From Desulforamulus putei DSM 12395 (GTDB lineage: Bacteria > Bacillota > Desulfotomaculia > Desulfotomaculales > Desulfotomaculaceae), in contig NZ_FQUY01000004.1 in the NCBI RefSeq assembly GCF_900129195.1, positions 67,582 to 131,581 of the forward strand: 64,000 nucleotides of DNA. Direction: 5' to 3'. The first letter of the stretch is position 1, and each line of letters opens with the position of its first letter. Made by a program: the position numbers and the translations under genes. The notes under the pieces are model-generated. The model was given only the letters and a program-made list of their open reading frames with translations, was not told the DNA's origin and made no database searches. Positions 1 to 64,000 of this stretch are shown piece after piece.

Positions 1-348
1 CTGGAGGCCCGTCAGGAGGCCCTCGAAAAGGGGCAGAAGGCCTTGGAAAGTGGGCAGAAGGAATTGTATGCTTTGACCAAAGCTTTGGAACATCGTACGG
101 AAGAGAATACCGCCCAGTTGATATCGTTAAATGAAAAAATGAACTATTTCGAGGGTTCCGTTAACTCACTTAAAAATTCTCTCAGCTCGTTAGAAAATAG
201 ATTTGATGACTTTGTTAAGGAACAAAGGGCCTTTAATGAGCATATTCTAAGCAAACTGGCCGACATGGAAGATAATGTTCTATATGCTGTAAAAATGGTG
301 GACTACCATAACAAAGACATCGTCCTGCTAAAAGCAAAGGGCAGATAA
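1..348 (+). CDS. Coiled-coil protein of unknown function, 5' end outside the window
   Basis: The reading frame is open from the first base, so the gene starts upstream of the window; an in-frame TTG at 43 is not preceded by a convincing ribosome binding site. The visible part is a heptad-rich, highly charged coiled coil with short Glu/Lys/Gln repeats at the start (EARQEALEKGQKALESGQKE) and no membrane segment. It resembles in style the coiled-coil protein at 44844-45182. I do not recognise a named family. It converges on the lipoprotein gene at 395-964, with a shared terminator hairpin between them. Confidence 0.6.
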   Translation: MEARQEALEKGQKALESGQKELYALTKALEHRTEENTAQLISLNEKMNYFEGSVNSLKNSLSSLENRFDDFVKEQRAFNEHILSKLADMEDNVLYAVKMVDYHNKDIVLLKAKGR

Positions 349-360
349 TCTATAGCAAAA

Positions 361-386
361 GCCAGGCGGGGTTACACCTGCCTGGC
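361..386. terminator. Bidirectional terminator hairpin
   Basis: The arms GCCAGGCGGG and CCTGCCTGGC form a near-perfect stem around a short loop. It has an A-run on its left and a T-run on its right, between two convergent genes, as expected for a shared intrinsic terminator. Confidence 0.7.
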
Positions 387-394
387 TTTCAATA

Positions 395-964
395 CTATTT
401 TTTTCCCTTCTCCAGGGCAGCCTCCAGCTTGGTCCTGTACTCATCATATTTCTCCACCATGTAATTCTTATACAAATCCTTGATTTGATCATCAGTCAGC
501 TTTTTCAGCTTGTTGGTCTGGGCATCCATGATGCCCTCGGTGGCCATGAAGATAAAATTATTCACGGTTGTCCTGAGTTTATCCCCATAGGCCAATCCAT
601 CTTTATAAATATCTTCGTTTTTCTTATCCTCCGGGAAGTAATTAACTTCCATGTGTAAATCGTATTCCTTGATTAAACCTCTAACGGCAGCTTTGGATGT
701 AGATAACTGCTTCAGAAATTCTTCTTTGGTCGCTTTACCCTGCTCCCAGGCCGTAAAGGATCGGCTAATTTCTCCGCGCACTGCATCAAGACGACCCAGC
801 CATTCCTTTTCTTTGATGGCCAGGTTTTGTACGGGATCCCCTTCCATCCTGGCTGCCTCTTCAGGGGTTTTGACCTCTATTTTCGTTTTTGATTGGCTGC
901 ACCCCATGACCAGCAAGCCAATAGACATAACTAAAGCCAGCAATAGCAATATTCTTTTCCTCAA
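395..964 (-). CDS. Putative lipoprotein of unknown function
   Basis: About 189 residues starting at a TTG at 964, chosen because GGGAGGG lies 8 bases upstream; a longer in-frame start at 991 has no such site. The N-terminus is a lipoprotein signal: basic start LRKR, a hydrophobic stretch, then lipobox LVMGC followed by SQSK. The mature part is charged and mostly helical with many Lys/Glu residues, and ends KGKK. It is presumably anchored to the outer face of the cytoplasmic membrane. I recognise no domain in the mature part. It seems to be a single-gene unit ending in the shared terminator at 361-386. Confidence 0.65.
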   Translation of the reverse strand: MRKRILLLLALVMSIGLLVMGCSQSKTKIEVKTPEEAARMEGDPVQNLAIKEKEWLGRLDAVRGEISRSFTAWEQGKATKEEFLKQLSTSKAAVRGLIKEYDLHMEVNYFPEDKKNEDIYKDGLAYGDKLRTTVNNFIFMATEGIMDAQTNKLKKLTDDQIKDLYKNYMVEKYDEYRTKLEAALEKGKK

Positions 965-1073
965 GAGACATTCCCTCCCTAGGTTGTACATGCTAAGGAT
1001 TCAACATATTCCCTGATAATCCTTCAAGAAGATACTTTCAACCCTGGTAGCATTTGGTATCAACACAACCGAA

Positions 1074-1092
1074 ACCGGGGAAAATCCCCGGT
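1074..1092. repeat. Short hairpin in the gap 965-1218
   Basis: ACCGGGGA and TCCCCGGT form a perfect 8-bp stem with a 3-base loop. It lies about 130 bases past the end of the minus-strand gene at 1219 and may be its terminator, but the T-run is weak. The rest of 965-1218 shows nothing I can name. Confidence 0.35.
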
Positions 1093-1218
1093 CCAGACTG
1101 TTGATAAAGGGCCTTGAATGTACAAGGTTGGTTCTATTATCCTTATTGGGCGGCTTGCTACAGCGCCGGTAACAGCACTTGATGAGCTCAAAACGTTAAC
1201 AACTTAAGTGCCTGGTAC

Positions 1219-2280
1219 CTAACTATCACTCTTCTCCCATACAACTTTCATACTGTCGCCAATAATCTCGGCCGCCCGGGTGCGTCCGGTGACCATGGTG
1301 GCGGAGATGAGGACGTTGCCGTCTTCCCCGGGCTCGGCAAACCAGAGGTCGGTGACCGGGGCGGTTTTATACAACCCTGCCCAGGTCCTGGCCTGCAGCG
1401 CCTGTCCCCGGGCATCCACCAGGAAGACCATGTCCTGCTTCTTATCGGTCACCAGAGTAGACCCGTCCGCCAGCCGTAAGGCATCCAGCGGCTCCACCAA
1501 GCCCGGCGGTTTCTGTTCCTGGCTGCCGGTGGAAGTGACAGAAGATGTTTCAGTAGCAGCAAACTGCCAGACCACTTTTTTACCCGGGGTCACTTCCAGT
1601 ACCCGCCCATTCCCGGCATAACCCCTGTCCACAATCAAGGTATTGCCATTGGCCAGGCGGTGCGCCCGTGACGGGCGGGCCAGGTAATCGGGAGTGCCGG
1701 GCTTAGCGGGCTTGCCCGGGCCGTACTGCCAGACCACCTTCTTTTGAGGGGTCACTTCCCGTACCTCAAAGGGAAGCACCACCAGGGTGTTGCCGCTGGG
1801 CAGCCGCTCTGCATAACGGGGCGCATAGGCCAGGGAAGGCAGCGTATATTCCCAGGCTTTTTTACCGTCCCGGGTCAGTTCCACCACCCTAGGTACATAG
1901 GGCGCACCGGGAGCCCCGGCATCCGCAATCAACGTGTTGCCATTGGCCAGCCGCTGGGCGCTGTTGGCCTGAATGCCGTAATAATTCCATACCTCATTCC
2001 CCTGCCGGTCCACCTCGACGATGCCGGGCATCCAGGCGCCCACCCGGCAGAGCAGCAAATTGCCGTTGGGCAGTTTCTGAACGTACCGCACCAGGTTATG
2101 GGTAATATCGGCGATATAATCTACAGACAGCCGGGGCGGCAGTTCGGTAATCACCTGCCGGGTCTGGTCGTTCATCATTTGTTCCAGTTCAGGAGGCGTC
2201 ACCGGTTCCGCCCAGGCAGGCAGAGCCGTCAAGGTAAAGCAAAGCAGGGTCACCACCAAGACTCTAAGCTTATCTCGCAT
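1219..2280 (-). CDS. Exported beta-propeller protein (arylsulfotransferase/PQQ-like repeats)
   Basis: 353 residues with a Sec signal peptide ending ALPAWA. The mature protein is built of recurring blade-like units of the form (L/A)NGNTL(I/V)-x-D followed by V-x-E-(V/L)-T-x-G-K-K-V-x-W, at about residues 75, 110, 160, 210 and 265. That pattern is typical of beta-propellers related to arylsulfotransferase and PQQ-type repeat proteins. No catalytic residues can be assigned, so an enzymatic role is not claimed; a binding or scaffold role at the cell surface is equally possible. The start overlaps the end of the upstream glycosidase gene by 11 bases, so the two are very probably co-translated. Confidence 0.7.
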   Translation of the reverse strand: MRDKLRVLVVTLLCFTLTALPAWAEPVTPPELEQMMNDQTRQVITELPPRLSVDYIADITHNLVRYVQKLPNGNLLLCRVGAWMPGIVEVDRQGNEVWNYYGIQANSAQRLANGNTLIADAGAPGAPYVPRVVELTRDGKKAWEYTLPSLAYAPRYAERLPSGNTLVVLPFEVREVTPQKKVVWQYGPGKPAKPGTPDYLARPSRAHRLANGNTLIVDRGYAGNGRVLEVTPGKKVVWQFAATETSSVTSTGSQEQKPPGLVEPLDALRLADGSTLVTDKKQDMVFLVDARGQALQARTWAGLYKTAPVTDLWFAEPGEDGNVLISATMVTGRTRAAEIIGDSMKVVWEKSDS

Positions 2281-3715
2281 TGCCGGACCCTCCCTCCGCG
2301 CTCTCGATATAAACGGCCTGCATGGGGCTGGTAACGTAATTCACCTTTGCCCCCAGGGTTTCTCCCACAAAACGCATGGGTACCAAGGTACGTCCGTTGA
2401 TCACCTTAGCCGGCACATCCAACTTAACTTTCTTACCATTTACCAGCACAGTGGTCTTTCCTGCAGTAAGTTTGATTTCCAGATCCCCTTTAACCGCTGT
2501 CACTGTCTTTGTCCCTTCATCCCAGCCGATCTCCGCGCCCAATCGCTCAAAGATCTTCCGCATGGGCACCAGGGTCCGGCCTTGATCAATGACCGGGGCC
2601 ACGTCTAAATACAGCCGCTGGTGGTCAATGTACACGGGCATCTGCTGGATAATCATCAACCCGTTGCCCAGGGGTCGCTCCTTCTTGTCGGAGGGGTTGT
2701 TAACAATTTTGCCCTTTACCCACATCTCACTGGAACCGCCGCCGTCCAGGGCCACCGCCCGTACCGCGCCCAGATCCATCATGAGATAGGACAACTCTTC
2801 CAGAGTGAGACCGGCGCTGCCGTCCTGTCGTCCGTCCACCACCACCAGCAGCACTTTCCCCTGGGCGGTGACGCCCAGGGCGGTCCTAGGCGCCGGTTTT
2901 AATACTGTGCCCCACAGCCCTTCATTCACCGCCTGGTCCACCGGCAGACCCCCTTCTACCAACAAAGGCCCGGCCGATAAAACATGGCGCAGGTTGCTCC
3001 AATCCTGGGGCAGTTCGGTGATCACCTTCACCCTGGCGCCGGTCGGAAGCGACATCAACTGGTTAATTGAGTTACCCCAGCCGCTCAAAATATAGCCTCC
3101 GGCGGGAATCTGAGCGCTGCCGGAAACAGGCTCCACCTGAAAAGCGCCACCCTCGGCCGGCTTTAACAAAAGTTGCGTTCCTGCCGGCACAGCCTTGCCC
3201 CAGGCCCGGGAGTACAATACCAACCCGTCGCTGACCGCCGGTATATTGATCCCCTTAACCGCCAGCTGGCCCACGCCGGGCGCCTCCATCTTTATTTTAG
3301 GGGCCAGGTAGCCGATCTTGACGTCGCCGCCGTAGGTAAAGCCAAAGGAGGTTCTCAAAATATCGGAAACATACTCGGCTTTGCCGTCGATAAAAACATT
3401 GCCCACCGGCATGCCGGTAACGGTGTCAAAAAAACCGCCGTTGACGGCAGCCACTGCCCCGGTGCGCTCCGCCATACTGCTGAGGGTTTCCTTGCTGCCG
3501 AGGATTTCATTCCCCATCACCGCACGGATCTCTGTATTCTTCTGCTTGGGATCCACCTCCAGCACATAACCCTTGATGGCCTTCCCTTCCCAATTGGTCC
3601 TCTCAAAGGACCACTGACGGACCCCCGGAGCAACCTGCTCCGCCGCCCAGGCGGGAAAGACCCAAAGAATACTTAGACAGAAACACAATAAAAGGGGCCA
3701 CTTTCCTAACTTCAT
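2270..3715 (-). CDS. Exported phosphodiester glycosidase (NAGPA-like) with C-terminal stalk domains
   Basis: 481 residues from the ATG at 3715, which has GGAGG six bases upstream; an in-frame TTG at 3721 touches that site and is unlikely. A signal peptide ends FPAWAA. Residues of about 60-350 match the phosphodiester glycosidase (NAGPA) family: VAAVNGGFFDT near the start and ALDGGGSSEMWV with PLGNGLMI near the end. The last 110 residues are a copper-amine-oxidase N-terminal-like stalk domain, with two GRTLVPMR motifs. Such proteins act on surface glycans in clostridia. It sits upstream of and overlaps the beta-propeller gene. The 5' flank holds the repeat cluster at 3737-3826. Confidence 0.85.
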   Translation of the reverse strand: MKLGKWPLLLCFCLSILWVFPAWAAEQVAPGVRQWSFERTNWEGKAIKGYVLEVDPKQKNTEIRAVMGNEILGSKETLSSMAERTGAVAAVNGGFFDTVTGMPVGNVFIDGKAEYVSDILRTSFGFTYGGDVKIGYLAPKIKMEAPGVGQLAVKGINIPAVSDGLVLYSRAWGKAVPAGTQLLLKPAEGGAFQVEPVSGSAQIPAGGYILSGWGNSINQLMSLPTGARVKVITELPQDWSNLRHVLSAGPLLVEGGLPVDQAVNEGLWGTVLKPAPRTALGVTAQGKVLLVVVDGRQDGSAGLTLEELSYLMMDLGAVRAVALDGGGSSEMWVKGKIVNNPSDKKERPLGNGLMIIQQMPVYIDHQRLYLDVAPVIDQGRTLVPMRKIFERLGAEIGWDEGTKTVTAVKGDLEIKLTAGKTTVLVNGKKVKLDVPAKVINGRTLVPMRFVGETLGAKVNYVTSPMQAVYIESAEGGSGNAR

Positions 3716-3736
3716 GATCAACCTCCATTCTATTGA

Positions 3737-3826
3737 GGGGGTCAGACCCCTTTTGGGACTTTCTGGAATTCAAGCGAAGAACCGTCCCCAACTTGAATTC
3801 GACAATTTTTTGGGGGGTCAGACCCC
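3737..3826. repeat. Composite repeat: two GGGGTCAGACCCC palindromes around an AGAACCGTCCCC hairpin
   Basis: Perfect palindromes GGGGTCAGACCCC lie at 3738-3750 and 3814-3826. Between them GAATTCAAG (3766-3774) pairs with CTTGAATTC (3792-3800) around a loop containing AGAACCGTCCCC. This is the first member of the dispersed hairpin family seen again at 11208, 13898, 41507, 41571, 45190 and 46653. The right palindrome abuts the stop codon of csaB. Confidence 0.75.
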
Positions 3827-3828
3827 TT

Positions 3829-4965
3829 TTACAAGTATTTGGCAGTTTGGGGGGCTTTGGATAGGGTGCGGTCCAGGAGTTCCAGGGCCAGGGAGGCAGT
3901 CAGTTGGGCTCTCTGGCGGAGGGGTTCTACTTCCTGGATGAGTTCCTCCCGGGCCAGCCAGGGCTCGCAGAGGATTTCTTCCACGGCGCACCAGAGGTCG
4001 TCAAAATTGGGGTTGTCCGCCGGGGTGGCGGCGGTTCGACCCAGCAGGCCCATGAAGCGGTCAATCTTGGGGTCGTAGGAAACGGCCACCGGCGGCACGT
4101 GCATGACCGCTGCCAGGATAAGGGCGTGCAGCCGCATGCCGATGAGCAGGTCCATATTAGCAATGAGACTGGCCATTTCCACCACGGAATACCGCTCGGA
4201 CAGCGCCGCGGCGGGCTGTTCCATCAACCCCACCACTTCTTGCGATGTCTTTAAATCATCGGGGTAGTGCATGGGCAGGAACACCACCTGGTAACCCAAC
4301 CTGGTCAGCTTGTCACAAACTTCCGCCACCACTTTTTTGTAATCCGTCAGGCCCTGCCACTCCCGGACAGACACGCCCACCAGTTTCCTTTCGATGGATA
4401 AATCCAGTCCTGCCTCCTCCAAAATGGCGCGGCCGATGGTTTTATCCACAAATTTTTCTTCCAGGCCCAGCACCGGGTCCGCCGTAACCTGAATACAGGG
4501 CCGGTTGATGCCCATCTCCTCCAAATCCCGGCGGGAGGATTCATCCCTTACCGTAATAAAGTTAACCTTGTTTACCACCAGCCGCATGGCCAGCCTGCCC
4601 AGCCAGGACCTTACCGGCCCGATGCCCTGGGCATAAAAGAAGACAGGCTTGCCCAGCCGCCGGGCCAACCAGATAACCCCCAGGTAATACAGCAGACTCT
4701 TGATGCCGGTAACGTCCTGCAGCAGGCTGCCCCCGCCGCTGATTAACAAATCGGAATCCTTCAGGGCCCGGTAGACATCCCCCAATTTCCAACGGTTGGA
4801 GGCGGTTACTTTGTAAATCTCCGCCGTTTTCGCCGGGGCATTGGACAGCACCTCAATCCGCAACCCAATGCGGAGTTCCCGCAGGGTTTTCAAAATACTG
4901 AAAAGAACCGCCTCGTCCCCCAGGTTATCAAAGCCGTAATAACCGGATATCACCACTTTAGCCAT
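3829..4965 (-). CDS. csaB: Polysaccharide pyruvyl transferase CsaB
   Basis: 378 residues starting MAKVVISGYYGFDNLGDEA, a typical CsaB opening. It also has SGGGSLLQD near residue 95, YAQGIGP near 130 and GMRLHALI near 275, all hallmarks of the pyruvyltransferase family. CsaB adds pyruvate ketals to secondary cell-wall polysaccharide, creating the ligand for S-layer-homology domains, so this organism probably carries an S-layer anchored in that way. The start overlaps the stop of the DUF5693 gene by 8 bases, which indicates translational coupling. The reading frame ends inside the right edge of the repeat cluster at 3814-3826. Confidence 0.93.
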   Translation of the reverse strand: MAKVVISGYYGFDNLGDEAVLFSILKTLRELRIGLRIEVLSNAPAKTAEIYKVTASNRWKLGDVYRALKDSDLLISGGGSLLQDVTGIKSLLYYLGVIWLARRLGKPVFFYAQGIGPVRSWLGRLAMRLVVNKVNFITVRDESSRRDLEEMGINRPCIQVTADPVLGLEEKFVDKTIGRAILEEAGLDLSIERKLVGVSVREWQGLTDYKKVVAEVCDKLTRLGYQVVFLPMHYPDDLKTSQEVVGLMEQPAAALSERYSVVEMASLIANMDLLIGMRLHALILAAVMHVPPVAVSYDPKIDRFMGLLGRTAATPADNPNFDDLWCAVEEILCEPWLAREELIQEVEPLRQRAQLTASLALELLDRTLSKAPQTAKYL

Positions 4966-6889
4966 TGAGAACCCCTCTTCCGTAACGGTAGACCAGCTTG
5001 CTGAAGAAATACACAGCCAGTCCCAGCAAAATTCCCAACCAGATCCCGTGGCAGGCCCGTATCAGGGACACCAGGAGGGGTGTGTGAATATGGGCAAAGG
5101 TATTGACCAGGGAGGCCTGTCCGATGGCCCCCAGCAGCAGTAACGGTAAAAAGCGGTTGTCCCGGTAACCGTACAGCAAGACCAGCAGCAAAGCCGGGTG
5201 CCCCAGCAGGAATTCCTTGGTGCGGGGCCGCACTCCTAAAATTTGATCCAGCAGGCTGCGGAACTGCAGTTCCAGACCGCTTACCTCCAAACCCGCATCG
5301 TTGCCGGTCCTGGCCACATAAATGAGCACTGCCAACGCCATAAATGCCCCGGCCAGGGCCACCCCCAGCAGCACCGGCTGCCCCAACAGACCCTTTACCT
5401 TCTCCGCCATATTGACGCCCCTGGCCGCATGGAGTGAGAAATAGGCCAGCACAATCAACAGGGGCGCCAGGTGGGCCAGCTTAACGCCGGCAAACTGATC
5501 CAGCTTGAGCATAAACCCTGCATCTGCCAGCAACCCCACCATGAACAGCGCCCCCAGCAGGGAAAACAGGGAAATGCGGATAAAGTTCCATACCGCCGCC
5601 CCCGGCGTAAGCCCTTCCTTTTTCACAAACAGCAGCAGGGACAGGGTGGGGAAAACAATCACCGCGGCCAGGGCCATGAACTTGCGGGCCGTCACAAAGT
5701 CAACATAAAGCAGGGCCGCCCAGAGAAGCACAGCCACCGGACCCAGAGCCGCCTTTAACCGGCCCAGCCCCAGGCGTTCCAGCAGCAACAGGCCCCCGGC
5801 AATAACACCCAGCCCGATTAAGAAGGCCAAACTGCGATAAACGGGAACCGGCGGCAGGAGACCGGCCGCCCCCACCTGCAGTCCTTCCCTCTCCAGCCGG
5901 TCCCTGATTTTATCGATAAAATGTAAGTTTTCCTGCATCAGGTCGCCGCTTATGATAACAGGACGATAATACAGGATGCGGTGATTGCGTTCTGCCGCGG
6001 CCAGGGTATAGCGATCCAATACCTGGGAGGGCGTTAAATTCTTCAGCTCACTCTGTGGTACGGTATGCAGGCGCAGGACCCTTTTGTCCACCAGGATACC
6101 CAGCTTATTGATGCCAGGCTGCACTAAAAATTCAACCTGCACCAGGGGCACATCCAATTGCCGGATTTGCTCCGCCAGCTCCGGGAGCATGGATGGATAC
6201 CCGGGAATGTCATCATTAAACATGACGGCAGAAACGTTGGAAATGTTACGGTAAGATTGAAAAACTTTGGCGATACTTTCCCGGGTGGCCTTGTCCCAGT
6301 CCCGGATCTGCAGAATGGCCCGCATGCCCGCATTCTGCACATCTGCCAGGGCTGTGCCGGAAAATCCCACCCCCAGCCCCTTTATGGATAGATACGATCC
6401 CAGGGTTTCAATTACATAGGTACCGTCCGCAATTTGATAGGACTTCACACCCGCCAGTTTGGCCGCCAGCTGGTAAGATACCTGGTTAAACAAATCCCGG
6501 TTGTAGATCACCAAGTAGGTCTTGTCCGGCGCGACGGAAGTTTTGGCCGCCAGGCCCGCCAGCCAGCCTGGCGCGTCCTTCTTACCTTGCTGGCTCAATA
6601 ATCTTTGCCCGGGGTATCTCTCCACATCCCCGTTGACCACCAGGTCGTCCAGGGTTGGTTCCCGCAAAACCACCGCAGTAACTGCATGTTTTTTAAATTC
6701 CTTTAAACCTTCAAGGGACGTCAGCCCTGCCTCGCCGGCCAGAGCGCTGATTTCATCATAATTGACCGCCAGCTCCACCTGACGGTAGTCTCTTTCTACC
6801 ATATAACGCTGCCAGAAGGCCAGATGGGCCGCCGTTAACACCGCCGCTGCCAGCATGGTCCAGAGACCGTACCTCCACCACTTGTTCAA
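4958..6889 (-). CDS. DUF5693 family membrane protein
   Basis: About 643 residues from a TTG at 6889, chosen because GGGAGGAGAG lies just upstream; the longer frame to 6976 would run through a terminator hairpin. One N-terminal membrane segment is followed by a large exported domain (about residues 50-340), then eight or so hydrophobic segments to the C-terminus. DUF5693 genes are typically found next to csaB in sporulating clostridia. The role is unknown, but the arrangement suggests handling of a lipid-linked or surface polymer. The end overlaps csaB by 8 bases. Confidence 0.8.
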   Translation of the reverse strand: MNKWWRYGLWTMLAAAVLTAAHLAFWQRYMVERDYRQVELAVNYDEISALAGEAGLTSLEGLKEFKKHAVTAVVLREPTLDDLVVNGDVERYPGQRLLSQQGKKDAPGWLAGLAAKTSVAPDKTYLVIYNRDLFNQVSYQLAAKLAGVKSYQIADGTYVIETLGSYLSIKGLGVGFSGTALADVQNAGMRAILQIRDWDKATRESIAKVFQSYRNISNVSAVMFNDDIPGYPSMLPELAEQIRQLDVPLVQVEFLVQPGINKLGILVDKRVLRLHTVPQSELKNLTPSQVLDRYTLAAAERNHRILYYRPVIISGDLMQENLHFIDKIRDRLEREGLQVGAAGLLPPVPVYRSLAFLIGLGVIAGGLLLLERLGLGRLKAALGPVAVLLWAALLYVDFVTARKFMALAAVIVFPTLSLLLFVKKEGLTPGAAVWNFIRISLFSLLGALFMVGLLADAGFMLKLDQFAGVKLAHLAPLLIVLAYFSLHAARGVNMAEKVKGLLGQPVLLGVALAGAFMALAVLIYVARTGNDAGLEVSGLELQFRSLLDQILGVRPRTKEFLLGHPALLLVLLYGYRDNRFLPLLLLGAIGQASLVNTFAHIHTPLLVSLIRACHGIWLGILLGLAVYFFSKLVYRYGRGVLNG

Positions 6890-6950
6890 AACTCTCTCCT
6901 CCCATGATAAAATCCTCCATATATTATACCTTGCCCGGCTAATGGGCACA

Positions 6951-6974
6951 AATAAAGCCGCACCCGGGCGCGGC
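6951..6974 (-). terminator. Intrinsic terminator ending the minus-strand dnaK/dnaJ remnant unit
   Basis: Read on the minus strand, GCCGC and GCGGC (6957-6961 and 6970-6974) close a hairpin with a GC-rich loop and are followed by TTTATTT. It lies between the old dnaK/dnaJ unit and the DUF5693 gene. Confidence 0.6.
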
Positions 6975-7089
6975 AATATTTTCAGTTTGATGTAATATAC
7001 TTCACGAAGTTCACAAGCGACAGTCAGAACCCGGCGCCGTATCTTTTTTGCCTTACCAGAGGCTTAATTGCTCAGTTTGCTCAGTTTGT

Positions 7090-7295
7090 TCAGTACGGGC
7101 GCCCAATTTGTCCCAACGGTCCTAATCGCTTGTAAATAAGGGGATATTTCTGGCGGAGTTTCACAATGCTGCCAGCCAACTCATCCTTCATTTTTTCCAT
7201 AGCCTTCAGCAGCGAGGGGGGGATGCGTTCCCGCAAAAAATCAAGTCCTGCGGGTATATAATCCTCGTAAAACCAGTCAAAGGCGTAAACACTGA
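7090..7295 (-). pseudogene. Unrecognised open frame without start codon, downstream of the dnaJ fragment
   Basis: Minus-strand codons are open for about 68 residues, including FDWFYEDYIPAG and EKMKDELAGSIVKLRQKYP, and end in TGA at 7090. There is no start codon with a ribosome binding site. It could be the tail of the J-domain gene after frame loss, or part of another decayed gene. I do not recognise it. The remaining bases of 6977-7089 show nothing definite. Confidence 0.35.
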
Positions 7296-7415
7296 TTAAA
7301 TGTATTTTGCTTTAATGGTCTGCGGGCTTGCATTGGATCGGGTGCCCAGAATTTTGTAGTAATTTTCCACCTTCGGCTTGGATGCCCTGCGGCCGGACGG
7401 TTTTCTGGTTGCCAA
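7296..7415 (-). pseudogene. Truncated J-domain (DnaJ-like) gene
   Basis: A TTG start at 7415 has AGGAGGG just upstream. The frame gives 39 residues, including ENYYKILGTRSNASPQTIKA, which is the start of a J domain (helix I and the entry to helix II). It then meets a stop before the HPD motif that activates Hsp70. It follows the dnaK remnant by 12 bases, so the pair was once a dnaK-dnaJ-type operon. Without HPD it cannot work as a co-chaperone. Confidence 0.65.
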
Positions 7416-7427
7416 AGCAATCCCTCC

Positions 7428-8922
7428 TTAAATCTCCAGATCAATCAGTGCATCCGTTGCCTCGTCAAGAACAGACCGCAGCCGTTCAATATCATCCGCC
7501 GCCACGGCCTCGTCCAGCCGGCGGATCATCTCTTCCACCTTTGACCGGTCCGCCCCGCTGAGGGTCGCCAGCAATTTCTCGGCGCGGCGCCGCAAAGAGG
7601 AGGCCTCCTCATGTAATACTGCGGCCGAAAACTCTTCATCATCACCCACACCGTCGTCATCTTCCTGATCCGGCCCTTCGTCAAAGAGTTCCCAGCCCTC
7701 ATCGAACAGTTCGTCTGCCGATTCATCCCCGGCGGCGCCGACAAAAAGTGCCTCCAACCTCTTTACACTTTCCTGAAAGGCCTCCTGTGAATGGCGCTCC
7801 AAAGCATCCTGCACCGTAACCGTCATTTCTTTGCCGGTTGACACACACCTGGCCGTCACTTCAAGAATGCCGTTTAAATTGTAGCGGTACGTCACTTCAA
7901 CAGCTTCCGCCCCTGCTTTGTTGGGGGGAATGCCGTCCAACAGAAATTTGCCCAGCCGGTGATTGTGTTTTACCCACTCATGCTCTCCCTGGTAAATTTC
8001 AATGGAGGCGGCTGTTTGCCCGTCTGCCGTGGTGTAAAATTGTTCTGTTCGGGTCACCGGTATGGTGGTGTTGCGCGGAATAATGGCATGGAAGCCGCCC
8101 GGCCGCATGGCCACGCCCTTCCATTCCTTTAAGACTGCAATGCCCATGGAAAAAGGAGCCACATCGGTGGCCACCATGCCGCTGTCGGATAACGCGCCGG
8201 ACTTAAGGCCCGCCTGGACAGCAGCGCCCAGCGCCACTGCTCGTCGGGATGCACATCCGTGCGGGGTTCCTTCCCGAAAAAATCTCGGTTTAACTGGCGC
8301 ACCCGGGGAATCCTTGTCGATCCTCCCACCAACAGGATTTCATCGATGTCCTGCGGTTTAAGGGCTGCATCCTCCAACACCCGCTGCACAGGCCATTGTT
8401 TCAAGCAAGAAACTGTCTATCAGGTCAACCAACTGGCGGCGGTGGGTTCATTAATGATCCGTTCCACCACAAAACCTGCCAGTTCCCCTGCTTGTTTGGT
8501 GGCACGGCGCTGTTCGTCGGTAAAATAAGCCGGCACTGTGATAACCGCCTCTTTTTCCCCCTCGCCAAACCTGGCGTCAACATAACTTTTCAGTTCCTTT
8601 AAAATCAAGGCGGATATTTCCTGGGGCAGTAAAGCTTGCCCTCCAATGGGGATGGGTTCCTGGGAACCCATTTTCCTCTTCACGGCCGCAACCGTGCGGT
8701 CAGGCATGGCAATCAAGGCAGCCCGGGCCTCTTCCCCCACAACAACCTTGCCTGCCGGATCGAGTAGCACAACTGACGGAATAATGCGCTTGCCCTGCGG
8801 GGACGGAATGATCTCAGGCTTACCGCGGTGTATGCAGGCCACCGCCGAATTGGTTGTCCCCAAATCGATCCCGACAACCGGGCGAAAGATTGCCGGTCAG
8901 CGTCATTTTTCCTGTTACTCAT
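7428..8922 (-). pseudogene. dnaK-type Hsp70 pseudogene with an internal deletion and several frameshifts
   Basis: The ATG at 8922 begins [14 protein letters not shown]. The ATPase domain then continues in another frame (GTTNSAV, phosphate loop 1) to NEPTAA at about 8440. The next recognisable stretch is [13 protein letters not shown] near 8330, which in normal DnaK lies about 150 residues later, so part of the ATPase domain is deleted. Frame changes are visible near 8883, 8396 and 8237. The substrate-binding domain and an acidic C-terminal helical lid follow in one frame to 7428. The gene cannot make a full chaperone. It looks like a secondary Hsp70 rather than the housekeeping one, given the short acidic tail and the J-domain partner downstream. 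Confidence 0.85.
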
Positions 8923-9127
8923 CTCAAATATCCTCCTGATATGTAACCGAGCCTTGTTATTTGTTCGCGCAATTGCTCCAGAAGGGCCTCATTGTTTTCC
9001 TTTTTCTCTTTTACCCAAAACTTCCAATTTCATCCCGGTCTCTCCCTTGACAAACCCTTTTCCCGCAAAAAACTGAGTTTGCATATATTGTAACACATAT
9101 TTTTCAGGACAGCGCCCTACCCGCCGG

Positions 9128-11149
9128 TTACCGCTTTTCTGCCGGGGGACGGGCCGCCAGCCAGCGGGTGAAATCCTTTAACAGCATGTAACCCGCCCCA
9201 ACGGTCACAACCCCCCTGTTTTCTCTTACATGCTCCACCACCCTGGGGTCCCAGAAGCCCAGCTTCGCAAAGTGATCATAGGCCTGCTTCTTGTTGTAGT
9301 CATAGCCTGCGTAACGGGCAAACATGTACGCCACATCCTCCAGGGTCAGCTGGTTTCCCTCGGCATAGAGAACCGGCCGCTCCTTCACCTCCAGGCCGGC
9401 CAGTTTCAGTACATTGAACCCGTTGATGAATTGGGCTTCCGGCATGTCTTCATCCAACCGATAGTTGTTGCTGTAACCGCCGGCAGCCAGGCCGTAGCGG
9501 CGCATAAATTTCAGTCCCTCATAGGCCCAGTGACGGGTTTCGGGGGGAGGCGGCACACGGATAGGCTGCAAGTCAACCCCCTGGCCCGCCAGCCGCCGCT
9601 GCAGTTGCCCCATCAACCCGGCATCCTGCGCCATGGCACGGAAAGACGTGCCGGTCTCCAGACTCAGGGCCGCTGCCACGCCGGCGGCCTGCCCGGTGGC
9701 CATCCCCACGGGAATCACCCTGGCGCTGCCGTGGGCCAGGGAATCAAAACCGGCGGAACGCCCCACCACCAGCAGGTTTTCCACCCGCTGGGGCACGATG
9801 CACCTGAAGGGGACGGCATACTGGGCAGGCGCACCGACGACGGTTCCTCTGAAATGAGGGTCGGTGGCCTGGATATCAATGGGATAGGAGCCGAAGGCAA
9901 TGCGGTCGGGAAAATCCCTGTTTTCCAGAACATCATCCACCGTTAACCGGTACAGCCCCTGCATATGCCGGGTTTCCCGCACGTACAGCTCCGGCGCGGC
10001 GCCGGCCAACCTGGCGTTGCGGAACCCCGGGACATGTTCTTTGATATACCGGACGATATGCGGCAACTCCTGCCGGGCCAGTTCCGCGGCCTGCCGCCTG
10101 TCTTGATATTTCAGCCCGTCAATGCCGTAGACCTGCAGGGCATTAATTAAAACACTGTCGTCCCGCTGCCGCCCCACATTGAGTCCCCGCATGGCCACTT
10201 GCGGGATGCGGGATTTATAATCCTTCATGATATAGTCAAAACCCCAGGCGCTGCGCCAATTGGCGCCGCTGTGGCGTTCCCCGCTGTCCCCGGAGCCAAC
10301 CGCTGCCTTCAGCCGGTTAACATTCAAGTAAAGCATCATCTTCGCCCAGTCGGCTTTGCTGATGCCTTCCAACTTGAAAACCAGCGTGACGGCCATCACC
10401 CGGCCCCGGTTGCCGAAATCTTCCTGCCCGTAGGTAAAAGGCACCCCGGCAGCCGCCGCGATGTCCGCATCCTGGGTGGCATCGATGACCCGTCCGGCCA
10501 AAATATTTCTTACGCCCTGTCCTTGCAGGACCACCTGAACGCCGTTGACGGCGGGTTGACGGATTCCCTTTCCGGTATCTCTTTCTTGTTTCACCGTAAC
10601 CGGTTTTTGGTCCGGCGGCATTATATAATCCCCGGCCATTTCATCTGTAACCGCCGACTGGCCCGGCTGTATCAAGGGTTTCACAGTGCCGTTGACAATG
10701 GGAAAAACAGCTTCAACAGAAGATAAGACATCTAAATCCTCTTCTTGATTGACCATACGGTGGAATACATTGGCGGCGGTTGCCACATCAAAGGAATCTC
10801 CTTCAATTTCCTGAAAAAACTCCTGGAATATTCCCTTGTTCAGAATTTCTTTCCCCGGCCCGTAGTTCATGTCAATACTATTCAGCCAGCCCCGGGTCAT
10901 CAATCCCCCGAGGACCGGGCGGGTGTCCACCAGCAGGGTTTTTTGGCCGCTGCGGGCGGCGGCAACAGCCGCCGCAATTCCCTCGGGATCTCCCCCCACC
11001 ACCACGATGTCGTAAGCGTCCTTTAACTTGCTTTGTTTAAGGGGGACCGGCTTGTCAGTTGTTTTAACGCTGTCCGGAAGAAATAACCAGAAAAGTCCTG
11101 CCAGAAGAATAGCGGCGCCTAACCAACAGTAGCGCTTAAACCGAATCAT
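9128..11149 (-). CDS. Membrane-anchored or exported FAD-dependent oxidoreductase
   Basis: 673 residues. A single N-terminal hydrophobic segment (CWLGAAILLAGLFWLFLP) acts as signal or anchor. The FAD-binding Rossmann motif VVVGGDPEGIAAAVAAARSG follows at about residue 50. NRGRVMAVTLVFKLEG and RETRHMQGLY fit the FAD_oxidored (pfam12831) family. The last 130 residues (from about 545, DxxHWAYEGLKFM..., with tandem helical stretches) resemble S-layer-homology-like units, though I cannot prove that. It would place a flavoenzyme outside the membrane. The substrate is unknown. It stands alone between the dnaK remnant and the deacetylase. Confidence 0.75.
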   Translation of the reverse strand: MIRFKRYCWLGAAILLAGLFWLFLPDSVKTTDKPVPLKQSKLKDAYDIVVVGGDPEGIAAAVAAARSGQKTLLVDTRPVLGGLMTRGWLNSIDMNYGPGKEILNKGIFQEFFQEIEGDSFDVATAANVFHRMVNQEEDLDVLSSVEAVFPIVNGTVKPLIQPGQSAVTDEMAGDYIMPPDQKPVTVKQERDTGKGIRQPAVNGVQVVLQGQGVRNILAGRVIDATQDADIAAAAGVPFTYGQEDFGNRGRVMAVTLVFKLEGISKADWAKMMLYLNVNRLKAAVGSGDSGERHSGANWRSAWGFDYIMKDYKSRIPQVAMRGLNVGRQRDDSVLINALQVYGIDGLKYQDRRQAAELARQELPHIVRYIKEHVPGFRNARLAGAAPELYVRETRHMQGLYRLTVDDVLENRDFPDRIAFGSYPIDIQATDPHFRGTVVGAPAQYAVPFRCIVPQRVENLLVVGRSAGFDSLAHGSARVIPVGMATGQAAGVAAALSLETGTSFRAMAQDAGLMGQLQRRLAGQGVDLQPIRVPPPPETRHWAYEGLKFMRRYGLAAGGYSNNYRLDEDMPEAQFINGFNVLKLAGLEVKERPVLYAEGNQLTLEDVAYMFARYAGYDYNKKQAYDHFAKLGFWDPRVVEHVRENRGVVTVGAGYMLLKDFTRWLAARPPAEKR

Positions 11150-11207
11150 GGAGTATTAACACACCCTCTTTTAGGCAGCAAAATAATCACTCACCCTGAA
11201 CCTGAGA

Positions 11208-11234
11208 GACTCAAGAGAACCGTCCCCCTGATTC
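11208..11234. repeat. AGAACCGTCCCC hairpin repeat at a CDS 3' end
   Basis: GACTCAAGAGAACCGTCCCC then CTGATTC; the outer arms GACTCA and TGATTC are imperfect. The right edge overlaps the stop codon of the deacetylase gene at 11233. Confidence 0.7.
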
Positions 11235-12060
11235 ACTGGGCCAAATAACGGAGCAGCGTTTTCTCAAATTCCGCCACAGTGAACTTCTCATCGCCCACCG
11301 CCACCCTGGGGAGCTGCATCGGGTTCATCCCCTTTTGCACCGCGCCCTGGTTCAGGGTAAACCCTAATTTAAAGCCCTCCTGCCTGGCAATATGAATGAG
11401 AGAAGGGTTATAGTGGCCAAAGGGGTACGCAATGGCATCCACAAAACGCCCGGTGTGAAAGGACAGCACATCCCGGGACATGTGTAAATCCTTTTGTACC
11501 TTCTGGGGATGTTCCGCAATCAAAGCGGATTTTTTACCCACCAGGTAGTGCATGTCATAGGTATGGGATTGAAAATCCACCAGACCCGTGGCCGCCAGTT
11601 CCTTCACCTGCTGCCAGGTCAATTTGGGAATCTCGTTGGGAGAATTGCTCACCTTGCCCACGATGGTAAACATGGTGGAAGGAAAGCCGTATTCCTTCAG
11701 TACCGGGTAGGCATACTCGTAAAAGGAGGCATACCCGTCGTCAAAGGTAATGACCACCGCCCGGTCCGGCAAGGCGATGTTTCCATGATGCCCGTTTCCC
11801 GCTCCTTTTGTCCGGGGAGCCAGCAAATAATTTTTTAACTGCTGCAGGCTGATCACATGGTAGCCGTGATCCTTTAAATACTTCATGTGCTCCGCAAACA
11901 AGCGGGGTGAAATGGTGGAACTGGTTCTGGGATTGGGGTCCAGGTGGTGGTAGTTAAGAATCAGCGCCTTGTTTGCCGCTTCCGCCAGGGTGGCGGGCAT
12001 ACTGACCAGCCAGAAAAATAATACCAAGGCGGTCATTTTCTTGAGGATAACACTTTTCAT
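11233..12060 (-). CDS. Exported polysaccharide deacetylase
   Basis: 275 residues with a signal peptide ending ATLAEAA. The NodB-type deacetylase fold is shown by LNYHHLDP near residue 35, the metal/catalytic motif VITFDDGYASF near 105, FQSHTYDMH (His pair, motif 2) near 165, and AYPFGHYN (motif 3) near 215. Such enzymes remove acetyl groups from peptidoglycan or surface polysaccharide at the cell surface. The length fits the short, single-domain class. The next gene upstream on the same strand is the acyltransferase, 62 bases away, so one could add and the other remove acyl groups; this link is inference. Confidence 0.9.
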   Translation of the reverse strand: MKSVILKKMTALVLFFWLVSMPATLAEAANKALILNYHHLDPNPRTSSTISPRLFAEHMKYLKDHGYHVISLQQLKNYLLAPRTKGAGNGHHGNIALPDRAVVITFDDGYASFYEYAYPVLKEYGFPSTMFTIVGKVSNSPNEIPKLTWQQVKELAATGLVDFQSHTYDMHYLVGKKSALIAEHPQKVQKDLHMSRDVLSFHTGRFVDAIAYPFGHYNPSLIHIARQEGFKLGFTLNQGAVQKGMNPMQLPRVAVGDEKFTVAEFEKTLLRYLAQ

Positions 12061-12122
12061 GCTCTCTGACTCCTGTTCTGTTTTTGAGTTTCAAACAAAC
12101 CTGCTCATGCATCATTATACAA

Positions 12123-13211
12123 CTATTTTTTAGGAGTTACACCAAAAAGCGGTCTGGCCAGAACAGTCCTCTCCAAAAGGTACGTTGTTAAACAGGAGAG
12201 CCCCAGGATGATGAAAAAGCCTCCCCAGACCGACAGGTGCATGGCCGTTGTGCTTTCCGCAACAAAAATCTTCTGCCACACCAGCAGGAAAAAGGGGTGG
12301 ATTAAATAAATGCCATAGGAGAACTGCCCGGTTTTCAAAAAGAATCCCGCTAGCAAAGCGCCCGGCGAACCCTGTCTGGCCGCCAGCCACCTGGCCAGGA
12401 AAATCACGCAAATTCCCAGCGCGGTGACATAAAGGGTCCAGGCCATTTGGAAGTAAAAGGTGCTGATCTTGATCTTGTCCAGGATGGCAAAATGACGGTT
12501 AAGATAAAATATACCCGCTGCCGCCGCCAAGGCAACAAAAACGGTCCTATATTTCTTCCACCAGGGAACCCAGTACCCGGTGTTGTATCCCATCCACAGC
12601 CCGATGCCAATGGGAAAAATATAGCTGAAAACGAGAGAACCAGTGTAATTGAAGTGCTGATATATGTACAGCCGGTTCACCCAGTAAAAGGCCGCCTGGG
12701 CGGTCCCGAAGAGCAAAACAGCCGTTATAAAACCAGGCCGGCAGATCCTCCACCACTTGTGAATCACCGGGAACAGCAGGTAAAACTGTATGACCACCGA
12801 TAAAAAATACAGGTGGAAGAAGCCCTTGCCAAACCCGTACCACAACAACCCCTGCTTCAGGGAGATATAAGGGATATCATGGAGGATCAAGAAACGCAGG
12901 GCCAGGTAAAGGGTGGTCCAGACAAGAAAGGGGACTACCGCCCGCCGCCACCGCTTGCGGTAAAACTCAGGCAGGTTGATCTCTGCCGCCAAACCGGTGC
13001 GGTAGGCCAGCACCAGCGCGCTGATCATCAGGAACAAAGGCACGGCAAACTGCATGCCCCGGTTTACCAACGTATAAAATATGTAGGAAGATATCCCCGG
13101 TTCCAGCGCCCGCACCGGCAGCCCGGTAATATGGATGAACAGAACGGCAAGAATGGCCATTCCCCGGGTGATCTCTATTTCTTCCAGTGATTGCTTGTTG
13201 ACAGCGCTCAT
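12123..13211 (-). CDS. Membrane acyltransferase (acyltransferase family 3)
   Basis: 362 residues with about ten hydrophobic segments. The opening EIEITRGMAILAVLFIHITG carries the (R)xxAxxxVxxxH pattern of the acyltransferase-3 family, with the His in the first membrane span. Later segments such as FSYGIYLIHPFF fit the family's last part. These proteins transfer acetyl or other acyl groups onto surface sugars. A repeat of about 69 bases sits 25 bases upstream of the start (13236-13304). Confidence 0.88.
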   Translation of the reverse strand: MSAVNKQSLEEIEITRGMAILAVLFIHITGLPVRALEPGISSYIFYTLVNRGMQFAVPLFLMISALVLAYRTGLAAEINLPEFYRKRWRRAVVPFLVWTTLYLALRFLILHDIPYISLKQGLLWYGFGKGFFHLYFLSVVIQFYLLFPVIHKWWRICRPGFITAVLLFGTAQAAFYWVNRLYIYQHFNYTGSLVFSYIFPIGIGLWMGYNTGYWVPWWKKYRTVFVALAAAAGIFYLNRHFAILDKIKISTFYFQMAWTLYVTALGICVIFLARWLAARQGSPGALLAGFFLKTGQFSYGIYLIHPFFLLVWQKIFVAESTTAMHLSVWGGFFIILGLSCLTTYLLERTVLARPLFGVTPKK

Positions 13212-13235
13212 TATTGTTTCTCCGGCTTAAAATTT

Positions 13236-13304
13236 CATTAATTCAAGGAGTAAGACGAAACCCGGCCAATTTTGTGACAATACTGCCGAACATTGATAAA
13301 TCAT
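13236..13304. repeat. 69-bp dispersed repeat, copy 1
   Basis: About 65 of 69 bases match 41600-41668 in the same orientation, including GACGAAACCCGGCCAATTTT and GTGACAATACTGCCGAAC. Copy 1 lies in the 5' flank of the acyltransferase gene. Its role is unknown. Confidence 0.75.
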
Positions 13305-13884
13305 CTATAAATGAGCAAAAACGCTTACAGTTTATACCAAGTTAAATAAACACTGGTTTAAGCCAACAGGCTGTGGAAAACCAATTGTTGATAGCACTGA
13401 TTACCTACTGTTTGATGATGTTGCTTAGAAATAAAAACAGGTTATGAAGGCCCATTACTAAAAATTAAAATGTTGCTTCACACATGTCTTTATGTAGAAT
13501 TCACCGAGTTTGTACGAAAACTCCAGCCTTTTCCCGAAGCTCATACAACCTGCGCTCTTTCTGGTTCACATTATACCAGATTCTCAATCATTACTTAATA
13601 TCCTACCCGATACAGGCATGCACAAAGCCCCGGAAAGAGATTATTTTCTTCCGAGGCTTCTAAGGTATCTAATATTATTATATTTTCTTACGGCAGCGTT
13701 TGTTTCGGTTTTTGTCTCCACTGTACGGCAACTGGCGATCAGGGCAGTTCTGCGCCCTGCAGCCTAATTCGTAGCGGTAGCAACTGGCCGCAGAATTTAG
13801 ATTCTTCAGCGAGTTCCGGGAGGGTGACTATGCCGGAATCCCTGCCGCCGCTGATTTCTTGATAGGGCCAGAGTAATGCCGATT
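13305..13884. other. Gene-free stretch
   Basis: No supported gene on either strand. Short open frames at 13510-13767 (+) and 13739-13936 (-) have no ribosome binding site and no recognisable domain. Nothing else could be identified. Confidence 0.4.
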
Positions 13885-13986
13885 CGTGGAGCGCAAGACT
13901 CAAGAGAACCGTCCCCTTGATTCCCGTGGAGCGCAAGACTCAAGAGAACCGTCCCCTTGATTCCAAGAGAACCGTCCCCTTGATTC
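13885..13986. repeat. Tandem AGAACCGTCCCC hairpin repeats (three copies)
   Basis: A 40-base unit (CGTGGAGCGCAAGACTCAAG plus AGAACCGTCCCCTTGATTC) occurs twice head to tail from 13885 and 13925, followed by a shortened third copy at 13964-13986. The last copy ends on the stop codon of the small membrane protein gene. Confidence 0.8.
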
Positions 13987-14267
13987 TAAGGCGAAAGAAT
14001 TCTTTCTATAGTCTTAAATATTGGGCGGGTAACGGTTTCAATGCCCTTTGTAACATTCGGTATGGGCAGTTGCAAAACTTGACCCAGACTTAAAGTGATT
14101 CCAAGGGCAATCAAAACAAAGAAAATTACCATTTCGCGGTAAATTTTTTGTTTAATTAACCTGGGTAGCTCTATGGCGACGATAACCGCAAAGCCGGTTA
14201 AAATCAGCAAAACATTTAACAGCATACTCAACCATCCTGTCTCAAAGGGTTTGAGTTTTAATTGCAA
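13986..14267 (-). CDS. Small membrane protein at the end of the ger operon
   Basis: 93 residues with two membrane segments (LLNVLLILTGFAVIVAIELP and VIFFVLIALGITLSLG) and a basic stretch between them. It follows the GerC lipoprotein stop by 4 bases, so it is part of the operon. Small membrane proteins at this position are known in some clostridial ger operons (GerD/GerX-like additions vary), but I do not recognise a named family. Presumed to act in or near the germinant receptor complex in the spore inner membrane. Confidence 0.65.
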   Translation of the reverse strand: MQLKLKPFETGWLSMLLNVLLILTGFAVIVAIELPRLIKQKIYREMVIFFVLIALGITLSLGQVLQLPIPNVTKGIETVTRPIFKTIERILSP

Positions 14268-14271
14268 TTAT

Positions 14272-15486
14272 TTAATGAACCAAAAGCGGTGGTGGGCCGA
14301 TCATCCCGATGCGTCGAATGTGGGCAGCTACCTGGACGCGTACCTTAATGCCCGGAAAAATTTCCGGCCAATCTTTCTTAATTTTCTTCCATTCCCGGGG
14401 GAATTTACGTCGGAACGCTTCTCCGAAACCAAAGGCGTCGGAGCCCAATTCCTGTGCTTTATACACGGCAGCCATTACTTCATTGCCGATAGCTGCAGCG
14501 TGCAAACGGTCCAGTTCTTTAATTACCTCCGGTTTAGAGACATCAAGGGGTCCTTCCACTTCAACAAGGTTACCTTCTTCCCGGATTTTTACCGTCATAA
14601 TAATTCCATCTTCTGTAATTTCCGGTTCAATCTTAGCATTGGCATGCATAATTTCTACGGTAACCTTTTTCCCCTCCTGGCCGGGGCAAGGGAAAACAAT
14701 TTGCCCTCCTCTCACCTCGTTGAGTACCCATAAAAGTCCGCGAGTTTCGGTTTCATCAAGAAACCCCGCCATACGGTCATTGCGGAAGAGGGCGGCCCCG
14801 GTAAGCCGGATGGTTGAGGACGGTTCGGGAGCTGCCTTTTCACCCTCCTTGACTTGTGCCGTAGGGTTAGAAACCACTTCAATTACACCTGCATAAGGTT
14901 CCTGTCCTTCCATGCTCAAAGCTTCCAAAAACCGGGATAGAGGAACAGGTGCAAACCTGGAAGTTTGTCCCCGCCAGCGCACGATGTCATCTATACGGAG
15001 CGCCGGTAAAATATCATGGGGGTTAGGAGTATCGAGTATTTTGGCCGGTTCTCCGCGGGCAACGAAGACCATTGTTAAACCACGCCGGATCTCTACACTG
15101 CGTTTTAAAAAGTCCAGTACATCATTTATACCTTTTTCAGCCATTGCTTCACTGAAGATAAGGGTACGATTCTGGGCAAAAAACAGCCGCCGGGATGATT
15201 CATGGGAAATCTCCCGCAGCGCGTCAAAAACGGTGGGGCCGGTTCCCTCATAGTTGCGGTAAGGCTTGGCAGCAATACTGGCCCCGGGTGTAACTCCTCC
15301 CCGCTCTCCACCTCCGAGCACACGCGGATTGGGCACCTGAGCAATGATCCGAATTTGCTCCTGAGGATCCCTATCGATGGCCATAGCCATAACATAACCG
15401 AGAACCTCTACTTCCCGCATGTCCCAGCAGCCGGCGATTAAGCAAATAAGTAAAACCAGTATAATCAACCTGATGCGGCGTTTCAA
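14272..15486 (-). CDS. Spore germination lipoprotein, Ger(x)C family
   Basis: About 404 residues from the TTG at 15486, which has AGGGGGGAAG upstream and overlaps the gerA stop as TTGA. Signal and lipobox LICLIAGCWDMREVEVLGYV are typical of GerC/GerKC: lipidated Cys followed by W-D-x-R-E. The body fits the family in length, with AMAIDRDPQEQI near the start and long alpha-beta parts afterwards. GerC is the lipid-anchored third subunit of nutrient germinant receptors and supports the other two in the spore inner membrane. Confidence 0.92.
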   Translation of the reverse strand: MKRRIRLIILVLLICLIAGCWDMREVEVLGYVMAMAIDRDPQEQIRIIAQVPNPRVLGGGERGGVTPGASIAAKPYRNYEGTGPTVFDALREISHESSRRLFFAQNRTLIFSEAMAEKGINDVLDFLKRSVEIRRGLTMVFVARGEPAKILDTPNPHDILPALRIDDIVRWRGQTSRFAPVPLSRFLEALSMEGQEPYAGVIEVVSNPTAQVKEGEKAAPEPSSTIRLTGAALFRNDRMAGFLDETETRGLLWVLNEVRGGQIVFPCPGQEGKKVTVEIMHANAKIEPEITEDGIIMTVKIREEGNLVEVEGPLDVSKPEVIKELDRLHAAAIGNEVMAAVYKAQELGSDAFGFGEAFRRKFPREWKKIKKDWPEIFPGIKVRVQVAAHIRRIGMIGPPPLLVH

Positions 15487-17132
15487 GATCTTCCCCCCTG
15501 AGGGCGCCGGTCTGGCGGTTCCGGCTTTAGACCGGGCGCCTGCCGTTTCCGGTTGCTTTTGGAAAGTTCTGCGGGACGCCTGCGCATCATCCATATCGGC
15601 GCTCTGATAAAAACATCTTTCCAGTCGTCAGAGTAAAAAGGGGTTAATCCGGCCAGGTACGGCACTCCAAAGGAACGCATACCGGCGAGATGGATCAAGA
15701 TGGCAAGCACTCCTGCAGCCACGCCGAAAAGGCCCAGCAAACCGGCCAGGATCATCATTGTAAAGCGCAAAATGCGGATGGAAATGGCCAGATCAAAGGA
15801 AGGTGAGAGAAAGGAGGAAATCCCCGTTAAGGCCACCACAATTACCATCAGCGGCGATACTACACCTGCCATTACCGCTGCTTCACCGATTACCAGCGCC
15901 CCGACAATGCTTACTGCTTGACCTACCGTCCGGGGCAGACGCACACCGGCCTCCCTTAAAATCTCGAAGGCAATTTCCATTAATAATGCTTCCACCACGG
16001 CAGGGAAAGGTACTCCCTCACGTGCGGCAACGATGCTTAAAAGAAGCCTGGTGGGAATCATTTCCTGATGGAAGGTGGTCACAGCCACATAAATGGACGG
16101 GAGGAGAAGGGAAACTGCGAAAGCGCTCCAGCGCAAAAGGCGAATGAAAACGCCCAAGACAAAGTGGTGGTAAAAATCCTCCGGGCTCTGCATGTGGGCT
16201 ACAAATTCACCTGGTAAAATGAGGGCATGAGGTGTGTTTTCAGTGAGTATGGCTACCCGTCCTTCAAGCAGGTTGGCTGCCACCCGGTCCGGCCGTTCGG
16301 TAGTAATGGCCTGCGGGAAAAAGGAAAGTGGATGATCCCGCAGCATTTCCTCCAGGTAGTTTGATTCGAGAATACCGTCGATATCGATACGCTGAAGCCT
16401 CTCCCTGACTTCGGCAACCAGTTCCGGCGCAGCCAGGCCCCTAACGTATCCCACCACAACCTGCGTGTGGCTGATCCGGCCGAGGACCATTCTTTCCAGT
16501 ACCAGGTTTGGCGTCTTGAGCCGCCGTCGCAGAAGGGTAATATTGATATGTAAAGCTTCGGTAAATCCCTCCCGGGCCCCCCGTACCACCGCTTCTGTTA
16601 TCGGTTCTTCCGGAGCACGGGTTTTAAACCCGGCGGCCTCCAGCGCCAGGCCCCTTGGTTCGCCGTCCACCAAAAGAACAACAGAGCCTTCCATAACATG
16701 ATCGATTACGTCGTGCAGGTTAACGCACTTTCTGACCACGTCCACGGGAAGGACCACACGTAAAATTTGCTCCAGGAAGGAACCCTGCACCGGTTTAAGT
16801 GGCCTGTAATGGATCATTAACGGTTTGAGCAGGTTTTCGCTTAAAAGTACCCGTTCTACCATACCCTCCAGGAAAATTACCGCCGCTTTCGTGATGCCGC
16901 CTCCTATTTCAAACTGTCGGATAATGAAATCCGGACAAACACCGTATATTCCCTTCAGACGCTTAATATTGGCCGCCAGGTCCGCCTCGATGGGAATACG
17001 CTCCAGATCGTACTTTTCCACAGTAGTTTGCTGAACCCAGTCCATGTCATCCGGGCAGATGTTTTTTCCTGCGGTCTTACATGCATAATTCCGGATCAAA
17101 TGGTGCAGCTTTTTTACAATACGCTTTCGCAC
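15483..17132 (-). CDS. Spore germination protein, GerA family
   Basis: About 549 residues from the GTG at 17132, with GGAAGG upstream; the ATG further upstream at 17384 would overlap the permease gene and is rejected. An N-terminal soluble domain is followed by five or so membrane segments from about residue 320 (FIRLLRWSAFAVSLLLPSIY onward) and a proline/basic-rich C-tail. These are features of GerAA/GerKA-type subunits, which bind or sense nutrients. It lies 41 bases after the permease gene and overlaps the GerC start. Confidence 0.92.
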   Translation of the reverse strand: MRKRIVKKLHHLIRNYACKTAGKNICPDDMDWVQQTTVEKYDLERIPIEADLAANIKRLKGIYGVCPDFIIRQFEIGGGITKAAVIFLEGMVERVLLSENLLKPLMIHYRPLKPVQGSFLEQILRVVLPVDVVRKCVNLHDVIDHVMEGSVVLLVDGEPRGLALEAAGFKTRAPEEPITEAVVRGAREGFTEALHINITLLRRRLKTPNLVLERMVLGRISHTQVVVGYVRGLAAPELVAEVRERLQRIDIDGILESNYLEEMLRDHPLSFFPQAITTERPDRVAANLLEGRVAILTENTPHALILPGEFVAHMQSPEDFYHHFVLGVFIRLLRWSAFAVSLLLPSIYVAVTTFHQEMIPTRLLLSIVAAREGVPFPAVVEALLMEIAFEILREAGVRLPRTVGQAVSIVGALVIGEAAVMAGVVSPLMVIVVALTGISSFLSPSFDLAISIRILRFTMMILAGLLGLFGVAAGVLAILIHLAGMRSFGVPYLAGLTPFYSDDWKDVFIRAPIWMMRRRPAELSKSNRKRQAPGLKPEPPDRRPQGGRS

Positions 17133-17173
17133 AGAAAGAACACCTTCCTTTTTTATAGCGCCGCAAGTAATGG

Positions 17174-18286
17174 TCATGTATTCCCGGTGGAAATATTGCG
17201 AATACCGGCGATGATTAAAAGAAAACCGGTAATTATAAAATTGACAAAAATAATGGTTAAGGGGAATACTTCTCCGGAAAAAGCAAATAACTCGGTAATA
17301 TTCTTCCAGGCCTGTACCGCCAGCGCTATCATTATGGCCATGGAGGGTAAAATTAACGGGCGATAGTCTTTGACGTTGAGCCACTGCGACAGGGCAAGCA
17401 CCCCGGCAAAAAAGAAAGTGGTTAACTTAATCAGCATAGCCGCCACCCAGACCATCATGAAAAAAGCATCCAGCCGTTCCAAAAACGGCAGCGCCTCTAA
17501 TTTAATTCGACGGGCCATATTGAAGGTGGGAAAAAGAAAAGAGGCTGTTTCCGTCGGGCCGAGTAATCCAATTGCTCCGGTAACTACCACCTCCATGGTT
17601 ATAAAAAGGATTAGGATGGCCAGGAAGCTGGTCTTAACCACTTTTTCTTTATTATTTATAAACGGGTAGAGCATCAGGATCACGGCGGTTTCTCCAAACC
17701 ATCCGCCGGGCGAAATTGCTCCCAGCAATACTGGGTTAAACCCGTTCTCCAGAACAGGTAGGAAGCGCCATATTTTAATGTCTTTGACAATTAAGGCAGC
17801 TGTTAATACCAGCGTTGCCACTACAACCGTCAAAACAATAGAGCTCGTCCGGCAGATCACCTCAAGCCCGCCATAAGCCGCGTAAGCAGCAAGCAGAGAA
17901 AGAACAAGCATAAAAACAACAGAAGGCGTACGCAGCATATAGGAGGAGCACATCAGGGCGGCAAATTCCTGCAATATGAAATAACCAACGTAGAAGAAAT
18001 AGAAGAGATAAACAAATCCCACCACCTTGCCCGGCACCTTACCGAGAATGAGTGGTGCATACTGCACAACCGACGCATTCGGGAAGCGCCGGGCCAGGCT
18101 GACGGCTGTACAAACCTGAAGACAGCCAAAAATACAGGCAATGATTACGGATAGCCAGGCATCCTGCTTTGCATGCTTTGTTGTAATAGCCGGGACGAAT
18201 AAGATGGCTGTGGCCAAAACAATGCTCACTTGATAAACCATAGCCTGGTAGGCCGAAATTTTTCCTTCCTCCCGCATTGGTTCCAC
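17174..18286 (-). CDS. Spore germination permease, GerB family (APC-type)
   Basis: 370 residues with about ten membrane segments, beginning EEGKISAYQAMVYQVSIV, which is the usual endospore germination permease (GerAB) opening. The start is either the GTG at 18286 (AGGGG four bases upstream) or the ATG at 18277. GerB is thought to bind the germinant amino acid or sugar in the membrane. It is the first gene of the order B-A-C-small protein, rather than the common A-B-C. I see no convincing sporulation (sigma-G) promoter. Confidence 0.92.
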   Translation of the reverse strand: MEPMREEGKISAYQAMVYQVSIVLATAILFVPAITTKHAKQDAWLSVIIACIFGCLQVCTAVSLARRFPNASVVQYAPLILGKVPGKVVGFVYLFYFFYVGYFILQEFAALMCSSYMLRTPSVVFMLVLSLLAAYAAYGGLEVICRTSSIVLTVVVATLVLTAALIVKDIKIWRFLPVLENGFNPVLLGAISPGGWFGETAVILMLYPFINNKEKVVKTSFLAILILFITMEVVVTGAIGLLGPTETASFLFPTFNMARRIKLEALPFLERLDAFFMMVWVAAMLIKLTTFFFAGVLALSQWLNVKDYRPLILPSMAIMIALAVQAWKNITELFAFSGEVFPLTIIFVNFIITGFLLIIAGIRNISTGNT

Positions 18287-18640
18287 TTCCCCTGAGCCTG
18301 ACCTGGATTTTCTTCAGCCACCATTATGCCGGCTGCGAATATCCAGCGGATTTTAGAAAACCGCCTTTACAGAGAGCAGCGGCGATAATGTATCTGGTCT
18401 AAAAGTTTCGTATCGCCTTTGCTGAATATTTATTCTTACTCTTATACTGCCATTTATGCATGCCGGAGCAAAAAAGTATATGGGCATGCTGAAGGGCCGG
18501 TAAACAAGAACCGGCCCTTCAGGATATTTAAGGAATGATTCTACTGTAAAAACCACCGACTTCTGAAAACCTAACCCCAAATTGAGGTTAATTCACTGCA
18601 GTCAGCCTATGATCCAGACGCAGCCTAAAAAAATAACACC
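18287..18640. other. Gap between the bio and ger operons with a 10-bp hairpin
   Basis: GAAGGGCCGG (18491-18500) and CCGGCCCTTC (18511-18520) form a perfect stem around a 10-base loop, without a T-run on either side. It may end the bio operon, which stops at 18641, but this is uncertain. No gene seen. Confidence 0.45.
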
Positions 18641-19996
18641 TTAATCTATTCCGAAATATTTGTTAATTGCTTTAAAAGCCGTTGTCACCATCCATTCAAT
18701 ATCTTTTTCTTCGACAATATAAGGAGGCATAAAGTATAAAACATTGCCTAAGGGTCTTAAAAGCAAACCCTCTTTTAAAGCTAATTTGTAGATATTGTAC
18801 CCCACCCGTTTTTCCCAAGCAAAGGCTTGCTTGGTGGCTTTATTTTCAACAAGCTCCAAAGCGCCTATCATACCTATCTGTCTGAACTCTCCGATATATG
18901 GATGTTTGTTCGCCAAGCTTTTTGTTATCTTGTTAATTTTTTCAGCCTTTGATTTATTTCGCTCTAAAACATTGTCTTCTTTGAAAATGTTTAAAGATTC
19001 CAGAGCCGCAGAACATGCCAAAGGGTTTCCGGTATAGCTGTGGCTGTGCAGAAAGGCTTTTTGTTCCGTGTACTCACTATAAAAGGCATTATAAATATTA
19101 TCAGTTACAACCACCAGCGAAAGGGGAAGGTAGCCTGCTGTAAGTCCTTTTGACAGGCAGATGATGTCAGGAGAAATGTTTGCATGCTCACAGGCAAACA
19201 TCTTTCCGGTTCGGCCGAACCCCACAGCGATTTCATCCGCGATAAGATGGATATTATATTGAGAACAGATTTCTCTCAATTTTGTCAGGTATTGTGCAGG
19301 GTACATTTTCATTCCTGCTGCCGCCTGTACCATTGGCTCAATAATTACTGCACAGACCTCATCATGCTTTTTCTCGATAACATTTTCCATCTGATTAAAA
19401 CATTCGGTCTGGCAGTATTGACGTTCTTTGCCATAGATACAACGGTAACAGTCGGGACCGGGTACTTTGATTGTATCCAATAGCAAGGGCTTATATATTT
19501 TGCTGTAAAGGTCTATGTCTCCAACAGATAAAGCTCCGAGCGTTTCACCATGGTAGGCGTCTGAAACAGCAATAAATCTTTTCTTTTGGCAGCTTCCTGT
19601 TTGCTGGTGGTATTGGAAACTCAGCTTTAAGGCAACTTCAACCGCCGAAGAACCGTTATCGGCAAAAAATACTTTGTTCAATCCATCGGGAGTTATTTCA
19701 ACAATTTTCTCCGCAAGTTCGATGGCCGGTCTGTGGGAAAAATTCGCAAATATAACGTGCTCCAATTGATCAAGCTGCTTTTTGACGGCATTGTTAATCC
19801 TGTTATTACAATGGCCGAAGAGATTTACCCACCATGAAGAAATTGCGTCCAGATATCGGTTACCTGAAACATCAAAGAGATAGGCACCCTCTCCTCTCTC
19901 CACAACAATGGGCGGCAAATCTTCATAGTCTTTCATCTGGGAACATGGGTGCCAGATGTAGTTTAAATCTTTCTTTTGCAAATCATGTAAATTCAT
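18641..19996 (-). CDS. bioA: Adenosylmethionine-8-amino-7-oxononanoate aminotransferase BioA
   Basis: 451 residues. It converts 7-keto-8-aminopelargonate to 7,8-diaminopelargonate with S-adenosylmethionine as amino donor, in the cytoplasm. Class III aminotransferase features: [12 protein letters not shown] at the start (BioA substrate loop), [26 protein letters not shown] (cofactor aspartate) and [15 protein letters not shown], with the PLP lysine in SKG. Length is as expected. It is the last gene of the biotin operon, 10 bases after bioC. Confidence 0.96.
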
Positions 19997-20006
19997 TGGC
20001 TTCTCC

Positions 20007-20843
20007 TTATACCGGAGTTGTTTTCCGTTTTTCTACCTTCAAAAAAATGCAATGGTAAGTCACTTTAATCCTGTTGCCCTCTGTAAATGCGGTTTCGTAT
20101 ATCTTTATCATTTCTTTTATCAGCGCTGGATTGGTTCTACGGTCACAGTTGCTGTTGTTTGCGCCGATTTTTTTGACAGATATTAAAAAATCCCTTACTG
20201 TATCGAAGTATTCATATTCGTGTTTTTCTAAACTGGCAACCTTATACGACGAAGGGCTTGTGTCTACCAGGTTCTTCCGGCAAATACCCAAAAGTTCTTC
20301 GCAGCTAAGAAATTTCTGTACCGGCAATGGCCCGGTCTCAAAATTTAGTTTGTCTCCGGCCATTTTATAGGATCGGTGCAGCTCACAAAAGGTCATAGGT
20401 CCGAAGGTTGAGAAGGCAAGCATTCCATTGTTCTTCAACATAGCGTCAAGCTTTATGATGGTCTGTTCCAATTGGTTGAACCATTGAAAAGTGGCATTGG
20501 AAACAATCAGGTCATATTTCCTGTTCATTTCTGCTTCTTCAATATCAGCGCATAAAAATTCAATTTTTTTACTTTTAAACTTTTTCCTGGCGTATTCAAT
20601 CATCCCCGGTGCAATATCCACAGCCGTTATGTTGGCATTTGGATAGCAACGTACCAGTTGTTCTGTGAAGTATCCTGTACCACATCCAATATCCAGAATG
20701 TCAATGCTGTCATGAATGTCCTTGCGTTCAAGAGAAATTGTCTTTAACAACTCATGGGCCATCTTCCTTTGAACGGTTGCGTATGTGTCATAGTTGACAG
20801 CATTCCTGCTGAAGTTTTTTTTAAGGATGTTCTTGTCTATCAT
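20007..20843 (-). CDS. bioC: Malonyl-ACP O-methyltransferase BioC
   Basis: 278 residues. BioC methylates the free carboxyl of malonyl-ACP so that the fatty-acid machinery can build a pimeloyl chain. It has the BioC opening [18 protein letters not shown] and SAM-binding motif [15 protein letters not shown] at about residue 48, then [10 protein letters not shown] near 115. The start overlaps the bioH-like stop as ATGA. It sits between bioH and bioA. Confidence 0.94.
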
Positions 20844-21589
20844 GTTTTTCCTCTTGTAATAAACCCCTTTAAAAGACCATTAAATTCTTCCATTCCCGTA
20901 TGGAAAGGAATATGTCCAACCCCTTTCATGATCTTGAGGAAGACATCCCCCTTCAATTGGGACGAAATATATTCTGATGCGGAAACAGGACAGATGGTGT
21001 CTTTTTCGCCATGGATCATCAGCACAGGCGCTTCGATTTCATTCAGCTTTTCCCTGTAGTCAGCTTGAATTAAAAAATCCAGCCCTGCCAACAGTTCCTG
21101 TGTTTCATACGTTCCTCTGTTCCGGTCAGGTTTTCCCGCGAACGTCTCAGGCCACCCCTGTTGTATTTCTTCTTCTGAAAACATGGAAACACAGAAGGAA
21201 TCGAGTGTTTTTTGTTGATCATGGAGCAGCGCAGATTTCATCTTTTCAACAACATTCTGCGGCCAACCGCACCTATAGCCGCTTTTTTTATCCCTGGTAA
21301 ACCGGCTGGTTCCACTGACCAGTATTAACTGATTTATCCTATCCTTGTACAGGCAGGCGGCTTCAATGGCCAATAGACTGCCTAAAGACCACCCAAGCAG
21401 TGAAAAACACCCGTCAACGTTTTTATCGATTACACTGGAAACCCGCGCGTTATACTCTTCAACTGACTTCACCCGGTACCAGTCACAATAAATAAGAACA
21501 AAATATTCCGATAAAACCTCTGTGACCGGGCTCCACACCTTTGCATCCATACCCCATCCGGGTAGCAGGATTAATTTTTGTTTTTCCAA
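20840..21589 (-). CDS. bioH: Pimeloyl-ACP methyl ester esterase, BioH-like
   Basis: 249-residue alpha/beta hydrolase. LLPGWGMDAKVW gives the oxyanion region, LLGWSLGSLLA the nucleophile serine at about 84, HGEKDTICP the acid residue and GVGHIPFHT the histidine. In a bio operon with bioC, this enzyme would remove the methyl group at the end of pimeloyl-ACP synthesis. BioG is a functional substitute of different sequence; BioH is the better fit here. It overlaps bioC by 4 bases and lies 28 bases after bioF. Confidence 0.82.
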   Translation of the reverse strand: MEKQKLILLPGWGMDAKVWSPVTEVLSEYFVLIYCDWYRVKSVEEYNARVSSVIDKNVDGCFSLLGWSLGSLLAIEAACLYKDRINQLILVSGTSRFTRDKKSGYRCGWPQNVVEKMKSALLHDQQKTLDSFCVSMFSEEEIQQGWPETFAGKPDRNRGTYETQELLAGLDFLIQADYREKLNEIEAPVLMIHGEKDTICPVSASEYISSQLKGDVFLKIMKGVGHIPFHTGMEEFNGLLKGFITRGKT

Positions 21590-21617
21590 TTTTATAGTCT
21601 ACTCCCACGCTAAAAAT

Positions 21618-22781
21618 TCAAATCAAACCCAGTTCTTTTCCAATAACGATACTCTTTTGGAGTGCCATCGCCAAATCCTCATCGGTATGAGTCGCCATGA
21701 TGGAAAAACGCAGCCGGCTGGATCCATTGGGAACCGTCGGCGGCCTGATCGCAGGAACATAGACTCCCTCATCATATAGGATCCTGCTGAATGTAACCGC
21801 CTTGTCTGCTTCTCCAACCATTAACGGTATAATCGGTGTGTTGTTCATTGGTACATCAAAACCATTTTTAACCAATTCGCCTCTGAACCAGCGAGATTTC
21901 TCGAGCAGGCTTTTTCTTCTTTCAGGCTCTTTTTGAATGAGCTCCAGTGCTTTTAACGAAACGGCTATATTATGCGGCGCCAGGGCCGTCGAGTAGATAA
22001 AACTTTTTGCCTTGTGTCTCAGGTAGTCTATCAAGATCTGCTTCCCGGCGATATATCCTCCTTCGCTTGCGAAAGCCTTGCTCAAGGTACCCATTTGAAT
22101 ATCTACTTCGTCTTCTAAGCCAAAATAATCGACGGTGCCTCCCCCGTTCGGTCCTAAAACACCTGTAGCGTGGGCATCGTCAACCATGGTCATTAGCGAG
22201 TATTTTTTCGCCAGTTTTACAATTTCAGCAAGGGGCGCTATATCTCCGTCCATGCTGAACACCCCGTCGCTCACGATCAAGCCTTTACCTGTGTGATACC
22301 TTTTAATCTTATTCTCAAGATCGCTCATGTCACAATGCTTGTATATTACAAGCTTTGCTCCGCTTAAGCGGCAGCCGTCAATGATGCTTGCATGGTTCAG
22401 CCGGTCGCAAAAGACGACCCATTCCTTGTCCGTAAGACCCGCAATTGTTCCTAAATTTGCTGCATATCCAGTGCTGAAAACCAGACAGGCTTCCGTTCCC
22501 TTAAATCGGGCAAGCCTTTCTTCCAGTTCTCTATGCAGCTTGTAGCTTCCTGTGGTAAGTCTTGAGCCGCCCGCTCCCACTCCGAACTCTCTTATGGTTG
22601 CAATGGCCGCTTCCTTAAGCCGATCATCGTTACATAAACCCAAATAGTTGTTCGATGACAGCAGAAGCATCTTTTTGCCATCAACCAGCGTATGCGGTCC
22701 CTGCGCAGCATCAAGATAAAACATTTCTCGATAAAGACCTTTTTTCTTTATCGATTCCAAAGCTTCCGCAAAATTGTACAT
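21618..22781 (-). CDS. bioF: 8-amino-7-oxononanoate synthase BioF
   Basis: 387 residues. It joins pimeloyl-ACP (or CoA) and alanine to give 7-keto-8-aminopelargonate. PLP-dependent family features: SSNNYLGLCND, GGSRLTTGSYKLH, VDDAHATGVLGPNG and LSKAFASEGGYIAG with the PLP lysine. The start overlaps the bioD end by 34 bases, with GAGG 11 bases ahead of the ATG, so translation is coupled. Related KBL enzymes are excluded by the operon context only. Confidence 0.95.
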   Translation of the reverse strand: MYNFAEALESIKKKGLYREMFYLDAAQGPHTLVDGKKMLLLSSNNYLGLCNDDRLKEAAIATIREFGVGAGGSRLTTGSYKLHRELEERLARFKGTEACLVFSTGYAANLGTIAGLTDKEWVVFCDRLNHASIIDGCRLSGAKLVIYKHCDMSDLENKIKRYHTGKGLIVSDGVFSMDGDIAPLAEIVKLAKKYSLMTMVDDAHATGVLGPNGGGTVDYFGLEDEVDIQMGTLSKAFASEGGYIAGKQILIDYLRHKAKSFIYSTALAPHNIAVSLKALELIQKEPERRKSLLEKSRWFRGELVKNGFDVPMNNTPIIPLMVGEADKAVTFSRILYDEGVYVPAIRPPTVPNGSSRLRFSIMATHTDEDLAMALQKSIVIGKELGLI

Positions 22782-23506
22782 TTGCTTTCAATCCTCGTTC
22801 CGGCAATTAAATCCTCAATACATGTTGATTCCTCAAAAGCAGCTTTCAAATTGCCTGTTTGCAGGTTTTCAACATTAATTCCTACTATTCTGGGTATGAC
22901 GCCGAGGACAGGAATATCCGCCAGCTTCCCTATTGTTTTGATATTGTCGTCCTCCATGCGGCTTCCATTGTAGCCGTTAAAAAGTATGCCTTCGATCTTT
23001 ATGCCAATGTTTTCAGCAAACTTCAGTGTCAAAAGTGTATGGTTGATGGTGCCCAGAGTCGTCTTCGAAACCAAAACACACCCCAGGCCAAGCTCCTTGA
23101 TCAGCTGGTACTGCATGTATCCTTCATCTGTCAAGGGGACGGCAAGCCCTCCACATCCTTCTACCAGGATGAAATCGTATTTCTTTTTTAATTCTTTGTA
23201 CGTATCCAATATTACGTTGATGTTTATTTTCTTGTTTTCAAGAGATGACGCCAGGTGAGGTGAAACCGGCGTTTTAAATCGAAAAGGATTTATCCTGTCT
23301 TCCACTTCATGGAATCCCGAAACGTTTTTGACAAAGGATACATCATAGGAATAGAAGTCTCTCCCAATGTCTGCTCCACCACTGGAAACAGGCTTGAAAT
23401 AGCAGGCCTTATACCCTTTTAACAGAAGCCTGTACATAATGCCTGCCGATATCACGGTCTTGCCGACATCTGTATCTGTCCCTAGTACAAATATTTCCCT
23501 TGCCAA
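22748..23506 (-). CDS. bioD: Dethiobiotin synthetase BioD
   Basis: 252 residues. It closes the ureido ring of dethiobiotin from diaminopelargonate, CO2 and ATP. The P-loop opening VLGTDTDVGKTVISAGIMYR is typical, with YFKPVSSG and LVEGCGGLAVPL in the expected order. It begins 2 bases after bioB, so it is part of the operon, and its end overlaps bioF. Confidence 0.95.
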   Translation of the reverse strand: MAREIFVLGTDTDVGKTVISAGIMYRLLLKGYKACYFKPVSSGGADIGRDFYSYDVSFVKNVSGFHEVEDRINPFRFKTPVSPHLASSLENKKININVILDTYKELKKKYDFILVEGCGGLAVPLTDEGYMQYQLIKELGLGCVLVSKTTLGTINHTLLTLKFAENIGIKIEGILFNGYNGSRMEDDNIKTIGKLADIPVLGVIPRIVGINVENLQTGNLKAAFEESTCIEDLIAGTRIESKCTILRKLWNR

Positions 23507-23508
23507 GG

Positions 23509-24474
23509 CTATACCTCCAAACCAATTTCCTGTATCATTTTCACGTCATCTGCAATTGTATTCCCTACCGTTGTCAGGTAGTTCCCAACCATCACCGCAT
23601 TGATGCCGGCCATAAAACCCTTTTGCTGGAGTTCTCCCAATGCGTTTCTCCCACCGGCATACCTGATGGAAGCATAGGGTATAATTAACCGGAACATTGA
23701 AATAGTCTTTATTATTTCCAGCGGTTCAATTTTCTCGACCTGTTCCAGGGGTGTCCCTTTAATGGGATTCAGGATATTGATGGGAATCGATGTAATACCC
23801 AGCTCCCTGATTTCAAAGGCCATTTTGATCCTTTGTTCCATACTTTCGCCCATTCCGATGATACCGCCGCAGCACACTTCAAGCCCTGCCTTTTTTGCAT
23901 TTTTAATGGTATGTATTCTGTCATCATAGGTATGGGTGTCGCAGATGTTTGCATAGTATTCCTTGCAGGTTTCAATATTGTGGTGGTATAATGAAAGACC
24001 TGCTTCTTTTAGACGTAATGCCCGGTCAAAGGAGATACTGCCAAGAGACGCACACAGCTTTAAAGTTGTCTCCGCCCGCAAGGCTTCAATCATTTCTAGA
24101 ACTTTTTCAAAATCATTGTTGGTCAGGCTTCCTCCACTGGTTACAATTGAAAACCTGTGAACGCCGTTTTTTTCGTTCTCTTTTGCTAAGGCCAACACTT
24201 CCTGGATATCGATGAGCGGATAACTGGGAACCCCGGTGTTGTAATGCCCGGACTGGGCACAGTATTTGCAGTTCTCAGAACATTTTCCCGACTTTGCATT
24301 GATGATGGAGCACAGGTCAACCTTATTCCCCATATATTTTTTGCATATCTCATCTGCCAGGTTAAATAATTCCTCATTTTCAAGCCTATCCTCAGACAGT
24401 TCCAGCGCTTCTTCAAAGTCAATCAACTTCCCATTTAGCAGTTTATTCTTGATATGTTGCAAAATTTTGCTCAT
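23509..24474 (-). CDS. bioB: Biotin synthase BioB
   Basis: 321 residues. This radical-SAM enzyme inserts sulfur into dethiobiotin. The Fe-S cluster motif CSENCKYCAQS (CxxxCxxC) lies at about residue 66. Further family features are HHNIETCKEYY and YASIRYAGGRNALGE, with the Arg that binds the second cluster. It is the first gene of the operon, preceded by GGGAAGGG and the promoter/BirA box at 24510-24564. Confidence 0.96.
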   Translation of the reverse strand: MSKILQHIKNKLLNGKLIDFEEALELSEDRLENEELFNLADEICKKYMGNKVDLCSIINAKSGKCSENCKYCAQSGHYNTGVPSYPLIDIQEVLALAKENEKNGVHRFSIVTSGGSLTNNDFEKVLEMIEALRAETTLKLCASLGSISFDRALRLKEAGLSLYHHNIETCKEYYANICDTHTYDDRIHTIKNAKKAGLEVCCGGIIGMGESMEQRIKMAFEIRELGITSIPINILNPIKGTPLEQVEKIEPLEIIKTISMFRLIIPYASIRYAGGRNALGELQQKGFMAGINAVMVGNYLTTVGNTIADDVKMIQEIGLEV

Positions 24475-24509
24475 ATACCCTTCCCTTTTTTTGTCGATCT
24501 TAATTAACT

Positions 24510-24538
24510 ATAATATCCACAGAAAAAAATATTGTCAA
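24510..24538 (-). promoter_or_regulatory. Sigma-A type promoter of the biotin operon
   Basis: On the minus strand TTGACA (24538-24533) and TATTAT (24515-24510) are separated by 17 bases, a near-consensus promoter about 35 bases upstream of bioB. Its -35 lies inside the BirA box. Confidence 0.85.
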
Positions 24539-24564
24539 CCTTTTTAGTTAATCAGGTTTACATT
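24531..24564. promoter_or_regulatory. BirA operator (biotin box)
   Basis: ATTGTCAACC, 14 bases, GGTTTACATT: the two half sites of the known BirA consensus TTGTnAACC-N14-16-GGTTnACAA, with one mismatch in the right half. It covers the -35 of the bio promoter, so biotin-loaded BirA would block transcription. No birA gene is in the window. Confidence 0.88.
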
Positions 24565-24613
24565 GCAGGAGCTATGAGGCCATGCCTATAAGGCACAACC
24601 AATAATGAAAGGG

Positions 24614-26890
24614 TCAGACCGATTTCTGAACCATTCGAATAGCTTCGTCCGGAGGCAACGGTTTGCTGAAATAATAACCTTGAACTTTATCGCACCCACA
24701 CTTTACAAGACAATCAAGCTGCTCTTTTGTTTCCACACCTTCAGCAGTTACGCCGAGTTCCATCCTGTGTCCCAATAAAATAATCGCATCAACAATAGCC
24801 TTATTTACATCTACCTTTATCTCACTCACAAACGACTTGTCAATTTTTAAACCATCAAAGTTAAATTTTTGCATGTATCTGAAAGAACTGTTTTCCGTTC
24901 CGAAATCATCTATTATTATTTTGACCCCAATTTCCTTCAAGTGATAAAGATTTCTAACCACCGTGTCCATTGCTTTTATAAGGACGGTTTCAGTAATCTC
25001 CAGTTCCAGGTGTCTCGGGTCAAGTTCAATTTCGTTTAGTATTTCACACACAACCTTCGCGAAATCAGGTTGCTGCAGCTGATGCACTGAAACATTCACC
25101 GAAACACTGAAACCAGAATACCCCATATTAAGCCATTCTTTCTTTTGCCTGCAAGCTGTCCTTAACACCCATTCACCTATAGATATTATCTGTCGTGTCT
25201 CTTCAGCAATAGGAATAAAGTGAAAAGGGCTAATTATCCCTTTTTTAGGATGCTGCCACCTCAATAGTGCCTCCATGCTCGCTACTTTACCAGTCCTTAC
25301 ATCAACAAGAGGCTGATAGCACAGAAAAAACTGATTTTTTTCCAAAGCCAACCCTAAATCTCTTTTTATTGTGTTGGCAAATTCTACCTCGCTCCTCATA
25401 ATGCTGTCAAAATATTGAAAACCATTTTTCCCCTTTCCTTTGGCCTTGTACATAGCTATATCCGCATTTTTGAGTATAGCTCTCTCACTTTTTCCATGAT
25501 CAGGATATAGGGCAATACCTATGCTACCGGTGACATACAATTCATAATTATTGATCTTTATTGGTTGGTTGAACAGTTCCAATATTCTGTTTGCAACCTT
25601 ATCCGTATCGTCAATACTAATTATGTCAGACAGTAAAATGACAAACTCATCACCGCCCACTCTGGATACCGTATCTGATTCACGCAGACACGCTGTCAGC
25701 TTCCTGGCAATCTTCTTCAACAGCTTGTCACCCGTATGATGTCCTAAGGAGTCATTGATAGTTTTGAAATTATCAAGGTCGACAAAAAGCACTGCAAGTT
25801 TCTTCCCATTCCTTCTTGCATCTGCCATGGCAGCTTTGAACCTATCCATAAAAACATCCCGACGCGGCAGGTTGGTTAAAGGGTCATAGAAGGCCATGTA
25901 TTTTAACTTGCTTTCCATTTGCTTCCGTCCGGTAATATCCGTGTGCGACCCTGCTATTCTTATGGCTCTGCCCTCTTCATCCCATAATGCCTTCCCCCTG
26001 CTTAAAATCCATATATATCTACCGTCCTTTGTTTTGATCCTGTATTCGCATAAGTAAAATGGTGTCTTTTTCTCAAGATGACTATGTAGATTATTGATAA
26101 CTGTTTTAACATCCCTGGGATGGATAAATTCAGTCCATGTTTCACAGTAGTTATTTACTACTTCTTTATCAAAACCAATGACATCCTTCCATCTCTCGGA
26201 TATGTATGCCGTATCCGTTATCAAATCCCAGTCCCATAGTCCATCGCTTGCTCCTTCAACTACCAGTCTGTAGCGTTCTTCACTTCTTTTCAATGCATCC
26301 TGCTGCCTTTGTATTTCAATTAAGTTCTGTCTCAACTGTTCTTCTTGGGCCATAAGTTCTTCATTCATTTCAGATAGCTCTTCCTGTTGAACCATCAATT
26401 CCTCGTTTAAAGCAAGAAGGTTACTATTTGCTTCTTCAAGCCTCCTTTCGGCATTCTTCAGGTCTGTAATGTCTATACCAGTGGAAACAACATACTTGTT
26501 CCCTTCATCATCGCACATATTACTGTTATACCACATAATATAAATTTGTCTGCCGTCCTTCAAAACCATCGGATTTTCACATTTGTAAAGAATGTCTCTA
26601 TCTTCAATATCGTCCAAATGTTCTTTTATACGGCTTATTATGTCTTTGGGAATTATTGAACTTACATATATCCTCTCGGTTTGTTCCTCGACCGCTATAC
26701 CAATTACAGCCTGGGTATATCTGTTGAACCAAACAACTTTACCATCCAGCGCCCAGACTACTATAAGCATCTGCTTGTTTTCAAAAATTCTACTTAAGAA
26801 CTCTTCTTTCTTCTTAAGATAAGTAATTGATTTCTTGGATTCTTCAATAAAACTCATATTCTTCTCAATACGCAACTTCTTGTTATCCAT
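24614..26890 (-). CDS. PAS-PAS-GGDEF-EAL cyclic-di-GMP enzyme
   Basis: 758 residues, no membrane segment. First PAS at about 35-150; a coiled coil rich in Glu (NEELMVQQEELSEMNEELMA) at 155-200; second PAS with PAC motif at 205-330; GGDEF at about 335-490 with intact VSRVGGDEFVILL; EAL at about 500-755 with SMEALLRWQHP, ITETVLI, IIDDFGT and AEGVET. The EAL loop usually reading DDFGTG has Glu in place of the last Gly, so its activity is less certain. It would make or break c-di-GMP, and a c-di-GMP riboswitch lies 2.6 kb upstream on the same strand. Confidence 0.92.
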   Translation of the reverse strand: MDNKKLRIEKNMSFIEESKKSITYLKKKEEFLSRIFENKQMLIVVWALDGKVVWFNRYTQAVIGIAVEEQTERIYVSSIIPKDIISRIKEHLDDIEDRDILYKCENPMVLKDGRQIYIMWYNSNMCDDEGNKYVVSTGIDITDLKNAERRLEEANSNLLALNEELMVQQEELSEMNEELMAQEEQLRQNLIEIQRQQDALKRSEERYRLVVEGASDGLWDWDLITDTAYISERWKDVIGFDKEVVNNYCETWTEFIHPRDVKTVINNLHSHLEKKTPFYLCEYRIKTKDGRYIWILSRGKALWDEEGRAIRIAGSHTDITGRKQMESKLKYMAFYDPLTNLPRRDVFMDRFKAAMADARRNGKKLAVLFVDLDNFKTINDSLGHHTGDKLLKKIARKLTACLRESDTVSRVGGDEFVILLSDIISIDDTDKVANRILELFNQPIKINNYELYVTGSIGIALYPDHGKSERAILKNADIAMYKAKGKGKNGFQYFDSIMRSEVEFANTIKRDLGLALEKNQFFLCYQPLVDVRTGKVASMEALLRWQHPKKGIISPFHFIPIAEETRQIISIGEWVLRTACRQKKEWLNMGYSGFSVSVNVSVHQLQQPDFAKVVCEILNEIELDPRHLELEITETVLIKAMDTVVRNLYHLKEIGVKIIIDDFGTENSSFRYMQKFNFDGLKIDKSFVSEIKVDVNKAIVDAIILLGHRMELGVTAEGVETKEQLDCLVKCGCDKVQGYYFSKPLPPDEAIRMVQKSV

Positions 26891-27001
26891 CTTTTGCCAT
26901 TAATTTCTCCTTTCTGGGTATCGTGAATTTATCAAGCTGGAATTCCACAGGATCTCAGATTCCCTTCTTTATCCAACCACAATCGGACATCTTTTTCCTT
27001 C

Positions 27002-28777
27002 CTAATCAAAACGATAAACCCGCCCGCCCACCAATACCAGAGCGTTCTCAAAGGCGTATTTTACGGTAACAATAGCTCTCGGCCCAGCCACCACCTTAGT
27101 AATAGCCCCGCCTCTGGATCCTAGTTCCCCCAGATGCACATCTTCCCCAGCCTGAATCTCACCCCCGCGAAATACGCCGTGTACAGTAACCTTTTTACCA
27201 GCCTGAATTCGCGAATTATAACAACCGCTACCCACTACCCTGACATCGCCGGTTGCCATAACTGTGGAGTTGAGGATATTTGAAGCCACCACATCACTTT
27301 CCACAGAGGGCGGAGACGCAAAGGCTTGTTCCCATTTCAAAGCTCGTTGAGCCAATTTTTCTACCTCCTGGATGTCACGTATCGCCAAAGGGGAGTGAAC
27401 CACTACCCGTTCGACTTCCTGAATAAACTCATCCAAGCCTTCACCGACTAATCCCGATGGAAGAGTTTTAACTTGTTTCTTGAAAGCTTCTGCAGCAGCA
27501 GGAAGATGGCGAAACTTCCCCTCCAACAGTAACTTCAACAGAGGACCGATACCGCCTTTAAGATCGCCTTGCTTGAACGCCGGGTGACCAAGCAGCTGAT
27601 AGATAGCCATGATCATTTCTCGTAAGCCGGTGGCTAAAACATGAACCTGTGGAAGGACTTCTTGCATAAAGGCAGGAGTTCCCCCTGCGGTTACTACCGA
27701 TGCCAGGATATTTCCCCTGATCAGGATGGATTCCGTTGCTTGAATTTTCGCCCCAGAGACCAACCCATCTACCCTAACATTTCCACCCGCTTCTACCGCC
27801 ATCCCTTCTTCCACATTACCGGCAATTACCACATCACCTCTAAAGGCAATGTTTCCGGAAGCAAGATCCACGTCGCCCGTATGCACTAGTTCAGGTAATA
27901 CACTTACCCTCACCAAGTTACGGCTACGGTAGGCTACAGGACGTCCAGCCCGGGCCGCTACCACCCGTTCACCATCCCTGGTGAGCACCGCTCCTTCACC
28001 TGCAGAAAGGGCAAAATCCCGGGGCGCCGGCGATACAATTACGTCTCCTTTCACGCTGGTACCAGGACGACCCAGCCCCGGCAAGTGTTTGACAGCTAAG
28101 ATTTCCCCCTCCACTACCGAAGTAAAAACATACCGTTTGCGGAAATCTACCGTTTCCTTTTCCTCCGCCAGTACAGGAACCTTGGAATTGTAAGGAAAAA
28201 GCAATTCCACCCAGCCGTCTTTTCCTGGTTCCGCAGGGATTCCCCGGGCAATAACCACCTCTTCTTCAGTGCAGGATGTAACACCGCGAGAGCATGCTTC
28301 CCAATCTACCCCATAATTAATACCCAGTCGGGACAACTCCTGCAACAATTCGTTCCATGTAAGGGATGGAAGACGTTCTTCCCGTTCCACTACCGCCAGT
28401 TGTAGTTTACTGGCAGCCGGGAGTTCCGCCACCTCCCGGTGAATTATCACCGTAGGGCTAATCCGCAATATTGCTTGTAAACCATCAGAAGAAATGGTTA
28501 AAGACCATTCCCCTTCCCTTCGTTCATTCACCGCCTCTAGTAACACCGTATCTTGCATAGACACGGGGGTGGGTTGAGTGCACTCCTGGCCGTTCACAAT
28601 CAGTCTTGCCCCCGGGCAAGGAATCACCACCGGGTAGGGTCCCTCCGGCTTGTGATGGACAACAAGGTACCCATTTTTTACAAAAACATAGGGACTATCC
28701 ATTTCTCCATCCAGATAAGCATTATCTGCTTTACTGGCTGTCGCAGCCAGGAAGTTATGGGTAATTTCCTTTTTCAT
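27002..28777 (-). CDS. FapA-like (DUF342) protein
   Basis: 591 residues without signal or membrane segments. The N-terminal half has PFVFVKNGYLVVHHKPEGP-like strands and GMAVEAGGNVRVDGLV, VTAGG; repeated beta turns such as GNVEEGMAVEAGGNV and VVGSGCYNSRIQAGKKVTV near residues 320-560 form the beta-helical parts typical of DUF342/FapA. FapA-type proteins take part in assembly of flagella or polymers. It does not overlap its neighbours. It is the nearest downstream gene to the c-di-GMP riboswitch, about 710 bases away. Confidence 0.75.
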   Translation of the reverse strand: MKKEITHNFLAATASKADNAYLDGEMDSPYVFVKNGYLVVHHKPEGPYPVVIPCPGARLIVNGQECTQPTPVSMQDTVLLEAVNERREGEWSLTISSDGLQAILRISPTVIIHREVAELPAASKLQLAVVEREERLPSLTWNELLQELSRLGINYGVDWEACSRGVTSCTEEEVVIARGIPAEPGKDGWVELLFPYNSKVPVLAEEKETVDFRKRYVFTSVVEGEILAVKHLPGLGRPGTSVKGDVIVSPAPRDFALSAGEGAVLTRDGERVVAARAGRPVAYRSRNLVRVSVLPELVHTGDVDLASGNIAFRGDVVIAGNVEEGMAVEAGGNVRVDGLVSGAKIQATESILIRGNILASVVTAGGTPAFMQEVLPQVHVLATGLREMIMAIYQLLGHPAFKQGDLKGGIGPLLKLLLEGKFRHLPAAAEAFKKQVKTLPSGLVGEGLDEFIQEVERVVVHSPLAIRDIQEVEKLAQRALKWEQAFASPPSVESDVVASNILNSTVMATGDVRVVGSGCYNSRIQAGKKVTVHGVFRGGEIQAGEDVHLGELGSRGGAITKVVAGPRAIVTVKYAFENALVLVGGRVYRFD

Positions 28778-28930
28778 CAGGACATCACCTCCTACTAAGC
28801 GTTTGGTTTTGTCTCTCTAGAACTTCAAGCACAGGGTATCATTTGTCCCCTCAGCCCCTCGTATCCCTTCCCATTCCACCGTTCGTGGTGATAGCGGATT
28901 ATTCCCACAATAAATTTTAATAGTTAAAAG

Positions 28931-28999
28931 TTAAAGGGCTGATTTAACACTGCTGGAACATACATTTTTTTCCAGCTAGTGAAAAGTTCAGCCCTTTAA
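28931..28999. repeat. Nested 69-base inverted repeat
   Basis: Outer arms TTAAAGGGCTGA (28931-28942) and TCAGCCCTTTAA (28988-28999) are a perfect 12-bp stem. Inside, GCTGGAA (28952-28958) pairs with TTCCAGC (28970-28976). It could be a structured RNA or a small mobile repeat. It is not followed by a T-run. Confidence 0.6.
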
Positions 29000-29487
29000 T
29001 GATCTTTGTTTATGGGAAAGGCTGGTGGGAGTATACCAGGGAAACAAGCGTGTAGAAAAAAATATTTATGAGGCCCTTCGCAAGCACCCGAAAAGAGCGA
29101 AGGGAAAACCTAGATATGCAATTTAGGTAGCTAAGCAAACAATGGAAGTTTTCGCGAAAACTAAAACCACTGTAATAGGGAATATGAATTAATACCAAAT
29201 TTTGGTAGTAATTACATATAATGCCCCCCCCCCCCCCGAAGGAACGTATGTTCTATTTGCGTATTTCAATGTTTTCATCTCTTGATCATTCCTTCCCAGT
29301 TCCTTATACTACCCTTAAGAAAAACATTACCATTTCCCTGACGGGCGACCAAAGCCGTTTCTGCTAAAAGGTTAACGTCCGGAATCCAGCGTTTTCTTTA
29401 TACTGATGTTTACTTTAACGCATTTTCTAAAGCCTTCATGACCTCATCGGGCCGAATCGGTACAGATAGAATAGAAAAAAAGCATCT
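29000..29487. other. Gene-free stretch with a 14-C run and possible gene remnants
   Basis: A run of 14 C lies at 29224-29237. On the minus strand near 29400-29450 a frame reads SVPIRPDEVMKALENALK then stops, which resembles the end of a response-regulator receiver domain; a further frame (LLAETALVARQGNGN) near 29340 is not recognised. No full gene is supported. Confidence 0.35.
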
Positions 29488-29572
29488 CCTTCGGCAACCG
29501 GCTACCATAGCTCCATATAAAGCCTTAGGCCCCTGGCTTTGTGCCCCTACCTTTCGATAGGTTTACCTTTAT
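29488..29572 (-). ncRNA. Class I cyclic-di-GMP riboswitch aptamer (GEMM-I)
   Basis: On the minus strand the sequence has the order of conserved blocks of the Vc2-type aptamer: GGTAAACC (29567-29560), the GNRA hairpin TCGAAAG, GCACAAAGCC, CCTAAGG (29529-29523), TATGGTAGCC and GGTTGCCGA (29499-29491). CCTAAG with TATGG is the classic 11-nt tetraloop receptor that docks the GAAA loop. A T7 run follows after 7 bases on the minus strand. The aptamer is intact by eye. No intact gene follows directly: the next is the DUF342 gene at 28777, so the linked gene may have been lost. Confidence 0.9.
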
Positions 29573-29744
29573 CGGTCTATGCTTTAAAAGACACGGAATT
29601 AAATGTCTGTCAAATCGTTTTTTACCATTTCCTGGATTAGTCCAATAAAATACATGACCTATGCACTTATCCTGTCTAAATATAAGTATATCCCAAAAAC
29701 TTTCAAATTTCCATACTTGCATATTTGCACAGGTTATCCTCACA

Positions 29745-29770
29745 AAGCAAAAACCGGGATATTCCCGGTT
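29745..29770 (-). terminator. Intrinsic terminator of the permease gene at 29827
   Basis: AACCGGGA and TCCCGGTT (29752-29759 and 29763-29770) close a tight hairpin, and on the minus strand it is followed by TTTTTG. It lies about 55 bases past the stop codon of the permease. Confidence 0.8.
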
Positions 29771-29826
29771 CATTTATGCTCTGCCCGTCCGAATGATTTC
29801 CGCAAACTCCGCAAATCAGCCGCATG

Positions 29827-30789
29827 TTAAATGATAGCGTTAAACAGATAACCCACCATGATGATGGCCACCGCCATAATGCCCGCAAAGATGGCAATGA
29901 GCTTCACCTTCAGCACCTGTTTAAGAATAATCATCTCCGGCAGGGACAGGGCGGTGACCGCCATCATAAAGGCCAGGGCGGTGCCGATACCCATGCCCTT
30001 GCTCATCAGGGCCTGCACAATGGGGATGGTGCCGGCGGCGTTAGAATAAAGGGGCACCCCGATCAGTACCGCCAGGGGAACCGCAAAGGGATTATCCTTA
30101 CCGGCGTACTGCAGCAGGAAGTTTTCTGGTGCATAGCCGTGGATACCGGCCCCCACCGCAATACCAATAACCACATAAATCCACACTTTTTTCAGGATTT
30201 GTTTGGTGTAGTTCAAAGCATAAGTGGCCCGCTCCTGCCAGGACATTTTGCCGTCCGCCGCCCCGGTGTCGCCGATTTTAATTTCATAGACATAGGGCTG
30301 TACCAGGTGTTCCAGTTTCAGCTTGCCGATGACAATCCCCGCAATGATGGCCACCGTAAGGCCGGTGGCGATATAAATCATGGCAATCTTCCAGCCAAAG
30401 AGGCCCCAGAGCATGATCAGGGCCACCTCATTGACCATTGGCGAGGAAATAAGGAAGGAAAAGGTTACCCCCAGGGGCACGCCGGCCTCAATAAAGCCGA
30501 TAAAGAGCGGCACCGCCGAGCATGAGCAAAAGGGGGTTACAATGCCCAAAAGGGCCGCCATGATGTTGCCCAGAAAGGTTCGCTTATGGCTTAAAATTTT
30601 CTTGGTCTTTTCCGGCGGGAAGAAACTGCGGATAATGGACACCACAAAGATAATGGTGGCCAGCAGCAGCATGACCTTAATGGTGTCGTAAATAAAGAAG
30701 TTCAGGGAATCCGCCAGGTGGGTCTTGGGCTTTAACCCCAGCCAGTTGTACACTACCAAATCCGCAAAGGACTGCAACATGGTTATCAC
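29827..30789 (-). CDS. Permease of the ArsP/DUF318 family
   Basis: 320 residues with about eight to ten membrane segments. The motif TPFCSCSAVPLF near residue 85 is characteristic of permeases of the ArsP/DUF318 family, some of which export arsenic or other metals and metalloids. SPMVNEVALIML and SLPEMIILKQV repeat the two-half structure. A good promoter lies upstream with a 24-base palindrome just after its -10 (30816-30866), so it is likely repressed by an ArsR-type regulator. It is in line with the regulator/half-permease genes at 31013-32580. Confidence 0.85.
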   Translation of the reverse strand: MITMLQSFADLVVYNWLGLKPKTHLADSLNFFIYDTIKVMLLLATIIFVVSIIRSFFPPEKTKKILSHKRTFLGNIMAALLGIVTPFCSCSAVPLFIGFIEAGVPLGVTFSFLISSPMVNEVALIMLWGLFGWKIAMIYIATGLTVAIIAGIVIGKLKLEHLVQPYVYEIKIGDTGAADGKMSWQERATYALNYTKQILKKVWIYVVIGIAVGAGIHGYAPENFLLQYAGKDNPFAVPLAVLIGVPLYSNAAGTIPIVQALMSKGMGIGTALAFMMAVTALSLPEMIILKQVLKVKLIAIFAGIMAVAIIMVGYLFNAII

Positions 30790-30815
30790 TCTCCCGTAAT
30801 TGTTGTTCTGCCAAT

Positions 30816-30866
30816 CTATATTATTATATTTGAATATAGTTTAATACTGACTCGTCCGGGTGTCAA
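30816..30866 (-). promoter_or_regulatory. Promoter and probable repressor operator of the permease gene
   Basis: On the minus strand TTGACA (30866-30861), a 17-base spacer and TAAACT (30843-30838) form the promoter. A palindrome with arms CTATATT and AATATAG (30816-30839) overlaps the start site, as ArsR-type operators do. Confidence 0.75.
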
Positions 30867-30889
30867 TACAGGAACCAGGTAATTTCAAA

Positions 30890-30918
30890 ATAAAAGCCAT
30901 CCCCGGTTGGGAGGATGA
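30890..30918 (-). terminator. Possible terminator after the half-permease genes
   Basis: CATCC (30898-30902) pairs with GGATG (30913-30917) around a C/G-rich loop, and the minus strand then runs into TTTTATTTTG. The stem is short, so this is a weak call. Confidence 0.5.
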
Positions 30919-31012
30919 CTTGTCCTGGAACGGGCACGCCGTTCGTCTTATGCTTTTCAGCCCCTTAAACAACGCAAATTTAATGGCTGCGGTGGCTATT
31001 AGCCTGGGCGTG

Positions 31013-31564
31013 TCAGACTGTTTCCCAAGCCTTTGCCGAAATTTGTTGTCCCGTGCGGTTCGGTGGGTTAGAATTTTCCACAAATTTTTCCACCACAAAG
31101 CCGGTGGTGATAATGGCAGGAAGCGTCAGGGCAAGTCGCACCAGGGCAAACTTCCAGCCCACAAACCGCACTTCCATCATAATCATGGGGATTTTAATGG
31201 TGGCCCAGGTGCCGAGGAAGATGACCGCATTGGCCAAACGGCAGCCCTTTTTCAGCATAGCATCGGCCACCGGGAAACCGGCATAAAGAGGCCCCGCTGC
31301 CGCCGACCCAACCAGTATAGAAATGAGAATTCCCTTTAGCCCCGACCCCTGGCCCACATTTTTCTCCACCATGTGGCGGGGCACCCAGACATCCAGCAGA
31401 CCCACCAAAACCATGATGGGTGGGATAAAGAGGAGCATTTCTATCAGATAGTCAAAGCCCGTTTGGGCCGCCACCGCCCCTTTGCCGCTACCGGACAGAT
31501 GAAGTCCCAGATCCAGCAGGACTACCAGTAAAAACAGGGCATATTTTCTAACCCGCATTATCAT
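31013..31564 (-). CDS. Half-size permease, C-terminal half (ArsP/DUF318-like)
   Basis: 183 residues with about four membrane segments. SAAAGPLYAGFPVADAMLKKG and LGTWATIKIPMIMMEVRFVG fit the permease family of the gene at 29827, but only half a normal permease is coded. Its start overlaps the other half gene by 4 bases (ATGA), so the two halves are made together and probably pair. The last 25 residues (from SNPPNRTG) are hydrophilic. Confidence 0.75.
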   Translation of the reverse strand: MIMRVRKYALFLLVVLLDLGLHLSGSGKGAVAAQTGFDYLIEMLLFIPPIMVLVGLLDVWVPRHMVEKNVGQGSGLKGILISILVGSAAAGPLYAGFPVADAMLKKGCRLANAVIFLGTWATIKIPMIMMEVRFVGWKFALVRLALTLPAIITTGFVVEKFVENSNPPNRTGQQISAKAWETV

Positions 31565-32037
31565 ACCAGCACTCCCATCAAAAGCCCGATGACCAGAGCA
31601 AAACCAAAGCCCAGAACGTTCCGGCTAAGGGTAAAGGGCTTGCCGAAATATTTGATTTCTGCCGGAGCGGTGATGATTCCCACCATCATCAGGGTGGTAA
31701 TAAAGCAGGCCACAGCGGTGACACCGGCCCCGGCCTTCAAAAGCGACCCCGCCAGGGGGAAGGCCACAAAGGCAGGCATGAGGGTAATGGAACCCACCAG
31801 GGAAACCAGGATGAGACCCGGGATGCTCCGGTCGCTGAAGATGGTTTTGATAACCTCCGGCGGCAGAACCGCCAGCACCAATCCCATCATGCCGACAATA
31901 CCCAGCATGGTAGGCAGCAGGTTGCTGAAGGACTTCCAGGCAATTTTCAGGGCCTTTTTGGTTTTCTGCTTATCTCTGCTCCAAGAAAGGGCCAGCAAAA
32001 GGAAGGTGACAATAAACAAAACCGTGGTAAAACTCAC
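31561..32037 (-). CDS. Half-size permease, N-terminal half (ArsP/DUF318-like)
   Basis: 158 residues with about four membrane segments. The stretch GSITLMPAFVAFPLAGSLLKAGAG and MMVGIITAPAEIKYFG match the permease family in its half-size form. It overlaps the partner gene downstream and follows the ArsR-type gene by 81 bases, so the unit is regulator-half permease-half permease. Function, probably metal or metalloid export, is inferred from the regulator. Confidence 0.75.
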   Translation of the reverse strand: MSFTTVLFIVTFLLLALSWSRDKQKTKKALKIAWKSFSNLLPTMLGIVGMMGLVLAVLPPEVIKTIFSDRSIPGLILVSLVGSITLMPAFVAFPLAGSLLKAGAGVTAVACFITTLMMVGIITAPAEIKYFGKPFTLSRNVLGFGFALVIGLLMGVLV

Positions 32038-32118
32038 AATTAATCACCTCTTTATCGGTGCTATGTATTATGAAAGTACGAAAGGGCAGGAAAAAGCGCC
32101 TGCCCTCTGACTTTTGCC

Positions 32119-32580
32119 TTATTCTTTATCCTTGTTCTCGCAGGAATGATTTTCCTGGTCGCCGTGACATTCTTTAATTTGTTGCTGGCTGCATTGTCCG
32201 GATTTTCCCTGAAGTTTTTCCGGGTGTTCACATTTGCATTTACACATCTTCTTTATCTCCTCTCCTCGATTAATTCCTGATAACGACTCCCGCTGGCAGA
32301 CATATTCCGAGGCCGCCGGTCTGGCTGCCAGATCCCGCAGGGCCTCAGCCGTCTGGACTAAAACGCCCCTTTCCACGGAGTAATGGGTCCAGTAACCCCT
32401 CTTTTCCCCCTTAAGCAGGCCTCCTTTCCTTAAAACCTGAATATGCTGGGAAACAGCCGCTTCGGATATTCCCAGACGGTAGGCCAGGGCCCCCACGCAA
32501 AAATCGTTGGTTAAGAGCAGTTGCAGTATTTTAAAGCGTGTTTCATCTCCGAGAATTTTTAGTATGGATAAAAGCTCCAC
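32119..32580 (-). CDS. ArsR-type regulator with a Cys/His-rich C-terminal tail
   Basis: 153 residues from a GTG at 32580. Residues 1-85 are a winged-helix ArsR/SmtB domain (ILGDETRFKILQLLL, ISEAAVSQHIQVLRKGGL). The usual metal motif is replaced by DFCVGAL, which keeps only one Cys. From residue 112 (MCKCKCEHPEKLQGKSGQC) a 42-residue Cys/His-rich tail follows. An internal GGAGAGGAG lies before that ATG, so the tail may also be made as a separate small metal-binding protein; small proteins of this kind are separate genes in relatives. The regulator probably senses a metal and controls the permeases. Confidence 0.8.
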   Translation of the reverse strand: MELLSILKILGDETRFKILQLLLTNDFCVGALAYRLGISEAAVSQHIQVLRKGGLLKGEKRGYWTHYSVERGVLVQTAEALRDLAARPAASEYVCQRESLSGINRGEEIKKMCKCKCEHPEKLQGKSGQCSQQQIKECHGDQENHSCENKDKE

Positions 32581-32599
32581 CGTTTTTACCCCGCCTAAC

Positions 32600-32645
32600 T
32601 AATTAAGTATTAACTTAATTATATCAGAAAAAACTTAATTTGCAA
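32600..32645 (-). promoter_or_regulatory. Promoter and operator of the ArsR-type gene
   Basis: On the minus strand TTGCAA (32645-32640), 16 bases, then TATAAT (32623-32618) with an extended TG. The perfect palindrome TAATTAAGT-ATTA-ACTTAATTA (32600-32621) overlaps the -10, as expected for autorepression. Confidence 0.82.
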
Positions 32646-32851
32646 GATTTTTTAATTGTTTACCCAATCGCCAATTCAATTCTCTAATCATAACTAGTCT
32701 CATTTTTTGAGTGGCGATGGCAAAGATATAATATTTGTCCACCAACTCCGGCACCAGTAACTCATCAAAGAGCATGGGGTCTGCCAGGGCCGGCTCTGGA
32801 AAAGGAAATCCCTTCTGCGGAGAGGAACTGTACCACAGTCGGGATTTGCGT
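32635..32851 (-). pseudogene. Unrecognised open frame without start codon
   Basis: A minus-strand frame of about 70 codons (for example GFPFPEPALADP and ATQKMRLVMIREL) ends in TAA at 32635 and has no start codon or ribosome binding site. It overlaps the regulator promoter. I could not identify a family. It may be a gene remnant or chance. Confidence 0.25.
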
Positions 32852-32855
32852 GTGC

Positions 32856-33827
32856 CTATTTAAAGAAATACTGCCCGATATAGCTGAAGGCCAGGAAGAG
32901 AATTAAACAGGTGAGAATTACCTTGATGATTTTATCCGGCAGGAACTTCTGGATGCGGGCACCCACATAGGTTCCCAAAAGACCACCGATACCAAAGAGG
33001 GCACCCAGCAGCCAGTCCGGAGCCACAGCAGCACCGCCCGCTACGTTGCTCACAGCCAGGATGTGGTAGTAAACAACCCCGGCAATGGAAGTTATGAAGG
33101 TCCCGGCCAGGGCCGCCCCGGCCACGGTATAGACCGGCAGGCCCAGCACCGCTACGCAGAAGGGGGAGATAATGGCCCCGCCGCCGATGCCGTAAATGCC
33201 GCCGATTAAGCCCACCACCAGGGCCAGGGAGAGGATGGCCAGGGTGCTAAAGGAGTAGGTATCGCCCCAGAATTCGTATTCAATCTTCTTCCAGGAGATG
33301 GATTTGGTCTTTACAACAGCTTCCGCCGGAAGACCGGCAGCCATACGGCCGGAGTTTTCTTCCTTCAGTTTTGCCACCTGCTCGGCAAACTTTTTCTGCA
33401 TGATTTTGTTCTGCTCTTTCACCTGCTTGTTCCAACCCATCACTTCCGACAGCAGGCGGTAACCCAGGTACAGCAGCACCAGACCCACAAAGAGCTTGAA
33501 GGCTTTGGGATTGGGCAGGTACAAAATGCGAATCCAAGCCCCGAAGAATACGCCGGGCAGCGTGCCGATGACCACTGCCCAGGTCAAAGGCCAGGCCATG
33601 CGGCCCTCTTTAATGTAACGGTATAGCCCGCCGGGGATGGCGATAATGTTATAAATGAGATTGGTGGGGCTAACCGAGGGGCTGGTGTAGTGCAGCACGC
33701 TCACCTGGAAGGGCAGCAGCAAGAAAGCACCGGATACCCCGGCTGAAGCCGTTAAAGAGGAAACCAGGAACGCCACCAGCGGCGGAATAAAGGGCAGAAC
33801 ATCCACCCCGGACACAGGGAAATGCAT
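32856..33827 (-). CDS. TauE/SafE-family anion exporter (membrane permease)
   Basis: About 323 residues from the ATG at 33827, chosen because AAGGAGCGG lies 8 bases upstream. There are about eight membrane segments in two halves, split by a charged stretch (QVKEQNKIMQKKFAEQVAKL) around residue 145. GVSGAFLLLPFQV and GIYGIGGGAIISPF are the paired Gly-rich motifs of the sulfite exporter TauE/SafE family. Substrates range from sulfite to other organic and inorganic anions, and cannot be told here. Confidence 0.85.
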   Translation of the reverse strand: MHFPVSGVDVLPFIPPLVAFLVSSLTASAGVSGAFLLLPFQVSVLHYTSPSVSPTNLIYNIIAIPGGLYRYIKEGRMAWPLTWAVVIGTLPGVFFGAWIRILYLPNPKAFKLFVGLVLLYLGYRLLSEVMGWNKQVKEQNKIMQKKFAEQVAKLKEENSGRMAAGLPAEAVVKTKSISWKKIEYEFWGDTYSFSTLAILSLALVVGLIGGIYGIGGGAIISPFCVAVLGLPVYTVAGAALAGTFITSIAGVVYYHILAVSNVAGGAAVAPDWLLGALFGIGGLLGTYVGARIQKFLPDKIIKVILTCLILFLAFSYIGQYFFK

Positions 33828-34012
33828 AAAGTCCGCTCCTTTCAAAATGATATTTTGCTTAAAGCCTGATTAACCGGTTAGTAAAATCATCGCCTCGCTC
33901 TTATATTTGCATGGTGTATATAGTATTATAACAATCGTAGATGTTGTTCAAAAAGATGTCAACGGGGTTTGTAAATAATTTCACAATAGCGCCGTGTTCT
34001 TATGTATGCAAA

Positions 34013-34115
34013 GTGACGACTCCCCACGTTGAAACGTGAGGCTTCTCGGTTCATCCGGGCTGCTGCCGCACCCCGTCCCCGAAGGCCCCGTCCGGGCCCT
34101 TAATTTTTACGGTAG
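34013..34115 (-). ncRNA. Right end of an IS605-type element with the 3' part of its omega RNA
   Basis: Downstream of the tnpB remnant the minus strand has a GC-rich stretch and then the hairpin CCTCACGTT / AACGTGGGG (34041-34033 and 34030-34022) followed by AGTCGTCAC at 34013. This is the usual right-end pattern of IS200/IS605 elements, which also forms the scaffold end of the RNA guide of TnpB. If so, the guide would start just after 34013. Confidence 0.65.
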
Positions 34116-34832
34116 TTATACTGCTCGTTTCAAAATGTTAATGGCAGCATTTACATCCCGGTCTATAGATAGTCCACAAACCGGGCAGTGGTGCCACCTT
34201 TGGGATAGCTTTTTCTTCACTTCGGCACCACACCGGGAGCATAGTTGTGATGTTTGCTTGGGATCAACTTCCACTACCTTACGGCCGGCACTCTCAGCCT
34301 TGCTCGTCAGGATTAGCCTGAAGTTCCCCCAGCCGGCATCAGCAATACTCTTGGCCAGGTGGTGATTCTGGGTCATATTCTTAACCTGCAAATCTTCAAT
34401 GGCTATCAAATCGTACCGATTTACCAGGGAACGGGCAACTTTATGGTGCAGATCCCGGCGCTGGTTAGCCACCTTTTCGTGGCACCGGGCCAGTTCCCGG
34501 ACAGCCTTCTTCCGGCGGTTGGAACCTTTTTTCCTGCGGGATACCCGGCGTTGGTGCTGTTTTAGTTTCTTTTCTGCCTGGCGCAGCTGCCGGGGATTAT
34601 CAAACATTTCTCCGTCTGAGGTAGTGGCAAACTTTTCTAACCCAACGTCTATTCCGCAGGATTCACCGGTAGGCGGTAGTGGTACTGCATCTATCTCCAC
34701 TGAAAAGCAAGCGTACCATTTGCCGTTCTGCCGCCGGATGGTTAGTGTCTTAACCTTACCATCCATGGGACGGTGCAGTTTTATTTTCACCGGGCCTATC
34801 TTCAATACTTTAAAAACCAAGCCGCCTTTCAT
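34116..34832 (-). pseudogene. tnpB: N-terminally truncated TnpB (IS200/IS605 family nuclease)
   Basis: 238 residues where about 370-400 are normal. The RuvC-like domain is intact: SCGIDVGLEKFATT with the first Asp, LIAIEDLQVKNM with the Glu, and HHCPVCGLSIDRDVNAAINI with the last Asp, plus the zinc-ribbon pairs CSRC and CPVC. The missing part is the N-terminal wedge/recognition region, and no TnpA is nearby, so the protein is unlikely to cleave DNA. The frame has a plausible ATG, but upstream homologous sequence is out of frame or absent. Confidence 0.85.
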
Positions 34833-34888
34833 CCCCGGACTGCGGTCCAGAGTTTTCCCGGCGGCTAAAGTATAAACGAGGAATATAG

Positions 34889-35335
34889 CTAATTTTTTTT
34901 TCGACCATGTTGATCCTCATACTGAAATACCCTGTCACTAAATTCCTCTAGTTTCTCCTGGCATTGCTGAATGAGTTCTCCAGCCTTTTGGCTAAGGCTG
35001 ACTTTAAAATAATCCCTGGCCAGCACTTTTTCGTACCACTTTTTCAACTTTTCCAGGTCTTCTTCGTTTTCTTCCAGCTCCGCATAGGTAAAATGCTTAT
35101 CGTTTATCTCACACTCTATCTCTTTAAAAAAGTCGTCACATTTATCAATGATTTCCGTATACTCCTCGTTCCTGGCCTCATTAATCTGCTCAACCAGCCT
35201 TTCCTCCGCCCCCACTAAGGTGCTCTTAAAAAGGTAGCCTTCTCCACCCATTTCTTCGATTTCTTTTCGCAACTGGCGGAAGTGCCTTTCAGACTCTTTA
35301 TTACTGGGTAAAATACACACCGAGTTTTGTAGGGC
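34889..35335 (-). pseudogene. Chromate-resistance regulator ChrB, N-terminal domain, 5'-truncated
   Basis: The frame contains ALQNSVCILPSNKE followed by LRKEIEEMGGEGYLFKS and NEARNEEYTEIIDKCDDFF, a good match to the ChrB N-terminal domain. The first 30 or so residues of the domain are missing: at about 35333 the homology ends abruptly. No ChrA transporter is next to it. The C-terminus ends in a basic tail (DQHGRKKN). The reading frame as such starts at 35320. Confidence 0.65.
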
Positions 35336-35500
35336 TTTGATGGAAACGATGGCAAGAGATTTAATGCTCAGATTGAGCTAATTAACGAGATCAAACCAAA
35401 TGTATTATTGATTCAGGAGGCCAAAAATTTTACCCAAAATGGTATGAAGCTAATGTACGAAATGGAAAACCAAATTAAGAGGTCATTAAAAATCCCATAA
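35336..35500 (+). pseudogene. Fragment of an endonuclease/exonuclease/phosphatase family gene
   Basis: A plus-strand frame of 54 codons starts without an initiation codon: FDGNDGKRFNAQIELINEIK then VLLIQEAKNFTQNG, typical of the N-terminal core (NxE/QE motif) of the EEP family (pfam03372). It ends early in TAA at 35498. It begins exactly where the chrB remnant ends, so a deletion has joined two unrelated genes. Confidence 0.5.
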
Positions 35501-35657
35501 CGGATTTCGCATCGGATCATTACCCCATTATGGCGGTTTTCAAAAAATAATGGCTTAAACAGCCTTTCTCCGGGTAGGAGGGGCAATTCTCTCCTACCCA
35601 TCCTACACCCAAGGATATTTAATTCGATTAAACTACCACCTAAGGAGTGTGAATAGG

Positions 35658-36398
35658 ATGAACTTTTATACTGTCACAGCCAGCTTTCTCGGGACAGCCG
35701 TAGAATTTGTTGAAGCCCTTACGATTTTTTTAGCTGTGGGGTTCACCAAGGGCTGGAAGACAGCCATCTATGGTGCGGTTACGGCAATTGTAATTCTCGC
35801 ATTACTAGTTGGTCTCTTAGGCTACCCCTTGGTGAAACTCGTACCCTTTCATACCATCCAGTTAGTAATCGGTCTTGCTTTGTTACTCTTCGGGGTCCGC
35901 TGGCTCAGGAAGGCAATTGCCCGGTATGCGGGTTTAAAAGAGATGCACGATGAGGAGAAGGCCTATTTGGAAGAAGTAGAAAAACAAAAAACTCATGTAG
36001 AAAAAGGTAAAAGTATTGATATTTTTGGTTTTACCACTGTTTTTAACGGGGTATTCCTGGAGGGGCTTGAGGCGGCCTTTATTGTACTTACCTTCGGGGT
36101 CGCGGCCAATTCCATGCCCTCCGCCGTCGCCGGTGCCTTAATCGCAATTGCTTTAGTTTGTTTACTGGGTTTCCTTCTCAAAAAGCCCTTATCCATGATC
36201 CCGGAAAACATGCTAAAGTTTGCGATAGGAATCATGCTAACTTGCTTCGGGGTAATCTGGGTAGGAGAAGCAATTGGAATTGAATGGTGGCAGGGTGACT
36301 TGTCCATCCTTGTTGTACTCACTGTTTTGCTTATTGTCTCTTTATTCCAGATTAAATACTTTAGCCTTTGTGCCACTGTTAAAGGGAGGGATCAGTAA
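35658..36398 (+). CDS. Membrane protein of the COG4280 type
   Basis: About 246 residues from the ATG at 35658 (AAGGAG 10 bases upstream; the GTG at 35649 touches it). Six or seven membrane segments in two similar halves, each opening with an acidic motif: AVEFVEALTIFLAVGF and FLEGLEAAFIVLTFGV. The paired acidic motifs suggest a cation transporter related in layout to the Gdt1/UPF0016 proteins, but the substrate is unknown. It overlaps the next gene by one base (TAATG), forming an operon with hisE. Confidence 0.7.
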   Translation: MNFYTVTASFLGTAVEFVEALTIFLAVGFTKGWKTAIYGAVTAIVILALLVGLLGYPLVKLVPFHTIQLVIGLALLLFGVRWLRKAIARYAGLKEMHDEEKAYLEEVEKQKTHVEKGKSIDIFGFTTVFNGVFLEGLEAAFIVLTFGVAANSMPSAVAGALIAIALVCLLGFLLKKPLSMIPENMLKFAIGIMLTCFGVIWVGEAIGIEWWQGDLSILVVLTVLLIVSLFQIKYFSLCATVKGRDQ

Positions 36399-36640
36399 TG
36401 AAAAAGGCGTTTTTAGTAATATGGGGACTCCTGATTGATGACCTCCGACTGGCTCTGGGAACAATTCTATCCGTAATTGCTTGCTACTTGCTAAATTTAA
36501 AATATGATCTAGGTGAATATGGCGGCTGGTTGCTCTTGTCTCTGATCATCCTCTCGGTTTTCTGGAGTCTATCTGCAGAATCAAGAAAGTATAAGAAACG
36601 CAATAAAATAGAGAGGGGGACTCCCGGTGTCCATTCGTGA
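36398..36640 (+). CDS. Small membrane protein
   Basis: 80 residues with two membrane segments (IDDLRLALGTILSVIACYLL and GGWLLLSLIILSVFWSL) and a short basic tail ending HS. It shares one base with the stop of the gene before it and overlaps hisE by 14 bases, so all three are co-translated. I recognise no family. Confidence 0.65.
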   Translation: MKKAFLVIWGLLIDDLRLALGTILSVIACYLLNLKYDLGEYGGWLLLSLIILSVFWSLSAESRKYKKRNKIERGTPGVHS

Positions 36641-36962
36641 ACAAAATCAAAAACAACATGACATTGGACCATCCATTATTGACATATTGTATGAGATCAT
36701 CCTAACCCGTAAGGAAGAAGATATTGAAGGTTCTTATACTAGATACCTGTTTGATCAGGGGATTGATAAGATTTGTAAGAAAGTCGGTGAGGAATCGGCA
36801 GAAGTCATCATTGCCTCCAAAAACGGTAGTCCCCGGGAAATCTCTTGCGAGATAGCAGACTTACTTTATCACCTGCTGGTTCTAATGGCCGAGCGGAAAA
36901 TTCCAGCCCAGGAAGTTTATCTGGAACTGGCCAAAAGGCTAAACAAAACCCTTGGGATTTAA
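36627..36962 (+). CDS. hisE: Phosphoribosyl-ATP pyrophosphohydrolase HisE
   Basis: 111 residues from a GTG at 36627. It hydrolyses phosphoribosyl-ATP, the second step of histidine synthesis. KICKKVGEESAEVIIASKNG and CEIADLLYHLLVLMAER match HisE, including the EExxE / EADxxH metal-binding layout. It is separate from any his operon and instead overlaps two membrane-protein genes. A terminator follows at 37010. Confidence 0.92.
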   Translation: MSIREQNQKQHDIGPSIIDILYEIILTRKEEDIEGSYTRYLFDQGIDKICKKVGEESAEVIIASKNGSPREISCEIADLLYHLLVLMAERKIPAQEVYLELAKRLNKTLGI

Positions 36963-37009
36963 TTATAAATCGTTGCAACACCCCTCATTGTTGCAACCCC
37001 TTTACTATG

Positions 37010-37033
37010 GCACCTAAAAGGGTGCTTTTTTTT
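37010..37033 (+). terminator. Intrinsic terminator of the hisE operon
   Basis: GCACC and GGTGC close a hairpin (loop TAAAAG) followed by T8 on the plus strand, 47 bases after the hisE stop. Two GTTGCAAC palindromes lie just upstream. Confidence 0.85.
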
Positions 37034-37045
37034 GAAAGTTACCAT

Positions 37046-37744
37046 TCAATTATTATTTTTTCTATATCCCCCTCCGGGCCGGATGTTCTGCTGCCGTACT
37101 TCTACAATGATTTTCAACCCTGTTAAACAGATAATCAGCCAGACCCCACCGGCGGCGTAGGCCGCCAACACATCGCTGGGATAATGAACCCCCAGGTAAA
37201 TACGGCTTAAGCCCACGAGAAGAATGATTCCGGTCGCTCCCATTACGCTGAGACGTTGCAGAAACTTTGATTCAAAAAACAAACAAAGAAAGTATCCTAA
37301 CATCCCGTAAAAAATGATTGCCTCCATCGAATGGCCGCTGGGAAAACTGTATCCTGTTTCTTTAATCAAGGGATGAATACTTGGCCTGATTCGATGAAAG
37401 TACCATTTAAGCAGCAGATTAAAAAGGGCACCACCTGATGCTGCGGTTAATAAAAAAATGGCTTCCCAATTTTTCTTCCGGCGAACCATTAGGAACATCG
37501 ATATAATAAGCAAGACCACAATGGCTTTGCCCGAACCGATAAAAGTAAAAAACTTCATCACACCAGTTAACTGCGGGGCGATATACGATTGAACCAGCTG
37601 AATAATTGGATAGTCAAACCGGTATAAATCCTGTTCCCTCAACTCATCGGCAAGCTTTATAAATATCCCGGTAAACACAGAGAGAAAAACCACAGAAGAC
37701 GCAACAAACCTTACTAAGGGTTTCGATAATTTATCTATACTCAT
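37046..37744 (-). CDS. PAP2-family lipid phosphatase
   Basis: 232 residues with about six membrane segments. The three phosphatase signature motifs are present: KWYFHRIRP near residue 113, SFPSGHSM near 133 and SRIYLGVHYPSDV near 180. The family removes phosphate from phosphatidic acid, undecaprenyl diphosphate or related lipids on the outer face of the membrane. A role in recycling undecaprenyl carrier would fit the many surface-polymer genes in this window. Confidence 0.9.
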   Translation of the reverse strand: MSIDKLSKPLVRFVASSVVFLSVFTGIFIKLADELREQDLYRFDYPIIQLVQSYIAPQLTGVMKFFTFIGSGKAIVVLLIISMFLMVRRKKNWEAIFLLTAASGGALFNLLLKWYFHRIRPSIHPLIKETGYSFPSGHSMEAIIFYGMLGYFLCLFFESKFLQRLSVMGATGIILLVGLSRIYLGVHYPSDVLAAYAAGGVWLIICLTGLKIIVEVRQQNIRPGGGYRKNNN

Positions 37745-37779
37745 GGCTAAAGCACCTTCTACTACTGGAAATTATGTAA

Positions 37780-37938
37780 CTCATTGCTGGGTCACCAAAA
37801 CAGCTACCATAACCAGGTTGCCCCCTACCATCATGGAGGCCCCACCTCTGAGATAGCCCCTCCGAAACCAGCCATAACAGCAGCCAGGAGACCCAGTCTT
37901 GCTTCCCGGAGGCCTGTCCGTTTCCAAACAAACCCTAA
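37780..37938 (-). pseudogene. Fragment of a tungstate-type ABC permease (TupB-like), frameshifted
   Basis: The minus strand reads GLLAAVMAGFGGAISEVG in one frame and SMMVGGNLVMVAVLVTQQ then stop in another, with the change near GTGGGG at about 37840. This is the core of TupB/WtpB-type permeases (EVGxxxMVGGN). The N-terminal two-thirds and the partner genes are absent. It is a decayed tungstate-uptake gene. Confidence 0.6.
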
Positions 37939-38007
37939 CGGCTTATGGGCCAGACCACTCACACCAGGTCCATAAGCTCGGAGATTTTATCAAGTTTTTA
38001 GAGGTTC

Positions 38008-39189
38008 TTAGTCCCTATAGATAAAGCTATATTCCATGGGCAGGCTGTTATTTAACCCCTTGCTGAACAACAGCTGGTAGATATCCAGCCCGGAGACCCG
38101 GAAGGAAGCGGCGCAGCCCCTTAGATAAAGGCCCCACATGCGGACAAACCGCTCGTCGAACTTTTCCCGCACCTTGTCGCAGCACCGGGTGAAATTGGTA
38201 TACCAGTGATCCAGCGTTTTGGCATAGTGCAGCCGCAGGCTTTCAGCGTGCAGCAGGTGAAACCGGTATTCCGGCAGCAGCCCGATAATCTCCCGCAGGG
38301 AAGGAATATAACCACCGGGGAAAATGTATTTTTCGATCCAGGCGTTGACCGGTTCCTCGGTCATGCCCGTAATGGTGTGCAGCAGTGACAGCCCACCGGG
38401 CACCAGCAGATTGTTAACCCGGTCCATATAACTCGGTATGTTGTCTTTCCCCACATGTTCAAACATGCCCACACTGACAATTTTGTCAAATTGGTAATCC
38501 CGCTCAGAAAGATCCAGGTAGTTAGCCAGTTGAATATCTACCTGACCCTCCAGCCCTAATTCCCGTACCCTCTGCCGGGCACCTTCGTATTGCTGGTCAC
38601 TTAGCGTAATGCCCAGGGCACGGACACCATACTGTTGGGCTGCCCGGATCACCAGCCAACCCCAGCCGCAGCCGATATCCAGCAGGCGCTCGCCAGGCTT
38701 TAGCTGAAGTTTTTTAAGAATGTGGTCAATCTTATTGATTTGAGCCTGGTACAGAGAATCGTCAGGTTGTTTAAAATAGGCGCAGGAATAACTCAGGGTT
38801 TCGTCCAGCCACAGGCTGAAAAAGTCATTACCCAAATCGTAATGGTGCTCAATGTTTTGCTTTTGCTTTCGCTTACCGGCCACCGTCTGAAACAAGCCGG
38901 TAAGTTTTCCGGTGATTCCGGCGGGCTTTAACCGGTCCTTGTTTTCCTCAATGATACGGATAATCTCTTCAAATTCCCCTGTGAAGTCCCAGTCCCCTTC
39001 CATGTAGGCTTCACCCAGGGACAGCAGCGGGTTGTCCGGGTTAAAGGTTGAGGAAAGGGGTTTTTTAAAGATGATGTTGACAACCGGCGGTGACTGCCCG
39101 TACCGGCAGACCTCACCGTCCCAAAAAGTTACTGTGAAATTTCCCACCTTAAACCGTTCAAACAGGTCTTTCATCATGTCCTTTGTCAT
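38008..39189 (-). CDS. cfa: Cyclopropane-fatty-acyl-phospholipid synthase
   Basis: 393 residues. It converts unsaturated chains in membrane phospholipids into cyclopropane rings, using S-adenosylmethionine. SAM motif LLDIGCGWGWLVIRAA at about residue 175; family features NIEHHYDLGNDFFSLWLDE, ETLSYSCAYF and SVGMFEHVGKDN; conserved PGGYIPSL near 300. Length fits the family. The ribosome binding site GGGGG is upstream of ATG 39189. The frameshifted zinc-ribbon gene precedes it by 37 bases. Confidence 0.94.
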   Translation of the reverse strand: MTKDMMKDLFERFKVGNFTVTFWDGEVCRYGQSPPVVNIIFKKPLSSTFNPDNPLLSLGEAYMEGDWDFTGEFEEIIRIIEENKDRLKPAGITGKLTGLFQTVAGKRKQKQNIEHHYDLGNDFFSLWLDETLSYSCAYFKQPDDSLYQAQINKIDHILKKLQLKPGERLLDIGCGWGWLVIRAAQQYGVRALGITLSDQQYEGARQRVRELGLEGQVDIQLANYLDLSERDYQFDKIVSVGMFEHVGKDNIPSYMDRVNNLLVPGGLSLLHTITGMTEEPVNAWIEKYIFPGGYIPSLREIIGLLPEYRFHLLHAESLRLHYAKTLDHWYTNFTRCCDKVREKFDERFVRMWGLYLRGCAASFRVSGLDIYQLLFSKGLNNSLPMEYSFIYRD

Positions 39190-39226
39190 GCTTTTGACCC
39201 CCTTACTCTGGTTGTTGGGATTTTCT

Positions 39227-39449
39227 TCAGCGTTCTTTTTGTTCTGTTGGGCTAACCGTTGGCAGGTCCGCCCCTTGCTCGTTTGCTTTACTTTGCAGGC
39301 TTTCCAGGCAGAGTTCTACGATGTCAAGACACTTAAAACAGCTCGGGCAGAATGCTTGCCCGTCTTTATACAGGGCTCTTTTCTTCCGGCACCGGTCTCC
39401 CACAAGACTGGCATAAAAATTCTGCCTTGCTTCTGTTTTTACCTTTCAC
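39227..39449 (-). pseudogene. Small zinc-ribbon protein gene with a frameshift
   Basis: A GTG at 39449 (AAGGTGAG upstream) starts KGKNRSKAEFLCQSCGRPVP; after the run GAAGAAAAG the frame changes, and the rest reads ALYKDGQAFCPSCFKCLD and further to TGA at 39227. Together this is a short protein with CxxC pairs, like a zinc-ribbon or LIM-like fold. Total length 223 bases, not a multiple of three. The slip is at an A-run, so a sequencing error is possible. Confidence 0.5.
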
Positions 39450-39492
39450 CGTACTCACCTTACTTGCTGGTATGCCTGTTTATAATCCCACC

Positions 39493-41170
<1,678 letters not shown>

Positions 41171-41185
41171 GTTCAATTTTCCCTT

Positions 41186-41213
41186 ATTATATCACAAACC
41201 GTTTATTAGGCAA
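41186..41213 (-). promoter_or_regulatory. Promoter of the fluoride-riboswitch unit
   Basis: On the minus strand TTGCCT (41213-41208), 16 bases, TATAAT (41191-41186), with an extended TG two bases ahead of the -10. Transcription would begin just before the aptamer. Confidence 0.75.
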
Positions 41214-41322
41214 GAAACTTTTGTCATGTTTTTTATCGTTTTTATCGAAACGTCCTTTGCTAAATCAGAAAAACCGTGGTATGGTAATACAAAAACAGAA
41301 CCCTTTGTAAAGAGGTGTTTGT

Positions 41323-41460
41323 ATGAAAATTTTACTGGCCGTGGACAATTCGGAAAACGCCCTGCGGGCCGGGCAATATGTGGTTAAACTGGCATCGGCG
41401 CTCTGGCCCACAAACTCAGTGTGTCAATATTCCCCTATGGTAATTGGCTGTTTTTCTTAG
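41323..41460 (+). pseudogene. Truncated universal-stress-protein (UspA-like) gene
   Basis: An ATG at 41323 (AGAGGTGT upstream) gives KILLAVDNSENALRAGQYVV, the usual UspA opening. After LASAL a two-base insertion changes the frame and the gene stops at 41458; about 110 residues are missing. It faces away from the fluoride unit. Confidence 0.7.
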
Positions 41461-41506
41461 AAAATGGAAGCCAATTGACTTATTATGTGATTTGGGGCAG
41501 CGGTGC

Positions 41507-41597
41507 AATTCAAGTCAAGAACCGTCCCCGACTTGAATTTATGCCATGGATGCCCTCCAACGGGGCGGCAGACTCAAGAGAACCGTCCCCTTGATTC
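41507..41597. repeat. Two AGAACCGTCCCC hairpin repeats
   Basis: First copy: AATTCAAGTC (41507-41516) pairs perfectly with GACTTGAATT (41530-41539) around a 13-base loop with AAGAACCGTCCCC. Second copy: GACTCAAGAG at 41571 with the standard core and the tail CTTGATTC to 41597. Only 31 bases lie between them. Confidence 0.85.
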
Positions 41598-41599
41598 TC

Positions 41600-41668
41600 C
41601 ATTAATCCAAGGAGTAAGACGAAACCCGGCCAATTTTGTGACAATACTGCCGAACTTTAATAAATCAT
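41600..41668. repeat. 69-bp dispersed repeat, copy 2
   Basis: Same orientation and about 94 percent identity with 13236-13304. The copy overlaps the 3' end of the stalk-domain protein gene, whose stop codon (41657) lies inside it. Confidence 0.75.
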
Positions 41669-42256
41669 AAAGGTATATAATGCAAATATGGTGGAAAGCA
41701 GCCCTTTAACCAGAGACGGGTCCGGCTTCACCGCTCCCGTCTCCTGTCCGGGGGCATCCGGAACCGGCCTTTGGTCCCCGGAAGGATAAAGCTGCACCGC
41801 ATTGGCGGCTGTGTCAAAGTTCACCCGGTAGCCGAACACCTCTGCCACATACCTAGCCGGCAGATACAGCCGGTTGTCCCTGAACACAGGCGCCGCATCC
41901 ATTTGCGCAACAGTGACATGGTTGCCCCGGATAACGGTATACTCCTTCCTGTCCAGGCGGAAAACCACACCATTGCCGCCCTTCGTTAAAATAAGCAGCC
42001 CGTGATCTCCCCCGTCACTGACCCACTTCACTGCAGCCCCCAGGGCTTCGCCCAGATAACGCAGGGGCACGTAGGTCCTGCCGTTGCTGATAAAGGTTTG
42101 GGCCTCCATGGCCTGTTCCTGCCCGTTGACGGCGTAGACCTTCTTTCCTACCGGAAAGGCAATTTGGCTTTCACTGGCCATGGCCGGCAGGCAGAAAGCA
42201 GACACCATCAATAAAACAAACATGATTAAAGCAGTTCTCAAAATTGTCTGTCTCAC
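41657..42256 (-). CDS. Exported protein with copper-amine-oxidase-type stalk domains
   Basis: 199 residues with a signal peptide ending CLPAMASES. Two stalk-type units follow: SNGRTYVPLRYLGEALGAAV near residue 60 and NRLYLPARYVAEVFGYRV near 130. Such proteins decorate the surface of Desulfotomaculum-type cells and often accompany wall enzymes. The last 20 residues are hydrophobic (GLLSTIFALYTFMIY) and come from the 69-bp repeat, so the C-terminus looks altered by insertion. Confidence 0.75.
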   Translation of the reverse strand: MRQTILRTALIMFVLLMVSAFCLPAMASESQIAFPVGKKVYAVNGQEQAMEAQTFISNGRTYVPLRYLGEALGAAVKWVSDGGDHGLLILTKGGNGVVFRLDRKEYTVIRGNHVTVAQMDAAPVFRDNRLYLPARYVAEVFGYRVNFDTAANAVQLYPSGDQRPVPDAPGQETGAVKPDPSLVKGLLSTIFALYTFMIY

Positions 42257-42367
42257 CCCGGAGCGCTCCCTTAAACTTCAAAATTTTAAGTAATAAATCA
42301 AGAAACCAGGGAGAAAACCCCTTACTCCCTGGCTCCTGTTCATTACAAGACTGGGGAAAACCATCCG

Positions 42368-43663
42368 CTATAAAGGCGCTGAAGGAAGCCAGCTGCTGAT
42401 CCCGGAACCGGCCCCGCCTTCCTGGGCGCTGTTGTGAACCGGGTTTTGCTGAGTACCGGCAGCGCCGCCGTTGTTTTGCTCATTGCCGGATTCCCCGGAA
42501 GGATTCACTATGATCTGGACATTGCTCCCTCTGGGAACCCCGGACTGCGGCTTCTGCCGGCTCGATTTAATATCAACACTGTTATTGTCGTCCGGATTTG
42601 TTTTGGTATCAGGAACAGATTCCGCTTCCTTGACCGGAGTCAGGTTCACCGTCCGGGATTCCCCGGTCTTTGTCTTCGGAGTCGTTTCCTTCGCCATATT
42701 CCTGGTATTTACGTTTTCCTCACCCAGCACCACATTATAGACCTTGCCGTCCCGGATCAGGGACTCCGCCACCATCCTGGCCTGTTCAGGGTCCACGCTC
42801 CAGTAGCTGACGCCGTTCATATTCAGGAACTTGCCCGGCATGGTCTGGGTAACAATCTCTACATTGCTCAAATTCTGGGCCGCCCTAGCCAATGTAATCA
42901 TCTGGGTCAGGCCCAGGTTGGTCTCCAGGTATTTATTAATGGTAGGCACCAGTTTGGGGAGCTTGGTGATGGTGGAAGGCTGCATCATTTCCTTGGCCAG
43001 GGCCTTGAGAAACTTCTGCTGCCGCTCGGTCCGGGACACGTCCCCCAGGGCGTCGCTTCTAAAGCGCACGTACTGCAGGGCCTTGTTGCCGTCCAGCCTC
43101 TGTACCCCCGGGTATAAATCAATCTTTTGCAGGTCCGGTACGTCATAGGGGTCGTAATGATACATCCGTTTTTCCACATCAATGGTCACGCCGCCCAGTG
43201 CGTCCACAATATCCCGGAAGCCGCGGACATTGGTCATCAAATAATGATCAATTTTTACTCCTGTCAGATCAGAAACGGTCTCCATCACCAGCTCGGGCCC
43301 GCCGTACACATTGGCCGAGTTAATTTTGTCAAAGCCATGGCCGGGAATATTCACCCGGGTATCCCTGGGGATGGAAATCATGGCAATGCGGTTGTGCTCC
43401 TTATCCACACTCACCAGGATAAGGCTGTCGGTACGGGTTTTCGTTTCCCCCTCCCGGGCATCAATACCCATGAGGAGGAAGTTCATGCGTTTTTTCAGAA
43501 TATCCTCTTCCCCGGGTTCATCCCCGCCCATTCCCAGAGGACCCTTTCCGTCAAAAAGGAACTGATTGGCTAAAACATAGCCAACGCCCAAAACCAATAC
43601 TAAGAAGGAACAAAAGAGCATAAAGGGCAATATCTTCAGCTTTCTGCGTTTTCTGCGTTCCAT
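42368..43663 (-). CDS. LytR-CpsA-Psr (LCP) family cell-wall polymer ligase
   Basis: About 431 residues from the ATG at 43663 (AGAGGTG upstream); the TTG/ATG further out has none. One membrane anchor (FMLFCSFLVLVLGVGYVLAN) and then the LCP domain: MNFLLMGIDAREG, TDSLILVSVD, SIPRDTRVNIPGHGFDKIN, LDGNKALQYVRFRSD. The C-terminal 150 residues hold a LytR_C-like part and an Asn/Ser-rich tail. LCP enzymes attach teichoic-acid-type or capsular polymers from lipid carriers to peptidoglycan. Confidence 0.93.
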   Translation of the reverse strand: MERRKRRKLKILPFMLFCSFLVLVLGVGYVLANQFLFDGKGPLGMGGDEPGEEDILKKRMNFLLMGIDAREGETKTRTDSLILVSVDKEHNRIAMISIPRDTRVNIPGHGFDKINSANVYGGPELVMETVSDLTGVKIDHYLMTNVRGFRDIVDALGGVTIDVEKRMYHYDPYDVPDLQKIDLYPGVQRLDGNKALQYVRFRSDALGDVSRTERQQKFLKALAKEMMQPSTITKLPKLVPTINKYLETNLGLTQMITLARAAQNLSNVEIVTQTMPGKFLNMNGVSYWSVDPEQARMVAESLIRDGKVYNVVLGEENVNTRNMAKETTPKTKTGESRTVNLTPVKEAESVPDTKTNPDDNNSVDIKSSRQKPQSGVPRGSNVQIIVNPSGESGNEQNNGGAAGTQQNPVHNSAQEGGAGSGISSWLPSAPL

Positions 43664-43894
43664 GTTCGCACCTCTTTCCAATACAAAGTGGCATACAAAA
43701 GTATTGTAACATTGTTCAGCGGTAGGATTCAACGCCAATAACAGGCACTTACCGAAGAGGCCCGCCGCCGCTGCACATAACGCGGAGTAAACGTTGCAAA
43801 AGCCATCGATCCGATGTTGGAAAATTATTGTTCTATTTCGACGTTAAAGTTTATCCACCTGCAAATATCCTGTTAATATAGACGAAAACAGGCG

Positions 43895-43935
43895 CAAAAA
43901 ATAACACTCTTTTTGCAATTCCGCCAAGAGTGTTA
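43895..43935 (-). terminator. Intrinsic terminator of the WecG/TagA gene
   Basis: TAACACTCTT (43902-43911) and AAGAGTGTTA (43926-43935) form a perfect 10-bp stem and on the minus strand are followed by TTTTTT. The stop codon of the gene lies in the stem. Confidence 0.88.
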
Positions 43936-44661
43936 CAGCTTCAGCACATATTTTTTGATGACCAGCCAGGCAAACTTGGGCAGCACCAGCTGCCTCCTCC
44001 AGCGGCGGGGCTCTTTAATCAACCGCCCCAGCCATTCCAACTGCAGCTTCCGCAGCCAGGGAGAGACCCGCTGCATCCGGCCGGCGATCACATCCAGACT
44101 GCCGCCTACGCCCATGGAGACAGGCACTCCCAGGCGGTCTTTATATTTATAAATCCACTGCTCCTGCTTTGGCATGCCCAGGGCCACAAAGAGCAAATGC
44201 GGTTGGGCGGCTTTAATTTGGCTAACAATGTCTTCTTCCTCTACCTCCTTAAAATAGCCGTGGCAGGTACCCACAATGTTCAGGGAAGGATATTGTTTCC
44301 TCAGGTTCTCTGCCGCTGCCTCAGCCACCCCGGGGGCCGCCCCCAGCAAAAATATTCCCCAGCCCTCTTTTTCTGCCATCGGCATCAGGTGCAGCATCAG
44401 GTCAATGCCCGTTACCCTTTCCGGCACCGGCGTCCCCGCCATCCGGGACGCCCAAACAATGCCGGCCCCGTCGGGGGTTACCAGGTCCGCCCGGTTCACC
44501 GGTTCCATTAATTCGGGCTGAAGCTGGGCCCGGTAGAGATATTCCGGGTTAAGGGTAATAATTTGGCAGGACTTACCGCACTTCACCAGTTGGGCTACCC
44601 GCTGCACTGTCTCCTGCATGGTAAGGCTGTCTATGGCTGCACCTAAAAGATTGACACGCAT
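43933..44661 (-). CDS. WecG/TagA/CpsF-family glycosyltransferase
   Basis: About 242 residues from the ATG at 44661, preceded by GGAGGAGAG; the longer frame to 44694 has no such site. RVNLLGAAIDSLTMQETVQ, VTPDGAGIVWASR, GIFLLGAAPGVAEAAAENL and VALGMPKQEQWIYKY are signatures of the family, which transfers ManNAc or ManNAcA to lipid-linked GlcNAc in wall or teichoic-acid polymer synthesis. It ends in a clear terminator. Confidence 0.93.
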   Translation of the reverse strand: MRVNLLGAAIDSLTMQETVQRVAQLVKCGKSCQIITLNPEYLYRAQLQPELMEPVNRADLVTPDGAGIVWASRMAGTPVPERVTGIDLMLHLMPMAEKEGWGIFLLGAAPGVAEAAAENLRKQYPSLNIVGTCHGYFKEVEEEDIVSQIKAAQPHLLFVALGMPKQEQWIYKYKDRLGVPVSMGVGGSLDVIAGRMQRVSPWLRKLQLEWLGRLIKEPRRWRRQLVLPKFAWLVIKKYVLKL

Positions 44662-44843
44662 ATACGCTCTCCTCCTGTGGTTGTCCAGGTTCATTATACC
44701 CTTATCTTATGCAACAGCCAACCACCGATATAAGAAAATCAGACAGCCCGGCCGGGAGTTTTGTGCCGACAGCCGCCCTTTCGAATTAGGACAGGTTGAA
44801 TAATGCTGCGGGTATTATAATACAGATTAAGGGAGGGGGTTCT

Positions 44844-45182
44844 ATGGAATACCAGGTTAAGGCCTTGGCCGCGAGAATGGATAGTCTGGAAAATACCATG
44901 AACCAGGTTAATGAAAACGCAGCTCAATTAGTCAGAATGGTGGCTAAAGTATTGGAAGAACAAAACTTGATGAAGGCAGAAATGGTGGAATTGAAATCAG
45001 AGATGGCAGGAATGAAGACAGAAATAACAGAATTGAAATCTGAAATGACAGAGATAAATGACAGGCTTGACAATATGAACGGTAAACTGAACTTTTTGGT
45101 CTCGGATGCAGAATTCCTGAGCCGTGAGACTTTCCAAGATAAGTTAGAGATAAACCGAATTAAAAAGCAAATAGAGGCGTAA
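44844..45182 (+). CDS. Coiled-coil protein of unknown function
   Basis: 112 residues from the ATG at 44844, with GGGAGGGGG seven bases upstream. The body is a long heptad coiled coil (ELKSEMAGMKTEITELKSEM), with no membrane segment. It resembles the incomplete gene at the left edge of the window in layout and composition. Function unknown. The first repeat hairpin at 45190 follows it directly. Confidence 0.7.
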   Translation: MEYQVKALAARMDSLENTMNQVNENAAQLVRMVAKVLEEQNLMKAEMVELKSEMAGMKTEITELKSEMTEINDRLDNMNGKLNFLVSDAEFLSRETFQDKLEINRIKKQIEA

Positions 45183-45189
45183 TATCACA

Positions 45190-45216
45190 GACTCAAGAAA
45201 ACCGTCCCCTTGATTC
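45190..45216. repeat. AGAACCGTCCCC hairpin repeat (variant core AAAACCGTCCCC)
   Basis: GACTCAAGAAAACCGTCCCC then TTGATTC. It differs from the standard copy at one base of the core (AGAACC to AAAACC) and lies four bases ahead of the 70-bp hairpin at 45221. Confidence 0.75.
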
Positions 45217-45220
45217 TGTT

Positions 45221-45290
45221 GTTTAGTGAAGTGCCAAGCACCTTTTGGAAATCCCTGGCAGCGGTTTTCTGCCAGGGATTTCCTCGAGCA
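45221..45290. repeat. 70-bp hairpin repeat, copy 1 (left flank of the Rpn gene)
   Basis: GGAAATCCCTGGCAG (45247-45261) pairs perfectly with CTGCCAGGGATTTCC (45269-45283) around the loop CGGTTTT, preceded by AGTGCCAAGCACC. The second copy is at 46696-46766 in the same orientation, with one G-U type difference in the stem. Confidence 0.85.
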
Positions 45291-45311
45291 GAGATTTTAG
45301 CTTTGTTTTTT

Positions 45312-46211
45312 TCAGTTTCTTGTTCCCAGTACTACCGCCTGAGCCTCTTCAATTGTTCCTGCTGTGTAAATGCTGTTTATTATCCGGTTCAGCTCGTCCA
45401 GGCTGGAAATACCTCTCACCTGTTGCTGCAGCCCCAGTGATGCTGTGCCAAACCTGACTCCGAGGTATTTGCAGATGGCTTCCTGGGCCATTTCTGCCTT
45501 GCCCCTGGCCTCAGCCTCCGCCCTCTCTTCCTTGACCCACTCCTGGAATATGGGTGATTCCATGACCATTTCCCTCCTTATCATCGAAAGCACCAGATCC
45601 GGCGGAAACTTGCCGCCGGCCAGTATCGCCATCACCGCCAACAGGTCCAGCTGCAGCACTTCGTCCTCTATCTCCTGCACCGCGGCCATGCTTTCCCTCA
45701 TCGCCTGCTCCGGGGTCTCGTCGTCGTCCTCGCCCCGCATCAGCGGCAGCAGGGGGTACAGTCCCACCAGTCGGCTTGCTATGACCGGCTGCCTGCGCTC
45801 GTCCCACACCCGTATCACCGTGTAGGAGTACTCCAGCAGCCCTCCGTCCCACCTATCCCGCAGCCTGTGCAGGCCGTTATCGTCATCCTGGAAGAAGAAC
45901 ACGACCACTTGCCTTATCGGCGGCGTCCCCCTTCCGTCCGTCAGGGTGGCTTCCCATATGTCGCTCCTGTAGCGGAGCATCCTGGCGGGGAGCGCGTTGT
46001 CCCGGTAACCCATCGGCTCGAAGTTGAGCAGGTACTGCCCGCCGGGGTCGGTTATCTCCAGCACGCTGTCCAGCCTCGATTCTTTCTTCGGGGTGTAGTT
46101 CGTCTTGAATTTCGTCACCCACTCTTCCCTGCAGCCCGGCTGCACGTACCTGGCCCAGTCCGCCGGCCTGAGTTCGATGAGTTTCTTTATCGGTATGTCG
46201 ATCTTGGGCAT
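45312..46211 (-). CDS. Rpn-type putative recombination-promoting nuclease / transposase-like
   Basis: 299 residues. The N-terminal 150 residues show the PD-(D/E)XK-like core of the Rpn/YhgA family: RLDSVLEITDPGGQYLLNFE and PARMLRYRSDIWEA near 45-90, with RQVVVFFFQ after. A hydrophilic acidic stretch follows (RGEDDDETPEQAM), then PIFQEWVKEERAEAEARGKA and a helical C-terminus of the DUF4351 type. Rpn proteins promote RecA-independent DNA transfer or cleave DNA. It is bracketed by the two hairpin repeats at 45221 and 46696. Confidence 0.75.
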   Translation of the reverse strand: MPKIDIPIKKLIELRPADWARYVQPGCREEWVTKFKTNYTPKKESRLDSVLEITDPGGQYLLNFEPMGYRDNALPARMLRYRSDIWEATLTDGRGTPPIRQVVVFFFQDDDNGLHRLRDRWDGGLLEYSYTVIRVWDERRQPVIASRLVGLYPLLPLMRGEDDDETPEQAMRESMAAVQEIEDEVLQLDLLAVMAILAGGKFPPDLVLSMIRREMVMESPIFQEWVKEERAEAEARGKAEMAQEAICKYLGVRFGTASLGLQQQVRGISSLDELNRIINSIYTAGTIEEAQAVVLGTRN

Positions 46212-46652
46212 CTTGCTGTTTGCTCACCCTTCCTGTTTACATTTTACCACATTGTCTCCTTTTTTCTAATCACCGGATCTTTTTTCCTGCTCGCTCACCC
46301 CTGTTTTTTTATTTCCTGGCCGAGATGGAATAGGCCGCTTCACTGACCGCCTAATTTAGATTAGGCAGCGAGTCTCCGACCGCCCGGTTGCCCGCCTCCC
46401 GATGGCCGCCGTGGCACCCGCAATCTCCCCGCCCCGGGGCAATTCTTTTGCAGCGAGCCGGGCCGCCGCCGCGAACAAGGAGGGGGCCAACTGCTTACAA
46501 CGGCGGTTGGCCCCCTCCTTCTCGAATTGCCAGAATTGTGCCCGAATTGTGCGGCGGTACGACCCCTTCGGGAGGGAAAGGCGACCCCCGGGGGATTTCC
46601 CCGGAGGCCTTTTCCGACCCGAGCACGACCCCTTCAAATTGTCTTCTTGCGC
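46212..46652. other. GC-rich gap with a 15-bp hairpin, between the Rpn gene and the next repeats
   Basis: AAGGAGGGGGCCAAC (46477-46491) pairs perfectly with GTTGGCCCCCTCCTT (46506-46520) around a 14-base loop; no T-run follows, so it is not a clear terminator. Open frames at 46356-46691 (-) and 46388-46701 (+) are GC-driven and have no recognisable content. Confidence 0.5.
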
Positions 46653-46675
46653 CACAAGAGAACCGTCCCCTTGTG
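46653..46675. repeat. AGAACCGTCCCC hairpin repeat with a changed stem
   Basis: CACAAG (46653-46658) pairs with CTTGTG (46670-46675) around AGAACCGTCCC. The outer base pairs differ from the other copies (CA/TG instead of T/A) but still pair, which is compensatory change. Confidence 0.8.
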
Positions 46676-46695
46676 TTGATAGTGCCTTCACTTTA

Positions 46696-46766
46696 GTTTA
46701 GTGAAGTGCCAGGCACCTTTTGGAAATCTCTGGCAGCGGTTTTTCTGCCAGGGATTTCCTCGAGCA
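46696..46766. repeat. 70-bp hairpin repeat, copy 2 (right flank of the Rpn module)
   Basis: GGAAATCTCTGGCAG (46722-46736) pairs with CTGCCAGGGATTTCC (46745-46759), with one U-G pair. It ends CTCGAGCA, exactly as copy 1 does, then continues directly into a transposase remnant. Confidence 0.85.
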
Positions 46767-47222
46767 CGGCTCTACACCGACAAGACAGCTGAATCCGCTG
46801 CTGATTTTCTGGACTATGTCCATCGCGACTATCAGTCTATGGACGTTAAGTTACAGCGGGTTCTGACGGATAACGGCAAGGAATACGGCTCGTCCGAACC
46901 CACCTATGATCATTATTATGGTGCTACATGCCTTATCCTAGGTGTTAAGCACAAGACCACCAAGGTAAAGCACCCCTGAACCAACGGTTATGCTGAACGA
47001 TTTATTCAGACTCTATACCAGGAATTTTTCCAGGTAGCATTAAGGCGCAAAAGATATTTCTCTGTAGAAGAACTCCAGTCTGACCTGAACAAATTTTTGC
47101 TCTATTATAACTGGGAACGCCCTCACCAAGGACGTCGTACCAGGGGCAGAACACCGGCACAGGCATTCTTTGTACCATATACTAATCAACTACTCCTGCC
47201 AGCCCCGAAGCTCGCTGCTTAA
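46767..47222 (+). pseudogene. Transposase remnant (IS481/IS3-type DDE, C-terminal part)
   Basis: The frame begins at the repeat edge: LYTDKTAESAADFLDYVHRD, then LTDNGKEYGSS with the second Asp, then HP-stop-TNGYAERFIQTLYQEFF with the last Glu, then YYNWERPHQGRRTRGRTP and a normal end at 47222. A TGA at 46977 interrupts it, and the N-terminal third is missing, so it is inactive. The usual residue at the stop would be Trp or Gln. Confidence 0.8.
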
Positions 47223-47241
47223 GATGCAAAAAACAGTGGAA

Positions 47242-47401
47242 CAAAGTGGCGGTCTTGACTACCACCCCACGTGTGGTCAGCTTTGACTACCGACGGGGCG
47301 GCTCCGGGGACATTGCTTTAACAGATTGCGCCCCGCCAGTTACTCGATTGTACCACACGCGGGGACCCCGGCCGTCAAGACTTCCCTTCGGCGCCACTTT
47401 G
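47242..47401. repeat. 160-bp imperfect inverted-repeat element
   Basis: CAAAGTGGCG plus GTCTTGAC (47242-47259) match in reverse GTCAAGAC (47374-47381) and CGCCACTTTG (47392-47401). Inside, CCCCACGTGTGGT pairs with ACCACACGCGGGG with one mismatch, and a GC-rich core follows. The layout suggests a small non-autonomous element or the end of the neighbouring transposon. Confidence 0.6.
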
Positions 47402-47788
47402 ATTTAAGTTAACCTCTTGGGCTCACCAAGAACATTTTAGGATAACAAGGGGAGCTGTTATTTATTTCCAAAGTGTCAATACCTTGACAACTTAATTCAT
47501 CAATATGTTCATTATATCCCTCAACTTCTGAACAGGCAATCCCGTCTGCTTTCGGGCTTTTTTCCTTCAACAGTTACAATATCCTAGAAACCCAAACATA
47601 AAACTATGTGGGCGCACAGTTTGACGCTTCTTTGCTGTTTACAGTTCCGCCATCTTCAAGGGGGGCCTTATACCTGTGGCCCGGAAGGCATCGAAAGCTG
47701 AATCTACCAGTTCAGGGTCCGCAGAGGTAGTCTGTATCTAGTATGGTTATCTGCCACCTTGACTTTTATCTTGCCAACATACCCTTTT
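47402..47788. other. Gene-free stretch upstream of ugd
   Basis: No supported gene. A minus-strand frame near 47650-47720 (SAFDAFRATGIRPPLKMAEL) is short and unrecognised. Confidence 0.35.
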
Positions 47789-49072
47789 CTACCTACCAAT
47801 ACCCAAGTATTTAAATCCTAGTTCAACAAGCAAGGACTTAGATAAGCAATTCCTACCATCTAATATGACTTTAGGATCACGCATGTGTCCAGCAACTTCT
47901 TCCCAATCAATATTAAGTATTTCAGGCCATTCGGTACATATTACTAAAGCATGAGCATGCTTTGTAGCAACTTCATAGTTATTTGTAAGTGTTATTTCTT
48001 CCGGCAATGGACATTGCTCCGAACCCACAACTGGGTCATAAGCGACTACATCTGCTCCCTCGTCAACCAACATTTTTATAATATCAATAGCTGGGGATTC
48101 TCTTGTGTCATCCGTGTTGGGCTTAAAAGCGATACCCAGTACTCCAACCTTTTTGCCATTGATAGTTCCTAAATGATTGATAAGTTTGCGAACTGCATAA
48201 ATACGCTGTTTGAAATTTACTTCAATCACTGACTTTAACAGATTGAATGTATGTCCATTTATTGTAGAAACAAAATCTAATCCCCTCGTGTCCTTAGGAA
48301 AACATGACCCTCCATACCCTAAACCCGCTTTTAAGAATTGACCGCCGATGCGCTTATCTAAACCAACAGCTTTAGCGACTGGTAGAATATCTGCACCTAC
48401 TAACTCACATAAATTAGCAATTTCATTTATGAAAGAAATTTTAGTTGCTAAAAATGCATTAGACGCATATTTAACCATTTCAGCACTTGTTATATCCATA
48501 ATGCATCTAGGTGCATCAATATCAGAATATAACTTGAGCACTTTTTTGATAGACTCTCTGTCATCCCCTCCAATTACAATTCGGTCTGGGTTATACCAAT
48601 CCCAAACCGCTTGTCCTTCCCTAAGAAACTCTGGATTTGATATGTAAGAGATAGGAACTTTTGATTTATTAAGAAATACTTTCTTCACTTTTTCCCCAAC
48701 CCCGGGAGGTACAGTACTCTTCATTACAACAATAATAGGATGATCTACAACATTTACTATCTCTCGAAACACATTATAAACTTGACTGAGATCTACTCTA
48801 CCGTCCGGTAGGGTAGGGGTTCCAACAGCAATTATTATCATATCTATATCGCTAGAAACAAAAATTTTTGATGAAAATTGTAAATTATTGTTCCCTAATG
48901 ATTCACGTACAATACTTTCAAGGTTCTCTTCATAAATTGGAATTATGCCGTTGTTCAATGCTTCTATTTTTTTAATATTCTTATCCACACAGACCACTTG
49001 ATGCCCTGATTGACTAAGACAAGCTGCGGCTACCAATCCGACATATCCAGCACCTACAACAATAACTTTCAT
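47789..49072 (-). CDS. ugd: UDP-glucose 6-dehydrogenase
   Basis: 427 residues. It oxidises UDP-glucose (or a related UDP-sugar) to the uronic acid for surface polysaccharide. NAD-binding VVGAGYVGLVAAACL at the start, AVGTPTLPDG near 88, MKSTVPPG near 115, catalytic Cys in GLGYGGSCFPKDTRG near 258 and FKPNTDDTRESPA near 315. ManNAc dehydrogenase-type relatives share this layout, so the sugar is not certain. It begins the minus-strand polysaccharide cluster at its downstream end. Confidence 0.92.
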   Translation of the reverse strand: MKVIVVGAGYVGLVAAACLSQSGHQVVCVDKNIKKIEALNNGIIPIYEENLESIVRESLGNNNLQFSSKIFVSSDIDMIIIAVGTPTLPDGRVDLSQVYNVFREIVNVVDHPIIVVMKSTVPPGVGEKVKKVFLNKSKVPISYISNPEFLREGQAVWDWYNPDRIVIGGDDRESIKKVLKLYSDIDAPRCIMDITSAEMVKYASNAFLATKISFINEIANLCELVGADILPVAKAVGLDKRIGGQFLKAGLGYGGSCFPKDTRGLDFVSTINGHTFNLLKSVIEVNFKQRIYAVRKLINHLGTINGKKVGVLGIAFKPNTDDTRESPAIDIIKMLVDEGADVVAYDPVVGSEQCPLPEEITLTNNYEVATKHAHALVICTEWPEILNIDWEEVAGHMRDPKVILDGRNCLSKSLLVELGFKYLGIGR

Positions 49073-49089
49073 CTTACACTCCTTCTTTA

Positions 49090-50028
49090 TTAACCAGTGG
49101 ATTTGACTTTACATTTATTTAATGTAAAATAAGTACTCATGAATAACATCACATCTCCTGCTATTGAAACTAATCTAAATATAATTGCTAGTTCTAATGC
49201 TGCCGACTCTGGTATCACTTTACCCAATGCGGCAACCATAACAGTCTCACGCACCCCTAGCCCCCCAGGTGATCCAGGGGTTATAAAACCGATTAACCAA
49301 GACAATGATAATATACTGATAAAATTAATTATATTTACATGATAATTATAATCTGTGTATTTTGCCCAATAGATTAGATATATTAACAACCCATTAAATA
49401 CGAAAAATGAAAGATACAAAACAAACGGCAACGTTAAGATTACTATCCATTCACCATGGGATCTTTGAGAGTAAAAATCCAAAAAATGCGAAAAAGTCTT
49501 AGATTTTTTCCCAAAAACAAAAACAGCTATTACACCTAGGAGAATACCTAATGGGATTATCAAAAAGTTACTATTGTATAAGTAAGTACTAAAATCAAAT
49601 TGAGTAACTCCGGTAACAATAAGAAATACTGACGAAATAATAAGGCCACTTGTTTCTAAAAATAATGCCATTGTCATTGCGCCAGAGTCCCACTTCTGCA
49701 TCCGACCAAGAACATGTCTACCAGCATAATGAAATATGTTACCAGGTAGGTATTTTGCAATTTGCGATCTAGCATATATCCAATAACATTTTAGAAAAGC
49801 ACCATCCCGGATACCAAAATTTTTAATTAAGTGGCTCCAGGCCGCAATAAGAAAAAGCAATGAAGCCGAGTATAATAGACTTCCAAAGAAAACAATACAT
49901 AACTCTTTTGGAGTCCATGCTAAAAAGTTACCCTTCATATACTTTGTGATAGTTTTGACAAGATATATAACAGACAGCATAACTATCACATAGCCAAAAA
50001 TTTTTAAAACATATTTGTAATTTCCCAA
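49090..50028 (-). CDS. Flippase-like membrane protein (AglD/UPF0104 type)
   Basis: 312 residues with about seven or eight membrane segments. The C-terminal motif GSPGGLGVRETVMVAALG near residue 245 and SWLIGFITPGSPGG match the family of lysylphosphatidylglycerol-synthetase membrane domains and AglD-like flippases. In a polysaccharide cluster it may help move or anchor a lipid-linked sugar. It lies 17 bases from ugd and 2 bases from the methyltransferase, so they are one operon. Confidence 0.75.
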   Translation of the reverse strand: MGNYKYVLKIFGYVIVMLSVIYLVKTITKYMKGNFLAWTPKELCIVFFGSLLYSASLLFLIAAWSHLIKNFGIRDGAFLKCYWIYARSQIAKYLPGNIFHYAGRHVLGRMQKWDSGAMTMALFLETSGLIISSVFLIVTGVTQFDFSTYLYNSNFLIIPLGILLGVIAVFVFGKKSKTFSHFLDFYSQRSHGEWIVILTLPFVLYLSFFVFNGLLIYLIYWAKYTDYNYHVNIINFISILSLSWLIGFITPGSPGGLGVRETVMVAALGKVIPESAALELAIIFRLVSIAGDVMLFMSTYFTLNKCKVKSTG

Positions 50029-50030
50029 GA

Positions 50031-50654
50031 TTAATTACCCCTTTTTTTACATAAAACAACTGTCCAAGGTAGGGGTGTCCTTACTTCAACAATTTCAAAG
50101 TAGTTTCTTACCATACGTATAAATGAACCTTTCGTCCAAAACTGAATATGCCCGGGTGTATTCCCAAAATTCTTTAAATATCTCCCACGCGCCATATTTA
50201 ATAATCTCCAAATGGGTTCCCTTGGAACACTTAGCAAGCAATACTTCCTTGTTATTTTACTTAATACTACCAAAGCCTCTTCAGGCCGTTCTAAGTGTTC
50301 AAGAACCTCACAACATACAACCAACTCTGCACTATCAATATTTTCCTCTAAGCTATAGATACTTGCAACTTTAAAATTTATGTCCCTATAGTTTTCTTGT
50401 GCTTTTGCAATTATTGATTCAGAAAAGTCACTTCCTCTAATTTTTGTCTTAACTAACTTATTAATAAAAGATGTTAAATGGCCTTCCCCACAACCAACTT
50501 CATGTACATCCTGACTTACTCCACTAAGCAATACTAGATCTGAAATAGCATTATAGAAACCTTTCATTAGATATTTAGTAATAGGATTCTTACTATGATA
50601 TTTATCATAAAAGTTTCCTGCTATAGTTTTACCTTGTACCAAAAGCATTTTCAA
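50031..50654 (-). CDS. Class I SAM-dependent methyltransferase
   Basis: 207 residues. The SAM-binding motif VHEVGCGEGHLTSFI is at about residue 57 and SAELVVCCEVLEHLERPEEAL (acidic turn and post-motif) near 115. Ends with a basic tail. It probably methylates a sugar or lipid precursor of the polysaccharide made here. It is tight to its neighbours (2 bases from the flippase-like gene, 25 from the GT2 gene). Confidence 0.85.
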   Translation of the reverse strand: MKMLLVQGKTIAGNFYDKYHSKNPITKYLMKGFYNAISDLVLLSGVSQDVHEVGCGEGHLTSFINKLVKTKIRGSDFSESIIAKAQENYRDINFKVASIYSLEENIDSAELVVCCEVLEHLERPEEALVVLSKITRKYCLLSVPREPIWRLLNMARGRYLKNFGNTPGHIQFWTKGSFIRMVRNYFEIVEVRTPLPWTVVLCKKRGN

Positions 50655-50679
50655 TCCTCTCTTATTTAATCAGAAAAAC

Positions 50680-51666
50680 CTAAACAACCTTAGTATTTTT
50701 AATTCTAACAAATTCGGGGTCTTCTATATAGGTATATTCAAGTTTCTTTATTCTATATAGTATATCATCGTTTATTTTTCTATTCGCGTTGATAGCATCG
50801 GCAAGAATGCCAAAAATTACAGTTTGAAACCCTAAAATAATCAAGATGGCTGCTAGTATTAGCGATTGAATATGACCATTTCCACTACCTGAGAAATAGA
50901 AGTATAAAAATCTTAGGCCTGTACAAATTCCAAGAATTATTGATATTCCACCTAGTATTAAGAAAGTTTTTAATCCTCTATACATGCAATACGTTCTAAC
51001 AATTGTCCCACCTGAACGATTAATATAAGAAAGCATTCCTTTAAAAAGTCTTGACTCTCTAAGCCTTTCGTTCGTGTTAATAGGTACATCTATGATATTT
51101 AGTTTCTTTCTCCCTAGGGCAATTAACGTTTCCATAGTATAAGAGAAATCAGAGATAACATTTAAGTGCAATGCCGCTTCCCTTGAAAAAGCACGGAAAC
51201 CGCTGGCAGCATCTCTAACATTAGTCCTAGAGGCTTTTCTAACAATGAAACTACCAAGTTTTTGTAATTTCTTTTTTAAAAAAGAAAAATGTTTAATTGT
51301 ATCAGTCTGGCGATCCCCAATCACTACATCAGCTTTACCCTCAAGAATTGGTGTTATTAGCTTAGGAATATCTCTTCCATTATATTGATTATCTCCGTCA
51401 GTGTTTACTATAATGTCAGCGCCAAGTTTCAAACATGCATCTATTCCAATGCTAAAAGTCTTCGCTAAACCTTTGTTTATACCGTTTGAAATTATATGAT
51501 CTACCCCCAGTTTTTTAGCAACTTCTATAGTCCGGTCGGTACTACCATCATCAATAATTAGTATCTCTACTTTGTCAATGCCTGGAATTTTTCTAGGAAT
51601 ATCGCGAATTGTAAAAGGAAGAGTTTTCTCCTCATTGAAACAAGGTATTTGAACTATTAATTTCAT
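50680..51666 (-). CDS. Family 2 glycosyltransferase with C-terminal membrane segments (polyprenyl-phosphate type)
   Basis: 328 residues. GT-A domain: VQIPCFNEEKTLP at the start, ILIIDDGSTDRTIEVAK near 40, NTDGDNQYNG near 90 (DxD-like) and ASGFRAFSREAALHL near 165. Two membrane segments end it (ILGGISIILGICTGLRFLYF; ILAAILIILGFQTVIFGILA). Members such as GtrB/DPM1 load glucose or mannose onto undecaprenyl or dolichyl phosphate. It supplies a donor for the GT39 protein at 54006. Confidence 0.88.
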   Translation of the reverse strand: MKLIVQIPCFNEEKTLPFTIRDIPRKIPGIDKVEILIIDDGSTDRTIEVAKKLGVDHIISNGINKGLAKTFSIGIDACLKLGADIIVNTDGDNQYNGRDIPKLITPILEGKADVVIGDRQTDTIKHFSFLKKKLQKLGSFIVRKASRTNVRDAASGFRAFSREAALHLNVISDFSYTMETLIALGRKKLNIIDVPINTNERLRESRLFKGMLSYINRSGGTIVRTYCMYRGLKTFLILGGISIILGICTGLRFLYFYFSGSGNGHIQSLILAAILIILGFQTVIFGILADAINANRKINDDILYRIKKLEYTYIEDPEFVRIKNTKVV

Positions 51667-51889
51667 GTATCCCCCATCCTTTTGTGAGCAGTCAATACTT
51701 TTGATAAAAAATGACCAACATTTTTGGACGTTTTTCCCAGTTGCATAATATTACTTGCCTGTGGATAACTCTACAGCTTTTATTGTGGTTTGCTGAAGAT
51801 TGTTAATCACTCCTTCAAACCACGGCCCCATAATATTAATCAGATTGTGAATGACTAAATAAGGCGCTTGTAAACGCTTGCCAGTATCG
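51667..51889. other. Non-coding stretch with IS21-like sequence
   Basis: No gene; it contains TGTGGATAACT and the neighbouring remnant, so it is probably the end of a decayed IS21-type element. Confidence 0.35.
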
Positions 51890-52125
51890 CTGTTTACGTT
51901 TGGCTTTTTAATCATCCTCCAGCCATTGATTGATGTCGGGCTTGTAAGGTCAATTTAGGGAACAATTTTGAAGCTTTCTGAACATTAGCATCATGTTCCA
52001 GTCATCTTTAATAATGTACTTGCGTAGGTTTTCGTCTTTGTTGAACTGACGAGCTATTTCACTGATGCTTAGCCCTTTCGCAAAAAAGCATTTCTGATAT
52101 CATCTATTTGGGTCACTGTAAGCAT
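51890..52125 (-). pseudogene. Remnant of an IS21-type istA gene
   Basis: An ATG at 52125 starts LTVTQIDDIRNAFLRKG, then after a frame change GLSISEIARQFNKDENLRKYI, the N-terminal helix-turn-helix part of IstA. Several stops follow, and the catalytic part is missing. Confidence 0.6.
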
Positions 52126-52637
52126 CCTCCATCCTCCCTTGCAGTCAACAACAAGGGTATAGTTTTTACTGGGTGCCTGCAATGACCTTTGCAATTTTGG
52201 ATTTTCGAGTTGCAGAAGTGGGGATCTTTACTTATCAAAGGAATCTCAGTGGGATAAGATCAATTATTTTGCCTCCCTCTATAATCTTTCATTTTCTTTA
52301 AATTGCTCATGTATTCTTAGATTTTCACATTCTTCAAAACCAACCATTTGGGCAATATGCCTATTTATGCATATATCTGGATGAACAAGGTTGACCTTAA
52401 TAAGCCTATATGTTTTTTTGCTTATTTGGGCCGATGGTGTCCACTTGTTCTCCGGCGGCAACCCTCCCATGTCTCACTGGGTCTTTGCCCTAAATTCCTT
52501 CGTTCTGCCTGCCCATGAGGTGGATGTCAGTCATGCTCCTAAACTGGGTCTTATGCCCTTATGGATTTTATTCAACCTGACTAATCCCGGTTCGTTTTGT
52601 CAATGTGCAACCTTGGTTTTTTAGTTATCGTTTTGTC
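52126..52637. other. Non-coding stretch downstream of the IS110 transposase
   Basis: No supported gene; an open frame at 52279-52470 (-) has no ribosome binding site or known domain. If the element uses a bridge RNA it could be coded here or in the short leader at 53925-53993; I cannot tell by reading. Confidence 0.3.
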
Positions 52638-53921
52638 TTAAGCAACTTCCTGTAATAACGGTCTTTTGATGTCATTCAGCATCTTCTGGGGGTCATAAGC
52701 TGTACCTTTTTTTAGCAATGCGAAAAATATTCGGATTAGCTTGCAACTCAGCAATATCAAAGACTGCTTCTTCTTTAGCGGGTTCTTATCCCTGGTGGTA
52801 TAGTGGCTGTGCAGCTCACGGAACTCGGGGTTATTAGCTGTCACCGGCATGATTCCCTGGAACAGCAATGCCCTTAACCGCCGTCGCCCCCGTTTGCTGA
52901 TAGTTGTCTGGCCTTTGTGTTTACCGGAACTGTTCTCTTTTAAACTTAGACCAGCCAGTTTCTGTATCTGTTTAGGATGTTCAAACCTACTGATATCGCC
53001 AACTTCTGCTATGAAACCTGCTGCGGTAACAAGGCCAATGCCCTTTATTTTAAGCATTTCAGGCAAGCCCGGTATCTGGTACGCAAGTTGCTCAATAATA
53101 ACCATTGTCCGCTCATAATGCCGCATTCTCATTTCGTAGTCTTCAATCAATATTGCAAGGTCATTCTCTGCAGCAACCAGCCCTTCACTCACTCCGACTG
53201 ATTTCCTGGCAGCCTCTATCAGCGCACTTGCTCGCTTCCTTCCTACTGCTCTCAGCTTATCCTGCTTCCATCGGGCAATAATTCCATCCACACCTGTTTC
53301 AAGTACTCTGGCCGGCGTTGGAAATTCTTTTAACGCTATCAGTGCGGCTTTTCCTTCCCAGTCACCAAATACTTTGTTGAATTCAGGGAAGTATATGCTA
53401 ATCCACCGCTTTACGCGGTTTCGTATTGCGTTTAATTGCTTCACTATCTGCCAGCGTGTTTCCATAGCCGTCCTCAATTCGCTGTATATGCCTTCCGGTA
53501 TATATGGCTCCATGTATCTGCCATCCTTTACAAGCATCGCTATGGTCTTCGGGTCCTTCCGGTCATTTTTGGTCGGATTGTTGTCATCCACTTCCTTGCT
53601 CCGTTTTACATGAAACGGATTCACCAGTACTATTCTCATCTTGTGATCCTTAAGATACGGAGCTATGTTGAACCAGTAATGACCTGTCGGCTCCATGCCG
53701 ACCATTACATCGTGCTTGTTACACCTGGCTTTGATTTCTTCTACCCATAATGCGAATTTCTTGAAGCCTTCTGCATCATTGCTAAACCTAATCAGTTTGC
53801 TAAGTTCAACGCCTCTCTGGTCAAAGGCTCTGGCATAATGAGTTTCGCTGGCAATGTCCACGCCGACAATTAAAGTTTTTTCTGTGACTTGCAGAATCTT
53901 TTCATTCTGGGTATACTTCAT
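52638..53921 (-). mobile_element. IS110-family transposase (DEDD type)
   Basis: 427 residues, full length. N-terminal DEDD domain: IVGVDIASETHYARA (Asp), GMEPTGHYW (Glu), NPTKNDRKDPKTIA (Asp pair). C-terminal part: KIKGIGLVTAAGFIAEVGDI (helix-hairpin-helix type) and AGLSLKENSSGKHKGQTTIS with the conserved Ser of IS110 recombinases. It is intact and inserted in the polysaccharide cluster. The ribosome binding site GGAGGT is seven bases ahead of ATG 53921 and lies in the arm of the hairpin described next. Confidence 0.93.
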
Positions 53922-53924
53922 AGT

Positions 53925-53993
53925 GAGTACCTCCTCTGTTATTTAAGGGTCGCTTCGCGAAGCTGACACCTCGTATGTTAACAGGAGGTACTC
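53925..53993 (-). promoter_or_regulatory. Leader hairpin covering the ribosome binding site of the IS110 transposase
   Basis: On the minus strand GAGTACCTCCTGTTA (53993-53979) can pair with the complement TAACAGAGGAGGTACTC (53941-53925), which contains the GGAGGT site. A perfect inner hairpin GCTTCGCGAAGC sits between. In transcripts reading through from outside, the site would be hidden. Confidence 0.7.
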
Positions 53994-54005
53994 TTTTTTC
54001 AAACC

Positions 54006-55973
54006 TTATTTTGTTTCATTACAGGAATGCTCCTTAATCGTTATTGGTAAAGTAATCTCTTTAGATTCTGTAAAAATATCTTTTATTTGAATTTTTATAT
54101 ATCCTTTCTTATCGTAATACTTATCCGGTATAAGTACTGATAAACTATTAGTCCCCCCGAATGATGTTGGTAATAGGTCTCCATTGATCATTATTTTTGA
54201 AAAGGGGGTAAAGTTTTTACCTTCTATAGCCATCGCAGATACGCCATTTGGTTGTTTATTAAATTTATGCCCAACATATATTATTGAAGGGTACGTCTTT
54301 GTTATTTCTGGTGATTTCAACAATTGGTAGATAAAATAAGAATCCTTATTTACTTTGTAACTACCAATAAATCTATGGCCTAATAATTTCACTCCGGAAA
54401 GCACATATATATTTCCAATTTTTCCCTTTGTTTTATAAATTTCGTCTTGACTAAGTTTAACAATCTTTATTTTTTTATCTTCTAATTCCCAAAACTTCAG
54501 TGCATATTGTAAATTTTCTTTCATACTATAATTTATATCAGCATATAAAAATTCATCTCCTTTTAAATTCTTTAATAATTTGGATATTTCTTTGGCATGT
54601 ACGGCCTCTTTGTGTAACACAACAGGATTGTTATACATAAATAAAGCCCCAGGTAGATATGCTAGTAGAACCAGATATATTAACTTTAATTTAGTTATCC
54701 TTTTAGTAAATAATGACATCATTACAATTAAATACATAGTACAAATTAAAATCAAATTATATTCTTTAGTAAACCAAAAAACGTCAACAGCGTTAAAATA
54801 AATCAAAAAATAATCAGATATTTTCCAAAAATAGCCCTTTACTATATTTAAGTAAGATATTACCGTAAGAACAAAGGAAAGTGAACACGCAATTGCAAGT
54901 TCTTTCTTGCAATTTTTTATACTTATTCTATCGATAAATATAAAAGCAGAGATTAACCACGGAACATGTAAATATAAGATATATCTTCCTAGAATATAAT
55001 TATAAGTAGGGTAGTTATAAGGAGCTAACCAAGAATGTCGTATTGATGCAGATATGTATAGAATGGTAATTATTATATTAATTAAAATAAATTTAAGTTC
55101 ATTTTTTTTAAATTCTTTAAATTTGTTTATACCAATTATAATAAATGGCAATATTGAGCTAATCATTAGAATAAAATATGATAAATAAAGAGTTGTCCAC
55201 TTAACCAAATCAATAACAGTTATTAGTGAATTGTTTTGAAAATTGGTAACTTGAAATCCGAATATCTCTCTAAAAGGTATACCAATTTTAATAGCAAATA
55301 TAACCCATGGTAAATAAATTATCAAAAATCCCAACACACCAAGATGGATTCTTCTTATCACCAGGCCTCTATTAGTACCCGTAATAAATAATACTACTAT
55401 TGGCAATATAAATATATATACCAAGGTAATATATTTAGTAATGTATCCAAGACCAGCTGCTATGCCAATAAAAAAAATATTTTTCTCGGTTGGTCTAACA
55501 TATATTAAAATAGTAAGATAGACTAACAAAAGAAATAATGGTACCATCAAATTCTCACTCATAATTAATTGTGGGTATACGTAGTTAAATGGAATGAGAA
55601 TGCTTATAATGCACAATATATAACTTTTCTTTTCATCAAGAAACATGCGAGATATTAACCACACCGGGAAAATTATTAGAGAACTAACGAGAGAATTAAT
55701 TACTTTCATAACTAAATAGAAATCATTAAAAAAAAAGCTTATTGACAAGATAATAGGATATAAAGGAGGATATTGGGTTACATAGTTCTGTCCATAGACG
55801 CCTTCAAAAAACTGCTTAGCCAAATCCTTGTAAATATACTCATCGCCAAAGACAACTGGCCCAGGAACTTTAATTATTATAAAAATCTTTAAAATGCATG
55901 AAAATAAATACAACCCTAATAAAATTAATTTATAATTAACTTGTTTCAATTTACTAAATAAATTTTTATGCAT
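54006..55973 (-). CDS. Glycosyltransferase family 39 membrane protein
   Basis: 655 residues with about twelve membrane segments in the first 470, and a mostly soluble C-terminal part. The acidic pair in the first outer loop, PGPVVFGDEYIYKDLAKQF, is the GT39 (ArnT/PMT-like) active-site region; QYPPLYPIIL follows it as in this family. It takes a sugar from a polyprenyl-phosphate donor and adds it to a lipid or polymer outside. Very AT-rich compared with its neighbours, which suggests separate transfer. Confidence 0.82.
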   Translation of the reverse strand: MHKNLFSKLKQVNYKLILLGLYLFSCILKIFIIIKVPGPVVFGDEYIYKDLAKQFFEGVYGQNYVTQYPPLYPIILSISFFFNDFYLVMKVINSLVSSLIIFPVWLISRMFLDEKKSYILCIISILIPFNYVYPQLIMSENLMVPLFLLLVYLTILIYVRPTEKNIFFIGIAAGLGYITKYITLVYIFILPIVVLFITGTNRGLVIRRIHLGVLGFLIIYLPWVIFAIKIGIPFREIFGFQVTNFQNNSLITVIDLVKWTTLYLSYFILMISSILPFIIIGINKFKEFKKNELKFILINIIITILYISASIRHSWLAPYNYPTYNYILGRYILYLHVPWLISAFIFIDRISIKNCKKELAIACSLSFVLTVISYLNIVKGYFWKISDYFLIYFNAVDVFWFTKEYNLILICTMYLIVMMSLFTKRITKLKLIYLVLLAYLPGALFMYNNPVVLHKEAVHAKEISKLLKNLKGDEFLYADINYSMKENLQYALKFWELEDKKIKIVKLSQDEIYKTKGKIGNIYVLSGVKLLGHRFIGSYKVNKDSYFIYQLLKSPEITKTYPSIIYVGHKFNKQPNGVSAMAIEGKNFTPFSKIMINGDLLPTSFGGTNSLSVLIPDKYYDKKGYIKIQIKDIFTESKEITLPITIKEHSCNETK

Positions 55974-56074
55974 TTTGTAGCCTCCCCTATATCTTAGCTA
56001 ACTTCTTAGGCGTCGTGCAGCAGCTTAATTAAGTTGAGGAACCCTCTAACGTACATAGTCGAGCACGCCACATT

Positions 56075-56170
56075 ACCTCCAACAGGAATTGTTGGGAGGT
56101 GAGACCTTAGGGAGTAAGGTTCGCCAGAAGGCGAGACTTCCTTGCCAGCAAGCAGCAGTTCGAATCTGCT
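56075..56170 (+). ncRNA. Row of five hairpins between two genes (candidate structured RNA)
   Basis: Five adjacent stems on the plus strand: ACCTCCAACA / TGTTGGGAGGT (56075-56100, one bulge), ACCTTA / TAAGGT (56104-56120), TCGCC / GGCGA (56121-56134), CTTG / CAAG (56141-56152) and AGCAG / CTGCT (56154-56170) with loop TTCGAAT, like a tRNA T-arm. The minus strand would fold the same way. No canonical tRNA results. It could also be part of a mobile-element end. Confidence 0.45.
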
Positions 56171-56268
56171 ACCAGCATTTAGTATTGGGATAACTCGTAA
56201 AAAATTAATACTAGGCATTCAATACCCCTTCACCTTTTGAAACCTATCAAAAAACGCTATCTTCTCAG

Positions 56269-57369
56269 TCACGATAGGATTCCTGTTGCCTTAAAACGCG
56301 CTGGCCATGAGTTGTTTGCTCTAAATTTCTGAATTTCCTCCATATCCGGCCAGTATATCAGTGCCTCGCTTATCAGGTCATTGATACTCTGGTATTCATA
56401 ACTTAGGTATGTTCCTTTTTCAGCAGCCCTTAAAGTCATTTCGCCAAAGGCTGTAGATACAACAGGTAAGCCCAGTGCACGGTATTCGTAATACTTGATT
56501 GGATCAACCGAAGCGGTAAGCTCGTTCAACTTAAACGGAATTAAGCCCACATCGAAATCTAGCATTGCCTGCAATGCCACCGTATGCTCAAGGGCGGGCA
56601 GAAATTCTATATTGCTTGGTAAGTGACAGGGAGGAGGCATAAGAACCGGTCCAATTAATCGCACTGTATCCTTTGGACGAACCCTAGCCAAAGTAATCAC
56701 CCAGTCCCAATCAAACCAATTTCCTACCGTCCCCACATATCCCAGCACTTTTTTACTCCTCTGGCTTACCTTAAACTTTGGAGTAGGCAAGACATTAATA
56801 TCTAACCCATTACGTACAAGGCGCACATCACCTCGAATTTCGAGCCACCGTTTCTGTAAAGTAGTTGAGGATGCGAAAAGGTGAGTTACCCTTCCCGCGA
56901 GCGACTTCTCCCTTGCTGCCATGGCCAAGCGAGAAATACCAGAGTAAAAGGCTGGAAAGTTATCCATCGCATCGTAAAGGAACGGAATACCATTCATACT
57001 CTTCAGCATCTCAAGCGCAAGAACCGAGGGCTTTCCAATAGCAACCATGGTCGGTGCTTTAAGGGCAAAGCAAATAATATCCTTTAAAAGACCCCTCCAG
57101 AAAATTCCATTCACCCACCCAGAGGCAGGCATCGGTTCGATCGGCAAAGCACGCGGACGAACTACTGTTAGCCAATGAGGGATACGGTAACTAACTATAT
57201 CTTTTCTAACACCAATCCGCCTCCAATCACCCCATGCAGGGAATCTGGTCGGGTATGGATCAACCCACAAAACATTGCCACCCGAATACTCATGAAACCA
57301 CTCTACAAACTTATGTGGGCGCTGGGAGAAACTGAACCATGGAACTGGCGACAAATACACCAGTTGCAT
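56269..57369 (-). CDS. Glycosyltransferase (GT4-like)
   Basis: About 366 residues from the ATG at 57369 (GGAGGG upstream); the upstream frame to 57423 lacks a site. The N-terminal half opens LVYLSPVPWFSFSQRPHKFVE, typical of wall-polysaccharide glycosyltransferases. The C-terminal half has VLGYVGTVGNWFDWDWV and GLIPFKLNELTASVDPIKYYEYRALGLPVVST, the donor-binding Glu region of GT4-type enzymes. It adds a sugar from a nucleotide donor in the cytoplasm. The same architecture appears in the middle part of the 1010-residue protein at 57607. Confidence 0.82.
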   Translation of the reverse strand: MQLVYLSPVPWFSFSQRPHKFVEWFHEYSGGNVLWVDPYPTRFPAWGDWRRIGVRKDIVSYRIPHWLTVVRPRALPIEPMPASGWVNGIFWRGLLKDIICFALKAPTMVAIGKPSVLALEMLKSMNGIPFLYDAMDNFPAFYSGISRLAMAAREKSLAGRVTHLFASSTTLQKRWLEIRGDVRLVRNGLDINVLPTPKFKVSQRSKKVLGYVGTVGNWFDWDWVITLARVRPKDTVRLIGPVLMPPPCHLPSNIEFLPALEHTVALQAMLDFDVGLIPFKLNELTASVDPIKYYEYRALGLPVVSTAFGEMTLRAAEKGTYLSYEYQSINDLISEALIYWPDMEEIQKFRANNSWPARFKATGILS

Positions 57370-57606
57370 CTGGAAAACCCTCCTTATACATTGACGATCT
57401 GCCAAGCGAAAAGCCACTATCAATCAATAATACCTTGGGCCATCTACCTGTAGGCATACCCTTCGTTGAACATCTTTGGTTCTTTTAGCTCATATATTAA
57501 CAAAGAGTCTTACAACCCCCAACAAAACGGCTTCAAGGCACTCGGTTTTATCCCAACAAGGGTGAGAGATGAGCAAAATGCTGAAATCCAATGTGAATTG
57601 TCTCTT

Positions 57607-60600
57607 TTACTGACGATACTGATGTGGGATCCAAGCCCCCCATTTTTTTTCGTATATCATCTTATTTTTTTCAAAGAGCTCCATTTTTTCTTCACTTTTA
57701 AGCATATTGAATGACGCAGATAAATGATGGTGAATAAACACATCCTCGGCGCATACGATACGAAGTCCAGCGGCTTCAACCCGCCGACAGTAGTCGTCGT
57801 CTTCAAAGAATCCGATTCCATAATCCTCGCATAGCGGGCCGCATTTCTCGTATGTTGAGCGTGGCATCATGACGCAAAAAAAGGCAAGGGTGCGTATTGG
57901 AATAATCTTACCCATATGGGTCAAGGTGTAGCAAAACGCTTCCTCTGACATTTGCGACATGTCTTGGTATGTTGTCTCTATGCGTTGCTCATTACCAATA
58001 TTGTTGGTAACAGGACCAATGAGTCCAATCGTAGGATCATCCTGCAAGTGTCGCATCAACGTTATAGCCCACCCCCGGGTTACCACAGTGTCGTTATTAA
58101 GTATTACAAGGTATTCGCCTGTCGCTGCGGCTAAGCCAACGTTATTCCCGGCCGCGAAACCAAGGTTTTTGTCGTTTAAGATTAGCCTTACCTCGGGATG
58201 CTTATGACGGAACTCTTCAAGGTAGTCACGAGTACCGTCGACGGAGTTATTGTCTACCACGATAATTTCTAGATTAGGATAATCGGTCTGATACACGAGG
58301 CTTTGCAAACAAGCTCTTGTTAGCTCGAGATTGTTATACGTCAAGACAATCACGCTAATCTTGGGCATATTGATATTGTCGAAAACGTCACAAAGTACTG
58401 CAACCCTCTGATCCCATGTCTGCTGCAAAGCAAAATCCTTACGGGCTCTTACTTCTTCCTCCGTACCACTGTTTGACACTAAGGCTTGTCCCACCAAATG
58501 TATAAATTCATCTGCCGATTGTGCTCTCAAAACTAAATTCCCGAACTGCTCCATTTCTGGAAGATCAACACACACAACAGATTTTCCAGCAGCTAAGTAT
58601 TCATAGACTTTAACAGGGTTAGTAGCCAGTGTTAGGGAAAGAACTTTAAATGGCAAAAGGCAAACATCAAAAGCATGTAGATAAAATGGTAGACGAGCGT
58701 ATGGAACCTCTCCAGTAAACAATACGTTTGGCAGGCTACCGAGGAATGATTTTGCACCAATAGTGTCATTGCCAATAAGCAAAATCAGGCAATCCGGATA
58801 TGCAATAGCGACCTTTTGAATGAGGTCAACATCGAACCATTCTGCGATAGCACCGTAGTAACCAATGATTTTCCTGCCATTACGGTCCTTATATACCTCA
58901 TAGGGCTCGTTAGCAAAATGGTCATACTCACAGGCATTTCGCACCAAACAGATATTAGTGTTAAAAGGACGTGCAAAGTCTTCAAGCCAAGCAGATGATA
59001 CAACTACTAAATCAGCCTGCCGGAGCATATCTTTTTCTATCTCGATTAGTTTCTTCGGAACATTACCGAATCCCTCGTGGTGATCCATGCAGTCGTAGAC
59101 TCTTATACTGTTTGGTATGCGTTGAACTACCGGGTACCAATAGGCATGTTGAATAAGCGCAACAATCGAACTTGCACCGAAATCTAGAATGAACTGCGCA
59201 ATACCTTCCTCTAGCATCTTTTCTGCATCTGACGTTGGTGGTGCAAAATAAATTGCCGGTGCACCCTTAACGTGCAACTTGATCTGGTAAAGAGACAATG
59301 ATGGATCTAGCTGCTCAATTTGATATCCAGGCTTATCGGTGTCAATAAAGTGATTACTGAAAAAAAATACTCTCCGCCCCATCTTAGCAAGGCTACGAGC
59401 AAAATGCTGAGGTCGTTGGAAGCGAAAATTCCAGTCAATTATCGAAAACACAAATATATCCCTTTCTTGAGTTTGATCGGCCTGGGCAAGGATCCGCTGA
59501 CCGGAAATTTGTACAGTCATCATCTCCTGCCTATCAGCACTCCTATTGCTACTAGAGCGGAATGGGTGTAACATAGCCATTGCGGTTTTTTTGAGGCGCT
59601 GCTTTACACCCATGCTCAGTGGAAGGGATCTGTACACATAGCGCGCCAGCTTATAAAGGTGTTTCCTCAATGCATGGGAGACAGGGTTCGCATCGATATG
59701 CGCTGCCCAGTCTGATAAACGCATCATTTCCTGACGAAGCCGCTCTGTTGCAGCATCCCGCTCGACCACCGCCTGGTTGAGGCTGGCTATATGCTTATCA
59801 CGTTCGGCTATGGCTTGGTTGAGACTGGAGATCTGCTCGTCACGCTCGGCCACTTCTTGATTGAGACTGGCTATCTGCCTATCAAGCTCGGCCACTGCCT
59901 GGTTTAGGCTGGCTATCTGCCCGTCGCGCTCTACCAATACACGCTCATTCATAACCTTTGAAATAATAAATATATCAGCTAGAGTTAACTTTAATGATTT
60001 AAGAATTCCTGTATGTGCATAAACAAGTAGTATTTGCTCGCCAGGCCAATAACTATTGCTCTCTTCTTTAGCGTCAATTATAACACTATGCACCAAATGC
60101 CATCCATTAATAAGGTTTATCGATATATTATTAAAATCAAACGTCGTAAAGTGTTCTGCGATTCGTTCATATTCACGAAAAGGTAACAATAGAATTAGGA
60201 ATTTTTTTGCTCTCTCTTGTATACGAGACAACACATATAAATAATCCTCGAAATGCTCGAGTGTATTGGACGAAAACACTATGTCATAAGTTGGTCCTTC
60301 ATTATTGGCTATGAAATCCATACATAAGAACTTGCAATTTTGATAGGTAGATTGTGCTTTTTCTATTGCTTTTTCTGAAAAATCAATACCAGTTACATAA
60401 TTACTATTAAAGAATTCAGCTAATTCGTTAGTTCCGTCTCCCAGTGCACATCCCCAATCGCAAATGGATAATTTTTCTTTTTTTACGTATTGTATTAGCC
60501 ATGTAGGTAAATGTTTTAAAGCTATATAGCTAAAAAAACGGGATTGTTTCCTACCCTGGTTGATTTCCCAATCAGTTTGAAAACGATATTGCCAATAATC

Positions 60601-60639
60601 TTTTGAATTTATTTCTATATTTGAAGATTTTTCAACCAT
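57607..60639 (-). CDS. Multidomain protein: methyltransferase, coiled-coil repeats, GT4-like and GT2 glycosyltransferases
   Basis: 1010 residues in one frame. Residues 15-200: class I methyltransferase with ICDWGCALGDGTNELAEFF. Residues 237-293: four tandem 14-residue repeats (ERDxQIASLNQAVA type), a coiled coil. Residues 395-750: GT4-like enzyme with FRFQRPQHFARSLAKMG, IIGYYGAIAEWFDVDLI and ATNPVKVYEYLAAGKSVV. Residues 758-1000: GT2 enzyme with VIVLTYNNLELTRACLQSLV, VDNNSVDGTRDYL and LNNDTVVTRGW. It begins 1 base after the ABC ATPase stop. It probably builds and modifies the terminal part of the polysaccharide. Confidence 0.88.
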   Translation of the reverse strand: MVEKSSNIEINSKDYWQYRFQTDWEINQGRKQSRFFSYIALKHLPTWLIQYVKKEKLSICDWGCALGDGTNELAEFFNSNYVTGIDFSEKAIEKAQSTYQNCKFLCMDFIANNEGPTYDIVFSSNTLEHFEDYLYVLSRIQERAKKFLILLLPFREYERIAEHFTTFDFNNISINLINGWHLVHSVIIDAKEESNSYWPGEQILLVYAHTGILKSLKLTLADIFIISKVMNERVLVERDGQIASLNQAVAELDRQIASLNQEVAERDEQISSLNQAIAERDKHIASLNQAVVERDAATERLRQEMMRLSDWAAHIDANPVSHALRKHLYKLARYVYRSLPLSMGVKQRLKKTAMAMLHPFRSSSNRSADRQEMMTVQISGQRILAQADQTQERDIFVFSIIDWNFRFQRPQHFARSLAKMGRRVFFFSNHFIDTDKPGYQIEQLDPSLSLYQIKLHVKGAPAIYFAPPTSDAEKMLEEGIAQFILDFGASSIVALIQHAYWYPVVQRIPNSIRVYDCMDHHEGFGNVPKKLIEIEKDMLRQADLVVVSSAWLEDFARPFNTNICLVRNACEYDHFANEPYEVYKDRNGRKIIGYYGAIAEWFDVDLIQKVAIAYPDCLILLIGNDTIGAKSFLGSLPNVLFTGEVPYARLPFYLHAFDVCLLPFKVLSLTLATNPVKVYEYLAAGKSVVCVDLPEMEQFGNLVLRAQSADEFIHLVGQALVSNSGTEEEVRARKDFALQQTWDQRVAVLCDVFDNINMPKISVIVLTYNNLELTRACLQSLVYQTDYPNLEIIVVDNNSVDGTRDYLEEFRHKHPEVRLILNDKNLGFAAGNNVGLAAATGEYLVILNNDTVVTRGWAITLMRHLQDDPTIGLIGPVTNNIGNEQRIETTYQDMSQMSEEAFCYTLTHMGKIIPIRTLAFFCVMMPRSTYEKCGPLCEDYGIGFFEDDDYCRRVEAAGLRIVCAEDVFIHHHLSASFNMLKSEEKMELFEKNKMIYEKKWGAWIPHQYRQ
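59761..59931 (-). repeat. Four tandem 42-base repeats in the coding sequence
   Basis: Each 42-base unit codes for 14 residues (ERDGQIASLNQAVA, ELDRQIASLNQEVA, ERDEQISSLNQAIA, ERDKHIASLNQAVV). They lie between the methyltransferase and glycosyltransferase parts. Such repeats can vary in number between strains. Confidence 0.8.
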
Positions 60640-60640
60640 A

Positions 60641-61963
60641 TCATTCTGACCCCTTATTTATTACTTTGTGTTTTACTTTCGGTACAAAAACCCCAAAGTA
60701 TTTATGCTTAAATAGTGTGGCAAAATATTGAGCTCCTTCAACATACTCATAATATTGGATAGTTGGTGCTGCTCGGTCTTCAATAGCAGCTACAAGCATA
60801 TACTTGCCTGTGTTCAAACAGTTTTCAAGTTCAAAAATTACCTCAATTGTATCTCCCTCACATTCAAGACCTAATTGTTTATTGTCCCATGTTGTAGAAA
60901 CTATAAGATCCGTACCTTTTAAATCTTTGAATGAAAACGCAACACTTAGCGTTTTACGGTTACACCCAGGTGGTACCCGAAAGAGAATACGCACTTGCAT
61001 TCTTTCCCGATTTACAAAAACATTTTTTTTGTTACCTTGAGTATCATAAATGCCAGCATCTAAAATTATACCTTTATGCGTTCCCCAGTGATTTACTGGC
61101 TGTTCTTCCTTTTCCGCGTGAACCTCTTGATAAAAACTTAAATCATTTTGTACTAAATTAGTTTGGTGTTCAATCACCTCAAATGTCTGTTTTAATTCGT
61201 CTCCAAATAAGTATTCCACATAATGGGCAGTCAAGGCAAAAACATCGCCATAACGCCGAATGCACCCTCTATCTAACCATATGGCATTGTCACAAAGTGT
61301 GCGCACGGAACTCACATCATGTGATACAAACAGTATACTAGCACCACTTACCTTTAGTTTCTTTATTCGATCCATACATTTTGATTGAAATTTTGCATCA
61401 CCTACGGCTAATGCCTCATCTACAATTAAAATTTGAGGTTTAACGCTAATCGCCACAGCAAAAGCCAATCTAACATACATTCCACTTGAATATACTTTTA
61501 CAGGCTGATCTATAAACTCACCAATATCGGCAAAAGCAACGATATCATCGAAGCAGGCATCGATTTCCTCTTTGCTAAGGCCGAGAACCGCGCCGTTCAT
61601 GTATACATTCTCTCGTCCCGTGAACTCCGGATTAAAGCCAGAACCCAGCTCCAGAAGTGCCGCAATGCGGCCGTAGGTCTCCACTGTGCCACTGGTGGGG
61701 GTAAGGGTGCCGCAGATAAGTTGCAACAGCGTTGATTTGCCTGACCCGTTACGCCCGATGATGCCGACAGTTTCGCCTTTTTTTACCTCGAAAGATACGT
61801 CTTTGAGCGCCCAGAACTCACGAAAGTAGTTTTTCGGCTGTCTGCCAACAAGCCGTTGCAAACGGGGAACAATATACTGCTTAAGCCGATCCTGGGGCCG
61901 GTCGTAAATGTGGTAACACTTGGAGAGATTGCTGACCCTGATAGCAATATCATTAGATGACAT
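60641..61963 (-). CDS. ABC-type polysaccharide export ATPase (Wzt/TagH-like) with C-terminal domain
   Basis: About 440 residues from the ATG at 61963 (GGAGGGGG upstream). Walker A GIIGRNGSGKSTLLQL at about residue 67, signature VYSSGMYVRLAFAVA near 155, Walker B ILIVDEALAVGD near 180. The last 170 residues are a soluble beta-rich domain, as in Wzt proteins that recognise the end of the finished polymer. It powers the partner permease, whose stop overlaps its start by 11 bases. Confidence 0.93.
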   Translation of the reverse strand: MSSNDIAIRVSNLSKCYHIYDRPQDRLKQYIVPRLQRLVGRQPKNYFREFWALKDVSFEVKKGETVGIIGRNGSGKSTLLQLICGTLTPTSGTVETYGRIAALLELGSGFNPEFTGRENVYMNGAVLGLSKEEIDACFDDIVAFADIGEFIDQPVKVYSSGMYVRLAFAVAISVKPQILIVDEALAVGDAKFQSKCMDRIKKLKVSGASILFVSHDVSSVRTLCDNAIWLDRGCIRRYGDVFALTAHYVEYLFGDELKQTFEVIEHQTNLVQNDLSFYQEVHAEKEEQPVNHWGTHKGIILDAGIYDTQGNKKNVFVNRERMQVRILFRVPPGCNRKTLSVAFSFKDLKGTDLIVSTTWDNKQLGLECEGDTIEVIFELENCLNTGKYMLVAAIEDRAAPTIQYYEYVEGAQYFATLFKHKYFGVFVPKVKHKVINKGSE

Positions 61964-62849
61964 CTGCAAACCCCCTCCGAGTTTTCTGAAACCACCAAAA
62001 GCCAGTGGCAGCGACAGCCAATCCTGCTAGCAATGTGACGCCCAGAGCAGGCCAGTCAGGCAAACTTCCAAAAACTAATACCTTGCGGCTTTCTTCGATG
62101 ATAAGTGTGAGCGGGTTAAGGTGCAGCCAGACCTGGTATTCCTTAGGCAACGCTGATATCGGATAGAACACGGGTGACAAGAACATGAGCACCGTGGTGA
62201 AAATACCGGTAATCTGACCTATGTCGCGCAAATAAACTCCCAGCGCCGCCAAAAACCAGGCAAAACCCATGCCAGCAAATACAAGAGGTAACAGTACCAG
62301 CGGAAAAAACACGCTGGTCCAAGGCAGAGACTGGTTGATGATAAGTTGCGCCAGCAATAATACAAACGTACTCACAAGACTATTAAAAAGGACTGATCCC
62401 ATGGCCACCCAGGGTAAAATTTCTAAAGGAAAAACTACTTTTTTAACATAATTAACATTGGAAAGAATCAGCCCTGGCGCCCGGTTAATACATTCAGCAA
62501 AGAGGCTGTGTACGATCATGCCTACAAAAAGAATGATGGCAAAGTCGGCCTTGCTTTCTTCTCCTCCCACACCCCAGCGGGCTTTAAACACGACGGAGAA
62601 GACGAAAGTGTAGACGAATAGCATCAGCACCGGGTTAAAAAAAGACCAGGCCAGGCCCATAACCGAACCGCGGTAACGGCCCAGTATCTCGCGCCGGGTC
62701 ATCTGACGGATAAGACTGCGGTTGCGCCAGAGGCTCATGAACATGGCCATAGGTGTGGCGGGATGAGCTTGATGGGGGTTCATGCCAACAGCATCGTCTT
62801 TGGCAATGGACGGATGCATTTTTCTTTGAAGAGCTGACTCATGACTCAT
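61953..62849 (-). CDS. ABC-type polysaccharide export permease (Wzm/TagG-like)
   Basis: 298 residues with six membrane segments after an N-terminal basic part (RREILGRYRGSVMGLAWSFF), typical of ABC-2 type polysaccharide exporters. FLSPVFYPISALP and PLTLIIEESRKVLVFG are the usual C-terminal features. It forms the channel for the polymer made by the glycosyltransferases in this cluster. It overlaps the ATPase gene downstream. Confidence 0.92.
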   Translation of the reverse strand: MSHESALQRKMHPSIAKDDAVGMNPHQAHPATPMAMFMSLWRNRSLIRQMTRREILGRYRGSVMGLAWSFFNPVLMLFVYTFVFSVVFKARWGVGGEESKADFAIILFVGMIVHSLFAECINRAPGLILSNVNYVKKVVFPLEILPWVAMGSVLFNSLVSTFVLLLAQLIINQSLPWTSVFFPLVLLPLVFAGMGFAWFLAALGVYLRDIGQITGIFTTVLMFLSPVFYPISALPKEYQVWLHLNPLTLIIEESRKVLVFGSLPDWPALGVTLLAGLAVAATGFWWFQKTRRGFADVI

Positions 62850-62907
62850 TAATGTAAAATCTCCTCATTAATAGCATAGTAAATACTAATGGGATATAAT
62901 AAACACT

Positions 62908-63921
62908 CTACCTATTGCCATACACCCGCTGATAGTATTCTCTATATTCACCTTGCCGTACTTTGTCCAGCCATTCTTTATTTTCCTGGTACCACTTAAT
63001 TGTTTCTTTTATCCCCTTTTCAAAAGGGTACGATGGTTCCCACTCCAGTTCCTTCTTTATTTTCGTTGCGTCAATGGCATAACGCCTATCATGTCCGGGC
63101 CTGTCTGTTACAAACTTAATCAGGGATTCCGGTTTATTAAGGATTTCTAATATCGTCTTTACAATTTCAATGTTTTTCCTTTCATTGTTGCCGCCGATAT
63201 TATAAACCTCGCCCGGTTTTCCGCGGTGGAGTACTGCATCTATAGCACGGCAGTGATCTTTCACATGTAGCCAGTCCCGTATGTTAAGACCATCTCCGTA
63301 AACCGGAATTTCTTTATCCTCCTGAGCGTTGGCAATAATCAAAGGTATTAGTTTTTCAGGAAATTGATAGGGTCCATAGTTATTGGAGCATCTTGTAATA
63401 TTAACCGGCAATTTAAAGGTCTCGTAATAGGCTCTCACCAGCATATCCGCCCCGGCCTTGCTGGCGGAATAGGGACTGTTGGGAGCCAGGGGGGTTTCTT
63501 CGGTAAAATAGCCGGTTTCTCCCAGGCTGCCATAAACCTCGTCGGTTGAGATTTGTACAAATTTATCAATTTTATTTTTAAGGGCTGCATTAAGAAGAAT
63601 CTGCATCCCCATCACATTTGTGCGTATAAAAATTCCAGGGTCTTCTATACTCCGGTCAACATGGGATTCTGCGGCAAAGTTAATGATATAGTTGACCCCT
63701 TCTGATACCAGTTGATTAACCAGGGAGCCATCGCAAATATCACCTTTGACAAAGGTATAATTCGGGAGGTTTTCTACCTCGGCTAAGTTCTCCAGGTTAC
63801 CGGCATAGGTTAGCAAATCAAGGTTTATTATTTTGTATTCAGGATATTTATCCAGCATATATTTGATAAAATTACTGCCGATAAAGCCTGCTCCGCCTGT
63901 TACTAATATTTTTTTCATCAT
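62908..63921 (-). CDS. rfbB: dTDP-glucose 4,6-dehydratase
   Basis: 337 residues. It makes the keto intermediate of dTDP-rhamnose and other deoxysugars. NAD-binding KILVTGGAGFIGSNFIKYM at the start, LDLLTYAGNLENL near 35, AAESHVDRSI near 82 and YSASKAGADMLV with catalytic Tyr near 155; NRCSNNYGPYQFPEK follows. GAGGTGGC lies just upstream of the ATG. It lies upstream of the exporter genes and 18 bases after the rfbC-like gene at the window edge. Confidence 0.96.
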   Translation of the reverse strand: MMKKILVTGGAGFIGSNFIKYMLDKYPEYKIINLDLLTYAGNLENLAEVENLPNYTFVKGDICDGSLVNQLVSEGVNYIINFAAESHVDRSIEDPGIFIRTNVMGMQILLNAALKNKIDKFVQISTDEVYGSLGETGYFTEETPLAPNSPYSASKAGADMLVRAYYETFKLPVNITRCSNNYGPYQFPEKLIPLIIANAQEDKEIPVYGDGLNIRDWLHVKDHCRAIDAVLHRGKPGEVYNIGGNNERKNIEIVKTILEILNKPESLIKFVTDRPGHDRRYAIDATKIKKELEWEPSYPFEKGIKETIKWYQENKEWLDKVRQGEYREYYQRVYGNR

Positions 63922-63939
63922 GCCACCTCAAAATAAGCT

Positions 63940-64000
63940 TTAAAATTCTACAGGTGTTTCTTTCAGGGTTTTCCATTTCTTATCTTTTTCCGAAAGAATG
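63940..64000 (-). CDS. 3' end of a probable dTDP-4-dehydrorhamnose 3,5-epimerase gene (partial)
   Basis: The last 20 codons of a minus-strand gene: ILSEKDKKWKTLKETPVEF then TAA at 63940; the rest is outside the window. The stretch LSEKDKxWxxL is seen at the end of RfbC/RmlC, which would follow from the rfbB next to it. Little else can be said. Confidence 0.45.
   Translation of the reverse strand, partial: ILSEKDKKWKTLKETPVEF

Follow-up and report, generated by a model that had tools for sequence, protein, structure and literature searches.

The gene at 57607-60639 (minus strand) of the window, the whole 64,000-nucleotide stretch of Desulforamulus putei DSM 12395 DNA analysed here, probably encodes a combined polymerase and methyl-capping terminator of a glycan exported through Wzm/Wzt, and its locus probably arose by recombination of a block holding both the writer and the reader of the cap. 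This reading is built on the anatomy of the protein, its intact motifs, its gene neighborhood, the co-inheritance of the methyltransferase with the C-terminal domain of Wzt and a mosaic structure in the DNA, whereas the enzymatic activities, the chemistry of the cap and a control of chain length by the coil are predicted from sequence.

Domain organization of the 1010-residue protein

The frame was open throughout its 1010 codons in the translation of the window. Pfam detected a methyltransferase at residues 54 to 150 (E 9e-12), a weak GT4/group-1 match at residues 609 to 715 (E 2.5e-6) and a GT2 domain at residues 762 to 931 (PF00535, E 2e-30). A preliminary description of this DNA had proposed a fusion of methyltransferase, coil, GT4-like and GT2 enzymes, and the open frame, the Pfam matches and a structure model bear it out.

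All four parts lie on the minus strand. The N-terminal methyltransferase, the predicted cap writer, occupies residues 1 to 229 (59953..60639; GC content, 0.316) and was delimited by Pfam and by motifs conserved in a 16-row alignment. These motifs are intact, D61-W-G-C-A, G67, D86-F-S, F122 and S124-N-T being invariant with the 15 aligned relatives. The coil follows at residues 230 to 315 (59695..59952; GC content, 0.55), recognized by its tandem repeat and periodicity, a helix in the model and DNA similarity to coils of the host's order. A GT4-like GT-B glycosyltransferase occupies residues 387 to 755 (58375..59481; Pfam, NCBIfam and Foldseek) and a GT2 (GT-A) glycosyltransferase residues 756 to 1010 (57610..58374; PF00535, Foldseek and invariant motifs), the NND and EDDD motifs of the latter being invariant across 30 aligned rows.

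The structure model was computed from 30 aligned sequences (mean pLDDT, 84.8) and preferred to a single-sequence model, which was set aside (mean pLDDT, 40.5). It shows a methyltransferase fold at residues 13 to 216, a single helix at residues 232 to 308 (block pLDDT mostly 66 to 76), linker helices at residues 319 to 357, a two-lobed GT-B unit at approximately residues 394 to 754 and a GT-A unit at residues 761 to 1000. Foldseek matched the GT-B unit to retaining GT-B enzymes and the GT-A unit to GT-A enzymes. In this order the predicted methyltransferase stands at the distal end of the coil, the placement of a terminator. Only the methyltransferase precedes the coil, neither a kinase nor a carbohydrate-binding domain being found before it by Pfam or in the model; a kinase such as that of WbdD was likewise absent from the whole protein in the Pfam scan and from the domain order of the model.

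Exporter genes and neighborhood

Directly upstream of the gene lie wzt (60641-61969; ABC_tran plus Wzt_C, PF14524) and then wzm, so that the claimed Wzm/Wzt exporter with a C-terminal Wzt domain does adjoin it. On the minus strand, the ATPase part of wzt spans residues 1 to 255 (61205..61969; Pfam and blastn), of which residues 1 to 198 are conserved in the host's order. The C-terminal domain, the predicted cap reader, spans residues 256 to 442 (60641..61204; GC content, 0.356; PF14524, E 1.4e-19, and a profile match). The ABC-2 permease gene wzm lies at 61953..62849, also on the minus strand (PF01061, E 7e-29).

The next gene, at 62908..63921 (minus strand), is one that we take, from recognition of its translation, to encode an rmlB-like dTDP-glucose 4,6-dehydratase. 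Beyond the window (L088) there are presumably rmlC-, rmlA- and rmlD-like genes, also named by recognition of their sequences; Pfam further detected there an initiating transferase (PF02397) and a Wzy_C/TPR ligase-like gene. At 56269..57423 (minus strand) a second GT-B-like gene encodes a TuaH-like protein of 384 residues (NCBIfam TuaH, E 2.8e-11, below the cutoff), which gave no Pfam match and is likely to be an adaptor or side-chain transferase.

A 17-row profile of the Wzt C-domain matched the cap-binding domain of the Aquifex Wzt (E 2.5e-4), so that binding of a cap is predicted here. The Aquifex domain is described as binding a 3-O-methyl cap (PMC9445017).

The repeat coil

The coil contains a tandem repeat with a period of 42 bp at 59754-59931. 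Its lag-14 self-score was 157, compared with at most 46 in 5,000 shuffles of the stretch. The four repeat units are VERDGQIASLNQAV, AELDRQIASLNQEV, AERDEQISSLNQAI and AERDKHIASLNQAV, and a fifth 14-residue unit is degenerate. The repeat announced in the preliminary description is thus real, but since the units agree pairwise in 9 to 11 of 14 residues and the fifth is degenerate, "nearly identical" was a little strong. The estimated number of units is 5.5 in the window and ranges from 3.8 to 10.5 across the proteins with a close exporter that are free of a contig-end cut or a run of N.

The repeat was also considered as a trait of the protein family, an idea that was rejected, the strict pattern being absent from all 17 relatives that share the methyltransferase. 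A proteobacterial relative, L008, has a weak form of the 14-residue repeat. In another family of the phylum, L131:2987-5623 carries the same 14-residue repeat in about nine or more copies, together with the polymerase type of the window, its N-terminal part being cut by the contig end. L134:7557-8732 encodes a terminator and repeat coil of 392 residues that has no glycosyltransferases and lies beside the same exporter.

Relatives and co-inheritance of the methyltransferase and the Wzt C-domain

A scan across the contigs of genomes yielded 63 loci. In 18 of them the glycosyltransferases were preceded by a homologous methyltransferase, which shared their frame in 17 loci and was split in L046; wzm plus wzt were found upstream on the same strand in 16 of these 18. 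The contig of L018 begins close upstream and holds no usable Wzt; L021 has no Wzt in the locus. Other N-termini precede the same polymerase as well: among 10 N-terminal parts scanned there were other methyltransferases, a sulfotransferase-like domain (weak match) and GT4, and a hexapeptide acyltransferase plus a Capsule_synth domain was also found. The latter arrangement is seen in L042:6009-8579, where a hexapeptide acyltransferase and the PF05159 capsule-synthesis domain stand before the same GT4-GT2 polymerase.

Six of the 63 loci were dropped before the polymerase tree was built (L063, L070 and four truncated at the 5' end), and the tree has 58 rows. Eight of these had no usable Wzt and were left out of the comparison (L018, L020, L021, L025, L050, L052, L059 and L068), which leaves 50 loci that have GT4-GT2 together with a usable Wzt. 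In 17 of these the methyltransferase occurred with the matching Wzt C-domain and in 33 neither was present, with no discordant locus; 13 of the 33 are weaker negatives, because their Wzt-like frame lies on the opposite strand. Among the rows left out, the methyltransferase is borne by L018, whose WztC match was partial and, at 45 bits, fell short of the 80-bit line, and by L021, whose methyltransferase with no Wzt in the locus counts against the pairing.

On the polymerase tree the methyltransferase trait needs 11 changes, at least seven of them forced by starred branches. Methyltransferase and WztC agreed in seven of seven independent pairs (sign test p 0.0156); since the pattern had been noticed before the co-inheritance, distance-correlation and class-comparison tests were made, such p-values describe it and do not prove it. 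Across the 17 loci the distance correlations were 0.90 for GT4-GT2 and 0.89 for methyltransferase-WztC, and those across blocks were 0.64 to 0.71 (methyltransferase-GT2, 0.66; WztC-GT2, 0.64). The WztN-methyltransferase correlation in the same loci was 0.87, which counts against a pairing of separate domains; thus, the methyltransferase of proteobacteria may be inherited together with the whole Wzt.

The spacer from the methyltransferase to the GT4 domain measures 157 residues in the window and 110 to 327 residues in the 17 single-frame relatives. These lengths are compatible with a ruler, and their wide variation also speaks for an alternative in which the methyltransferase decorates residues along the chain and is not a terminator, the coil being a flexible or oligomerizing tether. 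We consider such a decorating enzyme unlikely, because a terminal cap best fits both the joint inheritance of methyltransferase and Wzt C-domain and the precedent of the methyl-cap reader of Aquifex.

A mosaic in the DNA

When four loci of the host's order were compared with the window by blastn, 75 to 80% DNA identity extended from about 62790 to 61376 or 61398, where similarity stops. The conserved stretch corresponds to wzm and about the first 198 codons of wzt. In three of the four loci similarity reappears within the coil repeats, at 59931 or slightly further in, and in G032 it does so only at higher sensitivity. For the block of Wzt C-domain plus methyltransferase, blastn found no DNA match to the host-order loci. 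The GC content follows the same divisions: wzm stands at 0.49 and wzt-N at 0.46, wzt-C drops to 0.36 and the methyltransferase to 0.32, the coil reaches 0.55, and the glycosyltransferases have 0.42 to 0.45. From the blastn breaks, the GC content and the classes described below, the putative exchanged cassette is the low-GC segment 59932..61376 (minus strand), which comprises the methyltransferase and wzt from approximately residue 199 onward.

A search with Wzm only in 113 genomes of the host's order gave 13 matches, eight of them, including the window, at 73% identity or more; in the seven other genomes wzm was 73 to 84% identical. A coil search of 398 genomes of the phylum contributed three more loci, giving 11 with a close exporter in all. 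Their terminators fall into three classes, namely, A (the window; one locus), B (another methyltransferase; five loci) and S (sulfotransferase-like; five loci). WztN identity was nearly the same within and between classes (84% versus 82%), whereas WztC identity was 63% within classes (72% without L135) versus 26% between them, and that of the terminator domain was 67% versus 28%. Similarly, at residue 200 the identity between the window Wzt and the others drops from about 0.75 to less than 0.5.

In 10 of the 11 loci each terminator class comes with its own Wzt C-domain. The exception, L135 (G161), breaks the pairing: its class B terminator stands beside a fourth kind of Wzt C-domain, 24 to 30% identical to the other four class B ones. 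That the window is the sole class A locus among the 11 also counts against the pairing. From these sequences we infer that the cap writer and the cap reader were exchanged as one cassette, for which the coil would be the joint.

The sulfotransferase-like domain in the terminator position, with its own Wzt C-domain, was found in L112, L118, L120, L111 and L134 (5 of the 11 loci). PF13469 matched L118, L120 and L112 below the cutoff, and L111 and L134 were classed by their similarity to L118. A sulfate-type cap, if real, would be an unusual termination chemistry.

The coil is shared by proteins with unrelated ends

At the DNA level the window coil matched seven sequences from six of the seven other close-exporter genomes of the order, with 59 to 119 bits and 69 to 80% identity. 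These proteins have terminators and polymerases different from those of the window, the coil repeats being what they have in common. In G065 no coil DNA match was found, and the coil scored 54.7 bits as protein. Five of the seven genomes had first been noticed through their coils and the other two only through Wzm. The 17 relatives in which both end domains are like those of the window gave at best 44.6 bits for the coil, and no match in 8 of the 17. Beyond the coil, a single polymerase type (70% identity across 548 residues, between ends set by hand) follows different terminators, of class S in L112 and of class B in L119.

The coil repeats might be alike by convergence or biased low complexity, and the mosaic might reflect fast divergence of the Wzt C-domain and the terminator. 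Such an origin would agree with the rapid divergence of the coils and the weaker repeat form in the proteobacterial L008. The exporter tree mixes the classes, but AU tests on it did not reject a single clade for B (p 0.073) or for S (p 0.15), an outcome that would be compatible with this view. However, the coil DNA is 69 to 80% identical in six of the seven close-exporter genomes and scores at most 44.6 bits in relatives with the same ends, and the terminators of the different classes belong to different families (methyltransferase and sulfotransferase-like), which divergence cannot produce. This explanation of the pattern is thus rather improbable. That separate genes were joined by an error of prediction or assembly across the repeats is scarcely credible: repeats do break assemblies elsewhere (the contig of G034 ends inside the coil, and L111 has a run of N there), but the window shows no interruption of the frame, the model is coherent and the same domain order is present in one frame in 17 of the 63 fetched loci.

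Comparison with known systems

The preliminary description had held that a ruler-type terminator fused to two glycosyltransferases would be new. This did not stand, such a fusion being published for ORF6 of Klebsiella O7 and for WsaE and recurring in the 17 single-frame relatives found here; the architecture is not new, and the new part is the mosaic, which the preliminary description had overlooked. The architecture of the window may already be listed by Mann, Kimber and Whitfield (2019), reportedly, by its title, a census of chain terminators and Wzt carbohydrate-binding modules.

WsaE, an enzyme of the S-layer glycan of Geobacillus stearothermophilus, is described as combining a methyltransferase and two rhamnosyltransferases in one chain, and its methyl cap is predicted to be an export signal (PMC2943079, PMC3898925). 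According to these descriptions, which are the basis of the comparison, it resembles the window protein in its N-terminal methyltransferase and two glycosyltransferase domains, the adjoining wzm/wzt and the rml genes; its cluster, like the present one, has a sugar-1-phosphate initiating transferase, and its host is likewise Gram-positive. The combination of a methyltransferase and two glycosyltransferases with wzm/wzt directly upstream is found in the window too. Unlike the window protein, WsaE makes a polyrhamnan with WsaF. The passages describing WsaE claim no length ruler for it (PMC2943079, PMC3898925), and its methylation in vitro is reported to be independent of chain length (PMC2943079), which counts against the ruler or terminator reading here.

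ORF6 of Klebsiella pneumoniae O7 is described as a methyltransferase-kinase, a coil and two glycosyltransferases beside wzm/wzt, the coil being presented as a marker of a ruler (PMC11231755). It shares with the window protein the methyltransferase, the central coil, the two C-terminal glycosyltransferases and the rml and wzm/wzt genes of the cluster, but differs in that its methyltransferase is separated from the coil by a kinase and a carbohydrate-binding domain, its chains are terminated with methylphosphate and its two glycosyltransferases are both GT2 (PMC11231755). Similarly, WbbB of Klebsiella O12 is described as a single chain made up of a terminator, a coil that serves as ruler and two polymerase domains; its terminator, however, is a Kdo transferase and not a methyltransferase (PMC11231755).

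The likeness to WbdD drawn in the preliminary description holds for the methyltransferase, the coil and the adjacent exporter and fails for the kinase. By its descriptions, WbdD of Escherichia coli O8/O9a also has a methyl-based cap, a coil and a cap-binding domain in Wzt, but it is a separate protein that recruits WbdA, and its O9a form has a kinase (PMC3482155, PMC11231755). The window protein carries two glycosyltransferases in the same chain, no separate polymerase being seen, and has no kinase.

Proposed mechanism

In the established pathway, as described, a chain lengthened by a polymerase is capped by a terminator and, its cap being read by the Wzt C-domain, is moved by the exporter (PMC11231755, PMC9445017). 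In the window, the GT4-like and GT2 domains would work in the cytoplasm, extending a lipid-linked glycan until the N-terminal methyltransferase, some 77 helix residues away, methylated the growing end and stopped extension. The Wzt C-domain would then read the cap, and Wzm/Wzt would export the chain. A ruler role of the coil is plausible by analogy and is the least supported step of this mechanism. As to the origin of the locus, the methyltransferase and the Wzt C-domain would have entered together as one block by recombination, its flanks being the conserved wzm/wzt-N of the order and the order's common repeat coil, and the polymerase half would vary separately across the coil.

A wider scheme, which we put forward tentatively as a real possibility, would make Wzm with the ATPase core of Wzt and the shared 42-bp repeat coil two recombination sites. 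Matched writers and readers might be swapped between them as one DNA block, and polymerases on the far side of the coil, which would serve as both spacer and joint. From the pairing one could then predict the cap that each Wzt domain reads, possibly a sulfate-type cap among them. No report of a writer/reader cassette exchange was recognized in a literature search of limited depth, from which absence from print is not claimed.

Pairing of the terminator with the Wzt C-domain has been shown in the laboratory for a few O antigens. If the cassette reading is true, the present loci would be genomic evidence that the two form a matched pair, the paired domains would help to predict the cap chemistry of unidentified surface glycans, and the coil would be a natural joint at which such polymerases were recombined.

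Probable nature of the polymer and other features of the region

In the host genome SLH was matched 26 times and Spo0A once, and LpxC gave no match. Given the absence of LpxC and the presence of Spo0A and SLH proteins, the polymer is probably not lipopolysaccharide, and its reading as an O antigen of that kind was disfavored. In this spore-forming, LpxC-lacking host it is probably an S-layer or wall glycan; given the SLH matches and the Wzy_C/TPR ligase-like gene, an S-layer protein is a candidate site of attachment. The gene set of the locus resembles S-layer glycan clusters as reviewed in PMC2943079.

Three further features of the window were observed. An IS110-family transposase gene (PF01548, PF02371) lies at 52638-53921, within the polysaccharide region. 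A perfect 40-bp direct repeat overlaps a 23-bp repeat at 13885-13990. Finally, the gene at 45312-46211, which has no Pfam match, and L088:11795-12367 flank the polysaccharide region and have similar-looking C-terminal ends.
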